A program made the translations under genes and the position numbers. Positions 1-64,000 of a stretch of 64,000 bases of DNA are shown here, in pieces. Source of the DNA: Streptomyces sp. MBT53. Lineage in GTDB: Bacteria > Actinomycetota > Actinomycetes > Streptomycetales > Streptomycetaceae. The number at the start of each line of letters is the position of its first letter. The stretch's first letter is position 1. The stretch covers positions 1-64,000 of the forward strand of contig NZ_JAEQAZ010000011.1 of the NCBI RefSeq assembly GCF_016654115.1, read 5' to 3'. A model generated the notes under the pieces. The model was not told where the DNA came from and did no database searches. It saw nothing but the letters and a program-made list of their open reading frames with translations.

Positions 1-81
1 CACCCTCGGTCGACGGCACCACAGAGGCACCCTCGGTCGACGGCACCACAGAGGCACTCTCGGTCGACGGCGCCGCAGAGG
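1..81. repeat. 27-bp tandem repeat, three copies, inside nuoC
   Basis: Three head-to-tail 27-bp units at 1-27, 28-54 and 55-81. The first two are identical and the third differs at a few positions. In the nuoC frame each unit encodes nine residues, SVVPSTEGA. The array touches the window edge, so more copies may lie to the left. The period is a multiple of three, so copy-number change keeps the frame. Confidence 0.95.
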
Positions 82-904
82 CACTCTCGGCCGCCTGCCC
101 CTCAGCCGACGGCACCGCACCCTCTGTCGCCGAAGCCGACGCCGGCGTCGCCTGGCTCGCCGAGCCCTCCGCTGCCGTACGGGCGCGCCGCACCGGACGG
201 TCACCGGCCGCCCTCGCTGGGCGCTCCCCCGCAGCCGCACGGACCGGGCGGTCGCCAGCCCCGCCCTCTCCTCGCACCGGCCGGTCGCTCGCCGCTCGGG
301 CGGCGCCTCGGGCGGGGCGGGCAGGTGCCGGTGGGAGTTGGCCCTTCAGGGGGCCCCACTCGTTCGGGTCGGGGACGCCCGGCGGGAGCATCTGGCGGCG
401 TTTGGGGCCGCCGTGGTCGGACTCGCCCGGTTCCTTCGCGCCGGGCCAGGCCTTGGCGACGCGGGCCGCCAGGACGAAGTCCTTGCGGAGGGGGTGGCCT
501 TCGAAGGTTTCCGGGAGAAGGAGGTGGTCCAGGGCCGGGTGGCCCTCGAAGTCGACGCCGAACATTTCGTGCGTCTCGCGTTCGTGCCAGGCGGCGCCCG
601 CGTAGACGTCGACGGCGGTGGGGAGCACCGGAGCCCCGTGCGGGACCGTCGTACGGACGAGGAGTCGGCGTACCGGTGACAGCGCCACGACATGGGCCGA
701 GACGCGGAAGCCGGTGCCGGGTTCGTCGACCGCGCTCAGCCAGTCGAAGTAGGTGCAGCCCAGGTCGTCGCGGGCGGTACGCAGGGCGGCGAGCCAGGTG
801 GTGGGTGGTACGTCGACCGTGAGGAGGTCGTAGGACTCCTCGGCGGTGGCCTCCGTACCGAAGAGTTCCTCGGTGGGGGCGGGCAGCCAGCCGACGGCGG
901 TCAT
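1..904 (-). CDS. nuoC: NADH-quinone oxidoreductase subunit C of the second nuo cluster, 3' end outside window
   Basis: Peripheral-arm subunit of complex I. The first ~170 residues read as NuoC: an ELFGTE start, a [14 protein letters not shown] stretch, then [17 protein letters not shown] and LRKDF, the family signature region. The ATG at 904 overlaps the nuoB stop by an ATGA, so the two are translationally coupled. After about residue 200 the protein turns into an Ala/Pro/Arg tail with DRPVR motifs, and from about residue 275 into a 9-residue repeat. NuoC normally ends soon after the LRKDF region, so the tail of over 100 residues is unusual. The stop codon lies left of the window (301 codons are visible). 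It belongs to a partial nuo cluster separate from nuoG-N at 53-64 kb. The subunit call is firm. Whether it works with NADH or another donor cannot be judged here. Confidence 0.9.
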
Positions 905-1578
905 CGGGCGTCCCCCGAGGCCGGGTCGGAGGACGAACCCGCAGCCGCAGCCGATGACCCCTGCGCCTCACCAGGCGCCGGCCCCGACCCCGCCGTCGGC
1001 GCCGCAACCAACCCGCTCTGCAGTGCCGCCGTCGAAGGCCGAGCGCCGGCGACCCCGTACCGCTCCCCCAGTGACTCCCGGGCGATCTTCTCCTGGAGTT
1101 TGAGGATGCCCTGGAGGAGGGCTTCGGGGCGGGGCGGGCAGCCGGGGACGTAGACGTCGACCGGGATGATCTGGTCGACGCCCTTGGTGACGGAGTAGGA
1201 GTCCCAGTAGGGGCCGCCGCAGTTGCTGCACGCACCGAAGGAGATGACGTACTTGGGCTCGGGCATCTGCTCGTAGAGGCGCTTCACGGCGGGGGCCATC
1301 TTGTCGGTGACCGTGCCGGAGACGACCATCAGGTCGGCCTGGCGCGGGCCGGGGGCGAAGGGGATCACGCCGAGGCGGATGAAGTCGTGGCGGGCCATGG
1401 ACGCGGCGATGAACTCGATGGCGCAGCAGGCGAGGCCGAAGTTGAAGACCCAGAGGGAGTAGCGGCGGCCCCAGTTGAGGACGACCTTCATGGGCTCGGG
1501 GGCGAGGCGGGCGAGGGTGCCCAGCCGTTTCGGCTCCGGCAGCAGTACGGGCTCGCGGGACTCGGGGGTCACGTCCAT
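901..1578 (-). CDS. nuoB: NADH-quinone oxidoreductase subunit B (second nuo cluster)
   Basis: Complex I subunit holding the terminal N2 [4Fe-4S] cluster next to the quinone site. The 225-residue protein keeps the expected ligands: Cys51-Cys52 in the CCAIEF motif, Cys117 in GACSNCGG and Cys147 in [11 protein letters not shown]. The start is the ATG at 1578 ([10 protein letters not shown]). A longer open frame upstream has no NuoB similarity and overlaps nuoA. The start lies 10 nt inside the nuoA end, and the stop overlaps the nuoC start. After residue ~178 there is a Ser/Ala/Gly-rich extension of about 48 residues beyond the usual end of the family, in keeping with the low-complexity tail of the next gene. 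Confidence 0.95.
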
Positions 1579-2015
1579 GTCAGGACGCCCTTCTTGTATG
1601 CGTACAGCAGGCCCACGGTGAGGAAGCCGAGGAAGACGAACATCTCGACGAGGGTGGTCGCGCCGTAGCCCGGGGCGGCGAAGACCGTGGCCCAGGGGAA
1701 GAGGAAGATCGAGTCGACGGCGAAGATGACGTAGAGGAACGCGTAGACGTAGTACCGGACCTGGGTGTGGGCCCAGCCCTCGCCGACGGGGTCGACGCCG
1801 CACTCGTAGGTGAGGAGTTTCTCGGGGGTGGGGACGACCGGGCGCAGCAGGCGGCCGGCGCCGAAGGCCACGGCGACGAAGAGGACGCCGACGACGGTGA
1901 GCAGTCCCACGACGGAGTAGGAATGGAAGTAGTCCGCCGCGACGACCACGGCCGGTTCCCGGAGGGCGACCGGCGAGGTCGCCGGCAAGCCGTCCGGCAA
2001 GGTCCCCTGCACCAT
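1569..2015 (-). CDS. nuoA: NADH-quinone oxidoreductase subunit A (second nuo cluster)
   Basis: Small membrane subunit of complex I, part of the quinone-chamber loop region. Three hydrophobic segments are visible (about [41 protein letters not shown] and [19 protein letters not shown]). The loop has the conserved [12 protein letters not shown], the family hallmark with its Cys. The start is uncertain: ATG at 2015 (148 residues) is used here. An in-frame TTG at 2024 sits closer to a GAGGAGGGG ribosome site at about 2031-2039. It is the first gene of a minus-strand run nuoA-nuoB-nuoC and is divergent from the sensor kinase at 2308, so the 292-bp gap between them should hold both promoters. I see no clear -35/-10 pair there. 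Confidence 0.92.
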
Positions 2016-2307
2016 CTCCCGCAAGTCCGACCCCTCCTCTTCCCCACAGGCCCGTTGCGGCCCGTTCCCCACAGGTCCGCTACGGGCCCGCTCCGATGCC
2101 CTGATGCCCCGGTGACCCATGTGAACTCTGTGTTCGACGATGTGTACGCACGGGAGTCTAGGCCCTGTTAAAGGGGCGGTAAGCAGCCCGTCACGGCTTG
2201 AGATCCGGTCGGAATGATGAGATGGAGGCGATGGTGGGGTTTTCCCCAGGGAACCGGGGCGGCCGACCTCATGGCGCCGGGGCCGCCCGCGCGGCACGCT
2301 GGCCCAT

Positions 2308-3525
2308 ATGACCGTACGCATCCCCTACGCCGACCCGGCGGCATTCGACGGCGACAAGCTCGACGAGCCGTTGCCGCCGGCCCGCTTCGCCTACGACAGA
2401 CACACCTGGAAGGAGATCGCGCATCTCCTGACGAATCTGCCGGTGTCGGTGTTCGGCTTCGTCTATGTGGTGACGATGCTGGCCGTCAGCGGTGGGCTGA
2501 CCGTCACCGTGGTCGGGTTCCCGTTGCTCGCGCTGGGGTTGATGGGCGCGCGGCTGATCGGGAAGTTCGAGCGACGCCGGGCCCGGCGGCTGCTCGGGGT
2601 GCGGATCGAGGAGCCGACCCCGTTGCCGTTGCGCAAGGGGGGCGGGCTGGTGCAGCGGGTGTGGATGGCGCTGAAGGACCCGGTGGGCTGGCGGACGGTG
2701 CTGTACGACGGGATGCGGTTGCCGTGGGGTATCGCCACCTTCACGATCACGTTGACCTCGTTGTTCGTGCTGTGGCCGGTGCTGCCGTTCATCGCGCGGG
2801 GGCTGTCGAACGTGGACCGGGCGATGGTGCGCGGTCTCCTCTCGCCCTCCGACGAACTGGAGCGCCGTATCGCCGAGTTGGAGTCGGACCGGGGTGTCGT
2901 GGTCGACACGGCGGCGGCGGATCTGCGGCGGATCGAGCGCGATCTGCACGACGGGGCACAGGCCCGGCTGGTGAATCTGGCCATGGGGCTCGGCCTGGCC
3001 AAGGAGAAGCTGCTGGAGGGGCAGGCCGACGAACATGTCGCCGCGATGGTCGACGAGGCACACGGCGAGGTGAAGCTCGCGTTGCAGGAGCTGCGGGACC
3101 TGGCGCGCGGGATCCATCCCGCCGTCCTCACCGACCGCGGACTCGACGCCGCCCTCTCCTCCGTCGCCTCGCGCTGCACGGTGCCGGTGAAGGTGGACGT
3201 GGACCTGCCGTCACGACCGGCCGCCGCCATCGAGGGCATCGCCTACTTCACCGTCTCCGAGCTGCTGCAGAACATCAGCAAGCACAGTGGCGCCCGTACC
3301 GCGTCGGTGGACGTGTGGCGGACGGACGACCGGCTGCTGGTCCAGGTGTGGGACGACGGCCGCGGCGGCGCGCGCCTCGACGGCGGCACGGGCATGCGCG
3401 GTCTCGCCGACCGACTGGGCGCCGTGGACGGCCTGTTCGTCCTCGACTCCCCGCCCGGCGGCCCCACGACGGTCACCGCGGAGCTGCCCTGGCGCGAGCG
3501 GACCGCCGAACCGCGCCGGGGCTGA
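2308..3525 (+). CDS. NarL-family sensor histidine kinase (first of tandem pair)
   Basis: A 405-residue membrane histidine kinase. The N-terminal half has two hydrophobic regions (about residues 40-82 and 140-163). It then has a HisKA_3 dimerisation/phosphotransfer motif, ERDLHDGAQARL, with the phospho-acceptor His214. The C-terminal ATPase domain shows an N-box (ELLQNISKH, 318-326), a G1 box (DDGRGG, ~349-354) and a G2 box (GTGMRGLADRL, 360-370). The N-terminal layout is the one seen in Streptomyces 'sensor domain' kinases. It is followed after 133 bp by a paralogue, and a LuxR-type response regulator lies at 6472. These three are the likely signalling unit. The ligand is unknown. No good ribosome site precedes the ATG at 2308, so the start is moderately sure. 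Confidence 0.92.
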   Translation: MTVRIPYADPAAFDGDKLDEPLPPARFAYDRHTWKEIAHLLTNLPVSVFGFVYVVTMLAVSGGLTVTVVGFPLLALGLMGARLIGKFERRRARRLLGVRIEEPTPLPLRKGGGLVQRVWMALKDPVGWRTVLYDGMRLPWGIATFTITLTSLFVLWPVLPFIARGLSNVDRAMVRGLLSPSDELERRIAELESDRGVVVDTAAADLRRIERDLHDGAQARLVNLAMGLGLAKEKLLEGQADEHVAAMVDEAHGEVKLALQELRDLARGIHPAVLTDRGLDAALSSVASRCTVPVKVDVDLPSRPAAAIEGIAYFTVSELLQNISKHSGARTASVDVWRTDDRLLVQVWDDGRGGARLDGGTGMRGLADRLGAVDGLFVLDSPPGGPTTVTAELPWRERTAEPRRG

Positions 3526-3658
3526 GGGAGAAAGCGGGAGGGTAGGGAAAACCCCCCTCCGAGGACGCCGACGGACTCCATGGCCCGTGGACCTGCGGCC
3601 GAGCAGTCTGGAGATACAGCAGCACGGTTGCCGGAACGAGTAGAACGGGACGACGTCA

Positions 3659-4993
3659 ATGGCCACGGAGTACGAGCAGGGGTACGGAATGCACGGGAGG
3701 GCGGCCAAAGAGGGGCGCCGGCTGCCGACCGCGCTGCGCGCACCGTTGGCGGCGCGCAGCTGGCGCGAGTTCGGATACGTCCTGCTGAGCCTGCCGATCA
3801 GCATCATGCTCTTCACCTACGCGATCACGATGGTGTCGCTGGGCGCGGGCCTGCTGATCACGTTCCTCGGCGTACCGGTCCTGGCCGGAGCCCTGGCCGG
3901 CTGCCGCGGCTTCGGCGCGCTGGAACGGGCGCGGGCCCGCCGCCTGCTCGACCTGGACGTCGCCGACCCCGAGCCGCTGCGGATGAGGAAGAACGGCCCG
4001 ATGGCCTGGATGGGCGCCGTCCTCAAGTCCGGAACATCCTGGCGCCATCTCCTGTACGCGGTGCTGCACTTCCCGTGGGCGGTCTTCTCCTTCGTCGTCG
4101 CCCTCAACTTCTGGGCCTACGGCTGGGCCCTGCTGACCTACCCGCTGTGGTTCTGGCTCTTCCCGATGTACGGCGGTGGGGGCGGCCTTCAGCTCTACGG
4201 CGACGAGCACCACCGGATCTATCTGGACAACCCCTTCGAGATCACGGTCACCGCGCTGGTGGGACTGTTGTTCACGCTGGCCACGCCGTGGATCGTACGG
4301 GCGCTGACGATGGTGGACCGGGTGATGGTGCACGGGCTGCTCGGACCGTCGAAGCTCGCGACGCGGGTCGTCGAGCTGGAGTCGGACCGGGGTGTCGTGG
4401 TCGACACGGCGGCGGCGGATCTGCGGCGGATCGAGCGCGACCTGCACGACGGGGCACAGGCCCGGCTGGTGGCGCTGGCCATGGATCTCGGGCTGGCGAA
4501 GGAGAAGCTGACGGAGGACCCGCAGGCGGCGGCCCGGATGGTGGGCGAGGCGCACGGCGAGGTGAAGACGGCGTTGCAGGAGCTGCGGGACCTGGCGCGC
4601 GGGATCCATCCCGCCGTCCTCACCGACCGAGGACTCGACGCCGCCCTCTCCTCCGTCGCCACGCGCTGCACGGTGCCGGTCAAGGTGGACGTGGACCTGC
4701 CGTCACGACCGGCCGCCGCCATCGAAGGCATCGCCTACTTCACCGTCTCCGAACTGCTGCAGAACATCAGCAAGCACGCGCAGGCCACGTGGGCGGCGGT
4801 GGACGTGTGGCGGGTGGAGAACCGCCTCATGCTCCAGGTCGTGGACAACGGAGTGGGCGGCGCGGATGCCTCCGGCGGTTCCGGGCTGGCCGGTCTCGCC
4901 GGTCGACTGGACGCGGTGGACGGAATCCTGGTGGTCGACTCACCGGCGGGCGGACCGACCCGGATCACGGCGGAACTGCCCTGGCGAGGCTGA
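3659..4993 (+). CDS. NarL-family sensor histidine kinase (second of tandem pair)
   Basis: A 444-residue paralogue of the kinase at 2308. The membrane region differs and is longer: hydrophobic stretches fall at about 38-82, 136-170 and 196-216, with a Gly-rich loop (YGGGGGLQLYG, 171-181) between the last two. The HisKA_3 motif DLHDGAQARL carries His263. The N-, G1- and G2-boxes are intact (ELLQNISKH, DNGVGG, GSGLAGLAGRL). The kinase core is almost identical at DNA level to that of the upstream gene, while the sensor halves are diverged. That suggests two inputs feeding the same output. The likely partner is the response regulator at 6472, from which it is separated by a convergent oxidoreductase gene. 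Confidence 0.92.
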   Translation: MATEYEQGYGMHGRAAKEGRRLPTALRAPLAARSWREFGYVLLSLPISIMLFTYAITMVSLGAGLLITFLGVPVLAGALAGCRGFGALERARARRLLDLDVADPEPLRMRKNGPMAWMGAVLKSGTSWRHLLYAVLHFPWAVFSFVVALNFWAYGWALLTYPLWFWLFPMYGGGGGLQLYGDEHHRIYLDNPFEITVTALVGLLFTLATPWIVRALTMVDRVMVHGLLGPSKLATRVVELESDRGVVVDTAAADLRRIERDLHDGAQARLVALAMDLGLAKEKLTEDPQAAARMVGEAHGEVKTALQELRDLARGIHPAVLTDRGLDAALSSVATRCTVPVKVDVDLPSRPAAAIEGIAYFTVSELLQNISKHAQATWAAVDVWRVENRLMLQVVDNGVGGADASGGSGLAGLAGRLDAVDGILVVDSPAGGPTRITAELPWRG

Positions 4994-5048
4994 CCGCCGC
5001 CCACGAACGTGCCGTGGCCCCGGGATGTCCCCGGGCCACGGCACACGC

Positions 5049-6257
5049 CTACGCCGGATCACCCACCGCCAGCACCACCTTCCCCCGGTTCCGCCCCTCC
5101 CCCAGCACCCGGTGCGCCTCCGCCGCGTCCGCCAGCCCGTACTCCTCCGTGACATCGATCCGTACGGCACCAGAGGCGGCCAGTGCGAGTGCGCTGAGCG
5201 CGTGGGCGCGTACCGTCGCCGGGTCGCGGCGGGCGAGGTCGCCGATGTTGTAGCCGGTCAGGGTGCGGTTGTGCTTCCAGATCGGGAGGACGGGGAGTTG
5301 GAGGTCGGGGTGGCGGGCCGCTTCGCCGTAGACCGCGAGACGGCCGAAGGGGGCCAGGATCTCGAAGCTCGCCAGCCGGGTGGGGCCGCCGACCGGATCG
5401 AGGACGATGTCGACGCCCCGGCCGGAAGTGGCCGCGAGGACCGCCTCCGGGAAACCCTCCCGGACGAAGACCTCGTCATAGCCGAAGGAACGGCGGGCGT
5501 ACTCCGCCTTCTCCGGCGTACTGACGGTGCCGTAGACCTGGCCGGCCCCCAGCGCCCGAGCGAGCTGCGCCGCCACGCCCCCGACACCACCGGCCGCGGC
5601 GTGCACGAGAACCGTGTCACCGGGCGCGACCCGCGCCGCACCGACCAACACACCGTAGGCCGTCGTCAGGACAAGCGCGGCACCACCGGCGGTACGCAGA
5701 TCGAGCCCGCCTGCACGCGGGACGAAGCCGCCCTGCAGCCCGCCGGAATCACCAACACGCCCGTCGAGCCCGTCCGGCAGCCGGTCGGGACCGCCGACAC
5801 CCGGAGCGAAACCACCCCGCACCCCACCGGAATCACCGACACGCCCGTCGAGACCGTCCGTCGGCGGGAGAGTCGAGGTAGCCGGCAGCGGGAGGTCCAA
5901 GCCGACCGGCAGCGGGCGGCCCAAGTCGCCCGCCGGCGGGAACGCAAAGACAGCCGGAGCCACCGCATACTCCGCGTAGCCTCCGCCGTTCGGGAGGTAC
6001 GCCGTCACCGTGTCGCCGATCGAGACTTCCGTCACGCCCTCGCCCAGTGCGGTCACCCGGCCGGAGGCCTCCAGGCCCGGGACGGTCTCGCCCGCGGGCT
6101 GGCCGAAGTCGCCGAGGCGGTGCTGTATCTCGCCGTAGTTGACGCCGGCGTAGGCGACGCGGATGAGGATCTCGCCGGGGCCCGGTTCGGGGTCGGGGAG
6201 GTCCACCAGGCGCAGTACCTCCGGTCCGCCGGTCTCCTTGAACGCGCTCGCCCGCAT
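5049..6257 (-). CDS. zinc-free quinone oxidoreductase / MDR-family dehydrogenase with internal repeat insertion
   Basis: Medium-chain dehydrogenase/reductase of the quinone oxidoreductase (zeta-crystallin) type. The GroES-like N-terminal half has the typical RVAYAGVNYGEIQHR and PGLEASGRV. The Rossmann half has VLVHAAAGGVGGVAAQLARALGA (about 216-238) for NAD(P)H. No catalytic-zinc ligand set is seen, as expected for the QOR branch. The ATG at 6257 (MRASAFKETGG) is the family-like start, although the frame is open further upstream. Length is 402 residues against about 325 usual. The excess is a Gly/Pro-rich insertion at about residues 112-190 with two near-identical 23-residue units. It sits between the sensor kinases and the response regulator but on the opposite strand, so it is unlikely to be in their operon. 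Confidence 0.88.
   Translation of the reverse strand: MRASAFKETGGPEVLRLVDLPDPEPGPGEILIRVAYAGVNYGEIQHRLGDFGQPAGETVPGLEASGRVTALGEGVTEVSIGDTVTAYLPNGGGYAEYAVAPAVFAFPPAGDLGRPLPVGLDLPLPATSTLPPTDGLDGRVGDSGGVRGGFAPGVGGPDRLPDGLDGRVGDSGGLQGGFVPRAGGLDLRTAGGAALVLTTAYGVLVGAARVAPGDTVLVHAAAGGVGGVAAQLARALGAGQVYGTVSTPEKAEYARRSFGYDEVFVREGFPEAVLAATSGRGVDIVLDPVGGPTRLASFEILAPFGRLAVYGEAARHPDLQLPVLPIWKHNRTLTGYNIGDLARRDPATVRAHALSALALAASGAVRIDVTEEYGLADAAEAHRVLGEGRNRGKVVLAVGDPA
5706..5858. repeat. 84-bp spaced in-frame duplication inside the quinone oxidoreductase gene
   Basis: Two related 69-nt segments, 5790-5858 and 5706-5774, offset by 84 nt. They encode DGLDGRVGDSGGVRGGF and DGLDGRVGDSGGLQGGF, each with a further Gly-rich end. 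The unit resembles the authentic DGLDLRTA motif of the enzyme just after the insertion, so it may have arisen by slippage from that sequence. Confidence 0.85.
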
Positions 6258-6471
6258 GGGCCCACCCCTCCGTGTCGGGTACCCGGTGCCCGGTGATCGG
6301 GACCAGGTCGTGCGGAGAGCCGGAACCTGAGATGTCCTGTCCCTATTCCGGCCCTCTCCGGGGGGCGCGCCCGGTCCGAATTCCACTCGCCCGGACGCAC
6401 CGCGGTCCGAATACTGGAATGCTGGACCTGTCGCGTGGACGGGCAGGGCGGGCTATGGGGGGCCGAACATC

Positions 6472-7143
6472 GTGGAGGACAGGGTGCGGGTGGTCATCGC
6501 CGAGGATTCGGTGCTGCTGAGGGAGGGCCTGACCCGGTTGCTGACCGACCGCGGGCACGACGTGGTGGCCGGGGTCGGCGACGGGGACGCGCTGGTCAAG
6601 ACGATCACCGAGCTGGCCGACCAGGGCGCGTTGCCGGACGTGGTGGTGGCGGACGTGCGGATGCCGCCGACGCACACCGACGAGGGAGTGCGGGCCGCGG
6701 TGGAGCTGCGCAAGGCGCATCCCGGTCTCGGCGTGCTGGTGCTGTCGCAGTACGTGGAGGAGCGCTACGCCACCGAACTGCTGGCCGGTTCCACCCACGG
6801 CGTCGGCTACCTGCTGAAGGACCGGGTGGCGGAGGTGCGGGAGTTCGTCGACGCGGTGGTGCGGGTGGCCTCGGGGGGTACGGCGCTGGACCCGGAGGTG
6901 GTCGCGCAGTTGCTGGGGCGCAGCCGCAAGCAGGACGTGCTGGTGCGGCTGACCCCGCGGGAGCGCGAGGTGCTGGGGCTGATGGCGGAGGGGCGGACGA
7001 ACTCCGCGATAGCCCGGCAGCTGGTGGTGAGCGACGGCGCGGTCGAGAAGCACGTCAGCAACATCTTCCTGAAGCTGGGGCTGTCGCCGAGTGACGGGGA
7101 TCACCGGCGTGTTCTGGCCGTCCTCACCTACCTCAACTCCTGA
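6472..7143 (+). CDS. LuxR/NarL-family response regulator
   Basis: A 223-residue two-component response regulator. The receiver domain (about 5-125) has the acidic pair Glu11-Asp12, phospho-acceptor Asp61 in VVVADVRMP, and Lys118 in GYLLKD. The C-terminal GerE-type helix-turn-helix (about 155-215) has LTPREREVLGLMAEGRTNSAIA and the VEKHVSNIF recognition region. The start is the GTG at 6472, downstream of a G-rich tract, giving a protein of normal length. It is the only response regulator near the two sensor kinases at 2308 and 3659 and is probably their partner. The adjacent nuo and kor genes are plausible targets, but that is inference from position only. Confidence 0.94.
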   Translation: MEDRVRVVIAEDSVLLREGLTRLLTDRGHDVVAGVGDGDALVKTITELADQGALPDVVVADVRMPPTHTDEGVRAAVELRKAHPGLGVLVLSQYVEERYATELLAGSTHGVGYLLKDRVAEVREFVDAVVRVASGGTALDPEVVAQLLGRSRKQDVLVRLTPREREVLGLMAEGRTNSAIARQLVVSDGAVEKHVSNIFLKLGLSPSDGDHRRVLAVLTYLNS

Positions 7144-7147
7144 CAAA

Positions 7148-7162
7148 CTGACACGGTGTCAG
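7148..7162. promoter_or_regulatory. perfect 15-bp palindrome after the response regulator gene
   Basis: CTGACACGGTGTCAG, two 7-bp arms around one base, begins 4 nt after the response regulator stop. The arms are too short and G/C-poor at the base, with no T-run, for a convincing terminator. A similar TGACA/TGTCA pattern recurs 80 bp downstream, so an operator for a dimeric regulator is the preferred reading. Confidence 0.45.
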
Positions 7163-7242
7163 ACATCAGCCGTTAGTCGAGCCGAGAACCGGACAATGCA
7201 TGAGGAGCGTCTTCAAGGGAAGCGCCGGGGGGCGAGAAATCA

Positions 7243-7282
7243 TGACAAGTCAGGTTGTCAGGCCGTCTCAAAACAGTATCCA
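7243..7282 (+). promoter_or_regulatory. candidate korAB promoter with overlapping inverted repeat
   Basis: An inverted repeat TGACAA-N6-TTGTCA spans 7243-7260. Its right arm, TTGTCA (7255-7260), can serve as a -35 element for a -10-like TATCCA at 7277-7282 with a 16-bp spacer. It lies about 110 bp upstream of the korA GTG. The overlap of repeat and -35 suggests control by a repressor or redox regulator. Prediction by eye only. Confidence 0.35.
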
Positions 7283-7392
7283 CCATGCGAACGGCCCAAG
7301 GAAGGCGACCCTTACGGACGTAGGGTTGATCCTGGGAGGGTCGGCGGTTCGACCATGCCCGGACAGCGTCCTCGAAGAGGAGGTCCAGTTCA

Positions 7393-9322
<1,930 letters not shown>

Positions 9323-9330
<8 letters not shown>

Positions 9331-10402
9331 GACGTCCACGGAAGGCACGGGCACGATCGAGGCACTTTCGCTCGTCCCCAAGGCCGAGGCAGTGCAGTCC
9401 ATGAAGGACTTCAAGTCCGATCAGGAAGTGCGCTGGTGCCCCGGCTGCGGTGACTACGCGATCCTCGCGGCGGTGCAGGGTTTCATGCCGGAACTGGGCC
9501 TCGCCAAGGAGAACATCGTCTTCGTCTCCGGCATCGGCTGCTCCTCCCGCTTCCCGTACTACATGAACACGTACGGCATGCACTCCATCCACGGCCGCGC
9601 GCCGGCGATCGCGACCGGACTCGCCTCGTCCAGGCGGGACCTGAGCGTCTGGGTGGTCACGGGCGACGGCGACGCGCTGTCGATCGGTGGAAACCACTTG
9701 ATCCACGCCCTGCGCCGCAACGTCAACCTCAAGATCCTGCTCTTCAACAACCGGATCTACGGCCTGACGAAGGGCCAGTACTCGCCGACCTCGGAGGTCG
9801 GAAAGATCACCAAGTCGACCCCGATGGGCTCCCTGGACGCCCCCTTCAACCCGGTGTCCCTGGCCATCGGCGCGGAGGCGTCCTTCGTCGCCCGCACGAT
9901 CGACTCGGACCGCAAGCACCTGACCCAGGTCCTGCGCGAGGCGGCGGCCCACCCCGGCACGGCCCTGGTCGAGATCTACCAGAACTGCAACATCTTCAAC
10001 GACGGCGCCTTCGACGCGCTGAAGGACCGCCAGCAGGCCGAGGAGGCGGTGATCCGCCTCGAACACGGACAGCCGATCCGCTTCGGCGCGGATGGCGCGC
10101 GGGGTGTGGTCCGGGACGCGACGACGGGCGACCTGAAGGTGGTCGACGTGACCCCGTCCAACGAGTCCCAGATCCTGGTCCACGACGCCCACGCGACGTC
10201 CCCGACCACCGCCTTCGCCCTGTCCCGCCTCGCCGACCCCGACACCCTCCACCACACCCCGATCGGCGTCCTGCGATCCGTACAACGACCGGTCTACGAC
10301 ACACAGATGGCCGACCAACTCGACACCGCGATCGTGCAGAACGGGAAGGGCGACCTGGCTGCGTTGCTGGCGGGCGGGGACACCTGGACCGTGGTGGGCT
10401 GA
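9323..10402 (+). CDS. korB: 2-oxoglutarate:ferredoxin oxidoreductase, beta subunit
   Basis: Catalytic thiamine-diphosphate and [4Fe-4S] subunit (359 residues) partnering KorA. Four cysteines fit the cluster pattern of this family: Cys39 and Cys42 in WCPGCGDY, Cys73 in GIGCSSRFPYY, and Cys222 in IYQNCNIFND. The thiamine-diphosphate/Mg motif GDGDALSIGGNH starts at about residue 114 and is followed by NNRIYGLTKGQYSPTS. The ATG at 9323 lies within the korA end (8-nt overlap), so the pair is co-translated. A strong terminator-like hairpin follows 23 bp after the stop, so the operon ends here. No ferredoxin gene is adjacent. The small ferredoxin at 44199 is far away and in another unit. Confidence 0.95.
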
Positions 10403-10425
10403 CGGTTCCGCTCCGGACATGCGAG

Positions 10426-10452
10426 AGGGCCTGGGCATATCGCCCAGGCCCT
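10426..10452. terminator. hairpin terminator between korB and a convergent gene
   Basis: A perfect 11-bp inverted repeat, AGGGCCTGGGC (10426-10436) and GCCCAGGCCCT (10442-10452), with a 5-nt loop, followed by TTG. It lies between the korB stop and the end of the convergent small gene at 10466, so it probably works in both directions. Confidence 0.8.
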
Positions 10453-10465
10453 TTGTCCGTTCACG

Positions 10466-10666
10466 TCACGCGTCGGGGATGTCCCGCTTCGCGCGGAGCA
10501 ATGTGTCACGGGTGATGACGACGATTCGCTCATAGTCCGCCCGGGCCGCATCGGCCGGGAGAAGGGCATCGAGTTCTTCGGTGCGATCCGTACCAATAAC
10601 GGCAAAACTTCCGTCATTGAGTTCGAATACGTCGGGGCAGGTCTCGTTGGTGTGACTACCTCGCAT
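10466..10666 (-). CDS. small hypothetical protein (66 aa)
   Basis: A 66-residue acidic, soluble-looking protein: MRGSHTNETCPDVFELNDG at the start, then FAVIGTDRTEELDALLP and YERIVVITRDTLL. No motif assigns a function and there is no signal peptide or membrane segment. From memory, short proteins with this PDVFELNDGdFAVIGTD pattern are common in Streptomyces, often next to DUF6082 genes, as here (141 bp upstream on the same strand). The start at 10666 is chosen because the MRGS beginning matches that pattern. The open frame continues upstream for 19 further codons. The spacing from the GGAG at about -12 is long. The region is richer in A/T than its neighbours. Confidence 0.72.
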   Translation of the reverse strand: MRGSHTNETCPDVFELNDGSFAVIGTDRTEELDALLPADAARADYERIVVITRDTLLRAKRDIPDA

Positions 10667-10807
10667 ACTGGGCGGGTCTCCGAGGCGACGGATGATAGCA
10701 GCTGCGGAATGTTCGCTGAGCACTCGGAGAGCCTTCTTTTGGTCGGAACGGATATTTATCCGGCCATTTTAATTGTGCCACATCACATCGAGTGGTGATG
10801 CCGCACG

Positions 10808-11368
10808 TCAGGGGCATGGCGGCTCCCCTAAATGCCCCACAACCCACCATTCATCTGGATCATCCGCGAGTTCCTCCATAATGCTGTCTACGGCTTCACC
10901 CACCCGCCGTTCCAGGGAGTCCGCCGGAAGACTTCTGCGATGCTCGCCCGTTCGGTCCCAATATTCCGCAAAAAGGGAATTCCTACAGAGAATCCTCAGG
11001 TGACCGAGGAGTTCTCTCCAGTCGAACGTCCCTATGCGATAGGACAGCAGGAGAGACGTGTACTGACGGTTGGCGAAGATCATCTGCCGTCGCTTGGCCT
11101 CGGAGATCCCACCCAGCGTGCTCCGCGCATCGGCCAGCGAGGGGTCGTCGATCGTCCGGTCCATCTGTTCCATGGCGATGCGGTATTCCTGGATCAGGTT
11201 GGCGCGGTGCACCTCCTCGGTCATACGCGCCAATTGCCGCAGAAGTTCCGCGAAGAACTCGTCCTGATTCCTGCGCCGGGTGCCGCGGGCGAAGGGAGAA
11301 CGCAGCCGGGCCAGCCCCGCCACCATTGCAGAACCGATACTTCGCGCGGCCGAATTCCGTGTGGGCAT
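10808..11368 (-). CDS. DUF6082-like protein of unknown function
   Basis: A 186-residue protein, mostly helical by appearance, with no clear membrane segment in the chosen form. The region DEFFAELLRQLARMTEEVHRANLIQEYRIAMEQ and the later ANRQYTSLLLSYRIGTFDWRELLGHLRIL and FAEYWDRT resemble the Streptomyces DUF6082 family, which has no known function. I base that on recall of the family pattern, not a search. The ATG at 11368 has AGGGGGA about 8 nt upstream. It lies upstream of the 66-residue gene at 10466 on the same strand, and together they form a two-gene unit often seen in this genus. Base composition is somewhat lower in G+C than the flanking kor and rarD genes, which hints at transfer. Confidence 0.78.
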   Translation of the reverse strand: MPTRNSAARSIGSAMVAGLARLRSPFARGTRRRNQDEFFAELLRQLARMTEEVHRANLIQEYRIAMEQMDRTIDDPSLADARSTLGGISEAKRRQMIFANRQYTSLLLSYRIGTFDWRELLGHLRILCRNSLFAEYWDRTGEHRRSLPADSLERRVGEAVDSIMEELADDPDEWWVVGHLGEPPCP

Positions 11369-11604
11369 GTGACGGCATCCCCCTGATCTGACGGCCCGCG
11401 ATCCGACCAGGGGGAACGCAGGCTGGGTACAGCAGTCGCGCACCCCACCCCAAGCGTGCCCGGGAACTCAAGGCGGCGCGGGAGGCGGAGAGGGGGCGCA
11501 TGGATGGTTGGGTCTCACATGTCGACCAACGCCCTGACACATGTGTGCCCCCTGGCGCCGTGCACATGCCCCAAGTCGCCCGGGGCACACCGCATCGTTC
11601 CTGC

Positions 11605-12018
11605 TCAGCCCCGCCCCTTTGCCGCGTCGTACATCTCCCGCGCCTTCTCCACCTCCCCCATCCGTGCCTCCGCCCACAGCGCCAGCCCCCGCACCTGCTC
11701 GGCCGCCTCGCGGCCCAGGTCGGTCAGGGAGTAGTCGACCCTGGGCGGGATGACCGGCTTCGCGTCGCGGTGGACGAGGCCGTCTCGCTCAAGTGTCTGC
11801 AGGGTCTGGGTCAGCATCTTCTCGCTGACGGTGCCGATCGCCCGGCGGAGTTCGCTGAAGCGGTACGGGCGGTCGAGGAGCTCGATGAGGACGAGGACGC
11901 CCCAGCGGGACGTGACGTGTTCCAGGACCAGGCGGTACGGGCACATCACCGCGCCCACGGTGTACTTGCCCGCCGCCTCGGCCGCCACCTTGCCCGTCAC
12001 CTCGGTGCTTACTGTCAT
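11605..12018 (-). CDS. HxlR-family transcriptional regulator, QorR/YodB type
   Basis: A 137-residue winged-helix regulator of the HxlR family. The core is RWGVLVLIELLDRPYRFSELRRAIGTVSEKMLTQTLQTLERDGLV (about 38-82), then the wing PPRVDYSLTDLG. Cys26 in VMCPYR sits where the redox-sensing Cys of QorR and YodB lies, so sensing of quinones, diamide or other electrophiles is likely. It is divergent from a quinone-oxidoreductase-type gene at 12108 across an 89-bp gap with repeated GGTACyTT boxes. That is the usual QorR arrangement, in which the regulator represses itself and the oxidoreductase. The start at 12018 (MTVSTEVTGK) gives the normal family length. Confidence 0.9.
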   Translation of the reverse strand: MTVSTEVTGKVAAEAAGKYTVGAVMCPYRLVLEHVTSRWGVLVLIELLDRPYRFSELRRAIGTVSEKMLTQTLQTLERDGLVHRDAKPVIPPRVDYSLTDLGREAAEQVRGLALWAEARMGEVEKAREMYDAAKGRG

Positions 12019-12021
12019 GCC

Positions 12022-12048
12022 GGTACCTTACTTCAAAGTGGGTACTTT
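12022..12048. promoter_or_regulatory. candidate HxlR operator between divergent genes
   Basis: Two direct boxes, GGTACCTT (12022-12029) and GGTACTTT (12041-12048), 19 bp apart. The second is part of a perfect inverted repeat AAAGT-GGGT-ACTTT (12035-12048). The site lies 3 bp upstream of the regulator start codon and about 60 bp upstream of the oxidoreductase gene, where a repressor would block both promoters. Confidence 0.55.
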
Positions 12049-12107
12049 CGCAGAGTTAGCGCACCTCCTAGGGTTAGTGCCATCGCACCCCACAAGGAGT
12101 TGTCATC

Positions 12108-12962
12108 ATGAGCATCGTCGTCACCGGAGCCACCGGACACCTCGGCCGCCTCGTCGTGGAACAGCTGCTGGAGAAGGTTCCGGCCGACCAGGTCACCGCC
12201 GTGGTACGCACCCCGGAGAAGGCCGCCGACTTCGCGGAGCGCGGAGTGAAGATCGCGGTCGCGGACTACAACACCCCCGAGACCTTCGACTCCGTCTTCG
12301 CCGCCGGCGACAAGGTGCTGCTGATCTCCGGCAACGAGTTCGACAAGGGCCGCGTCGAGCAGCACAAGGTCGTCATCAACGCCGCCAAGGCCGCCGGTGT
12401 GGCGCTGCTCGCGTACACCAGCGCCCCCGGCTCCCTCACCGCCGCCCTCGCCGACGACCACCGCGGCACCGAGGAGGCCCTGCTCGCCTCCGGTCTGCCG
12501 TACACCCTGCTGCGCAACGGCTGGTACAACGAGAACTACACCGAGCAGCTGGCCCCGGTCCTGGAGCACAGCGCCGTCGTGAACGCCGCCGGTGACGGCC
12601 GCGTCTCCTCCGCCTCCCGCGCCGACTACGCCGCTGCTGCCGCCGCCGTACTGACCGGCGAGGGCCACGAGAACCAGACGTACGAGCTGGGCGGCGACGA
12701 GGCCTGGGGCTTCGCCGAGTACGCGGCCGAGCTGAGCCGGCAGACCGGCAAGGAGATCGCGCACAACAACGTTCCCGGCGAGGTTCTCGTCGGCATCCTC
12801 ACCGGCGCCGGGCTGCCCGAGCCGTTCGCCGTGATCCTCGCCGGTGTCGACGCCTCCATCGAGAAGGGCGAGCTGGTCGTCGCGACCGGTGACCTGTCCC
12901 GCCTCGCCGGCCGTCCGACCACGCCGATCGCCGAGTCGATCGCGCTCGCGCTCAAGGGCTGA
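12108..12962 (+). CDS. NmrA-type NAD(P)H:quinone oxidoreductase (QorB-like)
   Basis: A 284-residue atypical short-chain dehydrogenase of the NmrA/QorB group. The N-terminal dinucleotide motif is VTGATGHLGRLVVEQLL (about 5-21). The YTSAPGS segment and the LPYTLLRNGWYNENYTE segment are typical of QorB-like quinone reductases. The ATG at 12108 follows AAGGAG about 9 nt upstream. It is divergent from the HxlR regulator at 11605, which most likely represses it until quinone or electrophile stress modifies that regulator. A large hairpin follows 17 bp after the stop. Proposed role: two-electron reduction of quinones in the cytoplasm. Family assignment is firm, the substrate is inferred. Confidence 0.9.
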   Translation: MSIVVTGATGHLGRLVVEQLLEKVPADQVTAVVRTPEKAADFAERGVKIAVADYNTPETFDSVFAAGDKVLLISGNEFDKGRVEQHKVVINAAKAAGVALLAYTSAPGSLTAALADDHRGTEEALLASGLPYTLLRNGWYNENYTEQLAPVLEHSAVVNAAGDGRVSSASRADYAAAAAAVLTGEGHENQTYELGGDEAWGFAEYAAELSRQTGKEIAHNNVPGEVLVGILTGAGLPEPFAVILAGVDASIEKGELVVATGDLSRLAGRPTTPIAESIALALKG

Positions 12963-12978
12963 CACCACCCGCGCACGG

Positions 12979-13036
12979 GAGCGCCCCCGCCTGTCATGAC
13001 CGTATGGCGATACGGGCATGACAGACGGGGGCGCTC
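12979..13036. terminator. 58-bp long imperfect hairpin downstream of the quinone oxidoreductase
   Basis: Three nested arms: GAGCGCCCCCG/CGGGGGCGCTC (12979-12989, 13026-13036), CTGTCATG/CATGACAG (12991-12998, 13017-13024) and CCGTAT/ATACGG (13000-13005, 13010-13015), closed by a GGCG loop, with only two single-base mismatches. 25 of 29 positions per arm pair. It is long for a terminator and lies 62 bp before the next start codon, but termination is the simplest reading. Confidence 0.75.
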
Positions 13037-13098
13037 GGCGCTACCTTCGTGCAGGCTGCACCGACGCGGCCGGGGCGAGGCGCGCGAAGGAGGGGCCC

Positions 13099-14076
13099 GT
13101 GAGCGGGAAGCCGAGCGGGAGGCCGAAGGGCGAACAGCACCACATAGGACTGCTGAACGGCTTCGCGGCATACGGCATGTGGGGACTGGTCCCGCTGTTC
13201 TGGCCGCTGCTCAAGCCGGCCGGCGCCGCCGAGATCCTCGCCCACCGGATGGTGTGGTCGCTCGCCTTCGTCCTCGTGGCGCTGCTGGTGGTCCGGCGCT
13301 GGGCCTGGATCGGCGAACTGCTGCGCCAGCCGCGCAAGTTGGGGCTCGTCGCGATCGCCGCGGGCTTCATCACCGTCAACTGGGGCGTCTACATCTGGGC
13401 CGTGAACAGCGGCCATGTCGTCGAGGCCTCGCTCGGCTACTTCATCAACCCCCTCGTCACCATCGCGATCGGCGTCCTGCTCCTGAAGGAACGGCTGCGC
13501 CCGGCGCAGTGGGCCGCGGTCGGCGTCGGTCTCGCCGCCGTGATCGTGCTGACCGTCGGCTACGGGCAGCCGCCCTGGATCTCCCTCTGCCTCGCCTTCT
13601 CCTTCGCGACCTACGGGCTGGTGAAGAAGAAGGTCAACCTCGGCGGCATCGAGTCGCTGGCGGCGGAGACCGCGATCCAGTTCCTGCCCGCGCTCGGCTA
13701 TCTGCTGTGGCTGGGCTCGCACGGCGAGGCGACGTTCACGCAGGAGGGCCCCGGGCACGCCGCGCTGCTCGCCTCCACCGGCATCGTCACCGCACTCCCC
13801 CTCGTCTGCTTCGGCGCCGCGGCGATCCGGGTGCCGCTGTCGACGCTGGGCCTGCTCCAGTACCTGGCACCGGTGTTCCAGTTCCTGCTCGGCATCCTCT
13901 ACTTCCACGAGTCCATGCCACCCGCACGATGGGCGGGCTTCGCGCTGGTGTGGCTGGCCCTGGTCCTGCTGACGACGGACGCGTGGCGCACGTCCCGGAG
14001 GGGGAGGGCCGCAGCGGCGGCAGCGGCGGTCACCGTCCTGCGGGACCCGAACCCGGTGGACCCGGTCGAGGCGTAG
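13099..14076 (+). CDS. rarD: RarD/EamA-family drug-metabolite transporter
   Basis: A 325-residue inner-membrane protein with about ten hydrophobic helices in two EamA halves. RarD signatures are clear: LLNGFAAYGMWGLVPLFWPLLK near the start, AEILAHRMVWSL, NWGVYIWAVNSGHVVEASLGYFINPLV in the middle, SFATYGLVKKKV, and LLQYLAPVFQFLLGILYFHE near the end. The GTG at 13099 has AAGGAGGGG 4-11 nt upstream. An in-frame ATG at 13018 lies inside the hairpin and is less likely. The family is named for chloramphenicol sensitivity in other bacteria, but its substrate is not established. It is separated from the upstream gene by a strong hairpin, so it is probably transcribed on its own. Confidence 0.93.
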   Translation: MSGKPSGRPKGEQHHIGLLNGFAAYGMWGLVPLFWPLLKPAGAAEILAHRMVWSLAFVLVALLVVRRWAWIGELLRQPRKLGLVAIAAGFITVNWGVYIWAVNSGHVVEASLGYFINPLVTIAIGVLLLKERLRPAQWAAVGVGLAAVIVLTVGYGQPPWISLCLAFSFATYGLVKKKVNLGGIESLAAETAIQFLPALGYLLWLGSHGEATFTQEGPGHAALLASTGIVTALPLVCFGAAAIRVPLSTLGLLQYLAPVFQFLLGILYFHESMPPARWAGFALVWLALVLLTTDAWRTSRRGRAAAAAAAVTVLRDPNPVDPVEA

Positions 14077-14135
14077 TCCGGCGGACCCACCCCGGTCGGG
14101 GGCGACTGTCAGTGCCGGGTGCCACAGTGGATGGC

Positions 14136-14624
14136 ATGACACAGATTCCCGAGCCGACCGGCGCCCCCGCCCCGGCCCCCGTCCACTGGAAGCTAGTCAT
14201 CGACGCCGCCGACCCGCACGCGCAGGCGGACTTCTGGGCCGCCGCGCTGCGCTACGAGGCCGAGGACAACAGCGCGCTCGTCGAACGGCTCCTGGAACTG
14301 GGCGCGTTGCCCGCCGCCGCGACCGTCGACTTCCACGGCCGCCCGGCCTTCCGCGACCTGATAGCCGTACGGCATCCCGACGACCCGTACGACAAGGAGC
14401 GCGGCACCGGGCTCGGCCGGCGGCTGCTGTTCCAGCGGGTGCCGGAGGCGAAGACCGTCAAGAACCGGCTGCACATCGATCTGCATCCGGGGGAAGGACG
14501 GCGGGAGGCCGAGGTGGCACGGCTGACGGGGCTGGGCGCGAGCGTGCTGCGCCAGGTGTCCGAGCCCGCCGGCGCGTGGGTGGTGATGGCGGACCCGGAG
14601 GGCAACGAGTTCTGCGTGTCGTAG
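14136..14624 (+). CDS. VOC / glyoxalase-like family protein
   Basis: A 162-residue protein of the vicinal-oxygen-chelate fold. The start of the domain, WKLVIDAADPHAQADFWAAALRYE, the central RLLFQRVPEAKTVKNRLHIDLHPG with a candidate metal His, and the end VVMADPEGNEFCVS follow the glyoxalase/bleomycin-resistance-like pattern common in actinomycetes. The substrate is unknown, and members of this subgroup are usually uncharacterised. The ATG at 14136 gives a normal length, but no good ribosome site precedes it. It lies 59 bp after rarD in the same direction and could be co-transcribed. Only 2 bp separate its stop from that of the convergent gene at 14627. Confidence 0.85.
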   Translation: MTQIPEPTGAPAPAPVHWKLVIDAADPHAQADFWAAALRYEAEDNSALVERLLELGALPAAATVDFHGRPAFRDLIAVRHPDDPYDKERGTGLGRRLLFQRVPEAKTVKNRLHIDLHPGEGRREAEVARLTGLGASVLRQVSEPAGAWVVMADPEGNEFCVS

Positions 14625-14626
14625 GC

Positions 14627-15982
14627 CTAGTCGGTGGCCCGGCGGGCGCGTTCGGTGAGGCGGCCCATGCGGGCGCGGGCGGACTCCAGTTGCTCGATGT
14701 CCTCGACGGCGGGGCCGTCCTCGGTGGCGAGTTCGGTCCACAGGTCGAGCAGGGCGCGGCCGAGGGACAGTCCCTGCCCGGGATCGCGTACGGCACGCCA
14801 GGCGGTGGCCGCGCTCTGGACGCTGCCGTAGGCGCCTTCCGCGTCGTGGGCGCGGTGGCGGATGTGGGCGAGGTCGAGGGAGAGGTGGAAGGAGCGGACC
14901 GGGTCACCGGCCAAGTAGGCGATGTAGGCGGTGAGTTCGCGCAGCCGCAGCACTTCGAGGTGGTCGGGCCCGAGGGCGCCGGCGGCCTCGTCCACGGTCC
15001 GCTCCGCGAGCCCCGCCGCCTCTTCGATGCGCCCCGCCTTCACGGCCTCGTTGATCCGCGCCATCGGTTCCGCGAGAAACGCGACGCCCTCTCCGGCGGT
15101 CACCACCGGATCGTCCCCGAGCACGGCCTCGGCCACCGCGTCGAACCCACGGGCGGGCGTCGGCTTGGGATCCGGTTCGGGGGCGGTGAGTACGAGGTCG
15201 GGGATGGGAGCGGGGGTGGGGACGGGTGCGGACACTGGCGCGAGGCTGGGACTGGCACTGGCACTGGCACTGGGTGCGGACGACGTGGGGATGGCCTGCG
15301 GTGGCGCGTCCATGCTCGGCGGCGGGCCGAACTGCCCGGTCGGGGCCTGGACCGAGCCGAGCGGTGTGCCGGTCCCTGCCGACTCCGGTACGGCGGACAG
15401 CGGGAACGTAGGCGCCGACTCCCCCGCCGACTCGGGCACCGCCCGCAACGGGAACGTCGGGACCACCTCCCCCGCCGCCCCTCCCTCGTGCTCCGGCACC
15501 GGCACCGCCCGCAGCCGATGCGTCGCCGGGTCGCCGCCCGGCCGCCGGTCCTCAGGAAGCGCGGGCGGGAGTGCGGGCGGGAGCGCGGGCTGCGGCGGCG
15601 GAAAGCCCGCCGGAGCGCCCGTACCCGAGGGCGCCGCCGCGATCTCGCCCACCCCTGCCGCGCCCCCCGTCGCCCGCGGCTCCGCCGTGAAGTGCGTGGA
15701 GCCGTCGAGGTCGATCTGGAGGGGGACGACGTAACCGATGCGGTCGTCGTGGATCGTGGCGTGGACGGGGTGGCCGGTGGCCGTGGCGATGCGGTGGAGG
15801 TGGGTCAGGACGACCTGCTGGATCTCCTCGCCGGGGGGCACGGTGACCGGCACGCCGCCGATCGACGCGCCGCCCGCGCCCGGGCCGTCCACGGGGACGC
15901 GTACCTCGAAGGGTGACGCCGCGGGTGCCGAGCGTGCCGCTCGCTTCTGTTCCCGCTTCTTCTCGCGGCTGAGTCGAGACAT
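14627..15982 (-). CDS. hypothetical protein with Pro/Ala-rich linker and TPR-like C-terminus
   Basis: A 451-residue protein with three parts. Residues 1-~25 are very basic (SRLSREKKREQKRAARS). About 25-100 form a small alpha/beta-looking domain with HATIHDDRIGYVVPLQIDLDG. About 100-275 are a Pro/Ala/Ser-rich linker containing a duplicated TFPLRAVPESAG / TFPLSAVPESAG unit and Ser-Ala dipeptide runs. About 280-451 are helical and TPR-like (EAAGLAERTVDEAAGALGPDHLEVLRLRELTAYIAYLAGD). The chosen ATG at 15982 has GAGGGA 5 nt upstream. It is divergent from the degenerate P-loop protein at 16190. From memory, such pairs recur in Streptomyces, but I know no function. There is no signal peptide. Confidence 0.75.
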   Translation of the reverse strand: MSRLSREKKREQKRAARSAPAASPFEVRVPVDGPGAGGASIGGVPVTVPPGEEIQQVVLTHLHRIATATGHPVHATIHDDRIGYVVPLQIDLDGSTHFTAEPRATGGAAGVGEIAAAPSGTGAPAGFPPPQPALPPALPPALPEDRRPGGDPATHRLRAVPVPEHEGGAAGEVVPTFPLRAVPESAGESAPTFPLSAVPESAGTGTPLGSVQAPTGQFGPPPSMDAPPQAIPTSSAPSASASASPSLAPVSAPVPTPAPIPDLVLTAPEPDPKPTPARGFDAVAEAVLGDDPVVTAGEGVAFLAEPMARINEAVKAGRIEEAAGLAERTVDEAAGALGPDHLEVLRLRELTAYIAYLAGDPVRSFHLSLDLAHIRHRAHDAEGAYGSVQSAATAWRAVRDPGQGLSLGRALLDLWTELATEDGPAVEDIEQLESARARMGRLTERARRATD

Positions 15983-16189
15983 CGGTTCCCTCACTCGCAT
16001 GCGCCGGGGAGCCGGCCGGCGCTCCCCAGCGTCAAGATCCGTTCGTACGCGTACTGTTGAGTCTCGCCGTTCCCTTCCGGTTCTCAGGTCACCGCGACGT
16101 CACAGCCTCGTCCCAGGAGTTCCCGGACCCGTCGCGCCCGTTCGGAGGCCGTGAGGATCCGGCGGGGGCCACGAGGGAGGAGCTCGGTC

Positions 16190-16753
16190 ATGCAGACAGG
16201 TGGACGGCGGGGGCCGGAGATCTGGCTCCGTGGACCGGTGGACGACGGTCCACGCACGGGCACACCGGCGCCCGAGCGCGTCTCCAGTATCCCCGCCTCC
16301 CCGCGCCGCTTCTCCTGGGTCGCCACCCACGGCGGCGCCGGCGTCACCACCCTCACGACGGTCTACGGCGGCCAGGACTGCGGACGCGACTGGCCCGGGC
16401 CCGAGGACCCGCCGTCGGTGCTGTTCGTCGCCCGTACGCACGCGGCCGGGCTGGCGTCCGTCTCGCGGGCCGTGGAGATGTTCCGGCGTGGTGTGGCGCC
16501 GGCGGGACTGGATCTCGACGCGGTGGTTCTCGTCGCGGACGCGCCGGGGCGGCTGCCGCGTCAGCTCGCCGCGCACGTCAGGGCGATCGAGTCGGTGATC
16601 GACGTGTACCGGGTGCCCTGGGTGCAGGCCTGGCGGCTCGGCGACCTGAGCGGTGAGCCGCCCCGCGAGACCGAGGCCCTCGTCCGGCTCACGGGAGCGG
16701 ACCGGCGCCCCCACTCGCACCCGCACCCGCATCCCCACCCCATGGACAAGTAA
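16190..16753 (+). CDS. hypothetical protein with degenerate P-loop (DUF6668-like)
   Basis: A 187-residue protein. Residues ~40-60, FSWVATHGGAGVTTLTTVYGG, resemble the deviant Walker A of MinD/ParA ATPases, but the lysines are replaced (GGAGVTT rather than GGVGKTT). The later VLFVARTHAAGL and DAVVLVADAPGRLPRQL resemble ParA-type strands. I recall a Streptomyces family, DUF6668, that looks like this, and the match was not searched. The C-terminus ends in alternating His and Pro residues (HSHPHPHPHP). The ATG at 16190 follows GGGAGGAG with 7-nt spacing and is preferred over the upstream ATG at 16151. Divergent from the TPR-like gene at 14627 across 207 bp. Nucleotide binding is doubtful, and a partner or scaffold role is possible. 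Confidence 0.72.
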   Translation: MQTGGRRGPEIWLRGPVDDGPRTGTPAPERVSSIPASPRRFSWVATHGGAGVTTLTTVYGGQDCGRDWPGPEDPPSVLFVARTHAAGLASVSRAVEMFRRGVAPAGLDLDAVVLVADAPGRLPRQLAAHVRAIESVIDVYRVPWVQAWRLGDLSGEPPRETEALVRLTGADRRPHSHPHPHPHPMDK

Positions 16754-16764
16754 TTGCGCGCGCA

Positions 16765-16770
16765 TATAAT
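16765..16770 (+). promoter_or_regulatory. candidate -10 element TATAAT
   Basis: A perfect TATAAT, rare in this high-GC sequence, lies 45 bp upstream of the flavodoxin-fold reductase start at 16816. No recognisable -35 is found at the right distance, so the call is weak. Confidence 0.4.
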
Positions 16771-16815
16771 GCAGACGGCTATAACAATCGTGCGCCGACT
16801 ATCTCTGGGGGACCC

Positions 16816-17403
16816 ATGACCCGCCGTTTCCTCTTCGTGCTGGGCAGCGCCCGCACCGACGGCAACACCGAGCTGCTCGCCCGCCGGGCCGCCGAGCAGC
16901 TGCCCCCGGACGTCGAGCAGGAGTGGATACGCCTCGCCGAGCACCCGCTCCCCGACTTCGTGGACATTCGGCACGACGGCGTGGTCCACGCGCCCAGCGA
17001 CGACACCGTACGGCAGCTCCTCGACGCCACCCTCGCCGCGACGGACGTCGTGATCGCCTCGCCGGTCTACTGGTACTCCCTGTCCGGCCTCACCAAGCGC
17101 TACCTGGACTACTGGTCGGACTGGCTGCGCGTCCCCGGCGCCGACTTCAGGGCGACGATGGCCGGCCGCACCCTGTGGGGCGTGTCCGTCCTCGCCGAGG
17201 AGGAAGAGGTGGTCGCCGATCCGCTGGTCGGCACGCTCAACAACTCGGCCGCGTACATGAAGATGCGCTTCGGCGGGGTCCTGCTGGGCAACGGCAGCGC
17301 ACGCGGCGACGTACTGAAGGACGAGCGGGCGCTGGCCCGCGCCAAGACGTTCTTCGCACAGGACGCGGCCCTCGCGCGCTTCCCGCACGAGACCGGGAAC
17401 TGA
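16816..17403 (+). CDS. NADPH-dependent FMN reductase / flavodoxin-fold oxidoreductase
   Basis: A 195-residue flavodoxin-fold protein. The FMN phosphate loop is FVLGSARTDGNTELLARRAAEQL (about 7-29), and the second flavin-contact loop is ASPVYWYSLSGLTKRYLDYWSDW (about 81-103), both typical of the NADPH-dependent FMN reductase family. The ATG at 16816 follows GGGGGA closely. Length is normal for the family. It is convergent with the ABC permease at 17425 and not in an evident operon. Substrates could be quinones, azo- or nitro-compounds, or free FMN, and the sequence does not decide. Confidence 0.87.
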   Translation: MTRRFLFVLGSARTDGNTELLARRAAEQLPPDVEQEWIRLAEHPLPDFVDIRHDGVVHAPSDDTVRQLLDATLAATDVVIASPVYWYSLSGLTKRYLDYWSDWLRVPGADFRATMAGRTLWGVSVLAEEEEVVADPLVGTLNNSAAYMKMRFGGVLLGNGSARGDVLKDERALARAKTFFAQDAALARFPHETGN

Positions 17404-17424
17404 CCGGCCGCTGTGCCGTGACGC

Positions 17425-18333
17425 CTACGCCGTGATGTCCTTCGCCGTGAACCTCGCCCAGGCCGCCGAGCCGAACACGGCCGCGTAGAGAACCTGCAGG
17501 CCGAGGTTCTTCACCAGGTCGTCCCAGTAGACCGGGTCGCGCATGAGGTCGGCGAAGGACAGCCAGTAGTGGGAGAAGAAGTACGGCTGGAGCGCGTGCA
17601 GTTGGGGGATCTGGTCGAGGATCTGGACGGTGATCAGCAGGCCCACGGTCGTCGCCATCGCCGCGATGCCGCTGCTCGTCATCGTCGAGACGAAGAGCCC
17701 CAGGGCCGCCACGCCGATGAGGGAGGCGGCGACCACCAGCGCGATCAACAGCGCCCGGCCGAGGCCGTCCGCGAAGCTGATCTGGGTGCCGGAGATCGTC
17801 GTCAGGTCGCCCAAGGGGAACAGCAGTGCCCCGACCGTGAGCGCCGAGAGCGCCACGACCAGGGTCGCCACCAGGCAGAACGTCATCACCGTCACGTACT
17901 TGGTGAGCAGCAGACGGGTGCGGCCCGCCGGGGCGACCAAGAGGTAGCGCAGGGTGCCGCCGCTGGCCTCGCCGGCGATCGCGTCGCCCGCGACGACCCC
18001 GATCGCCATGGGGAGGAAGAACGGGAGGGTCGCGGCCAGGGCGGTGAACACCAGGAACAGGCCGTTGTTGGTGATCTGCGCGATGAACGCCGGCCCTCCT
18101 CCGCCGTCCCCGCGCCCGGGCCCCGCCCCGTCCTGGGTCTCCAGCTTGACCGCGATGCCGACCAGGATCGGCACGGCGGCCAGGACACCGAGCAGGGCGA
18201 GGGTGCGCCAGCGGCGGAACGTGGTGACCAGCTCGCTGCGCAGCAGTCCGAAGGTCCACAACGGGCTGACCCTGCGCGCGACTTGAGCCTCGCCCACAGC
18301 CTTGACCTCGGTCTCGGCCTCAGCCTGCGACAT
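17425..18333 (-). CDS. ABC-2-type transporter permease
   Basis: A 302-residue membrane protein with about six hydrophobic helices. TFRRWRTLALLGVLAAVPILVGIAV is the first, followed by an external Gly/Asp-rich loop, then IGVVAGDAIAGEASGGTLRYLLVAPAGRTRLLLTKY, the conserved cytoplasmic segment of ABC-2 permeases. The hydrophilic N-terminal 20 residues are Glu/Ala-rich. The start at 18333 overlaps the end of the ATPase gene by 14 nt, so they are co-translated. With the LolA-like gene upstream this forms a three-gene unit (20561 to 17425). It is probably an exporter of unknown substrate, or one acting on envelope lipids or lipoproteins as the LolA neighbour suggests. Confidence 0.9.
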   Translation of the reverse strand: MSQAEAETEVKAVGEAQVARRVSPLWTFGLLRSELVTTFRRWRTLALLGVLAAVPILVGIAVKLETQDGAGPGRGDGGGGPAFIAQITNNGLFLVFTALAATLPFFLPMAIGVVAGDAIAGEASGGTLRYLLVAPAGRTRLLLTKYVTVMTFCLVATLVVALSALTVGALLFPLGDLTTISGTQISFADGLGRALLIALVVAASLIGVAALGLFVSTMTSSGIAAMATTVGLLITVQILDQIPQLHALQPYFFSHYWLSFADLMRDPVYWDDLVKNLGLQVLYAAVFGSAAWARFTAKDITA

Positions 18334-19297
18334 CGAAGCCCTCCCCCGTGAGCGCCACGAACGCGTCCTCCAGGGAGGCCCGTTCGACGCCGAAGCCGCG
18401 GACGCGGACCCCGGCGGTCACCAACGCCTTGTTCACCTCGGCCAGTTCACGGTCCGGCGGCTCCGCCGTCACCCGCTCCTCCGCCACGACCACGTCCGCC
18501 AGCCCCTGTTCCTTCAGCACCCGTGCCGCGTCTCCGGTGTCGGGTGTCGCGACGAACAGCCGGCCCCGCGTCCCCGCCGCCAGTTCGGCCACCGAGCCCT
18601 GGGTGATCAGCTTGCCCTGGGCCATCACGGCCGCGTGGGTGCAGACCTGCTCGATCTCGTCCAGGAGGTGGGAGGAGAGGAAGACCGTCGTGCCGTCGGA
18701 AGCCAACTCCCGGATCAGGGAACGGATTTCGCGCATCCCCTGCGGGTCGAGGCCGTTGGTCGGCTCGTCCAGGACGAGCAGCTTGCGGGGCTGGAGCAGC
18801 GCGGAGGCGAGGCCGAGGCGCTGCTTCATGCCCAGGGAGTAGGCCTTGGCCTTCTTGCCGGAGGCCGCGGTCAGGCCGACCCGGTCGAGGGCGGCGGCGA
18901 CGCGGTCCCGCCGGGTGCGCGGGTCGGCGGTCGGGTCGGCGGCGTCGTAGCGCAGGAGGTTGTCGCGGCCGGAGAGGAAGCCGTACAGGGCGGGGCCCTC
19001 GATCAGGGCGCCGACGTGCGGCAGGACCGTGCGGACGGATCTCGGCATGGGGCGGCCGAGGACGCGGGCCGTGCCGGAGGTGGGTTCGATCAGGCCCATC
19101 AGCATGCGGATGGTGGTGGTCTTGCCGGAGCCGTTGGGACCGAGGAAGCCGAAGACGCTGCCCGCCGGGACGGTCAGGTCGAGACCGTCCACGGCGAGCT
19201 GTCCGCCGCGGAAGCGCTTGGTGAGGCCGCGGGTGGCGATGATGCCGCCGTCACCCGCGTCCGTCTGTTCCGTCTCCGCAGCGGACGGTTCGTCCAT
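18320..19297 (-). CDS. ABC transporter ATP-binding protein (ABC-2 type)
   Basis: A 325-residue ABC ATPase. Walker A is GPNGSGKTT (53-61), the signature is YSLGMKQRLGLA, Walker B is KLLVLDEPTNGLDPQG, and the H-loop is SSHLLDEI. The C-terminal ~90 residues are the extension seen in CcmA/DrrA-type exporters. The ATG at 19297 is favoured over an in-frame TTG at 19309 because GAGGGAG lies just upstream of it. It overlaps the permease start and lies 37 bp after the LolA-like gene. It drives the permease encoded at 17425. Confidence 0.93.
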   Translation of the reverse strand: MDEPSAAETEQTDAGDGGIIATRGLTKRFRGGQLAVDGLDLTVPAGSVFGFLGPNGSGKTTTIRMLMGLIEPTSGTARVLGRPMPRSVRTVLPHVGALIEGPALYGFLSGRDNLLRYDAADPTADPRTRRDRVAAALDRVGLTAASGKKAKAYSLGMKQRLGLASALLQPRKLLVLDEPTNGLDPQGMREIRSLIRELASDGTTVFLSSHLLDEIEQVCTHAAVMAQGKLITQGSVAELAAGTRGRLFVATPDTGDAARVLKEQGLADVVVAEERVTAEPPDRELAEVNKALVTAGVRVRGFGVERASLEDAFVALTGEGFDVAG

Positions 19298-19334
19298 CGG
19301 CTCCCTCAATTCCCGTGCTCCACAAGGTACTTGC

Positions 19335-20561
19335 CTACTTCGCCGCGTCGGCCGCCTTCACCAGCGCGCTCTTGGTGACCGCGCCGACGTAGACCTTGCC
19401 GTCGTCGGTGACCAGGGCGTTGATCAGCCGGGTCGAGTAGACCGTGCCCGAACCGAACGAGCCCTTCACCTGGTCGCCGAGCGAGCTGAGGAAGCCGCCG
19501 AGGTCGCCGCCGCCGGACGAGGAGCCGCCGGTCGGGATGCCCTGGCCGCCGGTCTCGAAGACGGCGATGGAGTTCCAGCCCTTGCCGAGGATCGTCGGGT
19601 CCTCGCCGCCCTTGTTGAGCGACTTGTCGCCCTTGTCGGACGGGCCGGAACCGGTGGAGTGCTTCGGAGCCGGGACGGCCTTTTCCGCACTGTCCTCCGT
19701 GGTGACCTTCGCGCCCTTGGGCACCTTGAAGTCGAAGGTGGAGGCGGCCGGCTTGGCCAGGCTGAGCTGGGTGAAGCCGACGTCGACGACGGCCGCGCCG
19801 CCGCTCGCCGGGGTGAGCGTGAACTTGAGCGGCAGGCCGGTCTTCGCGTCCACCGCGATGCTGATCGTGCCGACCGTGGTGCCGGACTGCTTGGGCTTGA
19901 TCAGCAGCTTGTAGGCGTCGCGGCCCGCGACGTGCTCGGTGCCGTCGACGGTGACCGAGGTGGTGTCGTCGACCGACTTCAGCGCCTCGTCGGTGAGGCC
20001 CTTGGGCGTGGCCCGGGTCTCGTCGCTCTTGGACGTGTCGGCGGAGGTCGTGGCGTGGTAGACCTCGTTCGACTGGCTGTCGTAGCCCCAGACGTCCTTG
20101 CCGTTGTGGATGAGGCTGTACTCCGCCGCGTTTTCCAGGAGGGAGACCTTCTGCTTGTCGGGGCCGTCGGCCGCGACGCGCAGGGTGTGGCTGCCGGAGG
20201 CCAGCTCGGTGAGCTTGCCGGTCGGGTCCGCGGAGGAGCCGTCGCCGGACTTGGTGGCGCCGGACAGCATGCTGCTCTCCAGGCCGCCGAGGTCGGGCAG
20301 GCCCAGGTCCGTGCTGATCTTGACCGTGCCGGACAGCTGCTCGACGTCCGACTTGGCGACCTTGTCGAGGAGCTGCTGTGCGGTGATCTTCGGGAGATTC
20401 GGGTCGCCGGAGTCGGCGAGCGCCGGGACCAGTCCGATGGTCGCCGCCGCCACCCCCACCACGGTGACCGGGACGATGTACCGCGCCGCCCTGCGCCGCC
20501 CGGACCGGAGCTCGTCGCGCTCTCCGGCGTCCGTGCTGTCGTCGGTTTCGTACGGTGCCAT
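19335..20561 (-). CDS. LolA-like / DUF2092-type membrane-anchored protein
   Basis: A 408-residue protein with a hydrophilic N-terminus, one transmembrane or uncleaved signal segment (YIVPVTVVGVAAATIGLVPALA, about 28-49), and a large external domain. The external part starts ITAQQLLDKVAKSDVEQLSGTVKIST, alternates beta-strand-like segments as in LolA/LppX-fold lipoprotein carriers, and has a flexible Gly/Ser-rich stretch near the end (GGSSSGGGDLGG). The ATG at 20561 has GGAGG about 11 nt upstream. It heads the unit with the ABC ATPase and permease. Actinobacteria have no Lol pathway, so the fold probably carries a lipid or senses the envelope. Function unproven. Confidence 0.83.
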   Translation of the reverse strand: MAPYETDDSTDAGERDELRSGRRRAARYIVPVTVVGVAAATIGLVPALADSGDPNLPKITAQQLLDKVAKSDVEQLSGTVKISTDLGLPDLGGLESSMLSGATKSGDGSSADPTGKLTELASGSHTLRVAADGPDKQKVSLLENAAEYSLIHNGKDVWGYDSQSNEVYHATTSADTSKSDETRATPKGLTDEALKSVDDTTSVTVDGTEHVAGRDAYKLLIKPKQSGTTVGTISIAVDAKTGLPLKFTLTPASGGAAVVDVGFTQLSLAKPAASTFDFKVPKGAKVTTEDSAEKAVPAPKHSTGSGPSDKGDKSLNKGGEDPTILGKGWNSIAVFETGGQGIPTGGSSSGGGDLGGFLSSLGDQVKGSFGSGTVYSTRLINALVTDDGKVYVGAVTKSALVKAADAAK

Positions 20562-20876
20562 GTCTGCCTTACCTCCGTCGTCGGCGGCGGCCAGTCCGTC
20601 TTCTGCGCGTCCCACCCTGCGCCGCCATTCTCACCCGAATCGGTGAGGAGTGGTGATTTCCGTGTTCTCCATCTGACCAAATCCGCGAGCGATAAGCGTC
20701 AGACCGGGGAGCCAACTCCGCGTACGACTGGGGTATGACACACGGAGGCGTCGCCTCCTCGAAACCCCTAGGGGGAAGACGCCGCCCGCACAGGGCAGTT
20801 GACCGGTATCGAGTAGAAACCGTCCTGAATCCGTACATATGGGTGGCAGCACACCGCATCGACCGAAGGGGTCGCC
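20562..20876. other. 315-bp divergent intergenic region
   Basis: Lies between the start of the LolA-like gene and the COG4315 lipoprotein gene, so promoters for both must be here. Two small dyads are visible: GGAGGC-GTC-GCCTCC (20744-20758) and the perfect palindrome CCCCTAGGGG (20765-20774). They are adjacent to each other, about 100 bp upstream of the lipoprotein ATG. I see no open frame worth calling and no clear sigma-factor consensus. Confidence 0.5.
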
Positions 20877-21407
20877 ATGCACGCCACCCAGCACCTCACC
20901 GGATACGCGGCCACGGGCGCCGCGATCCTGGCACTCGCGCTCGCCGGATGCGGAAGCAGCGGCGGCAGTGGAAACAGCGGCTCGGCCGGCGCTCCGGCCG
21001 CGGTCACCACGTCGACGACCCTCATGACCGCGAAGGTCGGCAAGGTGGGCACCGTCGTGACCGACGGCAAGGGGTACGTCCTCTACCGCTTCGACGCCGA
21101 CTCCGTCCACCCGACGAAGGTCAGCTGCTACGGCACCTGCGCCGTGGTCTGGCCCGCGGCGACCGTCAAGGGCTCCGTCACCGTCAAGGGCATCGACAAG
21201 AAGCTCGTCTCGACGGTGAAGCGCTCCGACGGGACCGCCCAGCTCACCCTGGCCGGCTGGCCCCTGTACCGGTACGCCAAGGACGACGAGCCCAAGGAGG
21301 CCTACGGCCAGGGCGTGGACGGCACCTGGTGGGCGGTGACGCCCACCGGAGCGAAGGCCACCACCTCCGGCAGCACGGGAAGCAACACGGGAGGGAGCGG
21401 CTACTGA
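20877..21407 (+). CDS. COG4315-type secreted lipoprotein
   Basis: A 176-residue lipoprotein. The signal peptide ends in the lipobox LALAGC (Cys at about residue 25), followed by a Gly/Ser-rich linker. Two related repeats follow, each with the YxxxxD-type motif and a Cys/Trp pair: GYVLYRFDADSVHP with CYGTCAVVWPA, and WPLYRYAKDDEP ending in WWAVTP. This is the 'Yx(FWY)xxD' lipoprotein family, found widely in Streptomyces with no defined biochemical role. The ATG at 20877 has AAGGGG upstream. It is convergent with the prenyl synthase gene 6 bp away. A CGGGCT-C-AGCCCG dyad (21409-21421) straddles the two stops and may end transcription of both. Confidence 0.85.
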   Translation: MHATQHLTGYAATGAAILALALAGCGSSGGSGNSGSAGAPAAVTTSTTLMTAKVGKVGTVVTDGKGYVLYRFDADSVHPTKVSCYGTCAVVWPAATVKGSVTVKGIDKKLVSTVKRSDGTAQLTLAGWPLYRYAKDDEPKEAYGQGVDGTWWAVTPTGAKATTSGSTGSNTGGSGY

Positions 21408-21413
21408 ACGGGC

Positions 21414-22424
21414 TCAGCCCGCGCGGTGCACCACCGCGTCGCACATCTCCAGGAGGGCGACCTTGGCGTCGCACTCGGGGAGCGGGGCGAGGGCCGCGCG
21501 GGCGTCCTCCGCGTAGCGGACGGTGTCGCGGCGGGCCTGCTCCAGGGCCGGGTGGTCGCGGAGCCGGGAGATGGCCTCGGTGAGGCGGTCGTCGTCCGTG
21601 AGGTCGGAGTCGAGGAGTTCGCACAGGGCGATGTCCTCGGCGAGACCGAGGCGGTCCGCGCGCTCCCGGAGCCGTAGCACCGGCAGGGTGGGGATGCCCT
21701 CGCGCAGGTCCGTGCCGGGGGTCTTGCCGGACTCGTGGCCGTCGGAGGCGATGTCCAGGACGTCGTCGGCGAGCTGGAAGGCGACGCCGAGCCGCTCGCC
21801 GTACTGGGTGAGGACGTCGACGACGGTCTCGTCGCAGCCGGACATCATCGCGCCGAAGCGGCAGGCGACCGCGACCAGGGAGCCGGTCTTGCCGCCGAGC
21901 ACGTCGAGGTAGTGCTCGACAGGGTCGCGCCCGTCGGAGGGTCCCGCGGTCTCCAGGATCTGGCCGGTGACCAGCCGCTCGAACGCCTCGGCCTGCACGC
22001 GCACCGCCTCGGGCCCGAGGTCGGCCAGGGTGTGCGACGCGCGCGCGAAGAGGAAGTCGCCGGTGAGGACCGCGACCGAGTTGCCCCAGCGGGTGTTGGC
22101 GCTCTCCACGCCCCGGCGTACGGCGGCCTCGTCCATCACGTCGTCGTGGTAGAGCGTGGCGAGGTGGGTCAGTTCGACGACGACCGCGGAGGGGACGACC
22201 CCCGGCGCGTAGGGATCGCCGAACTGTGCGGCGAGCATCACGAGGAGCGGCCTGAACCGCTTCCCGCCCGCGCGCACGAGATGCTGGGCGGCCTCCGTGA
22301 TGAAGGGCACCTCGCTCTTGGTGGCTTCGAGCAGACCCTCCTCGACTGCCGCCATTCCGGCCTGGACATCGGCTTCCAGAGCCTGGTCCCGCACGCTCAG
22401 CCCGAACGGCCCGACGACGGTCAC
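21414..22424 (-). CDS. long-chain polyprenyl diphosphate synthase
   Basis: A 336-residue trans-prenyl transferase that condenses isopentenyl diphosphate onto allylic diphosphates. The first aspartate-rich motif is DDVMD (94-98) in YHDDVMDEA, the second is DDVLD (220-224) in FQLADDVLD. GGKRFRPLL (53-61) and GGKTGSL (178-184) are also conserved. The two residues before the first motif and the general length suit a long-chain enzyme, probably making the menaquinone side chain. That fits the nearby respiratory genes. The start is the GTG at 22424 with GGAG about 9 nt upstream. It is divergent from the peptide transporter gene at 22631. The exact chain length cannot be read from sequence. Confidence 0.92.
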   Translation of the reverse strand: MTVVGPFGLSVRDQALEADVQAGMAAVEEGLLEATKSEVPFITEAAQHLVRAGGKRFRPLLVMLAAQFGDPYAPGVVPSAVVVELTHLATLYHDDVMDEAAVRRGVESANTRWGNSVAVLTGDFLFARASHTLADLGPEAVRVQAEAFERLVTGQILETAGPSDGRDPVEHYLDVLGGKTGSLVAVACRFGAMMSGCDETVVDVLTQYGERLGVAFQLADDVLDIASDGHESGKTPGTDLREGIPTLPVLRLRERADRLGLAEDIALCELLDSDLTDDDRLTEAISRLRDHPALEQARRDTVRYAEDARAALAPLPECDAKVALLEMCDAVVHRAG

Positions 22425-22630
22425 GAGGGGTCTCCTGTCTGCTGGTGTCCCTGGGCGGTCACACGGATTGTCGATAGGTCGCTGCCTTCACTCAAGTCAG
22501 CGTATCCGGTCGGCTTTCGATCACAGGTGCCACCCACCACAGTCCAGGCCGGGCGGTATCGGATCACGACCGGTATGTTTTTGATCACCTGATAAGAACG
22601 GATAACTATCTATTTAGGTGGAAGCCGCGG

Positions 22631-24136
22631 ATGGTGTCCCGAACCGCACTCGAAGCCGAGCCCGCCGACCAACCACCCCCCGAGGACGACCACGCCTTCC
22701 TCGGCCAGCCCAAGGGCCTGCTCACGCTCTCCGGTCTCGAGGTCTGGGAGCGTTTCTCGTTCCTGGGCATGCAGGCCATCCTCGTCCTCTACTTCGCGGA
22801 TACCGTCGCGCGCGGCGGCATGGGCATGTCGTCCGGAACGGCCGCATCCGTATCCGCAGCCTACGGAACCCTGGTCTATCTCGTCTCGGTCGCGGGCGGC
22901 TGGCTCGCCGACCGGATCCTCGGCTCGTACCGCGCGGTCCTGTGGGGCGGGATCCTCATCGCCTGCGGGCACTACGCGATGGCGGTCCCCACGGGCACGA
23001 TGACCTGGGTGGGCCTCGGTCTCATCAGCGCCGGCACCGGCCTGCTCAAGCCCAACGTGGCCACCATGGTCGGCAAGCTCTACCGCACCGACGACGACCG
23101 CCGGGACGCCGGCTTCGCGCTCTACTACATGGCGATCAACATCGGCGCCTTCGCGGGCCCGCTGATCACCGGCTGGCTCGGCGACCACGAGGGCTGGCAC
23201 TGGGGCTTCTCGGCCGCCGCGGTCGGCATGACCTTCGGGCTGATCCAGTACGTCGCCGGACGACGTCATCTCGCCGGGCGCAGGAACACCGCCGAGTTCG
23301 CACTCGCACCGGACGCGCTGCGCCGCGCGGTGCGGCTGATCGTCGTAGGCATCGTGGTGGCCGCCGTGCTCGCGACCGGCCTCGCCCTCGCCGGCTGGCT
23401 CACCATGGGCCGCTTCGTCGACCTCCTGACCGTCGTCTCGGTCGTCGCGCCCGTCGTGTACTTCGCGGTGATGTTCACGAGCCCCCGCGTGACCCCCGAG
23501 GAACGCGGCCGACTGCGCCCGTACATCGTGCTGTTCCTGGCCTCCACGGTCTTCAACTTCATTCTCTTCCAGGCCTATTCGACGATGATGCTGCTGGCCG
23601 CGTCGAACGCCGAGACGACCATCCTGGGCTTCGACTTCCCCGCCAGTTGGTACGCGTCCGCGCTCGGCGCCTTCGAGGTCGGGCTCGCGCCCGTGGTCGC
23701 CGCGCTCTGGGTCCGCATGGGCCGCGGCCAGCCGCACGCCTCCAACAAGATCGCGATCGGCGTCGTCCTCGGCGGACTCTCGTTCCTCCTGATGGTCCTG
23801 CCGACCAGCGGGCACAGCGGCGACGCCTACCGGATGTCGGCCTGGTGGATCGTCGGCTCGTACTTCCTGCTCGGCCTCGGCGACATCCTCCTGGAGACCT
23901 CCGGCATGTCGGCCACCACGAAGCTCGCCCCGGCCGCGTTCTCCAGCCAGACCATGTCCCTCTGGTTCCTGTCCCTCGCCCTCGCGAACGGCATCCAGGC
24001 CCAGACGGTGAAGCTCTACGACGACGTCTCCAAGCCGGCCTACTTCGGCGTCAACGGCGCGATCGCGGTGGCCGCGGGCCTCGCGGTGATGGCCGCCGCG
24101 CCCTGGCTGCGCCGCACCATGCACCCGGTCCACTGA
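22631..24136 (+). CDS. POT/PTR2-family proton-dependent peptide transporter
   Basis: A 501-residue inner-membrane protein with about 12-14 helices. POT-family signatures are present: the first-helix motif EVWERFSFLGMQAILVLYFA (the ExxER-type proton site), VSVAGGWLADRILGSYRAV, and FALYYMAINIGAFAGPLITGWLG, the PTR2 signature. It imports di- or tripeptides with protons. The ATG at 22631 is preceded only by a weak AGGTGG. The 206-bp region upstream is A/T-rich near its end (GATAAGAACGGATAACTATC) and should hold the promoter. Sixteen bp after its stop a CocE-type hydrolase starts. The two are almost certainly one operon for peptide uptake and processing. Confidence 0.93.
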   Translation: MVSRTALEAEPADQPPPEDDHAFLGQPKGLLTLSGLEVWERFSFLGMQAILVLYFADTVARGGMGMSSGTAASVSAAYGTLVYLVSVAGGWLADRILGSYRAVLWGGILIACGHYAMAVPTGTMTWVGLGLISAGTGLLKPNVATMVGKLYRTDDDRRDAGFALYYMAINIGAFAGPLITGWLGDHEGWHWGFSAAAVGMTFGLIQYVAGRRHLAGRRNTAEFALAPDALRRAVRLIVVGIVVAAVLATGLALAGWLTMGRFVDLLTVVSVVAPVVYFAVMFTSPRVTPEERGRLRPYIVLFLASTVFNFILFQAYSTMMLLAASNAETTILGFDFPASWYASALGAFEVGLAPVVAALWVRMGRGQPHASNKIAIGVVLGGLSFLLMVLPTSGHSGDAYRMSAWWIVGSYFLLGLGDILLETSGMSATTKLAPAAFSSQTMSLWFLSLALANGIQAQTVKLYDDVSKPAYFGVNGAIAVAAGLAVMAAAPWLRRTMHPVH

Positions 24137-24152
24137 ACCCAGGGGTCCCCTC

Positions 24153-26147
24153 ATGCGCATCCGTACGTCCTTCCCCCACGAGACGGCCCACGAGGACATC
24201 CGCATCCCCCTCGCGGACGGAACACGCCTCTACGCGCGCGTGTGGCGCCCGCTGACGGACGAACCCGTACCGGCGCTCCTCGAATACCTCCCGTACCGCC
24301 TGACCGACTGGACCGCGCCCCGCGACGCCCAGCGCCATCCCTGGTACGCGGGCCACGGCTACGCCTCCGTCCGCGTCGACGTGCGCGGCCACGGCAACAG
24401 CGAGGGCGCACCCGGCGACGAGTACGACGCCCAGGAGCTGGCGGACGGCGTCGAGGTCGTCAACTGGCTTGCCGCGCAACCCTGGTGCACCGGCAAGGTC
24501 GGCATGTTCGGCATCTCCTGGGGCGGCTTCAACTCCCTCCAGATCGCCGCCCTCGCCCCGGAACCCCTGAAGGCGATCGTCACCGTCTGCTCGACCGACG
24601 ACCGCTACGACAACGACGTGCACTACATGGGCGGTTCGGCCCTCGCCGTCGACCTGCACGCCTGGGCCGCCACCATGCTCGCCTTCGTCGCACGCCCGCC
24701 GGACCCCGAGTACGCGGGCCTGGTCTGGCGCGACATGTGGCTCAAGCGCCTCGAACAGATCGACCCGTTCATCCACACCTGGCTCGCCCACCAGCTCCGC
24801 GACGACTACTGGAAGCACGGCAGCGTCTGCGAGGACTACGGCGCGATCCGGGCCGCCGTCCTGGCGGTGGGCGGCTGGCACGACCCGTACCGCGACACGG
24901 TCCTACGGCTCGTCCAGCACCTCCCGCCCGACCGGGTGCGCGGCCTGATCGGCCCGTGGTCCCACCAGTACCCGGACCGGGGTCTGCCGCCAGGACCCGC
25001 GATCGGCTTCCTCCAGGAGACGCTGCGCTGGTGGGACCACTGGCTGAAGGGCGAGGACACGGGGGTGGCCACCGATCCGCTCCTGCGCGCCTACGTCAGC
25101 GACTCGCATCCTCCGGCCGCGGTCTACGACACCCTGCCCGGCCGTTGGGTCGGCGAGCCCGCGTGGCCCTCGCCGCATGTGAAGACGACGACGTACGGCC
25201 TCCGGGGCGCACCCGTGCTGGTGCGCTCCCCCATGCACACCGGGGTGGACGCGGGCCGTTTCTTCCCGTTCGGGAACGACGCCGATCTGCCGCCGGACCA
25301 GCGGGACGAGGACGCGCGGTCGGCGTGCTTCGAGTTCGAGGTGCCGGCCGAGACGTGGGTGCTGGGGCGGCCGAGGGTGCGGCTGCGGTTGACCTGCGGT
25401 GTGCCGCGCGGGCAGGTGATCGCGCGGCTGTGCGATGTCGCGCCGGACGGCGCCTCGACGCTGGTCACCCGGGGTGTGCTGAACCTGTCGGCGCGGTTCG
25501 GGCGGGACCGGGCGGTGTCGTGGACGCCGGGGGTCACGGAGGACGTGACCTTCGAGCTGAACGCCATCGGGCACGCCTTTCCGCCGGGGCATCGGATCCG
25601 GCTCGCGGTGTCGTCGGCGTACTGGCCGTGGATCTGGCCGCAGCCGGAGTCGGGGGCGGGGTTCACGCTGGATCCGGAGGGGAGTGCGATGGAACTCCCG
25701 GTTCGGGAGCGGGAGTTGGGGCCTGTCATCCGGTTCGACGAGCCCGAGGAGGCCGCGCCCATCGGGGTCAACTACCCCGCCACGCTGGACGAGCCGCGGC
25801 CCGAGCGGCTGGTCGTGCGGGATGTGGCGAAGGGCGAATGGCGGCTGGAGGTGGACCCCCGGTACGGCGGCACACGCGTGTATCCGGACGGGCTCGAGTT
25901 CACCGAGGACGCGCTGGAGACGTACACGATCGACGAGTCGGACCCGTTGTCCGCCCGTACGCGGTCCGACTGGACGATCCGGCTGCATCGGCCGGAGCTG
26001 GGATGGGACACGACCGTGCGGACGCGGTCGGAGATTACTTGCGACGAAACGGACTTTATTACCTCGAATGAGGTGATCTGCACCGAGGGCGGTGAAGTGA
26101 TCTTTCACCGCACTTGGGAGAAAAGGATTCCGAGAACTGCCAGTTGA
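24153..26147 (+). CDS. CocE/NonD-family alpha/beta hydrolase (X-Pro dipeptidyl-peptidase-like)
   Basis: A 664-residue serine hydrolase. The nucleophile motif is GISWGG with Ser122. DVRGHGNSEG (about 76-85) is the usual oxyanion-side segment. GGWHDPYRDTVLRL and IGPWSHQYPDRG hold the likely acid and His regions. The C-terminal third is the X-Pro dipeptidyl-peptidase C-terminal jelly-roll domain (VRLRLTCGVPRGQVIARLCDV, HRIRLAVSSAYWPWIWP). No signal peptide, so it is cytoplasmic. It starts 16 bp after the peptide transporter, which suggests that imported peptides, or an imported ester or amide, are its substrates. The last 120 residues lie in a region of more A/T-rich codons. Confidence 0.88.
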   Translation: MRIRTSFPHETAHEDIRIPLADGTRLYARVWRPLTDEPVPALLEYLPYRLTDWTAPRDAQRHPWYAGHGYASVRVDVRGHGNSEGAPGDEYDAQELADGVEVVNWLAAQPWCTGKVGMFGISWGGFNSLQIAALAPEPLKAIVTVCSTDDRYDNDVHYMGGSALAVDLHAWAATMLAFVARPPDPEYAGLVWRDMWLKRLEQIDPFIHTWLAHQLRDDYWKHGSVCEDYGAIRAAVLAVGGWHDPYRDTVLRLVQHLPPDRVRGLIGPWSHQYPDRGLPPGPAIGFLQETLRWWDHWLKGEDTGVATDPLLRAYVSDSHPPAAVYDTLPGRWVGEPAWPSPHVKTTTYGLRGAPVLVRSPMHTGVDAGRFFPFGNDADLPPDQRDEDARSACFEFEVPAETWVLGRPRVRLRLTCGVPRGQVIARLCDVAPDGASTLVTRGVLNLSARFGRDRAVSWTPGVTEDVTFELNAIGHAFPPGHRIRLAVSSAYWPWIWPQPESGAGFTLDPEGSAMELPVRERELGPVIRFDEPEEAAPIGVNYPATLDEPRPERLVVRDVAKGEWRLEVDPRYGGTRVYPDGLEFTEDALETYTIDESDPLSARTRSDWTIRLHRPELGWDTTVRTRSEITCDETDFITSNEVICTEGGEVIFHRTWEKRIPRTAS

Positions 26148-26382
26148 GGATGAATGCCCGATTTGCCGTTCTTAATCCCGCCGTGAGTTGGGTCACGCGT
26201 TTCTGTGCCTGGCCTGTGGTCCCGCGCGTTCACGTTTCCCCTTGCGGTGATTGACAGTTGAACCTTGGCTTACGCAAAGGATCAAGTGCCCCATACGCCT
26301 CAGATCAAGGTCAATAGGGGTTAGGTGTGATTCCGCCACTTGTTCCGGACATGTGCTCTCGCATAGTTTCCGGGCCTGTCGA
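26148..26382. other. 235-bp upstream part of the riboswitch leader region
   Basis: Gene-free. It should contain the promoter for the riboswitch transcript. A TTGACA at 26251-26256 is the best -35-like hexamer, but no good -10 lies 16-18 bp after it. No dyads of note. Confidence 0.4.
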
Positions 26383-26580
26383 GCGGAACGCCGAATCCTG
26401 CCGCCGCCCGGCATCCCAGTCACGAACTTCTCGCACGGCAGGAGCGGGGGAACCAGGTAAGTCGCCGGACCGGTCAGCACGACCGGGACGGCTTGGGGTT
26501 AAGTCACGTCCGTGAGGGCGTGGCCGGGCACCTCCCAGCCCGAACCCGACAGCTCACCTCGCAGGCGACGGAGAGGAACC
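26383..26580 (+). ncRNA. cyclic di-AMP (ydaO/yuaA-type) riboswitch
   Basis: The leader matches the ydaO-type aptamer seen upstream of cell-wall lytic genes in Streptomyces. It begins GCGGAACGCCGAATCC. A stem TCCTGCC/GGCAGGA pairs 26396-26402 with 26437-26443 and is followed at once by the conserved GCGGGGGAACC. Then come GGGGTTAAGT (26494-26503), GCCCGAACCCGACAGCT (about 26538-26554) and the closing segment with GCAGGCGACGGAGAGGAACC. It ends 5 nt before the transglycosylase ATG, so the GAGAGG ribosome site is part of, or touches, the 3' side. In this family c-di-AMP binding generally turns expression off. The 5' boundary is approximate. Confidence 0.86.
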
Positions 26581-26585
26581 TCGTC

Positions 26586-27053
26586 ATGCCTGCATCCGCT
26601 CAGTCCCGCCGCGCCCGCCTTGTCCGCCGTGTCGTTGTCGCCGGTACCGGTGTCGCGATCCTCGCCCTGCCCGTCGTGGGGGCGACCACCGCGTCGGCCG
26701 CGACGACCTCGTCGACCACGGTCGCCGGGTACCCCAACACCCTTGACGGGTGGATCCGTGAGTCCCTCGCGATCATGGCGCAGAAGGGGATTCCGGGGAC
26801 GTACAACGGGATCTACCGCAACGTGATCCGTGAGTCGTCCGGCAACCCGTACGCGATCAACAACTGGGACTCCAACGCGGCGGCCGGTACGCCGTCCAAG
26901 GGGCTGCTCCAGGTGATCGACCCGACGTTCAACGCGTATCACGTTGCCGGGACTTCGTTCGACCCGTACGACCCGGTTGCGAACATCACGGCTGCTTGCA
27001 ACTACGCGGCGGCGGTTTATGGGTCGATCGACAACGTGTACGGCGCTTACTAG
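26586..27053 (+). CDS. secreted SLT-type lytic transglycosylase
   Basis: A 155-residue exported muralytic enzyme. The signal peptide has a basic start and a hydrophobic core (VVVAGTGVAILALPVVG) and probably ends at ASA (36-38). The SLT domain (about 55-155) has the catalytic Glu83 in IRESSGNPYAINNWDSN, followed by GTPSKGLLQVIDPTFNAYH, the usual Streptomyces pattern. It would cleave the glycan strand of peptidoglycan outside the cell. The ATG at 26586 lies directly after a c-di-AMP riboswitch, so its expression is tied to the nucleotide that controls osmolyte and wall balance. Unlike many relatives it has no LysM or other wall-binding domain. It is short and complete. Confidence 0.92.
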   Translation: MPASAQSRRARLVRRVVVAGTGVAILALPVVGATTASAATTSSTTVAGYPNTLDGWIRESLAIMAQKGIPGTYNGIYRNVIRESSGNPYAINNWDSNAAAGTPSKGLLQVIDPTFNAYHVAGTSFDPYDPVANITAACNYAAAVYGSIDNVYGAY

Positions 27054-27066
27054 AAACTGTGGGATC

Positions 27067-27109
27067 AGCCACGACGGGTTGTGCTTTGAGTGGCACCGCC
27101 GTCGTGGCT
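27067..27109. terminator. inverted-repeat terminator between convergent genes
   Basis: A perfect 11-bp inverted repeat, AGCCACGACGG (27067-27077) and CCGTCGTGGCT (27099-27109), with a 21-nt loop, 13 bp after the transglycosylase stop. It sits between convergent genes and probably terminates both. Its right arm is also the edge of a repeated intergenic element. Confidence 0.7.
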
Positions 27110-27163
27110 GGTCGCGCCCGCGCGGCGGAGCCGCAAATTGACACAGCCCCGCGCCCCTAAAGG
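27101..27163. repeat. Streptomyces-type repeated intergenic element
   Basis: On the minus strand it reads AGGGGCGCGGGGCTGTGTCA, then TTTGCGGCTCCGCCGCGCGG and GCGACCAGCCACGAC. I recognise this as a short non-coding sequence found in many copies between Streptomyces genes. It includes its own GCGGCTCCGCCGC dyad. The identification is from memory, and no copy number is known here. Confidence 0.6.
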
Positions 27164-27165
27164 CC

Positions 27166-27972
27166 TTAGCTGAGCAGCCTTTCCAGTACCACCGCAATTC
27201 CGTCGTCCTCGTTCGACTTCGTCACCTCGTCCGCCACCGCCTTGAGTTCGGGGTGGGCGTTGGCCATCGCCACTCCGTGGGCCGCCCAGTCGAACATCGG
27301 GATGTCGTTCGGCATGTCGCCGAAGGCGATGGTGTCGGACGGGGTCAGGCCCAAGTGGTGGGCCGCCAGGGCCAGGCCCGTCGCCTTGGTGATGCCGAGT
27401 GGCTGGAGTTCGACGGTGCCGGGGCCCGACATGGTGACCGAGGCCAGGGAACCGACCACCGAGCGCGCCGTGGACGCCAACTCGTCGTCCTCCAGGGCCG
27501 GGTGACGGAGCAACACCTTGCTGATCGGTTCGCACCACAGGTCGTCGCGCTTCCCCACCCGCACCGCGGGGAGCGTGGGGTGCGGCATCAAGTAGCCGGG
27601 CTCGATGAGGGTGAGGCCGTCCACTCCGTCCTGGTCGACCGCCGCGTACACCTGGCCCACCTCCGCCTCGATCTTGCCGAGCGCGGTCTCCGCCAGCTCA
27701 CGGTCCAGGGTGACCGACCAGAGCAGACGGTCCGCGCCGGCGTCGTACAACTGCGCGCCCTGTCCGCACACCGCGAGCCCCCTGCTGCCGAGATCTTCGA
27801 GGAGCGGGCGCACTCTCGGGGCGGGCCTGCCGGTGACGACCAGGTGCCGGGCGCCGGCCGCCGCCGCCCTCGCGAGTGCGATGCGGGACCGGTCGGAGAG
27901 CGTGTCGTCGCCGCGCAGCAGCGTCCCGTCCAGGTCGGTGGCGATCAGTGCATATGCGAGGGGTGCGGCCAT
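27166..27972 (-). CDS. Cof-type HAD-family phosphatase
   Basis: A 268-residue haloacid-dehalogenase-superfamily hydrolase of the Cof (IIB cap) group. Motif I is DLDGTLL (13-19) with nucleophile Asp13 and Asp15. Motif II is the VTGRP region (Thr at about 47). Motif III is the Lys in ITKATGLALAAHHLGL. Motif IV is IAFGDMPNDIPMFDWAAHGVAMANA. The ATG at 27972 gives the usual length. Members dephosphorylate sugar phosphates, FMN, pyridoxal phosphate or similar, and specificity cannot be read. It is convergent with the transglycosylase and lies 106 bp downstream of the LacI gene in the same direction. Confidence 0.92.
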   Translation of the reverse strand: MAAPLAYALIATDLDGTLLRGDDTLSDRSRIALARAAAAGARHLVVTGRPAPRVRPLLEDLGSRGLAVCGQGAQLYDAGADRLLWSVTLDRELAETALGKIEAEVGQVYAAVDQDGVDGLTLIEPGYLMPHPTLPAVRVGKRDDLWCEPISKVLLRHPALEDDELASTARSVVGSLASVTMSGPGTVELQPLGITKATGLALAAHHLGLTPSDTIAFGDMPNDIPMFDWAAHGVAMANAHPELKAVADEVTKSNEDDGIAVVLERLLS

Positions 27973-28078
27973 GATCAGAGAATACGGATGGAACGCCCCA
28001 CCGACTCGACACGAACCGGACGGCTGCTGCCTTCACATCCGTTGACCCGAGTTCCGGTTGGTTTGACAGTCACGGCGG

Positions 28079-29107
28079 TTATGCCGACTCCCGGATCACC
28101 AGTTCGGTGGGCAGGATCACGCCCGCCGTGTCCTCGCCGGCGATCTGCGCCAGGAGCATGCGGACCATCTCGGCGCTGATGCGGTCGTAGGGCTGGCGCA
28201 TGGTCGTGAGGGCGGGGGTGATCGCCGTGGCCGCCGCCGAGTCGTCGAAGCCTCCGACAGCGATGTCATCCGGGACCGAACGGCCGGATTGCTGAAGGGT
28301 GTTGACCACTCCCAGGGCCATGAGGTCGGAGGCCACGAACACCGCGTCTATGTCGGGGGCCTGCGTCAGGAGTCTGCGGGCCGCTTCCTCGCCTCCCGTG
28401 CGGCGGTAGTCGCCCTCGACCACGAGGGTCGGGTCATGCGGCAGCCCCGCTTCGGTGAGGACATCGCGGTAGCCGGCCAGGCGGTCGGGGCCGCCGGGGG
28501 CGTCGAGCGGGCCGGTGACCATTGCGATGCGGCGTCTGCCGCGGGAGATGAGGTGGCGGACCATTTCCTGGGCGCCGTCGCGGTCGGCCGCGGCCACGTA
28601 GCTGTACTTGGAGGCGGGGCCGAGCGGTTTGCCGCAGGCCACCAACGGGATACCCGCGTCGCGGAGTTCGGCCGCCACCGGGTCGCCGCTGTGGTTGGAG
28701 ACGAGGAGGACGCCGTCCACGTGGCCCGAGGTGATGTAGCGGGTGAGGCGGCGGCGGTCGTCCTTCGAGGAGGCCAGCATCAGGAGCAGCGGGATGTCGT
28801 GGCGGGCCAGATGTTCGGTGCAACCCCGCAGCAGGACATTGAAGTTGGGGTCCTCGAAGAACTTCTCCTGCGGCTCGGTGAGGAGGAACGCCACCGAGTC
28901 CGACCGTCCGGTGCTCAGGGAGCGGGCGTGCCGGTTGACGACGTAGCCCGTCTTCCTGATCGCCGTCTCCACGGCGGTGCGGGCGGCCGGTGAGACGTAG
29001 TGGCCGCCGTTGAGGAAACGGGAGACGGTGCCCCGGGAGACCCCTGCCTCCCGGGCCACGTCGTGGATGGTGGGCGGTTTACGGCGTCCGTTCGGACTGG
29101 TGGTCAT
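28079..29107 (-). CDS. LacI-family transcriptional regulator of the galactan locus
   Basis: A 342-residue LacI/GalR regulator. The N-terminal helix-turn-helix and hinge (TIHDVAREAGVSRGTVSRFLNGGHYVSPAARTAVETAI, 13-51) is followed by a periplasmic-binding-protein-like sugar domain with VDGVLLVS, VTGPLDAPGGPDRLAGY and AVFVASDLMALGVVNTL. The gene lies 50 bp downstream of the ABC permease gene at 29158 and points the same way, so it could be read from the ABC promoter and form a feedback loop. It most likely represses the ABC operon and the glycosidases at 32537 and 34611 until a galactooligosaccharide binds. The operator was not identified. Confidence 0.93.
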   Translation of the reverse strand: MTTSPNGRRKPPTIHDVAREAGVSRGTVSRFLNGGHYVSPAARTAVETAIRKTGYVVNRHARSLSTGRSDSVAFLLTEPQEKFFEDPNFNVLLRGCTEHLARHDIPLLLMLASSKDDRRRLTRYITSGHVDGVLLVSNHSGDPVAAELRDAGIPLVACGKPLGPASKYSYVAAADRDGAQEMVRHLISRGRRRIAMVTGPLDAPGGPDRLAGYRDVLTEAGLPHDPTLVVEGDYRRTGGEEAARRLLTQAPDIDAVFVASDLMALGVVNTLQQSGRSVPDDIAVGGFDDSAAATAITPALTTMRQPYDRISAEMVRMLLAQIAGEDTAGVILPTELVIRESA

Positions 29108-29157
29108 GGTCCTCGTTCTGCCGGTTCAGTGGGGGGAGTTGGCGCTCGGTACCTGTC

Positions 29158-30036
29158 TCACGCCTTGACCGAGCCGCTCAGCAGGTCCAGGGACCAGAAC
29201 CGCTGGATCACCAGGAACAGCGCGATCAGCGGCAGGATCGCGAGGAAGCAGCCCATGATGACCAGGGTGTAGAGGGCGGGTTGGGAGGCGCCCTGGTTGA
29301 GCAGGGTGTAAAGGCCCAGTGTGAGCGGGAACTTGTTGTCGTCCGCGAGCATCACGTACGGCAGCAGGAAGTTGTTCCAGATGCCGACGAACTGGAACAG
29401 GAACACCGTGATGAGCCCCGGCATCATCATGGGCACCGCGATCCGCGAGAAGATCCGCCACTCGCTCGCGCCGTCCATGCGGGCCGCTTCGAGGAGTTCG
29501 TTCGGTACCGAGGCCGCCGCGTAGATGCGGACGAGGTAGACGCCGTAGGGGGAGAGGATCGACGGGAGGAGCATCGACCAGTACGAGTCGGCCAGGCCCA
29601 GCTTCGACAGGAGCAGGTACTGCGGGACCGTGAGGACGATGCTCGGGACGAGGACGCCCGCCAGCATCAGCTTGAAGACGAACTCCCGTCCCCTGAAGGC
29701 GAATCGGCCCAGCGCGTAGCCGCCGGCGGCCGAGACCGCGGCGGAGAGCAGGGCGCCGCCGCCCGCGTAGACAAGGGAGTTGACCATCCACTCCCAGTAG
29801 ATGCCGTCCCGGTAGGAGCTCAACTCCTTGAGGTTGTCGAGGAATCCGGTGCCGGGGGCGAAGGTGAAGGTGGAGAAGAGTTCGCCCTGGCCCTTGCTGG
29901 CCGCGATGACCACCCAGGCCACGGGGATCAGGCAGTACAGCGAGCCGAGGATCAGCACCAGGGTGGGCACCCAGGCGGTGCGCTTCGCCTTGCCGAGGCC
30001 CTGGTCGGCGTCGGCGGTGAGGGTGAGGGGGGTCAT
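29158..30036 (-). CDS. sugar ABC transporter permease (MalG-like)
   Basis: A 292-residue inner-membrane permease of the carbohydrate CUT1 class. Six hydrophobic helices are visible. The ATPase-contact EAA loop is EAARMDGASEWRIFSRIAVPMMMPG. The ATG at 30036 overlaps the end of the upstream permease gene (ATGA). There is no ATP-binding gene in the locus. As for most Streptomyces CUT1 importers, the shared MsiK ATPase elsewhere in the genome is the expected energiser. It is part of the binding protein-permease-permease run 32353 to 29158, with the galactan-degrading enzymes on the other strand. Confidence 0.93.
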   Translation of the reverse strand: MTPLTLTADADQGLGKAKRTAWVPTLVLILGSLYCLIPVAWVVIAASKGQGELFSTFTFAPGTGFLDNLKELSSYRDGIYWEWMVNSLVYAGGGALLSAAVSAAGGYALGRFAFRGREFVFKLMLAGVLVPSIVLTVPQYLLLSKLGLADSYWSMLLPSILSPYGVYLVRIYAAASVPNELLEAARMDGASEWRIFSRIAVPMMMPGLITVFLFQFVGIWNNFLLPYVMLADDNKFPLTLGLYTLLNQGASQPALYTLVIMGCFLAILPLIALFLVIQRFWSLDLLSGSVKA

Positions 30037-31022
30037 GCCCGGTCCTCCCGGGTGTAGCGGTCGGAGACGCGCAGCAGGGTGAAGGAGAGCGCGAAGGTGG
30101 CCAGGGCCAGCACCACCGCGGTGGCGGAGGCGCCGTAGATGTCCGACCTGAGGAAGGCGGCGTCGTAGATGGCCATCAGCGGACTCCAGGAACCGGAGAT
30201 GCCGTTGGTCAGCGGCTTGAGGGCCATGGGCTCGGTGAAGACCTGGAGGGTGGCGATGACCGAGAAGAAGAACGTGAGCACGAGGGAGGGCAGCACGATC
30301 GGGATCTTGATCCGCAGCGCGATCTTCAGGTCGGAGGCGCCGTCGATGCGGGCGGCCTCGTAGATCTCCTGCGGGATCGAGCGCAGGGCCGTGTAGATGA
30401 CGATCATGTTGAAGCCCGTGCCGCCCCACACCGCGATGTTCGCGAAGGACAGATACAGGTTGCCGCCGTCGAACAGGTCCGGCTGCGGGAGGTGGAACTC
30501 GCGCAGCAGGTAGTAGAAGGGGCTGACCGTCGGGAGGTAGAGGAAGCCCCACATGAGGGCGGCGATGATGCCGGGGACGGCGTACGGCAGGAAGATCGCG
30601 AGCCGGGCGAACTTGGCGCTGCGCGCCTGCGGGGTGTCCAGCATCAGCGCGAAGACCAGGGCCAGACCGAGCATCGTGGGGATGACGATCAGGCCGTAGC
30701 CGAAGGCGCGCAGGACGCTGTGGCCGAACTCGGAGTCGTTCAGGACGTCGGTGTAGTTGCCGATGCCGTTCCACACCTGCTGACGGGCGCCCTTGCCGAG
30801 GCCGAGGCCCTTGACCTGGACCTTGTGGAGACTGAGCCACACCGCGTACCCGATCGGTACGACGGTGAAGGCGGCGAACAGGAGCACGGCCGGTACCAGG
30901 AACCAGTACGGCGCGCTGCGGCCACGGCGGCGGATGCGGCGGGGGCGGACGGTGGTGGCGGTGCCGTCCGCCAAGGGCCCGGCCGACGCGCGGTCGGAGC
31001 CCTTGAGCGGAGTGGCGGTCAT
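30033..31022 (-). CDS. sugar ABC transporter permease (MalF-like)
   Basis: A 329-residue CUT1 permease with a basic N-terminal tail (RPRRIRRRGRS), then APYWFLVPAVLLFAAFTVVPIGYAVWLSLHKV as the first helix, and the EAA loop EAARIDGASDLKIALRIKIPIVLP. The true start is the ATG at 31022, which overlaps the binding-protein stop. The open frame continues upstream through that gene but is a shadow there. It pairs with the MalG-like permease at 29158. Proposed cargo is galactooligosaccharides released by the GH53 enzyme. Confidence 0.93.
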   Translation of the reverse strand: MTATPLKGSDRASAGPLADGTATTVRPRRIRRRGRSAPYWFLVPAVLLFAAFTVVPIGYAVWLSLHKVQVKGLGLGKGARQQVWNGIGNYTDVLNDSEFGHSVLRAFGYGLIVIPTMLGLALVFALMLDTPQARSAKFARLAIFLPYAVPGIIAALMWGFLYLPTVSPFYYLLREFHLPQPDLFDGGNLYLSFANIAVWGGTGFNMIVIYTALRSIPQEIYEAARIDGASDLKIALRIKIPIVLPSLVLTFFFSVIATLQVFTEPMALKPLTNGISGSWSPLMAIYDAAFLRSDIYGASATAVVLALATFALSFTLLRVSDRYTREDRA

Positions 31023-32353
31023 GCCTCGGTCACCTTGAAGCCCTGCTTCTTCATGTCGGTGAAGGTCGCCGACTGCATGGTGGCGAGCGCGGTGTCGAAC
31101 TGCGCGGCCTTCTTCGCCTTGGTGGCCTTGCCGAACGCGTCGCTGAAGGTGTCGTAGGCGACCTGGACGTTCGGGCCCCAGGCGGAGGCGGCCGTGGTGG
31201 CGGCGATCTTCGCGGCGGTGTCGTAGAAGTCGGTCTGGTTCGGGAAGAACGCGGGGGTGGTGAGGATCGAGCCGGACTGGCCCTTGGTGGCCGCCGGGTA
31301 GATGCCGGCCTCCTTGACCAGGGCGGCCAGCGCCTCCGGGTCGGTGTTCAGCCAGTTCGCGAACTTGACCGCGGCCTCGGCGTGCTTGGAGTCGGTGGAG
31401 ACGCCGGTGGAGGAACCGCCCCAGCTGCCGGTGACGCTCTCGCCCGCGCTCCACTGCGGCAGCGGCGCCATCCGCCACTTGCCCTTGGTGTCGGGGGCCG
31501 AGCTGACCAGCACACCGGGCGCCCACACGGCGGACACCCAGGCGATGTTGGTGCCCTTGTTCAGCGCGTTGTTCCAGGCCGGCGTGTACATCGGCTGGTT
31601 CTCGATCACACCCTCCTGGACCAGACCGCCCCAGAAGTCCGCGACCTTCTTGGTGGCCGCGTCGTCGATGCCCACGGTCCACTTGCCGCCGTCGCCCACG
31701 GTCCACCACTTGGCACCGGCCTGCTGCGCCAACCCGGCGAACAGACCGGGGTCGTTGGAGGAGAACGTGGTCAAGTAGGCGTTCGGCAGGGCCTTCTTGG
31801 CGGCGCGGGCGGTCTTGGCGAAGTCGTCCCAGGTGGTGGGGACGGTCAGGTTGTGCTGCTTGAACAGATCCTCGCGGTAGAAGAACATCAGCGGCCCGGA
31901 GTCCTGCGGTATCGCGTACACGGCGTCGGTGCCGAGCGTGACCATGCCCCAAAGGCCCTCGGCGAACTCGGACTTGACGGACTTCGCGTACTTCGAGATG
32001 TCCGCGAGGACGTCGTTGGAAACCAGCGTCGGCAGCGACTGGTACTCGACCTGGATCAGGTCGGGGGCGTTGCCCGCCTTCTTCGCGGTGATCAGCTTGG
32101 AGACGATGTCCTTGCCGGCGGCCTGCTTGGAGACGGTGACCGTGATGTCCGGGTTCTTCTTGTTCCAGATCGCGGCGACCTTCTCCATGTTCGGCGCCCA
32201 GGTCCAGTAGGTCAGCTTGACGGGCCCGCTGCTCTTGCCGGAGCCGGAGTCGTCGTCGGAACCGCCGCAGGCGGCGAGGGTGCCGGTGAGGCCGACAGCT
32301 GCTGCCCCGGCAAGGATGCTGCGCCTGCTGAACTGGTGGCGGTGGATCGACAT
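31019..32353 (-). CDS. sugar ABC transporter substrate-binding lipoprotein
   Basis: A 444-residue family-1 extracellular solute-binding protein. The N-terminus has a twin-arginine-like FSRRSILAGAAAVG and a lipobox LAAC, so it is probably a Tat-exported lipoprotein. The mature part has the usual VKLTYWTWAPNMEKVAAIWNKKNP opening and the GSWGGSSTGVS and FANWLNT segments. The second of two close ATGs (32353) is chosen because GGGGAG then lies 6 nt upstream. The first (32359) would sit right against it. It heads the ABC operon, with a candidate promoter at 32407-32435. It should bind oligosaccharides from galactan breakdown. Confidence 0.92.
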   Translation of the reverse strand: MSIHRHQFSRRSILAGAAAVGLTGTLAACGGSDDDSGSGKSSGPVKLTYWTWAPNMEKVAAIWNKKNPDITVTVSKQAAGKDIVSKLITAKKAGNAPDLIQVEYQSLPTLVSNDVLADISKYAKSVKSEFAEGLWGMVTLGTDAVYAIPQDSGPLMFFYREDLFKQHNLTVPTTWDDFAKTARAAKKALPNAYLTTFSSNDPGLFAGLAQQAGAKWWTVGDGGKWTVGIDDAATKKVADFWGGLVQEGVIENQPMYTPAWNNALNKGTNIAWVSAVWAPGVLVSSAPDTKGKWRMAPLPQWSAGESVTGSWGGSSTGVSTDSKHAEAAVKFANWLNTDPEALAALVKEAGIYPAATKGQSGSILTTPAFFPNQTDFYDTAAKIAATTAASAWGPNVQVAYDTFSDAFGKATKAKKAAQFDTALATMQSATFTDMKKQGFKVTEA

Positions 32354-32406
32354 CTTCATCTCCCCTGACTGAGTGCGAGCCTGTCCACGGCTCTGTGACC
32401 GTGCAC

Positions 32407-32435
32407 AGTAGAGAATTGTTTCGGACCCTTGTCAA
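32407..32435 (-). promoter_or_regulatory. candidate promoter of the sugar ABC operon
   Basis: On the minus strand TTGACA (32435-32430) is followed after 17 bp by TCTACT (32412-32407), about 54 bp upstream of the binding-protein start. The -35 is a perfect consensus. The same stretch holds ACCC-N8-GGGT around the -35 (about 32425-32440), which could be part of a LacI-type operator. Confidence 0.55.
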
Positions 32436-32536
32436 TGGGTGTCGCCTGGGGTTACCTACTTGTTGCTGATGGGTTGGAGCCGCGACCATCCATGTGCACG
32501 ATCACAGAAACAGCCATCTACTTCGGGAGTGAACCT

Positions 32537-34543
32537 ATGCCGTCCCCCGTCCCCCACGACCGTCTGCCGCTCGCCTTCGGAGGTGACTACAACCCCGAGC
32601 AGTGGCCGCGGGAGGTCTGGGAGGAGGACGTACGGCTGATGCGGGAGGCCGGTGTCACGGCGGTCTCGCTCGGCGTCTTCTCCTGGGCCCGTCTCGAGCC
32701 GCGGCCGGGCGAGTACGACTGGGAGTGGCTGGACACGGTGATCGGCCTGCTGCACGGGGCGGGCATCGCGGTGAACCTCGGCACGCCCACGGTCGTACCG
32801 CCGGCGTGGTTCTACCGCGCGCACCCCGACGCGCTGCCGGTGACACGGGAGGGCGTGCGCCTCGCCTTCGGCTCGCGGGGCGCGATCTGCCACTCGAACC
32901 CGGCGTATCGGTCGGCGGCGGCCACGATCACGACGGCGCTGGCCGAGCGCTACGGCAGCCACCCGGCCGTCGTCCTGTGGCACGTCCACAACGAGTACGG
33001 CGCCCCGGTCCTCGCCTGCTACTGCGATGTCTGCGCGGCGGCCTTCCGGGTCTGGCTGCGTGCGCGCCACGACACCCTCGACGCCCTCAACCACGCCTGG
33101 GGAACGGCATTTTGGGGCCAGCAGTACGGCGACTGGGAGGAGATCACCCCGCCGCGCGCGACCCCGTCCGTATGCAATCCCACCCAGCAACTCGACTACC
33201 ACCGCTTCGCCGACGCGCAGGCCCGCGCCAACTTCGTCGCCGAGCGGGACATCCTGCACCGCCTCTCTCCCGGCATCCCGGTCACCACCAACTTCATGGT
33301 CGCGCCGAGCCAGGGCCAGACCGTCGACTACTGGGCCTGGGCCAAGGAGGTCGACCTCGTCACCAACGACCACTACCTGATGACCGACGGCCGCCGCACC
33401 CACGTGAACCTGGCGCTGGCAGCCGACTTGACCCGCTCGGTGGCGGGCGGGGGCCCGTGGCTGCTGCTGGAACACGCGACGTCCGGGGTCAACTGGCAGC
33501 CGTACAACCCCGCGAAGCGCCCCGGCGAGATGGCGCGGAACTCACTCGGGCATGTGGCACGCGGTTCCGAGGGCGCGATGTTCTTCCAGTGGCGGCAGTC
33601 GCAGTCGGGCGCGGAGAAGTTCCATACGGCGATGCTGGCGAACTCCGGTACGGACAACCGGGGTTGGCGCGAGGTGACGGAACTCGGGCGCCGGGTGGGG
33701 GACTTGAGCCGGGCCGGGCTGCGGGGCACCCGGACACGCGGTGACGTGGCGATGGTGTGGTCGTGGCACTCGTGGTGGGCGCAGAGCCTGGAGTGGCGGC
33801 CGAGCCAGGACCTGGACGCGCGGGAACGCCTGGACTCCTTCTACGAGGCGCTCTACGACCGGCACTTGACGGTGGACTTCCTGCCGCCGACGGGGCTGGC
33901 GGACCTGGACCCGGCACGATATCCGCTGCTGGTGGTACCGCAGTTGTACTCCGCTCCGGCGGGGATCGGCGCCGACCTGGAACGGTACGTGTCGCGGGGC
34001 GGCACGCTGCTGGTCTCCTTCTTCTCCGGGATCGTCGACGAGAACGACACGCTGCATCCGGGCGCGTATCCGGGCGCGCTGCGGGACGTACTCGGCCTGA
34101 CCGTCGAGGAGTTCGACCCGCTGCTGCCGGGCGAGACGGTGTCTGTGCGGGGTGCGGACGGGTCGTCGTACACGGCGGACCTCTGGTCGGAGGTCGTGAT
34201 CCCGGGTGCGGGATGCGAGACGGTCGCGGTGTTCGCGGACGGTCGTACGGCGGGCGGGGCGGCGCTGACGCGGCACGCGGTGGGGTCGGGTTCGGCGTGG
34301 TACCTGGCGACCCGTCTGACCGGCGCCGACCTGGCCGCCGTGGTGGACCTGGCCCTCGCGGACGCGGGCATCACGCCGGTCGATCTGCCGCGCGACGTCG
34401 AACTCGTCGTACGGGAGGGCGAGTCGGAGACGTTCCGCTTCGCGGTGAACCACACCGGGAGCGAGGTGAAGGTGGTGTTGCCGGACGGGACCCGGGCGGC
34501 GGTACCGGCGGGCGGGGTGGAGGTCTTCCGCACCCCACGCTGA
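32537..34543 (+). CDS. GH42 beta-galactosidase
   Basis: A 668-residue cytoplasmic glycoside hydrolase family 42 beta-galactosidase that removes galactose from beta-galactosides and galactooligosaccharides. The N-terminal (beta/alpha)8 barrel starts LPLAFGGDYNPEQWP. The acid/base is Glu153 in WHVHNEYGAP and the nucleophile is Glu312 in LLLEHATSGVNW. Cys119, Cys161, Cys163 and Cys166 match the zinc-binding set of trimeric GH42 enzymes. A trimerisation domain (about 400-600) and a C-terminal beta domain complete it. The ATG at 32537 (MPSPVPHDRL) has GGGAG 7 nt upstream. No signal peptide, so it acts on imported sugars. It is divergent from the ABC operon and 67 bp upstream of GH53. Confidence 0.94.
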   Translation: MPSPVPHDRLPLAFGGDYNPEQWPREVWEEDVRLMREAGVTAVSLGVFSWARLEPRPGEYDWEWLDTVIGLLHGAGIAVNLGTPTVVPPAWFYRAHPDALPVTREGVRLAFGSRGAICHSNPAYRSAAATITTALAERYGSHPAVVLWHVHNEYGAPVLACYCDVCAAAFRVWLRARHDTLDALNHAWGTAFWGQQYGDWEEITPPRATPSVCNPTQQLDYHRFADAQARANFVAERDILHRLSPGIPVTTNFMVAPSQGQTVDYWAWAKEVDLVTNDHYLMTDGRRTHVNLALAADLTRSVAGGGPWLLLEHATSGVNWQPYNPAKRPGEMARNSLGHVARGSEGAMFFQWRQSQSGAEKFHTAMLANSGTDNRGWREVTELGRRVGDLSRAGLRGTRTRGDVAMVWSWHSWWAQSLEWRPSQDLDARERLDSFYEALYDRHLTVDFLPPTGLADLDPARYPLLVVPQLYSAPAGIGADLERYVSRGGTLLVSFFSGIVDENDTLHPGAYPGALRDVLGLTVEEFDPLLPGETVSVRGADGSSYTADLWSEVVIPGAGCETVAVFADGRTAGGAALTRHAVGSGSAWYLATRLTGADLAAVVDLALADAGITPVDLPRDVELVVREGESETFRFAVNHTGSEVKVVLPDGTRAAVPAGGVEVFRTPR

Positions 34544-34610
34544 CCCCGGCTCGACTCAACTCACTTGTCTCTTTGGTTACTTGGGTTACTTGGTGAAAGG
34601 AAGTCCTGTG

Positions 34611-35753
34611 ATGCGCAGACGCAGTGTTCTTACGGCGGCCGGTGCCGCCGCGCTCGCGATACCGGTGTTGGGCGCGACACCCGCGATGGCCGCCGACCGG
34701 CGCCGGTTGGAGATCCGGGGCATGGACATCTCGTCCCTCCCCAAGGACGAGGCGTACGGCGCGGTGTACCGCCGGGCGGACGGCCGCAGGGACGACCCGA
34801 TCCGCATCCTCGCGGACGCCGGAGTGACGCACGCCCGTCTCAAGGTCTGGGTGAACCCGGCCGACGGCTACAACAACAAGAAGCACATCCTGCCGCTGGC
34901 CAAGCGGCTGCGGCGGGCCGGGATCGGCATCTGGGTCGACTTCCACTACTCCGACACCTGGGCCGACCCGTCCCACCAGACCAAGCCGGCGGCCTGGGCG
35001 GACCTGGACGTGGCGGGCCTGACGAGGGCGGTCTACGACCACACCGCCGACGTGCTGGGCGCGCTGCGCCGCCAGGGCACCCCGGCCGACCTGGTCCAGA
35101 TCGGCAACGAGATCAACGGCGGCCTGCTCTGGCCCACCGGCAAGAACTGGGGTGACGACGCCGGGGGTTGGGGCAACCTGACGGCCTTCCTGAAGGCGGG
35201 CCTGAACGCCGCCCACGACACGACCCCCCGCATCCGCACGATGCTCCACATCGCGTCGGGCGGCGACAACGGCACGTCGCGCTGGTGGTACGACAACGTG
35301 GTGGCCGACGGGGTGGACTTCGACATCATCGCCCAGTCGTACTACCCGTTCTGGCACGGCGCCCCAGCGGCTGCGGCGGCCAACCTGGCGGATCTGGCGG
35401 CGCGTTACGACAAGCCGGTGCTGATCGCGGAGACGGCGTACCCGTTCACGCTGGCGAGCGAGGACGCGACGAACGACATCATGTACGACCCCTCACAGCT
35501 CACGGAGGGCTACCCGGCGACCCCCGCGGGCCAGGCGGCATGGCTGCGCACGGTGGCGGACCTGATGGTGGACGTCCCCGGCGGAAAGGGCCTCGGCTAC
35601 TGCTACTGGGAAGGCGTCTGGACCTACCGCAAGGGCGACGGCTGGGACCCGACCGACCCGACGTCCGGCAACGCGTGGGAGAACCTGGCCCTGTTCGACT
35701 TCGACGACAGGGCGCTGCCGGGCCTGAGGACACTGGGCCGCTACCGGTCGTAG
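34611..35753 (+). CDS. secreted GH53 arabinogalactan endo-beta-1,4-galactanase
   Basis: A 380-residue exported endo-galactanase. The N-terminus is a twin-arginine-type signal (MRRRSVLTAAGAAALAIPVLG, cleavage near AMA at 25-27). GH53 motifs follow: RGMDISSLPKDEAYG, ARLKVWVNPADGYNNK, WVDFHYSDTWADPSHQTKPAAW, acid/base Glu167 in IGNEINGGLLWP, and nucleophile Glu274 in LIAETAYPF. It should cut beta-1,4-galactan outside the cell to oligosaccharides for the ABC importer. The ATG at 34611 follows AAGGAAG. It is 67 bp after the GH42 gene, so they are probably co-transcribed. Length is that of a single-domain family member without carbohydrate-binding module. Confidence 0.94.
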   Translation: MRRRSVLTAAGAAALAIPVLGATPAMAADRRRLEIRGMDISSLPKDEAYGAVYRRADGRRDDPIRILADAGVTHARLKVWVNPADGYNNKKHILPLAKRLRRAGIGIWVDFHYSDTWADPSHQTKPAAWADLDVAGLTRAVYDHTADVLGALRRQGTPADLVQIGNEINGGLLWPTGKNWGDDAGGWGNLTAFLKAGLNAAHDTTPRIRTMLHIASGGDNGTSRWWYDNVVADGVDFDIIAQSYYPFWHGAPAAAAANLADLAARYDKPVLIAETAYPFTLASEDATNDIMYDPSQLTEGYPATPAGQAAWLRTVADLMVDVPGGKGLGYCYWEGVWTYRKGDGWDPTDPTSGNAWENLALFDFDDRALPGLRTLGRYRS

Positions 35754-35796
35754 AGCCACTGGGGTCACGTGTCCGGTATTTGCCACCGCTCCCGCC

Positions 35797-36267
35797 CTAG
35801 ACCAGCCACTTTCCGTCACGCATGAGGGTCCGTCCGGCCATCTCGGGAACCGTCCCCCACGCCTGCAGCACCTGCGGGGTGACCTGGAAGAAGACGTACG
35901 AGGGGTGGTCCTCGCGGGGGTCCCAGCCGTCCTTGGCGGCGAACGCGTCGCCCACCCCGGCCGGAAGCTCCTCGCGGGTCAGCACGCGCGCGGTGCCGTG
36001 GATCAGGACCACGTCCCGGCTGTGGCCGAAGCTGAGCCGGACCCGGCCCGAGGAACACAGGTTGCGCCCGGTCGGGTTGGTGTCGCGGGTGGACAGCCAC
36101 ACCGCCTCGCCGTCCCACCAGAAGGCCAGCGGAACGAGGCACGGTTCACCGGTGGCGTCGGCGGTGGCGACCCACACGTCGTTGTCCCGCGCGAGTCGCT
36201 CGAGCGCCTCGCGCTTGCGCTGCTCCGAGCTACGGGGGCCGCCGGGTCGAGAGTCAACTGCCGTCAT
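35797..36267 (-). CDS. pyridoxamine-phosphate-oxidase-fold (PNPOx-like) protein
   Basis: A 156-residue split-barrel flavin-binding-fold protein. The pattern REALERLARDNDVWVATADATGEPCLVPLAFWWDGEAVWLSTRDTNPTGRNL and VRLSFGHSRDVVLIHGTARVL is typical of actinobacterial PNPOx-like proteins that bind FMN or F420. The substrate cannot be inferred. The ATG at 36267 starts just after a short Ser/Arg-rich leader. It stands alone, with 92 bp to the next gene on the same strand and a convergent GH53 gene downstream. Confidence 0.86.
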   Translation of the reverse strand: MTAVDSRPGGPRSSEQRKREALERLARDNDVWVATADATGEPCLVPLAFWWDGEAVWLSTRDTNPTGRNLCSSGRVRLSFGHSRDVVLIHGTARVLTREELPAGVGDAFAAKDGWDPREDHPSYVFFQVTPQVLQAWGTVPEMAGRTLMRDGKWLV

Positions 36268-36359
36268 GCGGGGAGACTATGGCGTCCGGCGCCCGACCGC
36301 ATCCGACGGCGGACCTACGTCGCAAGGCGGACTCGTGCGCGGGGGCCGTGCCCTGCCTG

Positions 36360-36875
36360 TCAGGCGTCGTCGGAACTCCGCACGAGGGATCCGCCGATCC
36401 CGAAGGACAACGCCTTTTGGTCTCTGCTCAGTGAGCGCCGCATGGCATTGACCAACTGCACCTGCGCCCGGGCGGGCGCCCTGCTCGCCCGGGCGAACTC
36501 CTCCTGGCTCAACGGATCACGCGTAGCGTCGCGTGCCGGGTCGCGCGCCACCGTGTCCAGGAACCCGTTGACGGCCTTGCCGAAGTTGTCGATCTCGGTC
36601 GCGACGGCCGCAGGCGCGACCAGACTGGCGCGGGTCAGTGCCGCGCTCCACTCGCTCCAGTCGTAGTCCCATCCCTGCCGGCCGGCATGCGCGCGGCTGA
36701 TGGTCATCGTGAACTTGGCGTAGTGGCTGATCAGTTCCTGGTAGGCGAGCAACTGCTTGTCCCGCAGCCACTGACGGTCCTGGGCCCGGTGCGTGACGAT
36801 GCCCCCGACCAGGACCCCGACCGTGGCAGACAGCGCCCCGACGCCCGTTGTCAGCAGTGTGTCCAGCAGTGCCAC
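36360..36875 (-). CDS. membrane-anchored hypothetical protein
   Basis: A 171-residue protein with one N-terminal hydrophobic segment (LLTTGVGALSATVGVLVGGIV, about 7-27), then a soluble, helical part: QWLRDKQLLAYQELISHYAKFTMTISRAHAG and LVNAMRRSLSRDQKALSFG. The beginning resembles short Streptomyces membrane proteins that carry an 'HRAQDRQWLRDKQLxAY' segment after the helix. No function is known to me. The start is the GTG at 36875, with only GCGGGG upstream. It is divergent from the FGE-like gene across 450 bp of non-coding sequence. Confidence 0.75.
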   Translation of the reverse strand: MALLDTLLTTGVGALSATVGVLVGGIVTHRAQDRQWLRDKQLLAYQELISHYAKFTMTISRAHAGRQGWDYDWSEWSAALTRASLVAPAAVATEIDNFGKAVNGFLDTVARDPARDATRDPLSQEEFARASRAPARAQVQLVNAMRRSLSRDQKALSFGIGGSLVRSSDDA

Positions 36876-37325
36876 AACAGGCCCCGCATTCCCCGTCGTT
36901 CGACCATCGGCGGCCCGAACCTACAACCCTCGGCATGCATCATCCAGGCATGCTCACCCCCGAACAACGCGACCGCACCCCGCGCCCGAGGGAGCCGTCG
37001 TGGCGAACACTCTTCGGCACTCCAGCGGACCGTCGACCGCGTACGGCGAGAAGGTGACGTGTCGGGGGGTGTCCGCCCGCAGCGGTTGGCGCGTCAACAC
37101 CCCGAAAATCTTGCGAGACCGATTCCGCGCCGTTCCGAGGACGGACACCCCCCGACGCGGCACCGACCCACAACGAACCGGGGGCGAACCACCCGCACAC
37201 TGCCGACCACCGCAACCCACAAGCCACCCCACCGAACCAGAACCCCGCCGAGCCCTGAATGCGACAATCACCACCACGGCCCACCTACGGCCGATGCTCA
37301 CGGAGCTACGGAGCTGACGCAACGC
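36876..37325. other. 450-bp non-coding region with a long spaced inverted repeat
   Basis: No convincing gene. A perfect 15-bp inverted repeat, GTCGGGGGGTGTCCG (37061-37075) and CGGACACCCCCCGAC (37142-37156), encloses 66 nt with a less GC-rich core, ACCCCGAAAATCTTGCGAG. Read on the minus strand the same stretch has TTTTCGGGGTGTTGACGCGC, which I believe recurs between other Streptomyces genes. A 35-codon frame from 36951 is too short and unsupported. Promoters for the two flanking divergent genes must also be here. Confidence 0.6.
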
Positions 37326-38003
37326 ATGGGCACGACCACACACATCGACCTCATCCCCGTCCCGTCCGGCCAGGTCACCCTCTCCGACCGCCGCACGGAA
37401 CGCAGTTGGACGGTCGACCTCGCCGCCTTCGAGCTCGGCACCCTCCCCGTCACCCAGGCCCAGTACGCCCAGGTCACCGGCCAACACCCCAGCACCGCCC
37501 CCGGCAACGACCGCCTCCCCGTGGAGACCGTGTCCTGGCTGGACGCCGTACTCTTCTGCAACTCCCTATCACTACAAGACGAGTTGACACCCGCGTACGA
37601 CATCCAGGGCGAGACCGTCGTACCCGCCCCCTCCGCCGACGGCTACCGCCTCCCCACCGAGGCCGAGTGGGAGTACGCCTGCCGCGCCGGGACGACCGGC
37701 CCCCGCTACGGGCCGCTCGACGACATCGCCTGGCACCGCGGCAACTCCGAGGAACGGCCCCACGAACCGGGCGGCCGACTCCCCAACCCGTGGGGCCTGC
37801 ACGACATGCTGGGCAATGTGTGGGAGTGGTGCTGGGACCTCTACGACCCGGAGGTCTACGGCACCTATCGGGTACTGCGCGGCGGCGGATGGTTCGACGA
37901 GCACTGGAGCTGCCGTGCCTCGGTACGCCGTCGAAGCCACCCGACCTTCCGCGTCGACGACGTGGGCTTCCGCGTCGCCCGATCGTCGACCGCAAAAAAC
38001 TGA
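37326..38003 (+). CDS. FGE/SUMF1-fold domain protein
   Basis: A 225-residue protein of the formylglycine-generating-enzyme-like fold. Motifs: LPVTQAQYAQVTG (40-52), LPVETVSWLDAVLFCN (64-79), YRLPTEAEWEYACRAGT (107-123), NPWGLHDMLGNVWEWCWD (154-171), YRVLRGGGWFDEHWSCRASVRRRSHP (181-206) and DVGFRVAR. True FGE uses two nearby active-site cysteines in the last region. Here only Cys196 is present, so sulfatase activation is unlikely, and this is a generic SUMF1-type domain that might be an oxygenase or a binding domain. No sulfatase lies nearby. The ATG at 37326 gives a complete single-domain protein. The next two genes are on the opposite strand. Confidence 0.87.
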   Translation: MGTTTHIDLIPVPSGQVTLSDRRTERSWTVDLAAFELGTLPVTQAQYAQVTGQHPSTAPGNDRLPVETVSWLDAVLFCNSLSLQDELTPAYDIQGETVVPAPSADGYRLPTEAEWEYACRAGTTGPRYGPLDDIAWHRGNSEERPHEPGGRLPNPWGLHDMLGNVWEWCWDLYDPEVYGTYRVLRGGGWFDEHWSCRASVRRRSHPTFRVDDVGFRVARSSTAKN

Positions 38004-38014
38004 CGACCCGCCAA

Positions 38015-39229
38015 CTACCCGTGCGCCGCCGCCAGATGCTTCGCCAGCCGCGGCGACGCGAACTCCGTGCCGCACACGAACCGCATCACCGGCCCGTACG
38101 ACGACGCGGCCGGCAGCCCCGTGAAGTAGACACCCGGCACCGAGGACACATACCCCGCACCGAGCTTCGGCGTCCCCCTGCTCACCGCCAACTGCGTACG
38201 CAGCTCATGCCCCAGGAAGTCCATCGCCGCGATGTCGACCCGATAACCCGTCGCCGAGATGACGTGGTCGGCGCCGAGGCGCTCGGTACCACCGCCGTGC
38301 GTGCCGACCGTCAGAACCGGACGGCCTGCCTCCGCGTCCGCCCGTACGATCCGGTCGACCTCGCTGACCTGCACCTTCCCCTCGAACCGCTCGCGCAGCC
38401 ACCACGCGCCGAGCGGACCGAGCACCCGGCGGACCAGGTAGTGACGGGTCCCCTCGGGGAGATAGCGGTACGGCTGCGGGTAGTAGCTCAGCGCCCACAG
38501 CGACCACGCCCGCCCGAACGGCGACTCGGGACGCAGCTTCGGCTGCTCCCACGGCGCCGCGCCGAACGCGACCCGCCCCCGCCCGCGCGAGACGATCCGG
38601 ACCTGCGCGCCCGCCTCCGCCGCGAGTACCGCCGTCTCCAGCGCGGACTGCCCGGCGCCGACGACGATCAGCTCCTTGCCCTTGAACCCGCTGAGGTCGT
38701 GGTGCTGGGAGCTGTGCGAGACGGGACCGGTGGGTGCGGGGCCGTCGGCCGCCGCTGCGGCCAGCTCGGGCGGGAGGTGGGCCAGGCCGTACAGACCCGT
38801 CGCCACCACGACCGCGCGGGCCGTGAACAACTCCCCCGAATCCAGCTTGAGTTCGAAGCCGCCGCCCTTGTTCCGGTCGGCGTTCCGGTCCACCGACACG
38901 ACCCGTACCCGCTCCAGCTCGGGCACCAGCTTCTGCTGGAACCACTCGCCGTAGCCGATGAAGGTCTCGACGGGGATGATGTCCTCGTCGGTGACCAGGC
39001 GGGGGATGCCGGCCGCGTCGCAGTAGTCGACGAGGTTGTGGCCGGGCTGCGGGGCGTCGAAGTTGGAGGCGGCCGGGGTCGACTTCAGGAGCATTCCGGC
39101 CGGCATGTGGTCGCGCCAGCTGACCATGGGCTCGCCGAAGACACGGACCGGGATGCCGCGCGCCCGCAGATGCGCGGCGGTGGACAGGCCGAACGGGCCG
39201 GCGCCGATGATTGCTACCGGTTGAATCAC
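38015..39229 (-). CDS. FAD-dependent NAD(P)-binding monooxygenase-like protein
   Basis: A 404-residue two-dinucleotide-domain flavoprotein. The FAD motif is VAIIGAGPFGLSTAAHLRARG (about 5-25) and the NADPH motif is LIVVGAGQSALETAVLAAEAG. ATGLYGLAHLP and the ISATGYRVD region near the C-terminus are typical of flavin-containing and N-hydroxylating monooxygenases. The GTG at 39229 is preceded by GGGGAGGG, so it is preferred. A longer open frame would add an artefactual N-terminus read through the 15-bp repeats at 39300. It follows the ATP-grasp gene at 39346 by 116 bp in the same direction, and the two may act together on one product. Substrate unknown. Confidence 0.88.
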   Translation of the reverse strand: MIQPVAIIGAGPFGLSTAAHLRARGIPVRVFGEPMVSWRDHMPAGMLLKSTPAASNFDAPQPGHNLVDYCDAAGIPRLVTDEDIIPVETFIGYGEWFQQKLVPELERVRVVSVDRNADRNKGGGFELKLDSGELFTARAVVVATGLYGLAHLPPELAAAAADGPAPTGPVSHSSQHHDLSGFKGKELIVVGAGQSALETAVLAAEAGAQVRIVSRGRGRVAFGAAPWEQPKLRPESPFGRAWSLWALSYYPQPYRYLPEGTRHYLVRRVLGPLGAWWLRERFEGKVQVSEVDRIVRADAEAGRPVLTVGTHGGGTERLGADHVISATGYRVDIAAMDFLGHELRTQLAVSRGTPKLGAGYVSSVPGVYFTGLPAASSYGPVMRFVCGTEFASPRLAKHLAAAHG

Positions 39230-39299
39230 GAAGTCCCTCCCCAGGACGTCATTTCGCCACTTCGTGCTGAAGCTGCCGCCAACTGCCACAGGCCACTGG

Positions 39300-39344
39300 C
39301 CACTTGGCCACAGACCACTTGGCCACAGACCACTTGGCCACAGG
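39300..39344. repeat. 15-bp tandem direct repeat, three copies
   Basis: Three units of CCACTTGGCCACAGA at 39300-39314, 39315-39329 and 39330-39344 (the last base differs). They lie between the end of the ATP-grasp gene and the monooxygenase start. The preceding GGCCACTGG is a partial unit. Each unit contains TTGGCCA. Non-coding and too short and regular for CRISPR. Confidence 0.9.
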
Positions 39345-39345
39345 C

Positions 39346-40632
39346 CTATTGCTGGCTGCCGCCACTCGTGCTGCTGCCGCGCCGGTTGGTGCGCCACAGC
39401 TGATACAGGTGCTTCGCGCCCGGCCGCACGAAGCGAGCGAGCATCGTGAAGAACGGCCGCAGGTCGTCACCCGCGAGCCAGGCCAGCTCGGTCCCGCTCG
39501 CCTTCGCCGGTGCGTGCGGCGTCGTATAGCCGCTGCGGCGGTAGGCGAGGAGGGCGGGCAGGTCGATGTTCTCCACGATGTACCGGTGGCCGGCGCGCTG
39601 TTCCCCCTCCGGGACGGGGCGGCCGGTCAGGTCGAGGTGCATGGCGCGGACGACGTCCACCCCCGACTCGTTCTCGAAGAGTCGGAACTGGGCGCCCATG
39701 CGGGGGTTGAAGTCGAGCAGTTTGTACTGACCGTCGCGCCGGTCGAAGCGCAGGTCGAGGTCGATGATTCCGGTGAAGCCGATCTGTTTGATGAAACGCG
39801 CGGCGAGATCCGCGAGTTCCGGATTGTCCACGACATACGCATTTGCCGTCATGCCCGCGTGCGGCGGCCAGGAGCGCACCTTGACGCCGGTGAACATGGC
39901 GAGCGGGGTGGAGTCCTGGTCGAAGTAGGCGTGCACGATCCAGTCCTCGGCGTCCTCCCTCGGGAGGTACTCCTGGAGGATCACGCCGGGGTGCTCGCCC
40001 CAGTCACGGGCGAGCGCGAGCAGTCCCTCGCGGGTGGTGATCTTCGTCGTGCCGTTCACCGCGGGCTGGGAGCGTCGTACGAACGCCTCCCGGTTCTTGG
40101 CCACGATCGGGAAGCGGGCCTTCTCCGCGAAGTCGACTATGTCGTCGTAGGACTGCGGGAAGGCGGCCGTGGGGCTGGGTATGCCGTGTTCCACGCAGAG
40201 TTCGTGGAGTCCCTGTTTGCTGGCGAGGTGGCGCGGCAGCTTCGGATCGACGCGCGGTAACAGGAAGCGGTCGGTCAACGCGTCCTGGTGCTCGGCGATC
40301 AGGACCGCGGCCTCCTCGTCGGTGGGGATGAGGACGGTGGGACGGCCGATGCGGCGCCCGATGCGCAGCAGTCCCTCCACGAGTCGTTCGGGTTCCTCGG
40401 TGCCGGTCGTCGGCCAGACGAACGCACGTTCCAGATAACGGGACACCGCGGCCGGCGTGTATCGGTCCTCCGTGATTGCATACATCGGCACGCCGAGACG
40501 GCCGAGACTGCGGATCGCGCCCACCCCGCCGTGATGCAGCGGATAGGCGCCGAATTTCACGATCAGGCCCGGCACCGAGCGGTCGGCCTCGAAAGGCACG
40601 CTGCCGGTGCGTTTGGCCACGGGTCCCCCCAC
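39346..40632 (-). CDS. ATP-grasp domain protein
   Basis: A 428-residue ATP-grasp enzyme (carboxylate-amine or carboxylate-thiol ligase superfamily). The N-terminal part has a preATP-grasp segment, GLIVKFGAYPLHHGGVGAIRSLGRLGVPMYAITED. The ATP domain shows RFPIVAKNREAFVRR, GVILQEYLP and the metal-binding KLLDFNPRMGAQF. The C-terminus is basic and may be flexible. Two starts, GTG at 40632 and GTG at 40620, are each preceded by the same GGGGGGA, so the choice is open by four residues. It probably forms a unit with the monooxygenase gene downstream. A role in making a small amide or ester product is inference. No peptide precursor gene is seen. Confidence 0.87.
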   Translation of the reverse strand: MGGPVAKRTGSVPFEADRSVPGLIVKFGAYPLHHGGVGAIRSLGRLGVPMYAITEDRYTPAAVSRYLERAFVWPTTGTEEPERLVEGLLRIGRRIGRPTVLIPTDEEAAVLIAEHQDALTDRFLLPRVDPKLPRHLASKQGLHELCVEHGIPSPTAAFPQSYDDIVDFAEKARFPIVAKNREAFVRRSQPAVNGTTKITTREGLLALARDWGEHPGVILQEYLPREDAEDWIVHAYFDQDSTPLAMFTGVKVRSWPPHAGMTANAYVVDNPELADLAARFIKQIGFTGIIDLDLRFDRRDGQYKLLDFNPRMGAQFRLFENESGVDVVRAMHLDLTGRPVPEGEQRAGHRYIVENIDLPALLAYRRSGYTTPHAPAKASGTELAWLAGDDLRPFFTMLARFVRPGAKHLYQLWRTNRRGSSTSGGSQQ

Positions 40633-40817
40633 GTGTCCCCCCTACGGACCGGACCCACCCCGTCCGTGTCCCCCAAAGGACGCTAAGCCGGAATTGCCTC
40701 CTCCGACAAGGCCTATTCGGACATTGCGAACTCTTTAGACACTGCCGGTCCCTGCAACTCACCCGTAACGTGTGGCGCGGCCACATGCGAGTACGTACGA
40801 GAGTGAGGCAGCACGCC

Positions 40818-42032
40818 ATGCCCCCCTTCGATCTTCCCGAGGGCGATCCCTTCGGCCCGCACAACCTTCCCTACGGCGTCTTCTCGCCCCTCGGCTCGGA
40901 CGAACGGACCGTCGGCGTCCGCTACGGCGACCAGGTGCTCGACGCGGGCGCCGCCGCCGCCGCGCTCGGCTCGCCGTACGTCTCCCTGCTCGCGCACCCC
41001 ACGCTCGGCCCGCTGCTCGCCGCGGGCCGTACGGCCTGGTCCGACGTCCGGCGCGCGCTGACCGCGTGGGTGACGGTGCCGTCCCACCAGGAGACGGTCG
41101 CCCCCTTCCTCCACCCCCTCTCCGCGGTGACCCTGCACCTCCCCTTCGAGGTCGCGGACTACGTCGACTTCTACGCCTCCGAGAACCACGCCCGGAACGT
41201 GGGCCGCATCTTCCGCCCCGACGCGCCCGACTCCCTGACCCCCAACTGGAAGCACCTGCCCATCGGTTACCACGGCCGCTCGGGCACGATCGTGGTCTCG
41301 GACACGGATGTCGTACGACCGTCCGGACAGCGGAAGTCCCCGTCCGACCCGGCGCCCGTCTTCGGCCCTTCCGTCCGCCTGGACATCGAGGCTGAGGTCG
41401 GCTTCGTGGTCGGGACGCCGTCGCGGATGGGCGAGCCGGTCGCCCTCGCCGACTTCCGCGAACACGTCTTCGGCCTGTGCCTCCTCAACGACTGGTCCGC
41501 ACGCGACATCCAGGCCTGGGAGTACGTCCCCCTCGGCCCGTTCCTCGGCAAGTCCTTCGCCACGTCGGTGTCGGCGTGGATCACCCCGCTGGACGCGCTG
41601 GAGGACGCGCGGACCGCGCCCCCCGAGCGCACCCACACGCTCCTCCCCTATCTGGACGACTCGGCGGAGGAGCCCGGCGGCTACGACCTCCGCATCTCGG
41701 TCGCGATCAACGGTCACGTCGTCTCCGAGCCGCCGTTCTCCACCATGTACTGGACGGCCGCACAGCAGCTCGCCCAGATGACGGTCAACGGCGCCTCCCT
41801 GCGCACCGGCGACCTGTACGGCTCCGGCACGGTCAGCGGGCCGGCGGAACGCGAGCGCGGTTCGCTGCTGGAGCTGACCTGGAACGGCCGCGACGCCCTC
41901 GAACTCCCGGACGGCAAGCGGACGTTCCTGGAGGACGGCGACGTCGTGACCCTGTCGGCCTGGGCACCGGGGGCGAACGGGACCCGGGTGGGGCTCGGCG
42001 AGGTCACCGGACGGATCGTGGGGCGGGACTGA
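40818..42032 (+). CDS. fahA: fumarylacetoacetase
   Basis: A 404-residue full-length fumarylacetoacetate hydrolase, the last step of tyrosine and homogentisate breakdown, giving fumarate and acetoacetate. The small N-terminal domain (FGPHNLPYGVFSP) is followed by the catalytic domain with VADYVDFYASENHARNVGRIFR, NWKHLPIGYHGRSGTI, the metal ligands in LDIEAEVGFVVG, and LLNDWSARDIQAWEYVPLGPFLGKSFATSVS. The ATG at 40818 (MPPFDLPEGDPFG) has GTGAGG about 10 nt upstream. No other homogentisate-pathway gene is within the window. It is divergent from the ATP-grasp gene. Confidence 0.95.
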   Translation: MPPFDLPEGDPFGPHNLPYGVFSPLGSDERTVGVRYGDQVLDAGAAAAALGSPYVSLLAHPTLGPLLAAGRTAWSDVRRALTAWVTVPSHQETVAPFLHPLSAVTLHLPFEVADYVDFYASENHARNVGRIFRPDAPDSLTPNWKHLPIGYHGRSGTIVVSDTDVVRPSGQRKSPSDPAPVFGPSVRLDIEAEVGFVVGTPSRMGEPVALADFREHVFGLCLLNDWSARDIQAWEYVPLGPFLGKSFATSVSAWITPLDALEDARTAPPERTHTLLPYLDDSAEEPGGYDLRISVAINGHVVSEPPFSTMYWTAAQQLAQMTVNGASLRTGDLYGSGTVSGPAERERGSLLELTWNGRDALELPDGKRTFLEDGDVVTLSAWAPGANGTRVGLGEVTGRIVGRD

Positions 42033-42299
42033 GGTGAGTTGCGGGCGGGAGCGGTGAGGCGGCTCGCGGACCGGGGCGGAGGCGGGTCGCGGGCGAGGCC
42101 CGAGGGCGGCTCGTGGGCCGGAGTCGGGGCGGTCGCGAGCGCGTTCGGTGCTCGCCGTACACCTGACTCCGGCCGCCCGGACCGTCATACTGACGGCGGA
42201 CGGGCCCACACCTCGTGCGCTCGCCCTCGGGTACAGCCGCACCCGCGCCCCCGTTCGTCCCTCTGTCTGTGCCGTTGACCAGGATCCGGAGCCCGTGGC

Positions 42300-43238
42300 A
42301 TGACTGTCTGCCTGCTCCTGCTGAGCGTCGTCGCCCTCTCGGCCGCCGTGCCGGTTCCGCGCGCGCTGACCCGGGCCGGGTGGCCCGAGCGGGAACCCGT
42401 GGTCGGCCTGTGGGTGTGGCAGTGCCTGGTCGCGACCGTTCTGCTGTGCTGTCTGGGCGCCCTGGTGCTGGGCGCGGCGGCCGTCTTCCACACCGTCCGC
42501 GACCATGTCTTCGCCCCGGCCCCGCCCGCGGTCACCGCGGCCTACGACCTCTCCGCCGCCCCCGTCTGGGCCGTCGCCCTCACGCTGTCGCTGGCGTGCG
42601 GCGCGGCCTGGACCACGGCGATGCTGGCCCGCGAACTCGCCGAGGCCCGCCGCCGGCGCGGACTGGCCCGCGCCCTGCTGCGCGAGCGCGCCCCCGACCT
42701 GCCCGCCGGGCTGCCCCCCGCACGGGGTCCCCTCCTCGTCCTGGAGGACGAGTACCCGGACGCCTGGTGGATGCCGGGCCATCCGCCCCAACTGGTCGTC
42801 ACCACGGGGGCGTTGCACCGCCTCACCGGCCACCAGCTCGACGCGGTCCTCACCCACGAACGCGGTCACGCCCGCGCCCACCACGACTGGCTGCTGCATC
42901 TGTCGACGGCGCTGGCCTCCGGTTTTCCGCACGTCCCGCTGTTCGCCCACTTCTGCGACCAGACCCACCGGCTGGTGGAACTCGCCGCCGACGACACCGC
43001 GTCCCGCCAATGCGGCCACCTGACCACGGCGTTGGCGCTGATCGAGCTGAACAACCACCGGGGCGTCCTCTCCTGCGCCTCCAGCCACCGCCTCCTCGGT
43101 GAACGGGTCGACCGTCTCCTGGACCCCCGCCCCCGCCTGGGCCGCCGTCGCCGCGCCCTGACGACGACGGTCGCGACGCTGGTCCCCCTTCTCCCGCTGC
43201 TGATCGTGTTCGCGCCGGGACTGACCGCGCTGAGCTGA
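42300..43238 (+). CDS. M56-family membrane metallopeptidase
   Basis: A 312-residue integral membrane zinc peptidase of the BlaR1/M56 type. Hydrophobic helices lie at about 2-20, 38-63, 89-110 and 283-310. The cytosolic or juxtamembrane catalytic domain has the zinc motif HERGH (186-190) in AVLTHERGHARAHHDWLLH, with ELAADDTASRQ giving the third ligand Glu. The family usually works with a BlaI/CopY-type repressor as its target, and in Streptomyces the two genes are often adjacent. Here neither the 267 bp upstream nor the next gene encodes a BlaI. It therefore stands alone, or its partner is elsewhere. The ATG at 42300 gives a complete four-helix protein. Confidence 0.9.
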   Translation: MTVCLLLLSVVALSAAVPVPRALTRAGWPEREPVVGLWVWQCLVATVLLCCLGALVLGAAAVFHTVRDHVFAPAPPAVTAAYDLSAAPVWAVALTLSLACGAAWTTAMLARELAEARRRRGLARALLRERAPDLPAGLPPARGPLLVLEDEYPDAWWMPGHPPQLVVTTGALHRLTGHQLDAVLTHERGHARAHHDWLLHLSTALASGFPHVPLFAHFCDQTHRLVELAADDTASRQCGHLTTALALIELNNHRGVLSCASSHRLLGERVDRLLDPRPRLGRRRRALTTTVATLVPLLPLLIVFAPGLTALS

Positions 43239-43373
43239 CCGCCTCGCGCGCACCTGGCAGATGTCTCCCGTCGGCCGCCGTCCGCCCAGCTCAGCAGCCC
43301 TGTCGTGAGTGACGGCGGTGGCGCAACACTCCCGCAACACTCTGTTCCCTACCGGCTCGCTATGGTTCGAAAC

Positions 43374-44162
43374 ATGCCACCCACGGACCGCATCCGCGAC
43401 CACGCCGGACAGGGCGCGACCACCGTCGCCGCCCACCGCGCGCGGCGCCGGCTGCGTGCCGACCAGGCCCGGCAGCTCGCCGATCTGCTGCGCCACGAGC
43501 TGCTGGCCGACGGCTTCCCGGACGGCACGCTCCCGCACGAGAGCACCCTCGCCACCGAGTACGGCGCCTCCCGCAACACGGTCCGCCAGGCCCTGGACCT
43601 GCTGCGCGCGGAAGGTCTCGTCGACCGCCTCCCCGGTGTCGGCACGGTCGTCGTCGCGCGGAAGTACCCGCACGGCCTGGACCGGTTGATGGGCCTCGCG
43701 GAGACCCTGCGCGAACACGGCCAGGTCACCAACGAGGTCCGCACCATGGGCCCCGCGCCGGCACCGGCCCCCGTCGCCGAACGCCTCCACGTCCAGCCCG
43801 GCACCGACGTCCTCTACATCGAACGCCTGCGCCGCCTCAACGGCATTCCCCTCTCCCTCGACCTCACCTACCTCCCGCTCGACATCGGCACCGCGCTGCT
43901 CGACGCCGACTTGGAGAACACCGACGTCTTCCGCCTCCTGGAGACCATCACCGGCCAGGGCCTCGGCCACGCCGAGATCACCCTGGAGGCCGTCAACGCG
44001 GACGCCCACTCCGCCGCCGTGCTCGAAGCCCCGCGCGGCGCGGCCGTCCTGATGCTGGAACGCCTCACCCACCTCGCCGACGGCCGCCCGGTCGACCTGG
44101 AGTTCATCCGCTTCCGCGGCGACCGCATCACCATGAGCGGCCTGCTGCACCGCTCCGTCTGA
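43374..44162 (+). CDS. GntR-family (UTRA-type) regulator of the ferredoxin-ABC-flavoprotein operon
   Basis: A 262-residue GntR/HutC-type regulator. The winged helix is LPHESTLATEYGASRNTVRQALDLLRAEGLVDRLPGVGTVVV. The C-terminal UTRA-like ligand domain has YIERLRRLNGIPLSLDLTYLPL and LMLERLTHLADGRPVDLEFIRFRGDR. Possible starts are ATG 43362 and ATG 43374, with an open frame back to 43305. A TATGGT at 43361-43366 placed as a -10 would put the transcript start at or next to the ATG at 43374, making a leaderless mRNA, so that start is chosen. It is 36 bp upstream of the ferredoxin gene and likely autoregulates this operon. The ligand is presumably the imported compound. Confidence 0.9.
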   Translation: MPPTDRIRDHAGQGATTVAAHRARRRLRADQARQLADLLRHELLADGFPDGTLPHESTLATEYGASRNTVRQALDLLRAEGLVDRLPGVGTVVVARKYPHGLDRLMGLAETLREHGQVTNEVRTMGPAPAPAPVAERLHVQPGTDVLYIERLRRLNGIPLSLDLTYLPLDIGTALLDADLENTDVFRLLETITGQGLGHAEITLEAVNADAHSAAVLEAPRGAAVLMLERLTHLADGRPVDLEFIRFRGDRITMSGLLHRSV

Positions 44163-44198
44163 TCTCTCCCTCCTGCCTGTACCTCCCTGGAGACAGCC

Positions 44199-44426
44199 AT
44201 GCCCTTGGCGCCCCAGCGGGCCGACGTGCCCGTGACCATCGACGAGTCGAAGTGCATCGACGGCTGCACCCTGTGCGTCGACATGTGCCCGCTGGACTCC
44301 CTGGCCATCGACGAGAGCAACGGCAAGGCCTACATGCACGTCGACGAGTGCTGGTACTGCGGCCCGTGCGCGGCCCGCTGTCCCACCGGAGCCGTCACGG
44401 TCAACATGCCCTATCTGCTCCGGTGA
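44199..44426 (+). CDS. di-[4Fe-4S] ferredoxin, AprB-like
   Basis: A 75-residue ferredoxin with eight cysteines in two cluster motifs. The first is spaced Cys19-x3-Cys23-x2-Cys26-x3-Cys30-Pro, one residue longer than the standard CxxCxxCxxxCP. The second, Cys51-x2-Cys54-x2-Cys57-x3-Cys61-Pro, is standard. The WYCGPCAARCPTGAV segment after an Asp/Glu-rich turn resembles the beta subunit of adenylylsulfate reductase (CWECYSCVKMCPQGAI), but the long C-terminal tail of AprB is missing. The ATG at 44199 has CTGGAG 7 nt upstream. It lies in the same operon as the flavoprotein at 47636, and its most likely job is to pass electrons to or from that FAD. Confidence 0.93.
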   Translation: MPLAPQRADVPVTIDESKCIDGCTLCVDMCPLDSLAIDESNGKAYMHVDECWYCGPCAARCPTGAVTVNMPYLLR

Positions 44427-44441
44427 GAGGTCCGAACTCCC

Positions 44442-45788
44442 ATGAAACGCACGGCAGTTGCCCTGTCCGCGGTCGCCCTGCTGCTGACCCTGTCCGGCTG
44501 CGGCGGCAGCGCGGAGGCCGGTAGCGGCTCCACGGTGACGATCACCGTCGGCTACCAGTCGAAGACCATCAACACCGTCACCGCGGGCACCCTTCTGCGC
44601 TCCCTCGGATACTTCGAGCAGCAGCTCGACGCCCTCCACGACGGCCACACCTACAAGGTCGACTGGCAGGACTACGCGACCGGCGCCCCCATCACCGCGC
44701 AGATGACCGCCGGGAAGATCGACATCGGCTCGATGGGCGACTTCCCGCTCCTCATCAACGCGGCCCGCGGCAAACAGCTCGGCCAGCCCACCCGGCTGGT
44801 CTCCGTCACCGGCTACAACCTGCGCGGCGGCCTCAACACCATCGTCACCGCGCCGAGTTCGCACCTCACCTCCCTCAAGGACCTCAAGGGCAAGAAGGTC
44901 TCCACGAGCGTCGGCTCCGCCGCCGACGGCACCCTCGTCCGCGCCCTGCAACGCGCCGGCATCGACCCCGACAAGGGCATCGAGAAGCTCAACCAGCAGC
45001 CCGCGGTGGGCGCTTCGGCCCTCACGGCGGGCAGCGCGGACGCACTCTCCCAGTTCGTCGCCTGGCCCGGCCTGCTCGCCTTCCAGGGCCGCGCGAAGGC
45101 CCTCTACGACGGTGCCCAACTGAACCTCCCCACCTTCCACGGCGTCACCGCCCGCGAGAACTTCGCGAAGCAACACCCCGCCGTGCTCGACGCGTTCCTC
45201 AAAGCCCAGGACCGGGCGACCGACTACCTCACCACCCACCCGGTGACGGCCGCCGAGAAGGTCGCCAAGGCCACCGGCCTGCCCGCCGAGGTCGTGTACC
45301 TCTACAACGGCGCCCACGGCATCGCCACCTTCGACCCGGCCCTCAAGCCCCAACTGGTCTCCGCCCTCAAGCAGGACGTCGCGGTCCTGAAGTCGGCGAA
45401 GCTCGTCGGGGACGTCGACGTCGACTCCTTCGTGGACGACCAGTACGTGAAGCAGGCCCTGGGCCCGACGGACTACGCCACACAACTCGCCGCGCAGCCG
45501 CCGACCGCCGCGAGCGAGGCCTGGCCCAAGGGCGCCGAGCAGACCGTCAGCTTCAAGTCCCCTGCGGAACTGCTGAGTTACGTCTCGGCGCACCGCACCG
45601 CCCTCCGCGCCGCCTACGTCCCCGACGCCACCACGGGCACGCTGTGGTTCGCGGACAAGGCGGTGTGGGTGAGCGACGGGTCGAAGGTGCTGCCGTTCGT
45701 CGCACCGGCGACCGCGCAGGCGTATGTCACCGCCCACGGGGGCGCCCGGGTCGTGACGTATGCCGAGGCTCTGGAGCAGGCGTCGTGA
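44442..45788 (+). CDS. ABC transporter substrate-binding lipoprotein, SsuA/TauA/NrtA-like
   Basis: A 448-residue lipoprotein. The signal peptide MKRTAVALSAVALLLTLSGC has its lipobox Cys at residue 20. The mature domain has the SsuA/TauA/NMT1-type pattern: VTITVGYQSKTINTVTAGTLLRSLGYFEQQ, AQMTAGKIDIGSMGDFPLLI, KDLKGKKVSTSVGSAADGTLVRALQRAG and ENFAKQHPAVLDAFLKAQDRAT. After about residue 330 there is a C-terminal extension of ~100 residues that most relatives lack. The family binds sulfonates, taurine, nitrate or pyrimidine precursors. The extension and the redox neighbours make the ligand uncertain. It starts 16 bp after the ferredoxin gene and overlaps the permease start. Confidence 0.9.
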   Translation: MKRTAVALSAVALLLTLSGCGGSAEAGSGSTVTITVGYQSKTINTVTAGTLLRSLGYFEQQLDALHDGHTYKVDWQDYATGAPITAQMTAGKIDIGSMGDFPLLINAARGKQLGQPTRLVSVTGYNLRGGLNTIVTAPSSHLTSLKDLKGKKVSTSVGSAADGTLVRALQRAGIDPDKGIEKLNQQPAVGASALTAGSADALSQFVAWPGLLAFQGRAKALYDGAQLNLPTFHGVTARENFAKQHPAVLDAFLKAQDRATDYLTTHPVTAAEKVAKATGLPAEVVYLYNGAHGIATFDPALKPQLVSALKQDVAVLKSAKLVGDVDVDSFVDDQYVKQALGPTDYATQLAAQPPTAASEAWPKGAEQTVSFKSPAELLSYVSAHRTALRAAYVPDATTGTLWFADKAVWVSDGSKVLPFVAPATAQAYVTAHGGARVVTYAEALEQAS

Positions 45789-46669
45789 CCCGGTATCCGG
45801 GGCGGGCGGGCCGCTCCGCGCTCCGGCTCGGCTCGCTGGCCGCCGCCCTCGGCATCTGGCAGTTGCTGACCAGCCTGAACGTCGACCTGTGGCTGCGTTT
45901 CTCGCAGTTCCCCACGGTCGCCGACGTGGCCCGCGCCTTCGCCGACCGGGTCACCGGCGACGACTACTGGACCGACCTCACCGACAGCCTCACCCGCATC
46001 CTCACCGGCTTCGCCCTGGCTGCTGTCCTGGGCGTGGCGGCGGGCGTGCTCGTGGCCCGCTCGCGCCTCGCCGAGGACCTGCTCGGCCCGCTCGTCGAGG
46101 TGCTGCGCCCGATCCCCGCGATCGCCCTGGTCCCCGTCGCGATCCTCCTGTTCCCCTCCAACGAACAGGGCATCGTCTTCATCACCTGCACGGCCGCCTT
46201 CTTCCCCGTCCTGGTCTCCACCCGCCACGCCGTCCGCGCGCTGACTCCCGTGTGGGAGGAGGCGGTTCGCACGATGGGCGGCGGCCGGTGGCGCGTCCTC
46301 TTCTCGGTGGTGCTGCCGGGCGCGCTGCCCGGCATCTTCGGCGGTCTGTCGGTCGGCATCGGCGTCTCGTGGATCTGTGTGATCTCCGCCGAGATGATCT
46401 CCGGCCAGTACGGAGTCGGTTACCGCACCTGGCAGGACTACACGGTCGTCGACTACCCGGGCGTCTTCGTCGGCATGGTCACGATCGGCCTGCTCGGCTG
46501 GCTCACGTCCACGGCCGTCGAACTCCTCGGCCGCCGCCTCACCCACTGGCTCCCGCGCACGTCGTACGTCCCGGTGAGCCGCGCCCCGCGCCGGACGAGC
46601 GGTACCGCACCTGCCGTACCGGCGACCGCCACACCCCAGGAGGGCGTGCCCCATGAACAGCTCGTCTGA
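45785..46669 (+). CDS. ABC transporter permease, SsuC/TauC-like
   Basis: A 294-residue inner-membrane permease with about six helices. The ATPase-contact loop reads EEAVRTMGGGRWRVLFSVVLPGALPGIFGGLSVGIGVSW, as in SsuC/TauC/NrtB permeases, and FPTVADVARAFADRV near the N-terminus is also family-like. The start is the GTG at 45785, which overlaps the binding-protein TGA (GTGA). The frame is open further upstream but is a shadow. The C-terminal ~35 residues after the last helix are hydrophilic and Pro/Thr/Ala-rich. It overlaps the ATPase gene by 17 nt, so the three ABC genes are tightly coupled. Confidence 0.92.
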   Translation: MTRYPGRAGRSALRLGSLAAALGIWQLLTSLNVDLWLRFSQFPTVADVARAFADRVTGDDYWTDLTDSLTRILTGFALAAVLGVAAGVLVARSRLAEDLLGPLVEVLRPIPAIALVPVAILLFPSNEQGIVFITCTAAFFPVLVSTRHAVRALTPVWEEAVRTMGGGRWRVLFSVVLPGALPGIFGGLSVGIGVSWICVISAEMISGQYGVGYRTWQDYTVVDYPGVFVGMVTIGLLGWLTSTAVELLGRRLTHWLPRTSYVPVSRAPRRTSGTAPAVPATATPQEGVPHEQLV

Positions 46670-47624
46670 GGTCAGGTCGCCTTCCGGGACGGATCCGCGG
46701 AGCAAGGTGCGGGCCGACTCCGAGAGCGAGGTGAGCGCCGGCTTCGGGGGCGAGGCAGCGTCCACCTCCGGGAGCACGCTGAGGACCGACTCCGGGAGCG
46801 AGGCAGCGTCCGCCTCCGGGAGCGAGGCGCCAACCGGCTCCGGGCCCGAGCTGAGGGCTGGCTCCGGCCGCGAGGTGACAGCCAACTCCCGTACCGGCGC
46901 AGCCCTTTCGCTGCGCTCCGCCGCCCTCGGCCGCCCCGGCGCCCCCGTCCTGGACGCCATCGACCTCGACGTCTCCCCCGGCGAGATCCTCACCGTCGTC
47001 GGCCCCTCCGGCTGTGGCAAGTCCACGCTGCTGCGCACGCTCGCCGGGCTGCTGTCGCCGCTCTCCGGTGAGGTCGCCCAGGACGGCCACCCGCTGACCG
47101 GTCCCGGTGCCGACCGTGCCCTGATCTTCCAGGACGACGCCCTCCTGCCCTGGCGCAGTCTGCGCGCCAACGTCGAACTCCCGCTGGCCATCAAGAAGTT
47201 GCCGCGCGCCGAGCGCAGGAACCAGGCGACCGCCTGGCTCGACCGGGTCGGACTCGCCGCGCAGGCACGGCAGTTGCCCCACCGCGTCTCCGGCGGACAG
47301 CGCCAGCGCGCACAACTGGCCCGCGCCCTCGCCGGAGCGCCCCGCGCCGTCCTCATGGACGAACCCTTCGGCGCCCTCGACGCCCAGACCCGCGCCGGGA
47401 TGCAGGACCTGCTGGTCGAGGTGTTGCGCGGCACGGGCGCGACCGTCGTCTTCGTCACCCACGACGTGGACGAGGCCCTGTACCTCGGCGACCGCGTCGC
47501 CCTCCTCGGCGCGGGCCGGCTCGTCGCCGTACGCGAGGTGCCGCGTCCACGGGACCGTGCCGCGCACGACGATCCCGCGCGCGTGGCGCTGCGCCGCGAC
47601 GTCCTGACCTCGCTCGGTTCCTGA
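46653..47624 (+). CDS. ABC transporter ATP-binding protein, SsuB/TauB-like, with repetitive N-terminal extension
   Basis: A 323-residue ABC ATPase. The canonical domain begins only at about residue 83 (AALSLRSAALGRPGAPVL). Walker A is GPSGCGKST, the Q-loop FQDDALLPWRSLRANVELPL, the signature VSGGQRQRAQLARAL, Walker B AVLMDEPFGALD and the H-loop VTHDVDEAL. The QDDALLPW form is typical of SsuB/TauB/NrtD. Residues 1-82 are Ser/Gly/Glu/Ala-rich with repeated SGSE and SGSEAAS units, and relatives lack this. A later start is possible, but the next Met or Val start with a ribosome site is not evident, and the ATG at 46653 is coupled to the permease end. It powers the importer of this operon. Confidence 0.9.
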   Translation: MNSSSEVRSPSGTDPRSKVRADSESEVSAGFGGEAASTSGSTLRTDSGSEAASASGSEAPTGSGPELRAGSGREVTANSRTGAALSLRSAALGRPGAPVLDAIDLDVSPGEILTVVGPSGCGKSTLLRTLAGLLSPLSGEVAQDGHPLTGPGADRALIFQDDALLPWRSLRANVELPLAIKKLPRAERRNQATAWLDRVGLAAQARQLPHRVSGGQRQRAQLARALAGAPRAVLMDEPFGALDAQTRAGMQDLLVEVLRGTGATVVFVTHDVDEALYLGDRVALLGAGRLVAVREVPRPRDRAAHDDPARVALRRDVLTSLGS

Positions 47625-47635
47625 AAGGCCCCCTG

Positions 47636-50440
47636 GTGACCACCTCCGTGCACACGCCCCTGGAGATCCCCTCGCTCGCCGAGGCCGAAGAGCTGACCTG
47701 CGACGTCCTGGTCATCGGCGGCGGTACGGCCGGCACCATGGCGGCCCTGACCGCCGCCGAGCACGGCGCGAACGTCCTCCTCCTGGAGAAGGCGCACGTC
47801 CGCCACTCCGGCGCGCTCGCCATGGGCATGGACGGCGTCAACAACGCGGTCATCCCCGGCCGCGCCGAGCCCGACGACTACGTCGCCGAGATCACCCGCG
47901 CCAACGACGGCATCGTCGACCAGTCCACCGTCCGCCAGACCGCCACCCGCGGCTTCGCGATGGTGCAGCGCCTGGAGTCGTACGGCGTGAAGTTCGAGAA
48001 GGACGAGCACGGCGAGTACGCGGTCCGCCAGGTCCACCGCTCCGGCTCGTACGTGCTGCCGATGCCGGAGGGCAAGGACGTCAAGAAGGTCCTGTACCGG
48101 CAACTGCGGCGGCGCGAGATGCGGGAGCGGATCCGCATCGAGAACCGGGTGATGCCGGTGCGCGTACTCACCGCCGGGGGGCGCGCGGTGGGCGCGGCGG
48201 GCTTCAACACCCGTACCGGCGGCTTCGTCTCGGTCCGCGCGGGCGCCGTGATCCTCGCGACCGGCGCCTGCGGCCGGCTCGGTCTGCCCGCCTCCGGCTA
48301 CCTGTACGGCACGTACGAGAACCCGACGAACGCGGGCGACGGCTACGCGATGGCGTACCACGCGGGCGCCGAACTCACCGGCATCGAGTGCTTCCAGATC
48401 AACCCGCTGATCAAGGACTACAACGGCCCCGCCTGCGCCTACGTCGCCAACCCCTTCGGCGGCTACCAGGTCAACCGGCACGGCGAACGCTTCGTCGACT
48501 CCGACTACTGGTCCGGCCAGATGATGGCCGAGTTCGCGGCGGAGGTGGCGAGCGACCGCGGGCCCGTGTACCTGAAGCTGAGCCACCTCCCGGAGGAGTC
48601 GATCTCCGCCCTGGAGTCGATCCTGCACTCCACGGAACGGCCCACCCGGGGCACCTTCCACGAAGGCCGCGGCCACGACTACCGCACCCACGACGTCGAG
48701 ATGCACATCTCCGAGATCGGCCTGTGCGGCGGCCATTCGGCCTCGGGCGTACGGGTCGACGACCACGCCCGTACGACCGTCCCCCGCCTGTACGCCGCCG
48801 GCGACCTCGCCTGCGTCCCGCACAACTACATGATCGGCGCGTTCGTCTTCGGCGACCTCGCGGGCGCTGACGCGGCCCAATACACCGCGTACGAGGGCGA
48901 GTTGCCGCTTTCCCAGCTCCGTGACGCGCACGAGCTGATCTACCGTCCGCTGCGCAACCCGGACGGCGCGCCGCAGCCCCAGGTCGAGTACAAACTGCGC
49001 CGCTTCGTGAACGACTACGTGGCCCCGCCGAAGTCCGGCGCCCGGCTGTCGCTCGCCCTGGAGGCGTTCGAGCGGATGCGCGCGGACATCGCCGAGATGG
49101 GCGCCCGCACCCCGCACGAACTGATGCGCTGCGCCGAGGTCTCCTTCATCCGCGACTGCGCGGAGATGGCCGCGCGCGCCTCCCTGGCCCGCACGGAGTC
49201 CCGCTGGGGCCTCTACCACGACCGCCTCGACCATCCGGCTCGCGACGACGTCTCCTGGTTCCACCACCTCGACCTGCACAAGTCCCCCTCCGGTGCGATG
49301 GAGTTCACGGCCCGACCCGTGGCCCCCTACCTGGTCCCGATCGAGGAGTTCACCCCGACCGGCGGTCCCTCCCGCCGACTCGGCGAGGTCCATCCGGAGA
49401 ACGTGGCGACGGCGGGCTCCCGCGACACGGCTCCGCTGGTGTCCCCGACGGAGCCGTCGGAGGAGCGGGGCACGGACATCCCCACGATCACAACTCCCGC
49501 CCCCGGTACGGCTACTGCTCCGGGCCGGTCCTCCTCCCGTCTCCTCGAACTCGTCGCCCTCGCCGAGGAAGAGCCCGAACTCGACGCCCTGCGCCCCTAC
49601 TTGACCGACCCGGCCTCGTCCGTCCGCCGCGAGGCGGTCACCGTCCTGACGGAGACCCTCCCGCCCGGCACTGGCCCCGCCCTCGCCGAGGCCCTCCGCG
49701 ACCCCGCCGCCGAGGTCCGCACGGCCGCTGCGGCCTCTCTGCGCGAACTCGTCGAGACACTGCCCCCTTCCCCCGCCCTCCGCGACGGTCTCGCCGGTGC
49801 CCTGGCCGAGCCCGACCCGGTCGTCCGCGCCGCGGCCCTTGACGTCCTGCGCGCGCTGCGCCTCGGCGACGCGGACCTGTTCGCCCGCTCCTTGACCGAC
49901 CCCGACACCGCCGTCCGCATCGAGGCCGTCCGCGCCCTCGTCTCGGTCGACGCCATCGGCGAGCTGGCCCACGCGGCACCGTCGGACCCGTCCCGTGAGG
50001 TCCGCGTCACCTTCGCCAAGGCGCTGGGGACGGTGGCGGCAGGACACCTGGGTGACCTCTCAGAGGCCGCGTCCGACACGGGCGCCGAATCCGCTCTCGC
50101 CGCCCTCACCGACGACCCCGACGCCCTGGTCCGCGCCGCCGCCTACGGTGCCCTGGGCACCACCGGCTGCCCGGCCCCCCTCGCGATCGGTGCCGTCGCC
50201 GCCCTGGCCGACCCGGCCTGGCAGGTCCGGGCCGGCGCCGCCACCGCGCTGTCCGCCGCCGACCCCGACACCGCGGTCCCCGCCCTGGCCAAGGCGCTGG
50301 CCGACCCGAACGCCGACGTACGCAAGGCGGCCGTCCTCGCGCTGACCCGGCACCGCACCACCGACGCCCGCGCGGCCCTCGCCACGGCGACCGCCGACTC
50401 GGACGCGGACGTCAGGGCGTACGCGACCCGCGCGCTGTAG
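47636..50440 (+). CDS. AprA/FrdA-like FAD flavoprotein fused to C-terminal HEAT repeats
   Basis: A 934-residue fusion. Residues ~20-585 form a flavoprotein of the fumarate reductase/succinate dehydrogenase/adenylylsulfate reductase superfamily. The FAD motif is VLVIGGGTAGTMAALTAAEHG (24-44), with LEKAHVRHSGALAMGMDG as the flavin-attachment-type region, AVILATGACGRL (204-215) and the second FAD site PRLYAAGDLACVPHNYMIGAFVFGDLAG (383-410). Residues 585-632 are a Pro/Thr-rich linker. Residues ~633-934 are about nine HEAT/PBS-lyase-type helical repeats (for example DPAWQVRAGAATALSAADPDTAVPALAKALADPNADVRKAAVLAL). No signal peptide, so it is cytoplasmic. The GTG at 47636 is 11 bp after the ATPase gene. 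The ferredoxin at 44199 is the likely electron partner. The substrate is unknown. APS reductase activity is possible but not shown. Confidence 0.92.
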   Translation: MTTSVHTPLEIPSLAEAEELTCDVLVIGGGTAGTMAALTAAEHGANVLLLEKAHVRHSGALAMGMDGVNNAVIPGRAEPDDYVAEITRANDGIVDQSTVRQTATRGFAMVQRLESYGVKFEKDEHGEYAVRQVHRSGSYVLPMPEGKDVKKVLYRQLRRREMRERIRIENRVMPVRVLTAGGRAVGAAGFNTRTGGFVSVRAGAVILATGACGRLGLPASGYLYGTYENPTNAGDGYAMAYHAGAELTGIECFQINPLIKDYNGPACAYVANPFGGYQVNRHGERFVDSDYWSGQMMAEFAAEVASDRGPVYLKLSHLPEESISALESILHSTERPTRGTFHEGRGHDYRTHDVEMHISEIGLCGGHSASGVRVDDHARTTVPRLYAAGDLACVPHNYMIGAFVFGDLAGADAAQYTAYEGELPLSQLRDAHELIYRPLRNPDGAPQPQVEYKLRRFVNDYVAPPKSGARLSLALEAFERMRADIAEMGARTPHELMRCAEVSFIRDCAEMAARASLARTESRWGLYHDRLDHPARDDVSWFHHLDLHKSPSGAMEFTARPVAPYLVPIEEFTPTGGPSRRLGEVHPENVATAGSRDTAPLVSPTEPSEERGTDIPTITTPAPGTATAPGRSSSRLLELVALAEEEPELDALRPYLTDPASSVRREAVTVLTETLPPGTGPALAEALRDPAAEVRTAAAASLRELVETLPPSPALRDGLAGALAEPDPVVRAAALDVLRALRLGDADLFARSLTDPDTAVRIEAVRALVSVDAIGELAHAAPSDPSREVRVTFAKALGTVAAGHLGDLSEAASDTGAESALAALTDDPDALVRAAAYGALGTTGCPAPLAIGAVAALADPAWQVRAGAATALSAADPDTAVPALAKALADPNADVRKAAVLALTRHRTTDARAALATATADSDADVRAYATRAL

Positions 50441-50479
50441 CGGCCGCCCCTACATGCCGGTCCCCTATATGCCGGTCTC

Positions 50480-52525
<2,046 letters not shown>

Positions 52526-52769
52526 CGCTCGTCCCCCGTACGTCGTCCCTCGACCACTGCGTCCACGATAGGGCTCCGCGCTGACAGCGTCGGAGTTATC
52601 CACAGGCCGGTGGCGGTGACCGGGTGTGGTCAGTCGAATGGCTCCCGTCACATGGCGCGACCACTGCGGCCGGAACATGCTGCTCGGGCGGGCCTGGGGA
52701 GGTCCGCCACGCCACCGAACGGACGGCGCGCCGTGCGCGGGCGCCTCCCGAAGTCCAAGGAGCCCCACC

Positions 52770-53291
52770 ATGTCCTCTCGGTCCCTGCAGGGCGCCGTCA
52801 AGACCGCCGTCGCGGTGGCGACGGCCGCGGCCTTCGCGCTGACCGCCGCCCCGGCCCACGCCGCGTCCGACGACCCCGACCCGTCCGTGTGGACCACGCT
52901 GAGCAAGACGTACCAGGCCACCTCGAAGTACGGGTACGAGGCGTTCGCCGCGGGCGGCGGCTACGCACGTACCGACACCTGTGTCTCCGACCCGACCGAG
53001 GGCGGCATGGGCTACCACTACGTCAACTACAAGAACATCGATTCACTCGATCCGGCGAAACCGGCGGCTCTGCTGTACGCGGACGGGTCCGACTTCGTCG
53101 AGGGGCGCCGGCTGGTCGCGGTCGAGTGGGTGGTGAAGGACTCGGGGCAGGCGGCGCCGACACTGTTCGGGCAGACCTTCCAGAAGGACCAACTCCCGGG
53201 CTACTTCACCCTCCACGCCTGGATCTACAAGCCCAATCCCAAGGGCCTGTTCGCCCCCTGGAACCCCGAGGTCGTCTGCCCGAAGGCCTGA
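52770..53291 (+). CDS. secreted hypothetical protein
   Basis: A 173-residue exported protein. The signal peptide ([26 protein letters not shown]) is probably cut after AHA at about residue 32. The mature part starts [28 protein letters not shown] and contains [38 protein letters not shown] and a final [11 protein letters not shown]. The two cysteines may form a disulfide. I recall similar short Streptomyces proteins with a GMGYHY motif, but no function is known. The ATG at 52770 has AAGGAG 7 nt upstream. A clear terminator follows. It is divergent from recQ and convergent with nuoN. Confidence 0.85.
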
Positions 53292-53307
53292 CCGACCGCA
53301 CGCGCAC

Positions 53308-53344
53308 GAAGGCCCCGGCCCCCGCGAGGGGAACCGGGGCCTTC
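53308..53344. terminator. bidirectional hairpin terminator before nuoN
   Basis: A perfect 11-bp inverted repeat, GAAGGCCCCGG (53308-53318) and CCGGGGCCTTC (53334-53344), with a 15-nt loop, between the secreted protein stop and the end of nuoN. It should end both transcripts, including the long nuo operon. Confidence 0.85.
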
Positions 53345-53359
53345 GGCCCGTACTCGGCG

Positions 53360-55015
53360 TCAGCGGGCGAAGACCCCCGCCTGGTTCGCCAGGTCCAGGA
53401 AGTACTGCGGGGCCACACCGAGGACGAGCGTGACCGCCACGCCGATCCCGATCGTCGCCATGGTCAGCGGGGACGGGACCGCGACGGTGGGGCCGTCGGG
53501 CCGCGGCTCGCTGAAGAACATGAGCACGATCACGCGGATGTAGAAGAACGCCGCGATGGCGGAGGAGAGCACACCGACCACGACCAGCGGGGCCGCGCCA
53601 CCGGCCGCCGCCGCCTTGAACACGGCGAACTTCCCGGCGAAGCCGGCCGTCAGCGGAATGCCCGCGAAGGACAGCAGGAACACCGCGAAGACGGCCGCGA
53701 CCAGCGGCGACCTGCGCCCGAGCCCCGCCCACTTCGACAGGTGCGTCGCCTCGCCGCCCGCGTCCCGTACGAGGGTGACGACCGCGAAGGCACCGATCGT
53801 CACGAACGAGTACGCGCCCAGGTAGAAGAGCACGGACGAGACGCCGTCCCGGGTGGTCGCGATGACACCCGCGAGGATGAAGCCCGCGTGCGCGATCGAC
53901 GAGTACGCCAGGAGCCGCTTGATGTCGGTCTGGGTGATCGCGACGATCGCGCCGCCCAGCATCGTGATGATCGCGACGCCCCACATGACGGGCCGCCAGT
54001 CCCAGCGCAGGCCCGGCAGCACGACGTAGAGGAGCCGGAGCAGCGCTCCGAAGGCGGCCACCTTGGTGGCGGCGGCCATGAAGCCGGTGACCGGGGTCGG
54101 CGCGCCCTGGTAGACGTCGGGCGTCCACATGTGGAACGGCACCGCGCCCACCTTGAACAGCAGCCCCATGACGATCATCGCGCCGCCGATGAGCAGCAGC
54201 GCGTCGTTGCCCATGGTGTCCGCGAGGGCGGGGTTGATGTTGGTGATGGAGCCGTCGACGACCTGCGCGATCGTGGCGTACGACATCGAGCCCGCGTAGC
54301 CGTAGAGGAGCGCGATGCCGAAGAGGGTGAACGCGGAGGCGAAGGCGCCGAGGAGGAAGTACTTGACCGCGGCCTCCTGCGACAGGAGCCGCTTGCGGCG
54401 GGCCAGGGCGCACAGGAGGTAGAGCGGGAGGGAGAAGACCTCCAGGGCCACGAACAGGGTCAACAGGTCGTTGGCGGACGGGAAGACGAGCATTCCGGAG
54501 ACCGCGAAGAGCAGGAGCGGGAAGACCTCCGTGGTGGTGAACCCGGCCTTGACGGCGGCCTTCTCGCTGTCGCTGCCGGGCACGGACGCGCCCTGCGCGG
54601 CGAAGGAGTCGACGCGGTTGCCGTGCGCCTCGGGGTCGAGGCGCCGCTCGGCGAAGGTGAACAGGCCGACGAGGCCGGACAGCAGGATCACGCCCTGGAG
54701 GAACAGGGACGGTCCGTCGACCGCGATCGCGCCCATGGCCGCGATGTGCGCCTTGGTGGTGCCGTATCCGTCCGCCGCGAGTGCCACGACCGCCGCGAAG
54801 GCGGCGCAGAGGGCTACGACGGAGACGAACACCTGGGCGTAGTAACGGGACTTGCGCGGGACGAACGCCTCGACCAGTACCCCGATGAGCGCCGCGCCGA
54901 GGATGATCAAGGTGGGCGACAATTGCCCGTACTCGATCTTCGGTGTGGGGATCTTCGAGATCGGGTCCGCGCCTGCCGCCGTTGTCCACAGGCTGTGGAC
55001 GGCTGTTGCGCTCAC
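53360..55015 (-). CDS. nuoN: NADH-quinone oxidoreductase subunit N
   Basis: A 551-residue antiporter-like proton-pumping membrane subunit of complex I, about 14 helices. Conserved segments are ALEVFSLPLYLLCALARRKRLLSQEAAVKYFLLGAFASAFTLFG, with the channel Glu and Lys, and FKVGAVPFHMWTPDVYQGAPTPVTGFMAAATKVAAFGALLR. The start is the GTG at 55015, which overlaps the nuoM stop by four bases. It is the last gene of the main nuo operon, followed by a terminator at 53308. A hydrophilic loop at about 115-155 (GNRVDSFAAQGASVPGSDSEKAAV) is longer than in E. coli. Confidence 0.96.
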   Translation of the reverse strand: MSATAVHSLWTTAAGADPISKIPTPKIEYGQLSPTLIILGAALIGVLVEAFVPRKSRYYAQVFVSVVALCAAFAAVVALAADGYGTTKAHIAAMGAIAVDGPSLFLQGVILLSGLVGLFTFAERRLDPEAHGNRVDSFAAQGASVPGSDSEKAAVKAGFTTTEVFPLLLFAVSGMLVFPSANDLLTLFVALEVFSLPLYLLCALARRKRLLSQEAAVKYFLLGAFASAFTLFGIALLYGYAGSMSYATIAQVVDGSITNINPALADTMGNDALLLIGGAMIVMGLLFKVGAVPFHMWTPDVYQGAPTPVTGFMAAATKVAAFGALLRLLYVVLPGLRWDWRPVMWGVAIITMLGGAIVAITQTDIKRLLAYSSIAHAGFILAGVIATTRDGVSSVLFYLGAYSFVTIGAFAVVTLVRDAGGEATHLSKWAGLGRRSPLVAAVFAVFLLSFAGIPLTAGFAGKFAVFKAAAAGGAAPLVVVGVLSSAIAAFFYIRVIVLMFFSEPRPDGPTVAVPSPLTMATIGIGVAVTLVLGVAPQYFLDLANQAGVFAR

Positions 55016-56583
55016 TTGGCCGCCTCCACCGAGGGCTTGGGATCCTTCTTGTGTACGTCGGACAGGGTCTGCTTGACCGACGGGTTCACGATGTCCGTGA
55101 TCGGCTTCGGGTAGACGCCGAGGAAGATCAGCAGCACGATCAGCGGGGCGACGACCAGGAGTTCACGCGGTCGCAGGTCCGGCATCGCGGCGACCTCGGG
55201 CTTCACCGGGCCGGTCATCGTCCGCTGGTAGAGGACGAGGGTGTACAGCGCGGCCAGCACGATGCCGAAGGTGGCGATGATCCCGATCGCCGGGTAGCGC
55301 GAGAACGTGCCGACCAGGACCAGGAACTCACTCACGAAGGGCGCGAGTCCCGGCAGCGACAGGGTCGCCAGGCTGCCGATCAGGAAGGTGCCGGCGAGCA
55401 CCGGTGCCACCTTCTGCACCCCTCCGTAGTCGGCGATCAGACGCGAGCCGCGCCGCGAGATCAGGAAGCCGGCGACCAGCATCAACGCGGCCGTGGAAAT
55501 ACCGTGGTTGACCATGTAGAGCGTCGCGCCGGACTGGCCCTGGCTGGTCATCGCGAAGATGCCCAGGATGATGAACCCGAAGTGCGAGATCGACGCGTAC
55601 GCCACCAGCCGCTTGATGTCCCGCTGTCCGACCGCGAGCAGCGCCCCGTAGATGATGCTGATCAGGGCGAGGACGAGGATGACGGGCGTCGCCCACTTGC
55701 TGGCCTCCGGGAAGAGCTGGAGGCAGAAGCGGAGCATCGCGAAGGTGCCCACCTTGTCGACAACTGCCGTGATGAGCACGGCGACCGGGGCGGTGGACTC
55801 CTGCATGGCGTTGGGCAGCCAGGTGTGCAGCGGCCACAGCGGCGCCTTCACCGCGAAGGCGAAGAAGAAGCCGAGGAACAGCCAGCGTTCGGTGTTGGTC
55901 GCCATGTGCAGCGTGCCGTTGGCCCGCGCCTGCGCGATCTCCGCGAGCGAGAAGTTCCCGGCCACCACGTAGAGGCCGATCACGGCCGCCAGCATGATGA
56001 GCCCGCCGACCAGGTTGTAGAGCAGGAACTTGACGGCGGCGTACGACCGTTGGGTGGCCGCCGCCTCGTCGCCGTGCTCGTGGGCCCGGTCCCCGAAGCC
56101 GCCGATGAGGAAGTACATCGGGATGAGCATGGCTTCGAAGAAGATGTAGAAGAGGAAGACGTCGGTGGCCTCGAAGGAGATGATCACCATCGCCTCCACC
56201 GCAAGGATGAGGGCGAAGAAGCCCTGGGTGGGCCGCCAGCGCTTGCTGCCGGTCTCCAGGGGGTCGGCGTCGTGCCAGCCGGCCAGGATCACGAACGGGA
56301 TCAGCAGGGCGGTGAGCGCGATGAGCGCGACCGCGATGCCGTCCACACCCAGCTCGTAGCGGACCCCGAAGTCGGCGATCCAGGCGTGGGACTCGGTGAG
56401 TTGGTAGCGGTCGCCGCCCGGGTCGAAGCGCACCAGGACGACGATGCCCAGCGCGAGCGTGGCCAGCGAGACGAACAGCGCCAGCCATTTCGCGGCGGTG
56501 CGCCGGGCGGCCGGGACGGCGGCCGTGGCCACCGCCCCGAGGGCCGGGAGCGCCGCCGTCGCTGTCAGGAGGGGAAAGGACAT
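55012..56583 (-). CDS. nuoM: NADH-quinone oxidoreductase subunit M
   Basis: A 523-residue antiporter-like membrane subunit of complex I. ELGVDGIAVALIALTALLIPFV, FEATDVFLFYIFFEAMLIPMYFLIGGFG with the key channel Glu, FAFAVKAPLWPLHTWLPNAMQESTAPVAVLITAVVDKVG and QRDIKRLVAYASISHFGFI are clear NuoM signatures. The ATG at 56583 lies 5 bp after the nuoL stop, and its own stop overlaps the nuoN start. The C-terminal 25 residues are hydrophilic. It transfers protons as the middle antiporter-like module. Confidence 0.97.
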   Translation of the reverse strand: MSFPLLTATAALPALGAVATAAVPAARRTAAKWLALFVSLATLALGIVVLVRFDPGGDRYQLTESHAWIADFGVRYELGVDGIAVALIALTALLIPFVILAGWHDADPLETGSKRWRPTQGFFALILAVEAMVIISFEATDVFLFYIFFEAMLIPMYFLIGGFGDRAHEHGDEAAATQRSYAAVKFLLYNLVGGLIMLAAVIGLYVVAGNFSLAEIAQARANGTLHMATNTERWLFLGFFFAFAVKAPLWPLHTWLPNAMQESTAPVAVLITAVVDKVGTFAMLRFCLQLFPEASKWATPVILVLALISIIYGALLAVGQRDIKRLVAYASISHFGFIILGIFAMTSQGQSGATLYMVNHGISTAALMLVAGFLISRRGSRLIADYGGVQKVAPVLAGTFLIGSLATLSLPGLAPFVSEFLVLVGTFSRYPAIGIIATFGIVLAALYTLVLYQRTMTGPVKPEVAAMPDLRPRELLVVAPLIVLLIFLGVYPKPITDIVNPSVKQTLSDVHKKDPKPSVEAAK

Positions 56584-56588
56584 CGGTA

Positions 56589-58484
56589 TCAGACCGCCCT
56601 CATCAGCAGGGTCGCGGCGACGAGGATGGCCGCACCGCCGAACATCGAGACCGCGTACGACCGCGCGTAGCCGTTCTGCAGCTTGCGCAGCCTTCCGGAG
56701 AGGCCGCCCATGGAGGCCGCCGTGCCGTTGACGACGCCGTCGACCAGGGTGTGGTCGACGTAGACCAGGGAGCGGGTGAGGTGCTCGCCGCCGCGCACCA
56801 GGACGACGTGGTTGAAGTCGTCCTGGAGGAGGTCGCGGCGGGCGGCCCGGGTGAGCAGCGAGCCGCGCGGGGCGACGGCCGGGACCGGGCGGCGCCCGTA
56901 CTGCGCCCAGGCGATCCCGACGCCGATGACGAGCACGACCATGGTGGCCAGGGTGACCGTCAGGGCGCTGACCGGGGAGTTGCCCTCCTCGTGGCCGGTG
57001 ATGGGCTCCAGCCAGTGCAGGAAGCGGTCACCGATGCCGAAGATGCCGCCGGCGAAGACCGATCCGAAGGCCAGCACGATCATCGGGATCGTCATCGTCT
57101 TCGGGGACTCGTGCGGGTGCGGCTCGTTGGCGTTCTCGTCGGGCTGCCAGCGCTTCTCTCCGAAGAACGTCATCAGCATCACGCGCGTCATGTAGAACGC
57201 CGTGATGGCCGCGCCCAGCAGGGCCGCGCCGCCGAGGATCCAGCCCTCGGTGCCGCCCTTCGCGAAGGCCGCCTCGATGATCTTGTCCTTGGAGAAGAAG
57301 CCGGACAGGCCCGGGAAACCGATGATGGCGAGGTAGCCGAGGCCGAAGGTGATGAAGGTGATCGGCATGTACTTCCTGAGGCCGCCGTACTTCCTCATGT
57401 CGACCTCGTCGTTCATGCCGTGCATGACCGAACCGGCGCCGAGGAAGAGGCCTGCCTTGAAGAAGCCGTGCGTCACCAGGTGCATGATCGCGAAGACGTA
57501 GCCGATGGGGCCGAGTCCCGCGGCGAGCACCATGTAGCCGATCTGCGACATGGTCGAGCCGGCGAGGGCCTTCTTGATGTCGTCCTTCGCGCAACCGACG
57601 ATCGCACCGAAGAGGAGCGTGACGGCGCCGACGACGGTGACGACCAACTGCGCGTCCGGTGCCGCGTTGAAGATCGCTCCTGAGCGGACGATCAGGTACA
57701 CGCCGGCGGTCACCATGGTCGCCGCGTGGATGAGGGCCGAGACCGGGGTCGGGCCCTCCATCGCGTCGCCGAGCCAGGACTGCAGCGGCACCTGGGCGGA
57801 CTTGCCGCAGGCGGCGAGCAGCAGCATCAGGGCGATGCCGGTGAGCTTGCCCTCGGAGGCGTCACCGACGTGGCTGAGGACCGGCCCGAAGGCGAAGGTC
57901 CCGAACGTCGTGAACATCAGCATGATGGCGATCGACAGGCCCATGTCGCCGACCCGGTTGACCAGGAAGGCCTTCTTCGCCGCGGTGGCCGCGCTGGGCT
58001 TGTGCTGCCAGAAGCCGATCAGCAGGTAGGAGGCGAGACCGACGCCTTCCCAACCGACGTACAGCAGAAGGTAGTTGTCGGCGAGGACGAGGATCAGCAT
58101 CGCCGCGAGGAACAGGTTCAGATAGCCGAAGAAGCGGCGGCGGCGCTCGTCGTGCTCCATGTACCCGACCGAGTACAGGTGGATGAGCGAGCCGACACCG
58201 GTGATCAGCAGGACGAAGGTCATCGACAGCTGGTCGAGGCGGAAGGTGACGTCCGCCTGGAAGCCCTCGACGGGGACCCAGGTCCACAGGTGCTGCATGA
58301 GCGTCCGGTGCTCGGCGTTCTTCCCCAGCAGGTCGGTGAAGAGGACGACACCGATCACGAAGGAGGCGGACGACAGGAGCGTGCCGATCCAGTGGCCGAC
58401 GGCGTCGAGCCGCCGGCCGCCGCACAGCAGTACGACCGCTCCGAGCAGAGGCGCCGCTACCAGCAGCGCAATCAGGTTCTCCAC
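56589..58484 (-). CDS. nuoL: NADH-quinone oxidoreductase subunit L
   Basis: A 631-residue membrane subunit, the distal antiporter-like module with the long lateral helix near its C-terminus. [93 protein letters not shown] and [21 protein letters not shown] are typical. The GTG at 58484 lies 14 bp after the nuoK stop. Ordinary for the family in length and gene order. Confidence 0.97.
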
Positions 58485-58498
58485 GATTCAGCGACCCC

Positions 58499-58798
58499 TC
58501 AGAGCTTCATCAGGCTGGCGTCGTCGACCGAGGCCGAGTGGCGGGAACGGAACAGCGACACGATGATCGCGAGCCCGACCACGACCTCCGCGGCGGCGAC
58601 GACCATCGTGAAGAAGGCGATGACCTGACCGTCGAGGTTGCCGTGCATCCGGGAGAAGGTGACGAACGCGAGGTTGCAGGCGTTGAGCATCAGCTCGACG
58701 CACATGAACACGACGATCGCGTTGCGCCTGATCAGTACGCCGGTGGCGCCGATCGTGAACAACAGGGCGGAGAGATAGAGGTAGTTGACGGGGTTCAC
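58499..58798 (-). CDS. nuoK: NADH-quinone oxidoreductase subunit K
   Basis: A 99-residue, three-helix complex I membrane subunit (MrpC-like). The two conserved buried glutamates are present, in [12 protein letters not shown] and in [13 protein letters not shown]. The GTG at 58798 overlaps the nuoJ stop by four bases. A short hydrophilic C-terminus follows the third helix. It forms part of the E-channel and proton path. Confidence 0.97.
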
Positions 58799-59640
58799 TT
58801 CGACGCCTCCTCGGTCCGCTTGAGGTTCGCCGGCGCGATCTCGGTGCGCTCCAGGCGCTCCTCGGCGCGCTGCTCCAGGGCCTTCAGATCGTTCAGCGCC
58901 TCGCTGGACACGTCACGGATCTGGCCGCGGTCGCGGAGCGTCTTGCTGACCGTGAGCTCGGACGGGGTGCCGTCGGGCAGCAGGCCCTGGACGTCCACCG
59001 CGTTGTGCCGGGCGTAGACGCCGGGAGCGGGGAGCGGCGGGACGTGCTTGCCCTCGCGGACGCGCTGCTCGGACAGCTCGCGCTGGGTCTTGGGCCGCTC
59101 GGTGCGCTCGCGGTGGGTGAGCACCATGGCGCCGACGGCGGCCGTGATCAGCAGGGCGCCGGTGATTTCGAAGGCGAAGACGTACTTGGTGAAGATGAGG
59201 GCGGCCAGGCCCTGTACGTTGCCGTTCGCGTTGGCCGTGCTCAGGCCGTCGAACTGGTTGAGCGAGGCGTTGCCGATGCCCGCGACCAGCAGGATGCCGA
59301 AGCCGAGCCCACAGAGAAGGGCCAGCCAGCGCTGGCCCTTGATGGTCTCCGTCAGGGAGTCGGCGGCCGTGACGCCGACCAGCATCACCACGAAGAGGAA
59401 CAGCATCATGATCGCGCCGGTGTAGACGACGATCTGCACGACGCCCAGGAAGTAGGCGCCGTTGGCGAGGTAGAACACCGCCAGGATGATCATGGTCCCG
59501 GCGAGGGAGAGGGCGCTGTGCACGGCCCTCTTCATGAGGATGGTGGACAGGGCGCCGATCACCGCGACCGTGCCGAGGACCCAGAACTGGAAGGCCTCGC
59601 CGGTGGAGGTGGAGTAGGCGGCGGCGAGCTGCGGACTCAT
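58795..59640 (-). CDS. nuoJ: NADH-quinone oxidoreductase subunit J
   Basis: A 281-residue membrane subunit with five helices in the first ~185 residues ([69 protein letters not shown] holds the pi-bulge region). The last ~95 residues are a charged tail ([21 protein letters not shown] and [16 protein letters not shown]) that could form a coiled coil on the cytoplasmic side, longer than the E. coli subunit. The ATG at 59640 overlaps the nuoI stop. Extended NuoJ tails are, from memory, usual in Streptomyces. Confidence 0.96.
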
Positions 59641-60239
59641 GCTTCCACCCCCTCTTCCTTTGGCTTCTCGCCCTTGGAGACGGCCGCTTGGGGCACCGTG
59701 CCGGGTGCGGCCTCCGTCACCAGGCCCCGGTAGTAGTCCTGTTCGGTCATCCCCGGGTAGATGGCGTGCGGGCTGTCGACCATGGTGTCGTCGAGGCCGG
59801 CCAGCAGCTGTTCCTTGGTGTAGATGAGGTTGGCGCGGCTGCTGTCGGCCAGCTCGAACTCGTTGGTCATCGTCAACGCGCGCGTGGGGCACGCCTCGAT
59901 GCACAGGCCGCACAGGATGCAGCGGGCGTAGTTGATCTGGTAGACGCGGCCGTACCGCTCGCCCGGCGAGTAGCGCTCCTCGTCGGTGTTGTCGGCGCCC
60001 TCCACATAGATGGCGTCGGCGGGGCAGGCCCAGGCGCACAGCTCGCAGCCGACGCACTTCTCCAGGCCGTCCGGATGGCGGTTGAGCTGGTGCCGTCCGT
60101 GGAACCGGGGGGCTGTGGTCTTCTGCTGCTCCGGGTACTGCTCGGTCAGCCGCTTCTTGAACATGGCCTTGAAGGTCACGCCGAAGCCGGCCACGGGGTT
60201 CTGGAAACCGGGTGTGGTCTCCTTGGGCTCCTCAGCCAT
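59637..60239 (-). CDS. nuoI: NADH-quinone oxidoreductase subunit I
   Basis: A 200-residue iron-sulfur subunit carrying clusters N6a and N6b. The two standard motifs are [12 protein letters not shown] (62-73) and [12 protein letters not shown] (107-118). The ATG at 60239 ([11 protein letters not shown]) overlaps the end of nuoH by 8 nt. An upstream in-frame ATG at 60299 would lie well inside nuoH and is not used. The C-terminal ~60 residues after the second cluster are hydrophilic. It transfers electrons from NuoG towards NuoB. Confidence 0.97.
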
Positions 60240-61599
60240 CGGACGCCTCCTTTCCATCCAGAGATCCGTCACTGCCAGTATCCGAGCCACCACTGACAAT
60301 CAGCTCCCGCTCGCGTCGCGAGGGGCGCCGAGGCACCGGCGGCAACTCCTGTCCCGGCAGCGGCGGTACGGGGAATCCGCCCGCCATCGCGTCGAACCCG
60401 GCGGGTTCCTCGGCCAGTCGTGCGTCGTCCTTGGCCTTCTGGCGGAACATGTCCGCGATGAAGGACAGCAACAGCAGGGCGAGTACGCCGCCGCCGATGT
60501 AGAGGGCGATGTCGGCGAAGTCGTAGTTCTGGTTCCTGAGGGTCCGTACGGTCGCGACGAGCATCAGCCAGACCACGGAGACCGGGATGAGGACCTTCCA
60601 GCCGAGCTTCATCAACTGGTCGTAGCGCACGCGCGGGAGGGTGCCGCGGAGCCAGATGAAGAAGAACAGCAGCAGTTGGACCTTGATGACGAACCAGAGC
60701 ATCGGCCACCAGCCGTGGTTCGCGCCCTCCCAGAAGGAGCTGATCGGCCACGGGGCCCGCCAGCCGCCCAGGAAGAGCGTGGTCGACACCGCGGAGACCG
60801 TCACCATGTTCACGTACTCGGCGAGCATGAAGAGCGCGAACTTGATGGACGAGTACTCGGTGTTGAAGCCGCCGACCAGGTCGCCCTCGGACTCCGGCAT
60901 GTCGAAGGGGGCGCGGTTGGTCTCGCCGACCATCGTGATGACGTAGATGATGAAGGAGACCGGCAGCAGGACGATGTACCAGCGGTCGTGCTGTTGTTCA
61001 ACGATCGTCGAGGTCGACATCGACCCGGAGTAGAGGAACACCGAGGCGAACGCGGCGCCCATGGCGATCTCGTAGGAGATCATCTGGGCGCAGGAGCGCA
61101 GGCCGCCCAGGAGCGGGTAGGTGGAGCCGGAGCTCCAGCCCGCGAGGACGATGCCGTAGATGCCGACCGAGGCGACCGCGAGGATGTAGAGCATCGCGAT
61201 CGGCAGGTCGGTGAGCTGCATCGTGGTGCGGTGGCCGAAGATCGACACCTCGTTGTCGGCCGGCCCGAAGGGGATGACCGCGATCGCCATGAAGGCCGGG
61301 ATGGCCGCGACGATCGGCGCGAGGATGTAGACCACCTTGTCGGCGCGCTTGACGATCAGGTCTTCCTTGAGCATCAGCTTCACGCCGTCGGCGAGCGACT
61401 GGAGCATGCCCCAGGGGCCGTGCCGGTTGGGGCCGATGCGCAGCTGCATCCAGGCGACGACCTTGCGTTCCCAGACGATCGAGAACAGCACGGTGATCAT
61501 CAGGAAGGCGAAGCAGAACACCGCCTTGACGACGACCAGCCACCAGGGGTCGCGGCCGAACATCGAGAGGTCTTCCGCGGCGAGGTACAGATTGCTCAT
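60232..61599 (-). CDS. nuoH: NADH-quinone oxidoreductase subunit H
   Basis: A 455-residue eight-helix membrane subunit that forms the quinone chamber with NuoB and NuoD. Typical segments are [52 protein letters not shown], the acidic [21 protein letters not shown], and [21 protein letters not shown]. The ATG at 61599 overlaps the nuoG stop (ATGA). A hydrophilic C-terminal tail of about 75 residues ([12 protein letters not shown] to the end) extends beyond the usual length. Confidence 0.97.
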
Positions 61600-64000
61600 G
61601 CCTCCACCTCCTTGGGGGCCTCGCCCGCGAGCGTGGCCGGGCCGATGCGGACGAGTGCGCCGGGCAGCGCCCCGGTGTCGGAGGCGACGCCCCCGCCGGT
61701 GGAGTTCAGCGGGAGCCAGACCACGCGGTCGGGCATCTCCGTGATCAGCAGCGGGAGTTCGACGGTTCCGGAGGCGCCGGTCACGGCGAGGGTGTCGCCG
61801 TCCTTGACGCCCGCCTCGGCGGCGGTGGCGGCCGACACGCGCGCGTGGGCGGCGTGCCGGGTGCCGGCGAGCGCGTCGTCGCCCTCCTGGAGGGCGCCCT
61901 GGTCGAGCAGCAGCCGGTGCCCGGCGAGCACGGCCTCCCCGGCGGCGGGCCGGGGCAGCACGCCCGCGGTCTCCAGCGGTTCGGTGGCCCGCGGCCCGTC
62001 CCAGGCACCGAGCCGGTCCAACTCCGCGCGCGCGGTGCGCAGATCGGGCAGGCCCAGGTGGACGTCCATGGCGTCGGCCAGCATGTGCAGGACGCGCGCG
62101 TCGGTGGGTGCGAGGGTGCGGGTCATCTGGTCGGGCTTGAGCGCCGCGTCGAAGAAGCGGACCCTGCCCTCCCAGTTGAGGAAGGCGCCCGCCTTCTCCG
62201 CGACCGCCGCGACCGGAAGAACCACGTCCGCGTGCTGGCTGATCTCGCTGGGCCGCAGTTCGAGCGACACCAGGAAGCCCACTTCGTCGAGTGCCGCACG
62301 CGTGCGTGCCGGATCCGGCAGGTCGCCCGGCTCCACACCGGCGACGAGCAGCGCCCGCAGTTCACCACCGGCGGCGGCCTCGACGATCTGCCCGGCGTCG
62401 CGGCCGTAGCGGTGCGGGAGTTCGGCGACACCCCAGGCGGCGGCGACCTCCTCACGCGCGCGTGGATCGGTCGCCGGACGCCCGCCCGGCAGCAGCGACG
62501 GCAGCGCCCCCGCCTCGATGGACCCGCGTTCCCCGGCCCGGCGCGGAATCCACACCAGCCGGGCACCGGTCGCGGACGCGGCCCGTACGGCGGCGGTGAG
62601 ACCCCCGGCGACGGCGGCCAGCCGCTCTCCTACGACGATGACCGCGCCCTCGGTGCGCAGCGCCTCGGAGGCGCGGGCTCCGTCATCCTCAAGGCCGACC
62701 CCGCTCGCGAGCGCGTCCAGCCACTCGGTCTCGGTGCCGGGAGCGGCCGGCAGCAGGGTGCCGCCCGCCTTCTCCAGCCCGCGTGTGGCGAACGTGGCCA
62801 GCGAGAACACCCGCTGCCCGTGCGTGCGCGAGGCCTTGCGCAGCCGCAGGAAGACGCCGGGCGCCTCCTCCTCGGACTCGAACCCGACCAGCAGGACGGC
62901 GGGCGCCTTCTCCAGGGAGGTGTACGTGACACCCGTACCGTCGAGGTCCCGGCCGCGGCCCGCGACCCGGGCGGCCAGGAAGTCGGCCTCCTCGCTGCTG
63001 TGCACGCGCGCGCGGAAGTCGATGTCGTTCGTGTCGAGCGCCACGCGCGCGAACTTGCTGTACGCGTAGGCGTCCTCGATGGTGAGGCGGCCACCGGTCA
63101 GGACACCGGTGCGGCCCCGCGAGGCGAGCAGTCCCTGGGCGGCGATCTGCAGCGCCTCCGGCCAGGAGGCGGGGACGAGTTCGCCCTCGGGGTTGCGGAT
63201 CAGCGGCGTCTGCAGCCGGTCGCGCTGCTGCGCGTACCGGAAGCCGAAGCGCCCCTTGTCGCAGATCCACTCCTCGTTGACCTCGGGGTCGACGGCCGCC
63301 AGGCGCCGCATGACCTTGCCGCGCCGGTGGTCGGTGCGGGTCGCGCAGCCCCCGGAGCAGTGCTCGCACACGGAGGGTGTGGAGACCAGGTCGAAGGGGC
63401 GGGAGCGGAATCGGTACGCCGCCGAGGTCAGCGCGCCCACCGGACAGATCTGGATGGTGTTCCCGGAGAAGTACGACTCGAAGGGGTCGCCCTCACCGGT
63501 GCCGACCTGCTGCAGCGCGCCGCGCTCCAGCAGCTCGATCATCGGGTCGCCCGCGATCTGGTTGGAGAAGCGGGTGCAACGCGCGCACAGCACGCACCGC
63601 TCACGGTCCAGCAGCACCTGCGTGGAGATCGGGACGGGCTTCTCGTAGGTCCGCTTCCGGCCCTCGAAGCGGGAGTCCGCCTGGCCGTGGGACATCGCCT
63701 GGTTCTGCAGGGGGCACTCGCCGCCCTTGTCGCAGACCGGGCAGTCCAGCGGGTGGTTGATGAGGAGCAGCTCCATCACACCGTGCTGGGCCTTCTCGGC
63801 CACGGGCGAGCTGAGCTGGGTCTTGACGACCATGCCGTCCGTGCACGTGATCGTGCAGGACGCCATCGGCTTGCGCTGGCCCTCGACCTCGACGATGCAC
63901 TGACGGCAGGCGCCGGCCGGATCGAGGAGAGGGTGGTCGCAGAACCGGGGGATCTCGATGCCGAGTTGCTCGGCGGCGCGGATGACCAGGGTGCCCTTGG
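61596..64000 (-). CDS. nuoG: NADH-quinone oxidoreductase subunit G, 5' end outside window
   Basis: Large peripheral-arm iron-sulfur subunit of complex I. About 801 codons are visible, with the start to the right of the window. Near the right edge the [2Fe-2S] ligands [15 protein letters not shown] are readable. Then come the [15 protein letters not shown] and [12 protein letters not shown] [4Fe-4S] sets and [22 protein letters not shown], the fourth cluster region. The middle is the molybdopterin-oxidoreductase-like domain without cofactor, and the C-terminus is an MopB-binding barrel ([21 protein letters not shown]). It passes electrons from NuoF/E to NuoI. The stop overlaps nuoH. An ATG at 63866 is internal and not the start. 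Confidence 0.96.

Follow-up and report, generated by a model that had tools for sequence, protein, structure and literature searches.

An inverted repeat in a 64-kb stretch of Streptomyces DNA (the whole stretch analysed here, henceforth the 'window') is the stem of a dispersed hairpin element of ~145 nt, the copies of which evolve in concert within each genome. On balance, and with modest confidence, we read these copies as a new REP-like family of mRNA 3'-region hairpins, absent from Rfam and homogenised by gene conversion. The starting point was a sequence-only reading of the window, which had described a 15-bp perfect inverted repeat with a 66-nt spacer, and this description is exact: the 5' arm at 37061-37075 is GTCGGGGGGTGTCCG and 37142-37156 is its exact complement. 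When mismatches are allowed the arms reach 26 nt at 88% identity (37053-37078 and 37139-37164). A perfect 15-mer inverted repeat with a spacer of 3-100 nt occurs only this once across the window, and among 60 windows simulated with a second-order Markov model 2 had such a repeat (mean 0.033). The same reading had called the spacer less GC-rich and the stretch non-coding; the spacer, at 65% GC, is indeed poorer than the arms (80%) and the window as a whole (70%), and a GC3-based gene finder called no gene there, although mechanical open reading frames do cross it. The portion common to the copies is a hairpin of ~110 nt in which a long outer helix is joined, via an internal loop of conserved sequence, to an inner helix capped by a variable apical loop; the window copy lies between two divergent genes (Table 1).

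Table 1. Coordinates, within the window, of the parts of the hairpin element and of the genes on either side of it.
Feature	Position	Strand	Basis or remark
Minus-strand gene, left neighbour	36360-36875	-	Pfam match sub-threshold only (IncD, 20.4 bits vs cut-off 27)
Whole element	37027-37171	+	Match to covariance model R1 (145 positions) at 145.6 bits, E 5.2e-30, the copy itself being one row of the training alignment A1
Outer helix, 5' strand, with interruptions	37053-37078	+	Pairs with 37139-37164
5' arm of perfect 15-bp inverted repeat	37061-37075	+	Exact repeat search
Internal loop, 5' side (GCAG), conserved	37079-37082	+	Faces single A at 37138; A1 columns (nearly) invariant
Inner helix, 5' strand	37083-37091	+	Pairs with 37128-37137
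Apical loop	37092-37127	+	Similar among copies within a genome, variable from species to species
Inner helix, 3' strand	37128-37137	+	Pairs with 37083-37091
Outer helix, 3' strand	37139-37164	+	Pairs with 37053-37078
3' arm of perfect 15-bp inverted repeat	37142-37156	+	Exact repeat search
C-rich, G-poor tail	37170-37260	+	37164-37260: 47 C, 19 G, 3 T
FGE-sulfatase-domain gene, right neighbour	37326-38003	+	Pfam PF03781, E 7e-40

A structured RNA was one of the two possibilities that the sequence-only reading had offered for this stretch, and the covariation analysis it proposed agrees with that possibility, since the stem covaries both in the 44 copies of alignment A1, which is the basis of covariance model R1, and in 71 held-out sequences, none sharing more than 93% identity with a training row or with another of the set. 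RNAalifold returned the outer helix, the conserved internal loop and the inner helix. In the 44 sequences 96.3% of cells were paired and 11 of 35 pairs showed compensatory changes (26 cells), a result reached in 0 of 500 shuffles, whereas control pairings slid along the alignment gave 43-48% paired cells, 0-6 such pairs and 0-11 such cells. The held-out sequences were paired in 94.6% of cells, with double changes at 10 pairs (37 cells; 0 of 300 shuffles), compared with 43-48% of cells paired, and double changes at 4-9 pairs and in 7-14 cells, for the slid pairings. In some other species the element has a third conserved part, the C-rich tail, which is not recognisable as such in the window copy: it is conserved alongside the hairpin in G049 and more weakly in G143, G007, G157 and G175. 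A word taken from the tail was found at 10 sites in G009 and 11 in G049, of which 7 and 11, respectively, adjoin known elements, and at none in the window genome (G000), G026, G013 and G031. An intrinsic terminator was ruled out as an explanation of the hairpin: positions 36300-38100 contain no match to a short-loop hairpin followed by a U tract, and T makes up 3 of the 97 nt of the tail.

We next turn to the recurrence of the element, which the sequence-only reading had put forward. A blastn search with a 141-bp query matched 18 of 100 genomes, all 18 (the window genome included) belonging to the genus Streptomyces, so that related copies are indeed present in other Streptomyces genomes; the set comprised 61 genomes of the genus, counting that of the window, and 39 from other genera, in which there were no matches, and 3 of the 18 matches were short (29-52 bp; G005, G017 and G056). 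Using covariance model R1 at E <= 1e-5, matches were obtained in 63 of 199 genomes of the genus, about a third. At most 15 candidates were scored per genome, and both strands were counted; the 8 R1 matches in the window genome presumably represent the 4 full-length copies (93-100% identity) detected by blastn, each seen on both strands, and R1 counts are thus not copy numbers. Rich carriers have roughly 10-30 copies. The 13-base word CCGAGGACGGACA was found at 31 sites in G026, 17 in G049, 23 in G235, 15 in G157, 21 in G007, 17 in G143, 11 in G175 and 7 in the window genome, compared with 2 in each of three non-carriers and 0-1 for the reversed word as a control. Loci around these sites gave an R1 match in 103 of 114 cases from the seven carriers, and in 0 of 4 further loci from the window genome and 0 of 2 from non-carriers. 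Among the matches listed, named genome records scoring above 50 bits had titles naming Streptomyces, plus one Kitasatospora aureofaciens contig. The named carriers include S. coeruleorubidus ATCC 13740 and S. cyaneochromogenes MK-45.

No blastn match was obtained among 72,556 plasmid and 50,697 phage records, on which ground a plasmid or phage origin was rejected, and of 60 viral contigs containing a 15-mer word one (L227) had an R1 match. Membership of a known Rfam family was likewise rejected, as no family reached its gathering score with the element; the highest of the sub-threshold scores (24 bits against 137, E 0.077) was obtained with the model of a plant microRNA. Within the window as a whole a single sequence exceeds an Rfam gathering score, a c-di-AMP riboswitch (ydaO/yuaA leader, RF00379) at 26411-26582 on the plus strand (56.6 bits). 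Searches of titles and the beginnings of abstracts, in a collection that covers a minority of the subscription journals, returned no description of this hairpin family, and the arm words matched, in literature text, only work on C. elegans and cattle.

For the comparisons that follow we assembled 201 deduplicated elements, 130 from nine genomes and 71 from other loci. This set leaves out matches at, or cut by, the end of a contig or locus (L051, L061, L075, L083, the second match of L107, L125, L147, L151, L153, L154 and L156), weak matches (L115 and the second match of L093), weaker matches on the opposite strand, the short L016-L018, the A1 candidates L011 and L013, for which the anchor or length failed, and three duplicates (one of them L037). 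A second dispersed repeat (GGGGTGCCGCTGCGCCCACCCGTGCCGCC...) stands upstream of elements in G026, G235, G157, G009 and G175 (for example at L274, L288 and L317); the second repeat GCGCCCACCCGTGCCGCC was located within 300 bp upstream, in the same orientation, of 81 of the 201 elements, in inverted orientation at 1 and downstream at none. It also stands alone, with 50 sites in G026; allowing up to 1 mismatch, there are 24-50 sites in three carriers and 4 in the window genome. At L311, L304 and L320 (G157 and G175) the sequence upstream contains the element's 5' edge repeated in tandem as partial copies (GCCGCGTACGGCGAGAAGGGGCG...), and at L297 an extra 3' half of the element lies within ~100 bp downstream of the first copy.

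Sites were considered orthologous when both ~1.4-kb flanks matched, which placed 135 of the 201 elements in 43 groups; the 195 resulting pairs all have the same orientation and none the opposite one. At one such site, beside an S1 protease gene, the query matched in 121 of 121 genomes searched and 30 loci were fetched. Inspection by eye revealed the element at 6 of them (L229, L233, L234, L235, L241 and, in diverged form, L238), apparently truncated or deleted remnants in L231, L232, L255, L239 and perhaps L230, and several other loci without any trace of it; at this one locus the empty sites are too diverged, and a target-site duplication was not recognisable among the 30. The counterpart of the window copy in G107 (L381) adjoins the same FGE gene, also within a divergent pair, and the homology between the window and G107 extends from 37025 to 38120 at 83%. 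Its start coincides with the element's 5' edge (~37025), upstream of which the genomes differ; as the upstream gene is a different one in G107, the breakpoint of a rearrangement falls at the element or close by. Relatives of the 36360-36875 gene in G161 and G118 match no further than ~36903-36924, a homology that does not take in the element.

The best studied REP-like repeats are now considered to be moved by a transposase. We weighed the possibility, unlikely in our view, that the hairpin is a non-autonomous transposable element of the MITE/REPIN type that a trans-acting enzyme mobilises. The likeness of copies within a genome would then reflect recent bursts, and shared sites an insertion preference for some gene ends. 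Dispersed copies with inverted arms flanking a variable spacer fit such an element, as do its patchy presence (63 of 199 genomes) and the lack of copies at some orthologous sites, and the family shares with REPINs two inverted conserved arms, a less conserved spacer and many, mostly extragenic copies. The 195 same-orientation pairs against 0 opposite ones speak for inheritance instead, although insertion specific for site and orientation would also yield them, and the remnants seen at the S1 protease site, where target duplication was not recognised, point the same way. Of 15 carriers, 5 had a match to the Y1/RAYT transposase family (PF01797), as did 3 of 16 presumed non-carriers; the 10 carriers with no match (G000, G026, G235, G157, G007, G143, G175, G009, G014 and G228) include the window genome, and a RAYT-driven REPIN was accordingly rejected. 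So was a larger autonomous element with its arms around a gene, as 17 fetched pattern loci with no model hit had no convincing second arm within 1.8 kb, L362 having one weak, fuzzy match. The arms seem to lie inside the unit: conservation within genomes extends ~20 nt outward from the 5' arm, and on the 3' side it reaches as far as ~90 nt past the arm in several genomes. The sequence-only reading had named a small mobile repeat as its other possibility, which is borne out in part: the repeat is dispersed, but what we observe is mostly inheritance at fixed sites together with homogenisation, and no case of insertion accompanied by a target duplication was established.

Homogenisation is evident when copies at orthologous sites are compared with other copies. 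Across 86 ortholog pairs from 8 genomes (the pairs not being mutually independent), mean identity was 0.864 between orthologs, 0.859 between non-orthologs of the same two genomes and 0.918 within a genome, the within-genome mean being the higher one in 74 of the 86 pairs. Orthologs are thus barely closer than unrelated copies, whereas copies within a genome are closer, and the family therefore evolves in concert: position is inherited and sequence is common within the genome. The apical loop displayed the same pattern (0.773 ortholog, 0.759 non-ortholog and 0.903 within genome), and the order was reversed in the DNA 150-250 nt downstream (0.722 ortholog, 0.619 paralog and 0.620 other). G007 and G143 form an exception, their orthologs (0.881) being more alike than paralogs (0.872). 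In a FastTree tree, with changes counted on 87 copies, the genome label required 17 changes (minimum 7; 56-65 when shuffled) and the site label 73 (minimum 32; 73-79 when shuffled within genomes), a value as low as this occurring in 2 of 200 within-genome shuffles, so that a slight site signal is left.

Gene conversion would be the simplest cause of this homogenisation. Linkage among copies decays with distance in 3 of 6 genomes (permutations as extreme, out of 500: 5 in G026, 6 in G235 and 0 in G157), is borderline in G143 (43) and shows no decay in G007 (191) or G049 (157); four-gamete pairs amount to 35-78% across the six genomes. Because this decay points to recombination in 3 of 6 genomes, we think it quite unlikely that the copies are instead binding sites of one trans-acting protein or RNA, forming a post-transcriptional regulon homogenised by selection rather than conversion, in which the copies would change jointly because their partner changes. 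The (nearly) invariant internal loop within a covarying stem, and an apical loop uniform inside genomes and divergent between them, are what such a partner might impose, yet the neighbouring genes are unrelated: 15 of 16 looked up had a Pfam match above cut-off, with no theme in common. Very unlikely, in our estimate, is a bolder form of the idea, that the copies of a genome together form a single set of mRNA 3' modules that co-evolve and are recognised by one trans-acting RNA-binding factor, with sequences, apical loop included, that are rewritten genome-wide by recombination or RNA-templated homing, so that location would be ancestral and sequence set by the current genome.

The preferred reading, that the copies are mRNA 3'-region hairpins homogenised by gene conversion, also draws on strand and placement. 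Folded as RNA, the plus strand of the window copy has a free energy of -68.4 kcal/mol (z -3.6) and the minus strand is more stable still (-80.3 kcal/mol, z -4.5); each beats 200 of 200 shuffles, and the fold of a single copy is therefore not informative on strand. Wobble pairs are more telling. In the outer stem of the 201 elements there are 211 G.T and 36 A.C pairs, although 154 of the 211 wobbles fall at two stem positions and are inherited, hence non-independent, leaving 57 against 34 at the remaining positions; over all pairs of the held-out set the counts are 125 and 41. At the two wobble-rich positions T-A and C-G alternate via T.G and hardly ever via C.A (2 cells). As G.U wobbles exceed A.C mismatches, the plus strand is probably the functional single strand, acting as RNA.

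Gene classes were taken from a crude GC3-based gene finder, by which 155 of the 201 elements have both neighbours called, 36 lie inside a called open reading frame and 10 lack a neighbour. The 155 comprise 63 in convergent, 82 in co-directional and 10 in divergent settings, compared with 13, 107 and 51, respectively, for other gaps of at least 120 bp at the same loci (chi-square p 2e-14). Among the 82 co-directional copies, 56 are on the same strand as the genes and 26 on the opposite one (p 0.001, with non-independent sites); the nine genomes alone gave 40 and 21 (p 0.02). The element hence favours gene ends, that is, convergent gaps or positions downstream of a same-strand gene. The 26 opposite-strand copies are antisense to their neighbouring genes, and 2 of the 4 copies of the window genome are exceptions in a divergent setting; the window copy, being one of these, cannot serve as the 3' UTR of the gene to its left. 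That the element acts as DNA (as a cruciform, or as a nucleoid- or topoisomerase-binding site in the convergent gaps in which it is enriched and in which positive supercoils meet), the RNA fold being a by-product, has a precedent in the BIME-gyrase sites and would suit the better fold of the minus strand of the window copy, but it is highly improbable, because neither duplex nor symmetric cruciform DNA predicts 211 G.T against 36 A.C pairs and because of the 56 to 26 orientation bias in co-directional pairs.

REP-type hairpins block 3' exonucleases and/or provide a double-stranded halt or cut site for read-through between convergent genes. If the copies are a REP-like family of this kind, most of them would form the 3' UTR in the transcript of the gene upstream, and the hairpin would most likely set or protect the transcript 3' end, by blocking 3' exonucleases and/or by giving convergent read-through a double-stranded site at which to halt or be cut. 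Copies persist at their sites through speciation and would be kept alike within a genome via recombination between copies, that is, gene conversion, some of them vanishing by deletion. We infer transcription and an effect on mRNA by analogy, the suggested role in 3' stabilisation or read-through being drawn from REP and ERIC biology as given in parts of PMC2267715 and in titles cited in PMC4681348.

Several dispersed repeats invite comparison. The REP, BIME and REPIN repeats of enterobacteria and Pseudomonas are likewise dispersed and extragenic, and a section of PMC3116915 describes conserved inverted arms, a less conserved spacer and a hairpin predicted in single-stranded DNA or mRNA. We liken the Streptomyces family to them by description and not by sequence; it differs in that 10 of 15 carriers have no Y1/RAYT match and in that concerted evolution at orthologous sites has been measured. 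ERIC (127 bp; Enterobacteriaceae, Yersinia and Vibrio) is similar as an intergenic unit of ~100-150 nt with a single long predicted stem-loop, and its Yersinia copies are said, in a portion of PMC2267715, to control their neighbours via RNA hairpins; the taxa differ, and here too the likeness is one of description and not of consensus sequence. The same applies to the Correia repeat enclosed elements (CREE) of Neisseria, dispersed elements with inverted repeats that, according to an extract of PMC2649163, RNase III binds, cuts or protects and that can give rise to promoters and bind IHF, whereas no sigma-70-type promoter was matched at 36300-38100 of the window. With Rfam families at large the element shares structured RNA with covariation, none matching it at gathering score. 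In S. coelicolor, RNA-seq is reported in part of PMC4681348 to yield short, abundant transcripts on palindromes, many of them in 3' UTRs and probably decay intermediates, with which, by analogy, a Streptomyces hairpin family is consistent.

Overall, gene conversion as a mode of REP evolution was raised as a question in 1988, in the title of a review that both PMC4681348 and PMC2267715 cite, and the present family makes this old question of REP-like gene conversion directly testable, as it offers sites common to several Streptomyces species, copies homogenised within each genome and, among the carriers tested, a majority with no match to the REP transposase. It also comes with a covariance model for an RNA element that is absent from Rfam and is placed where mRNA 3' ends form.
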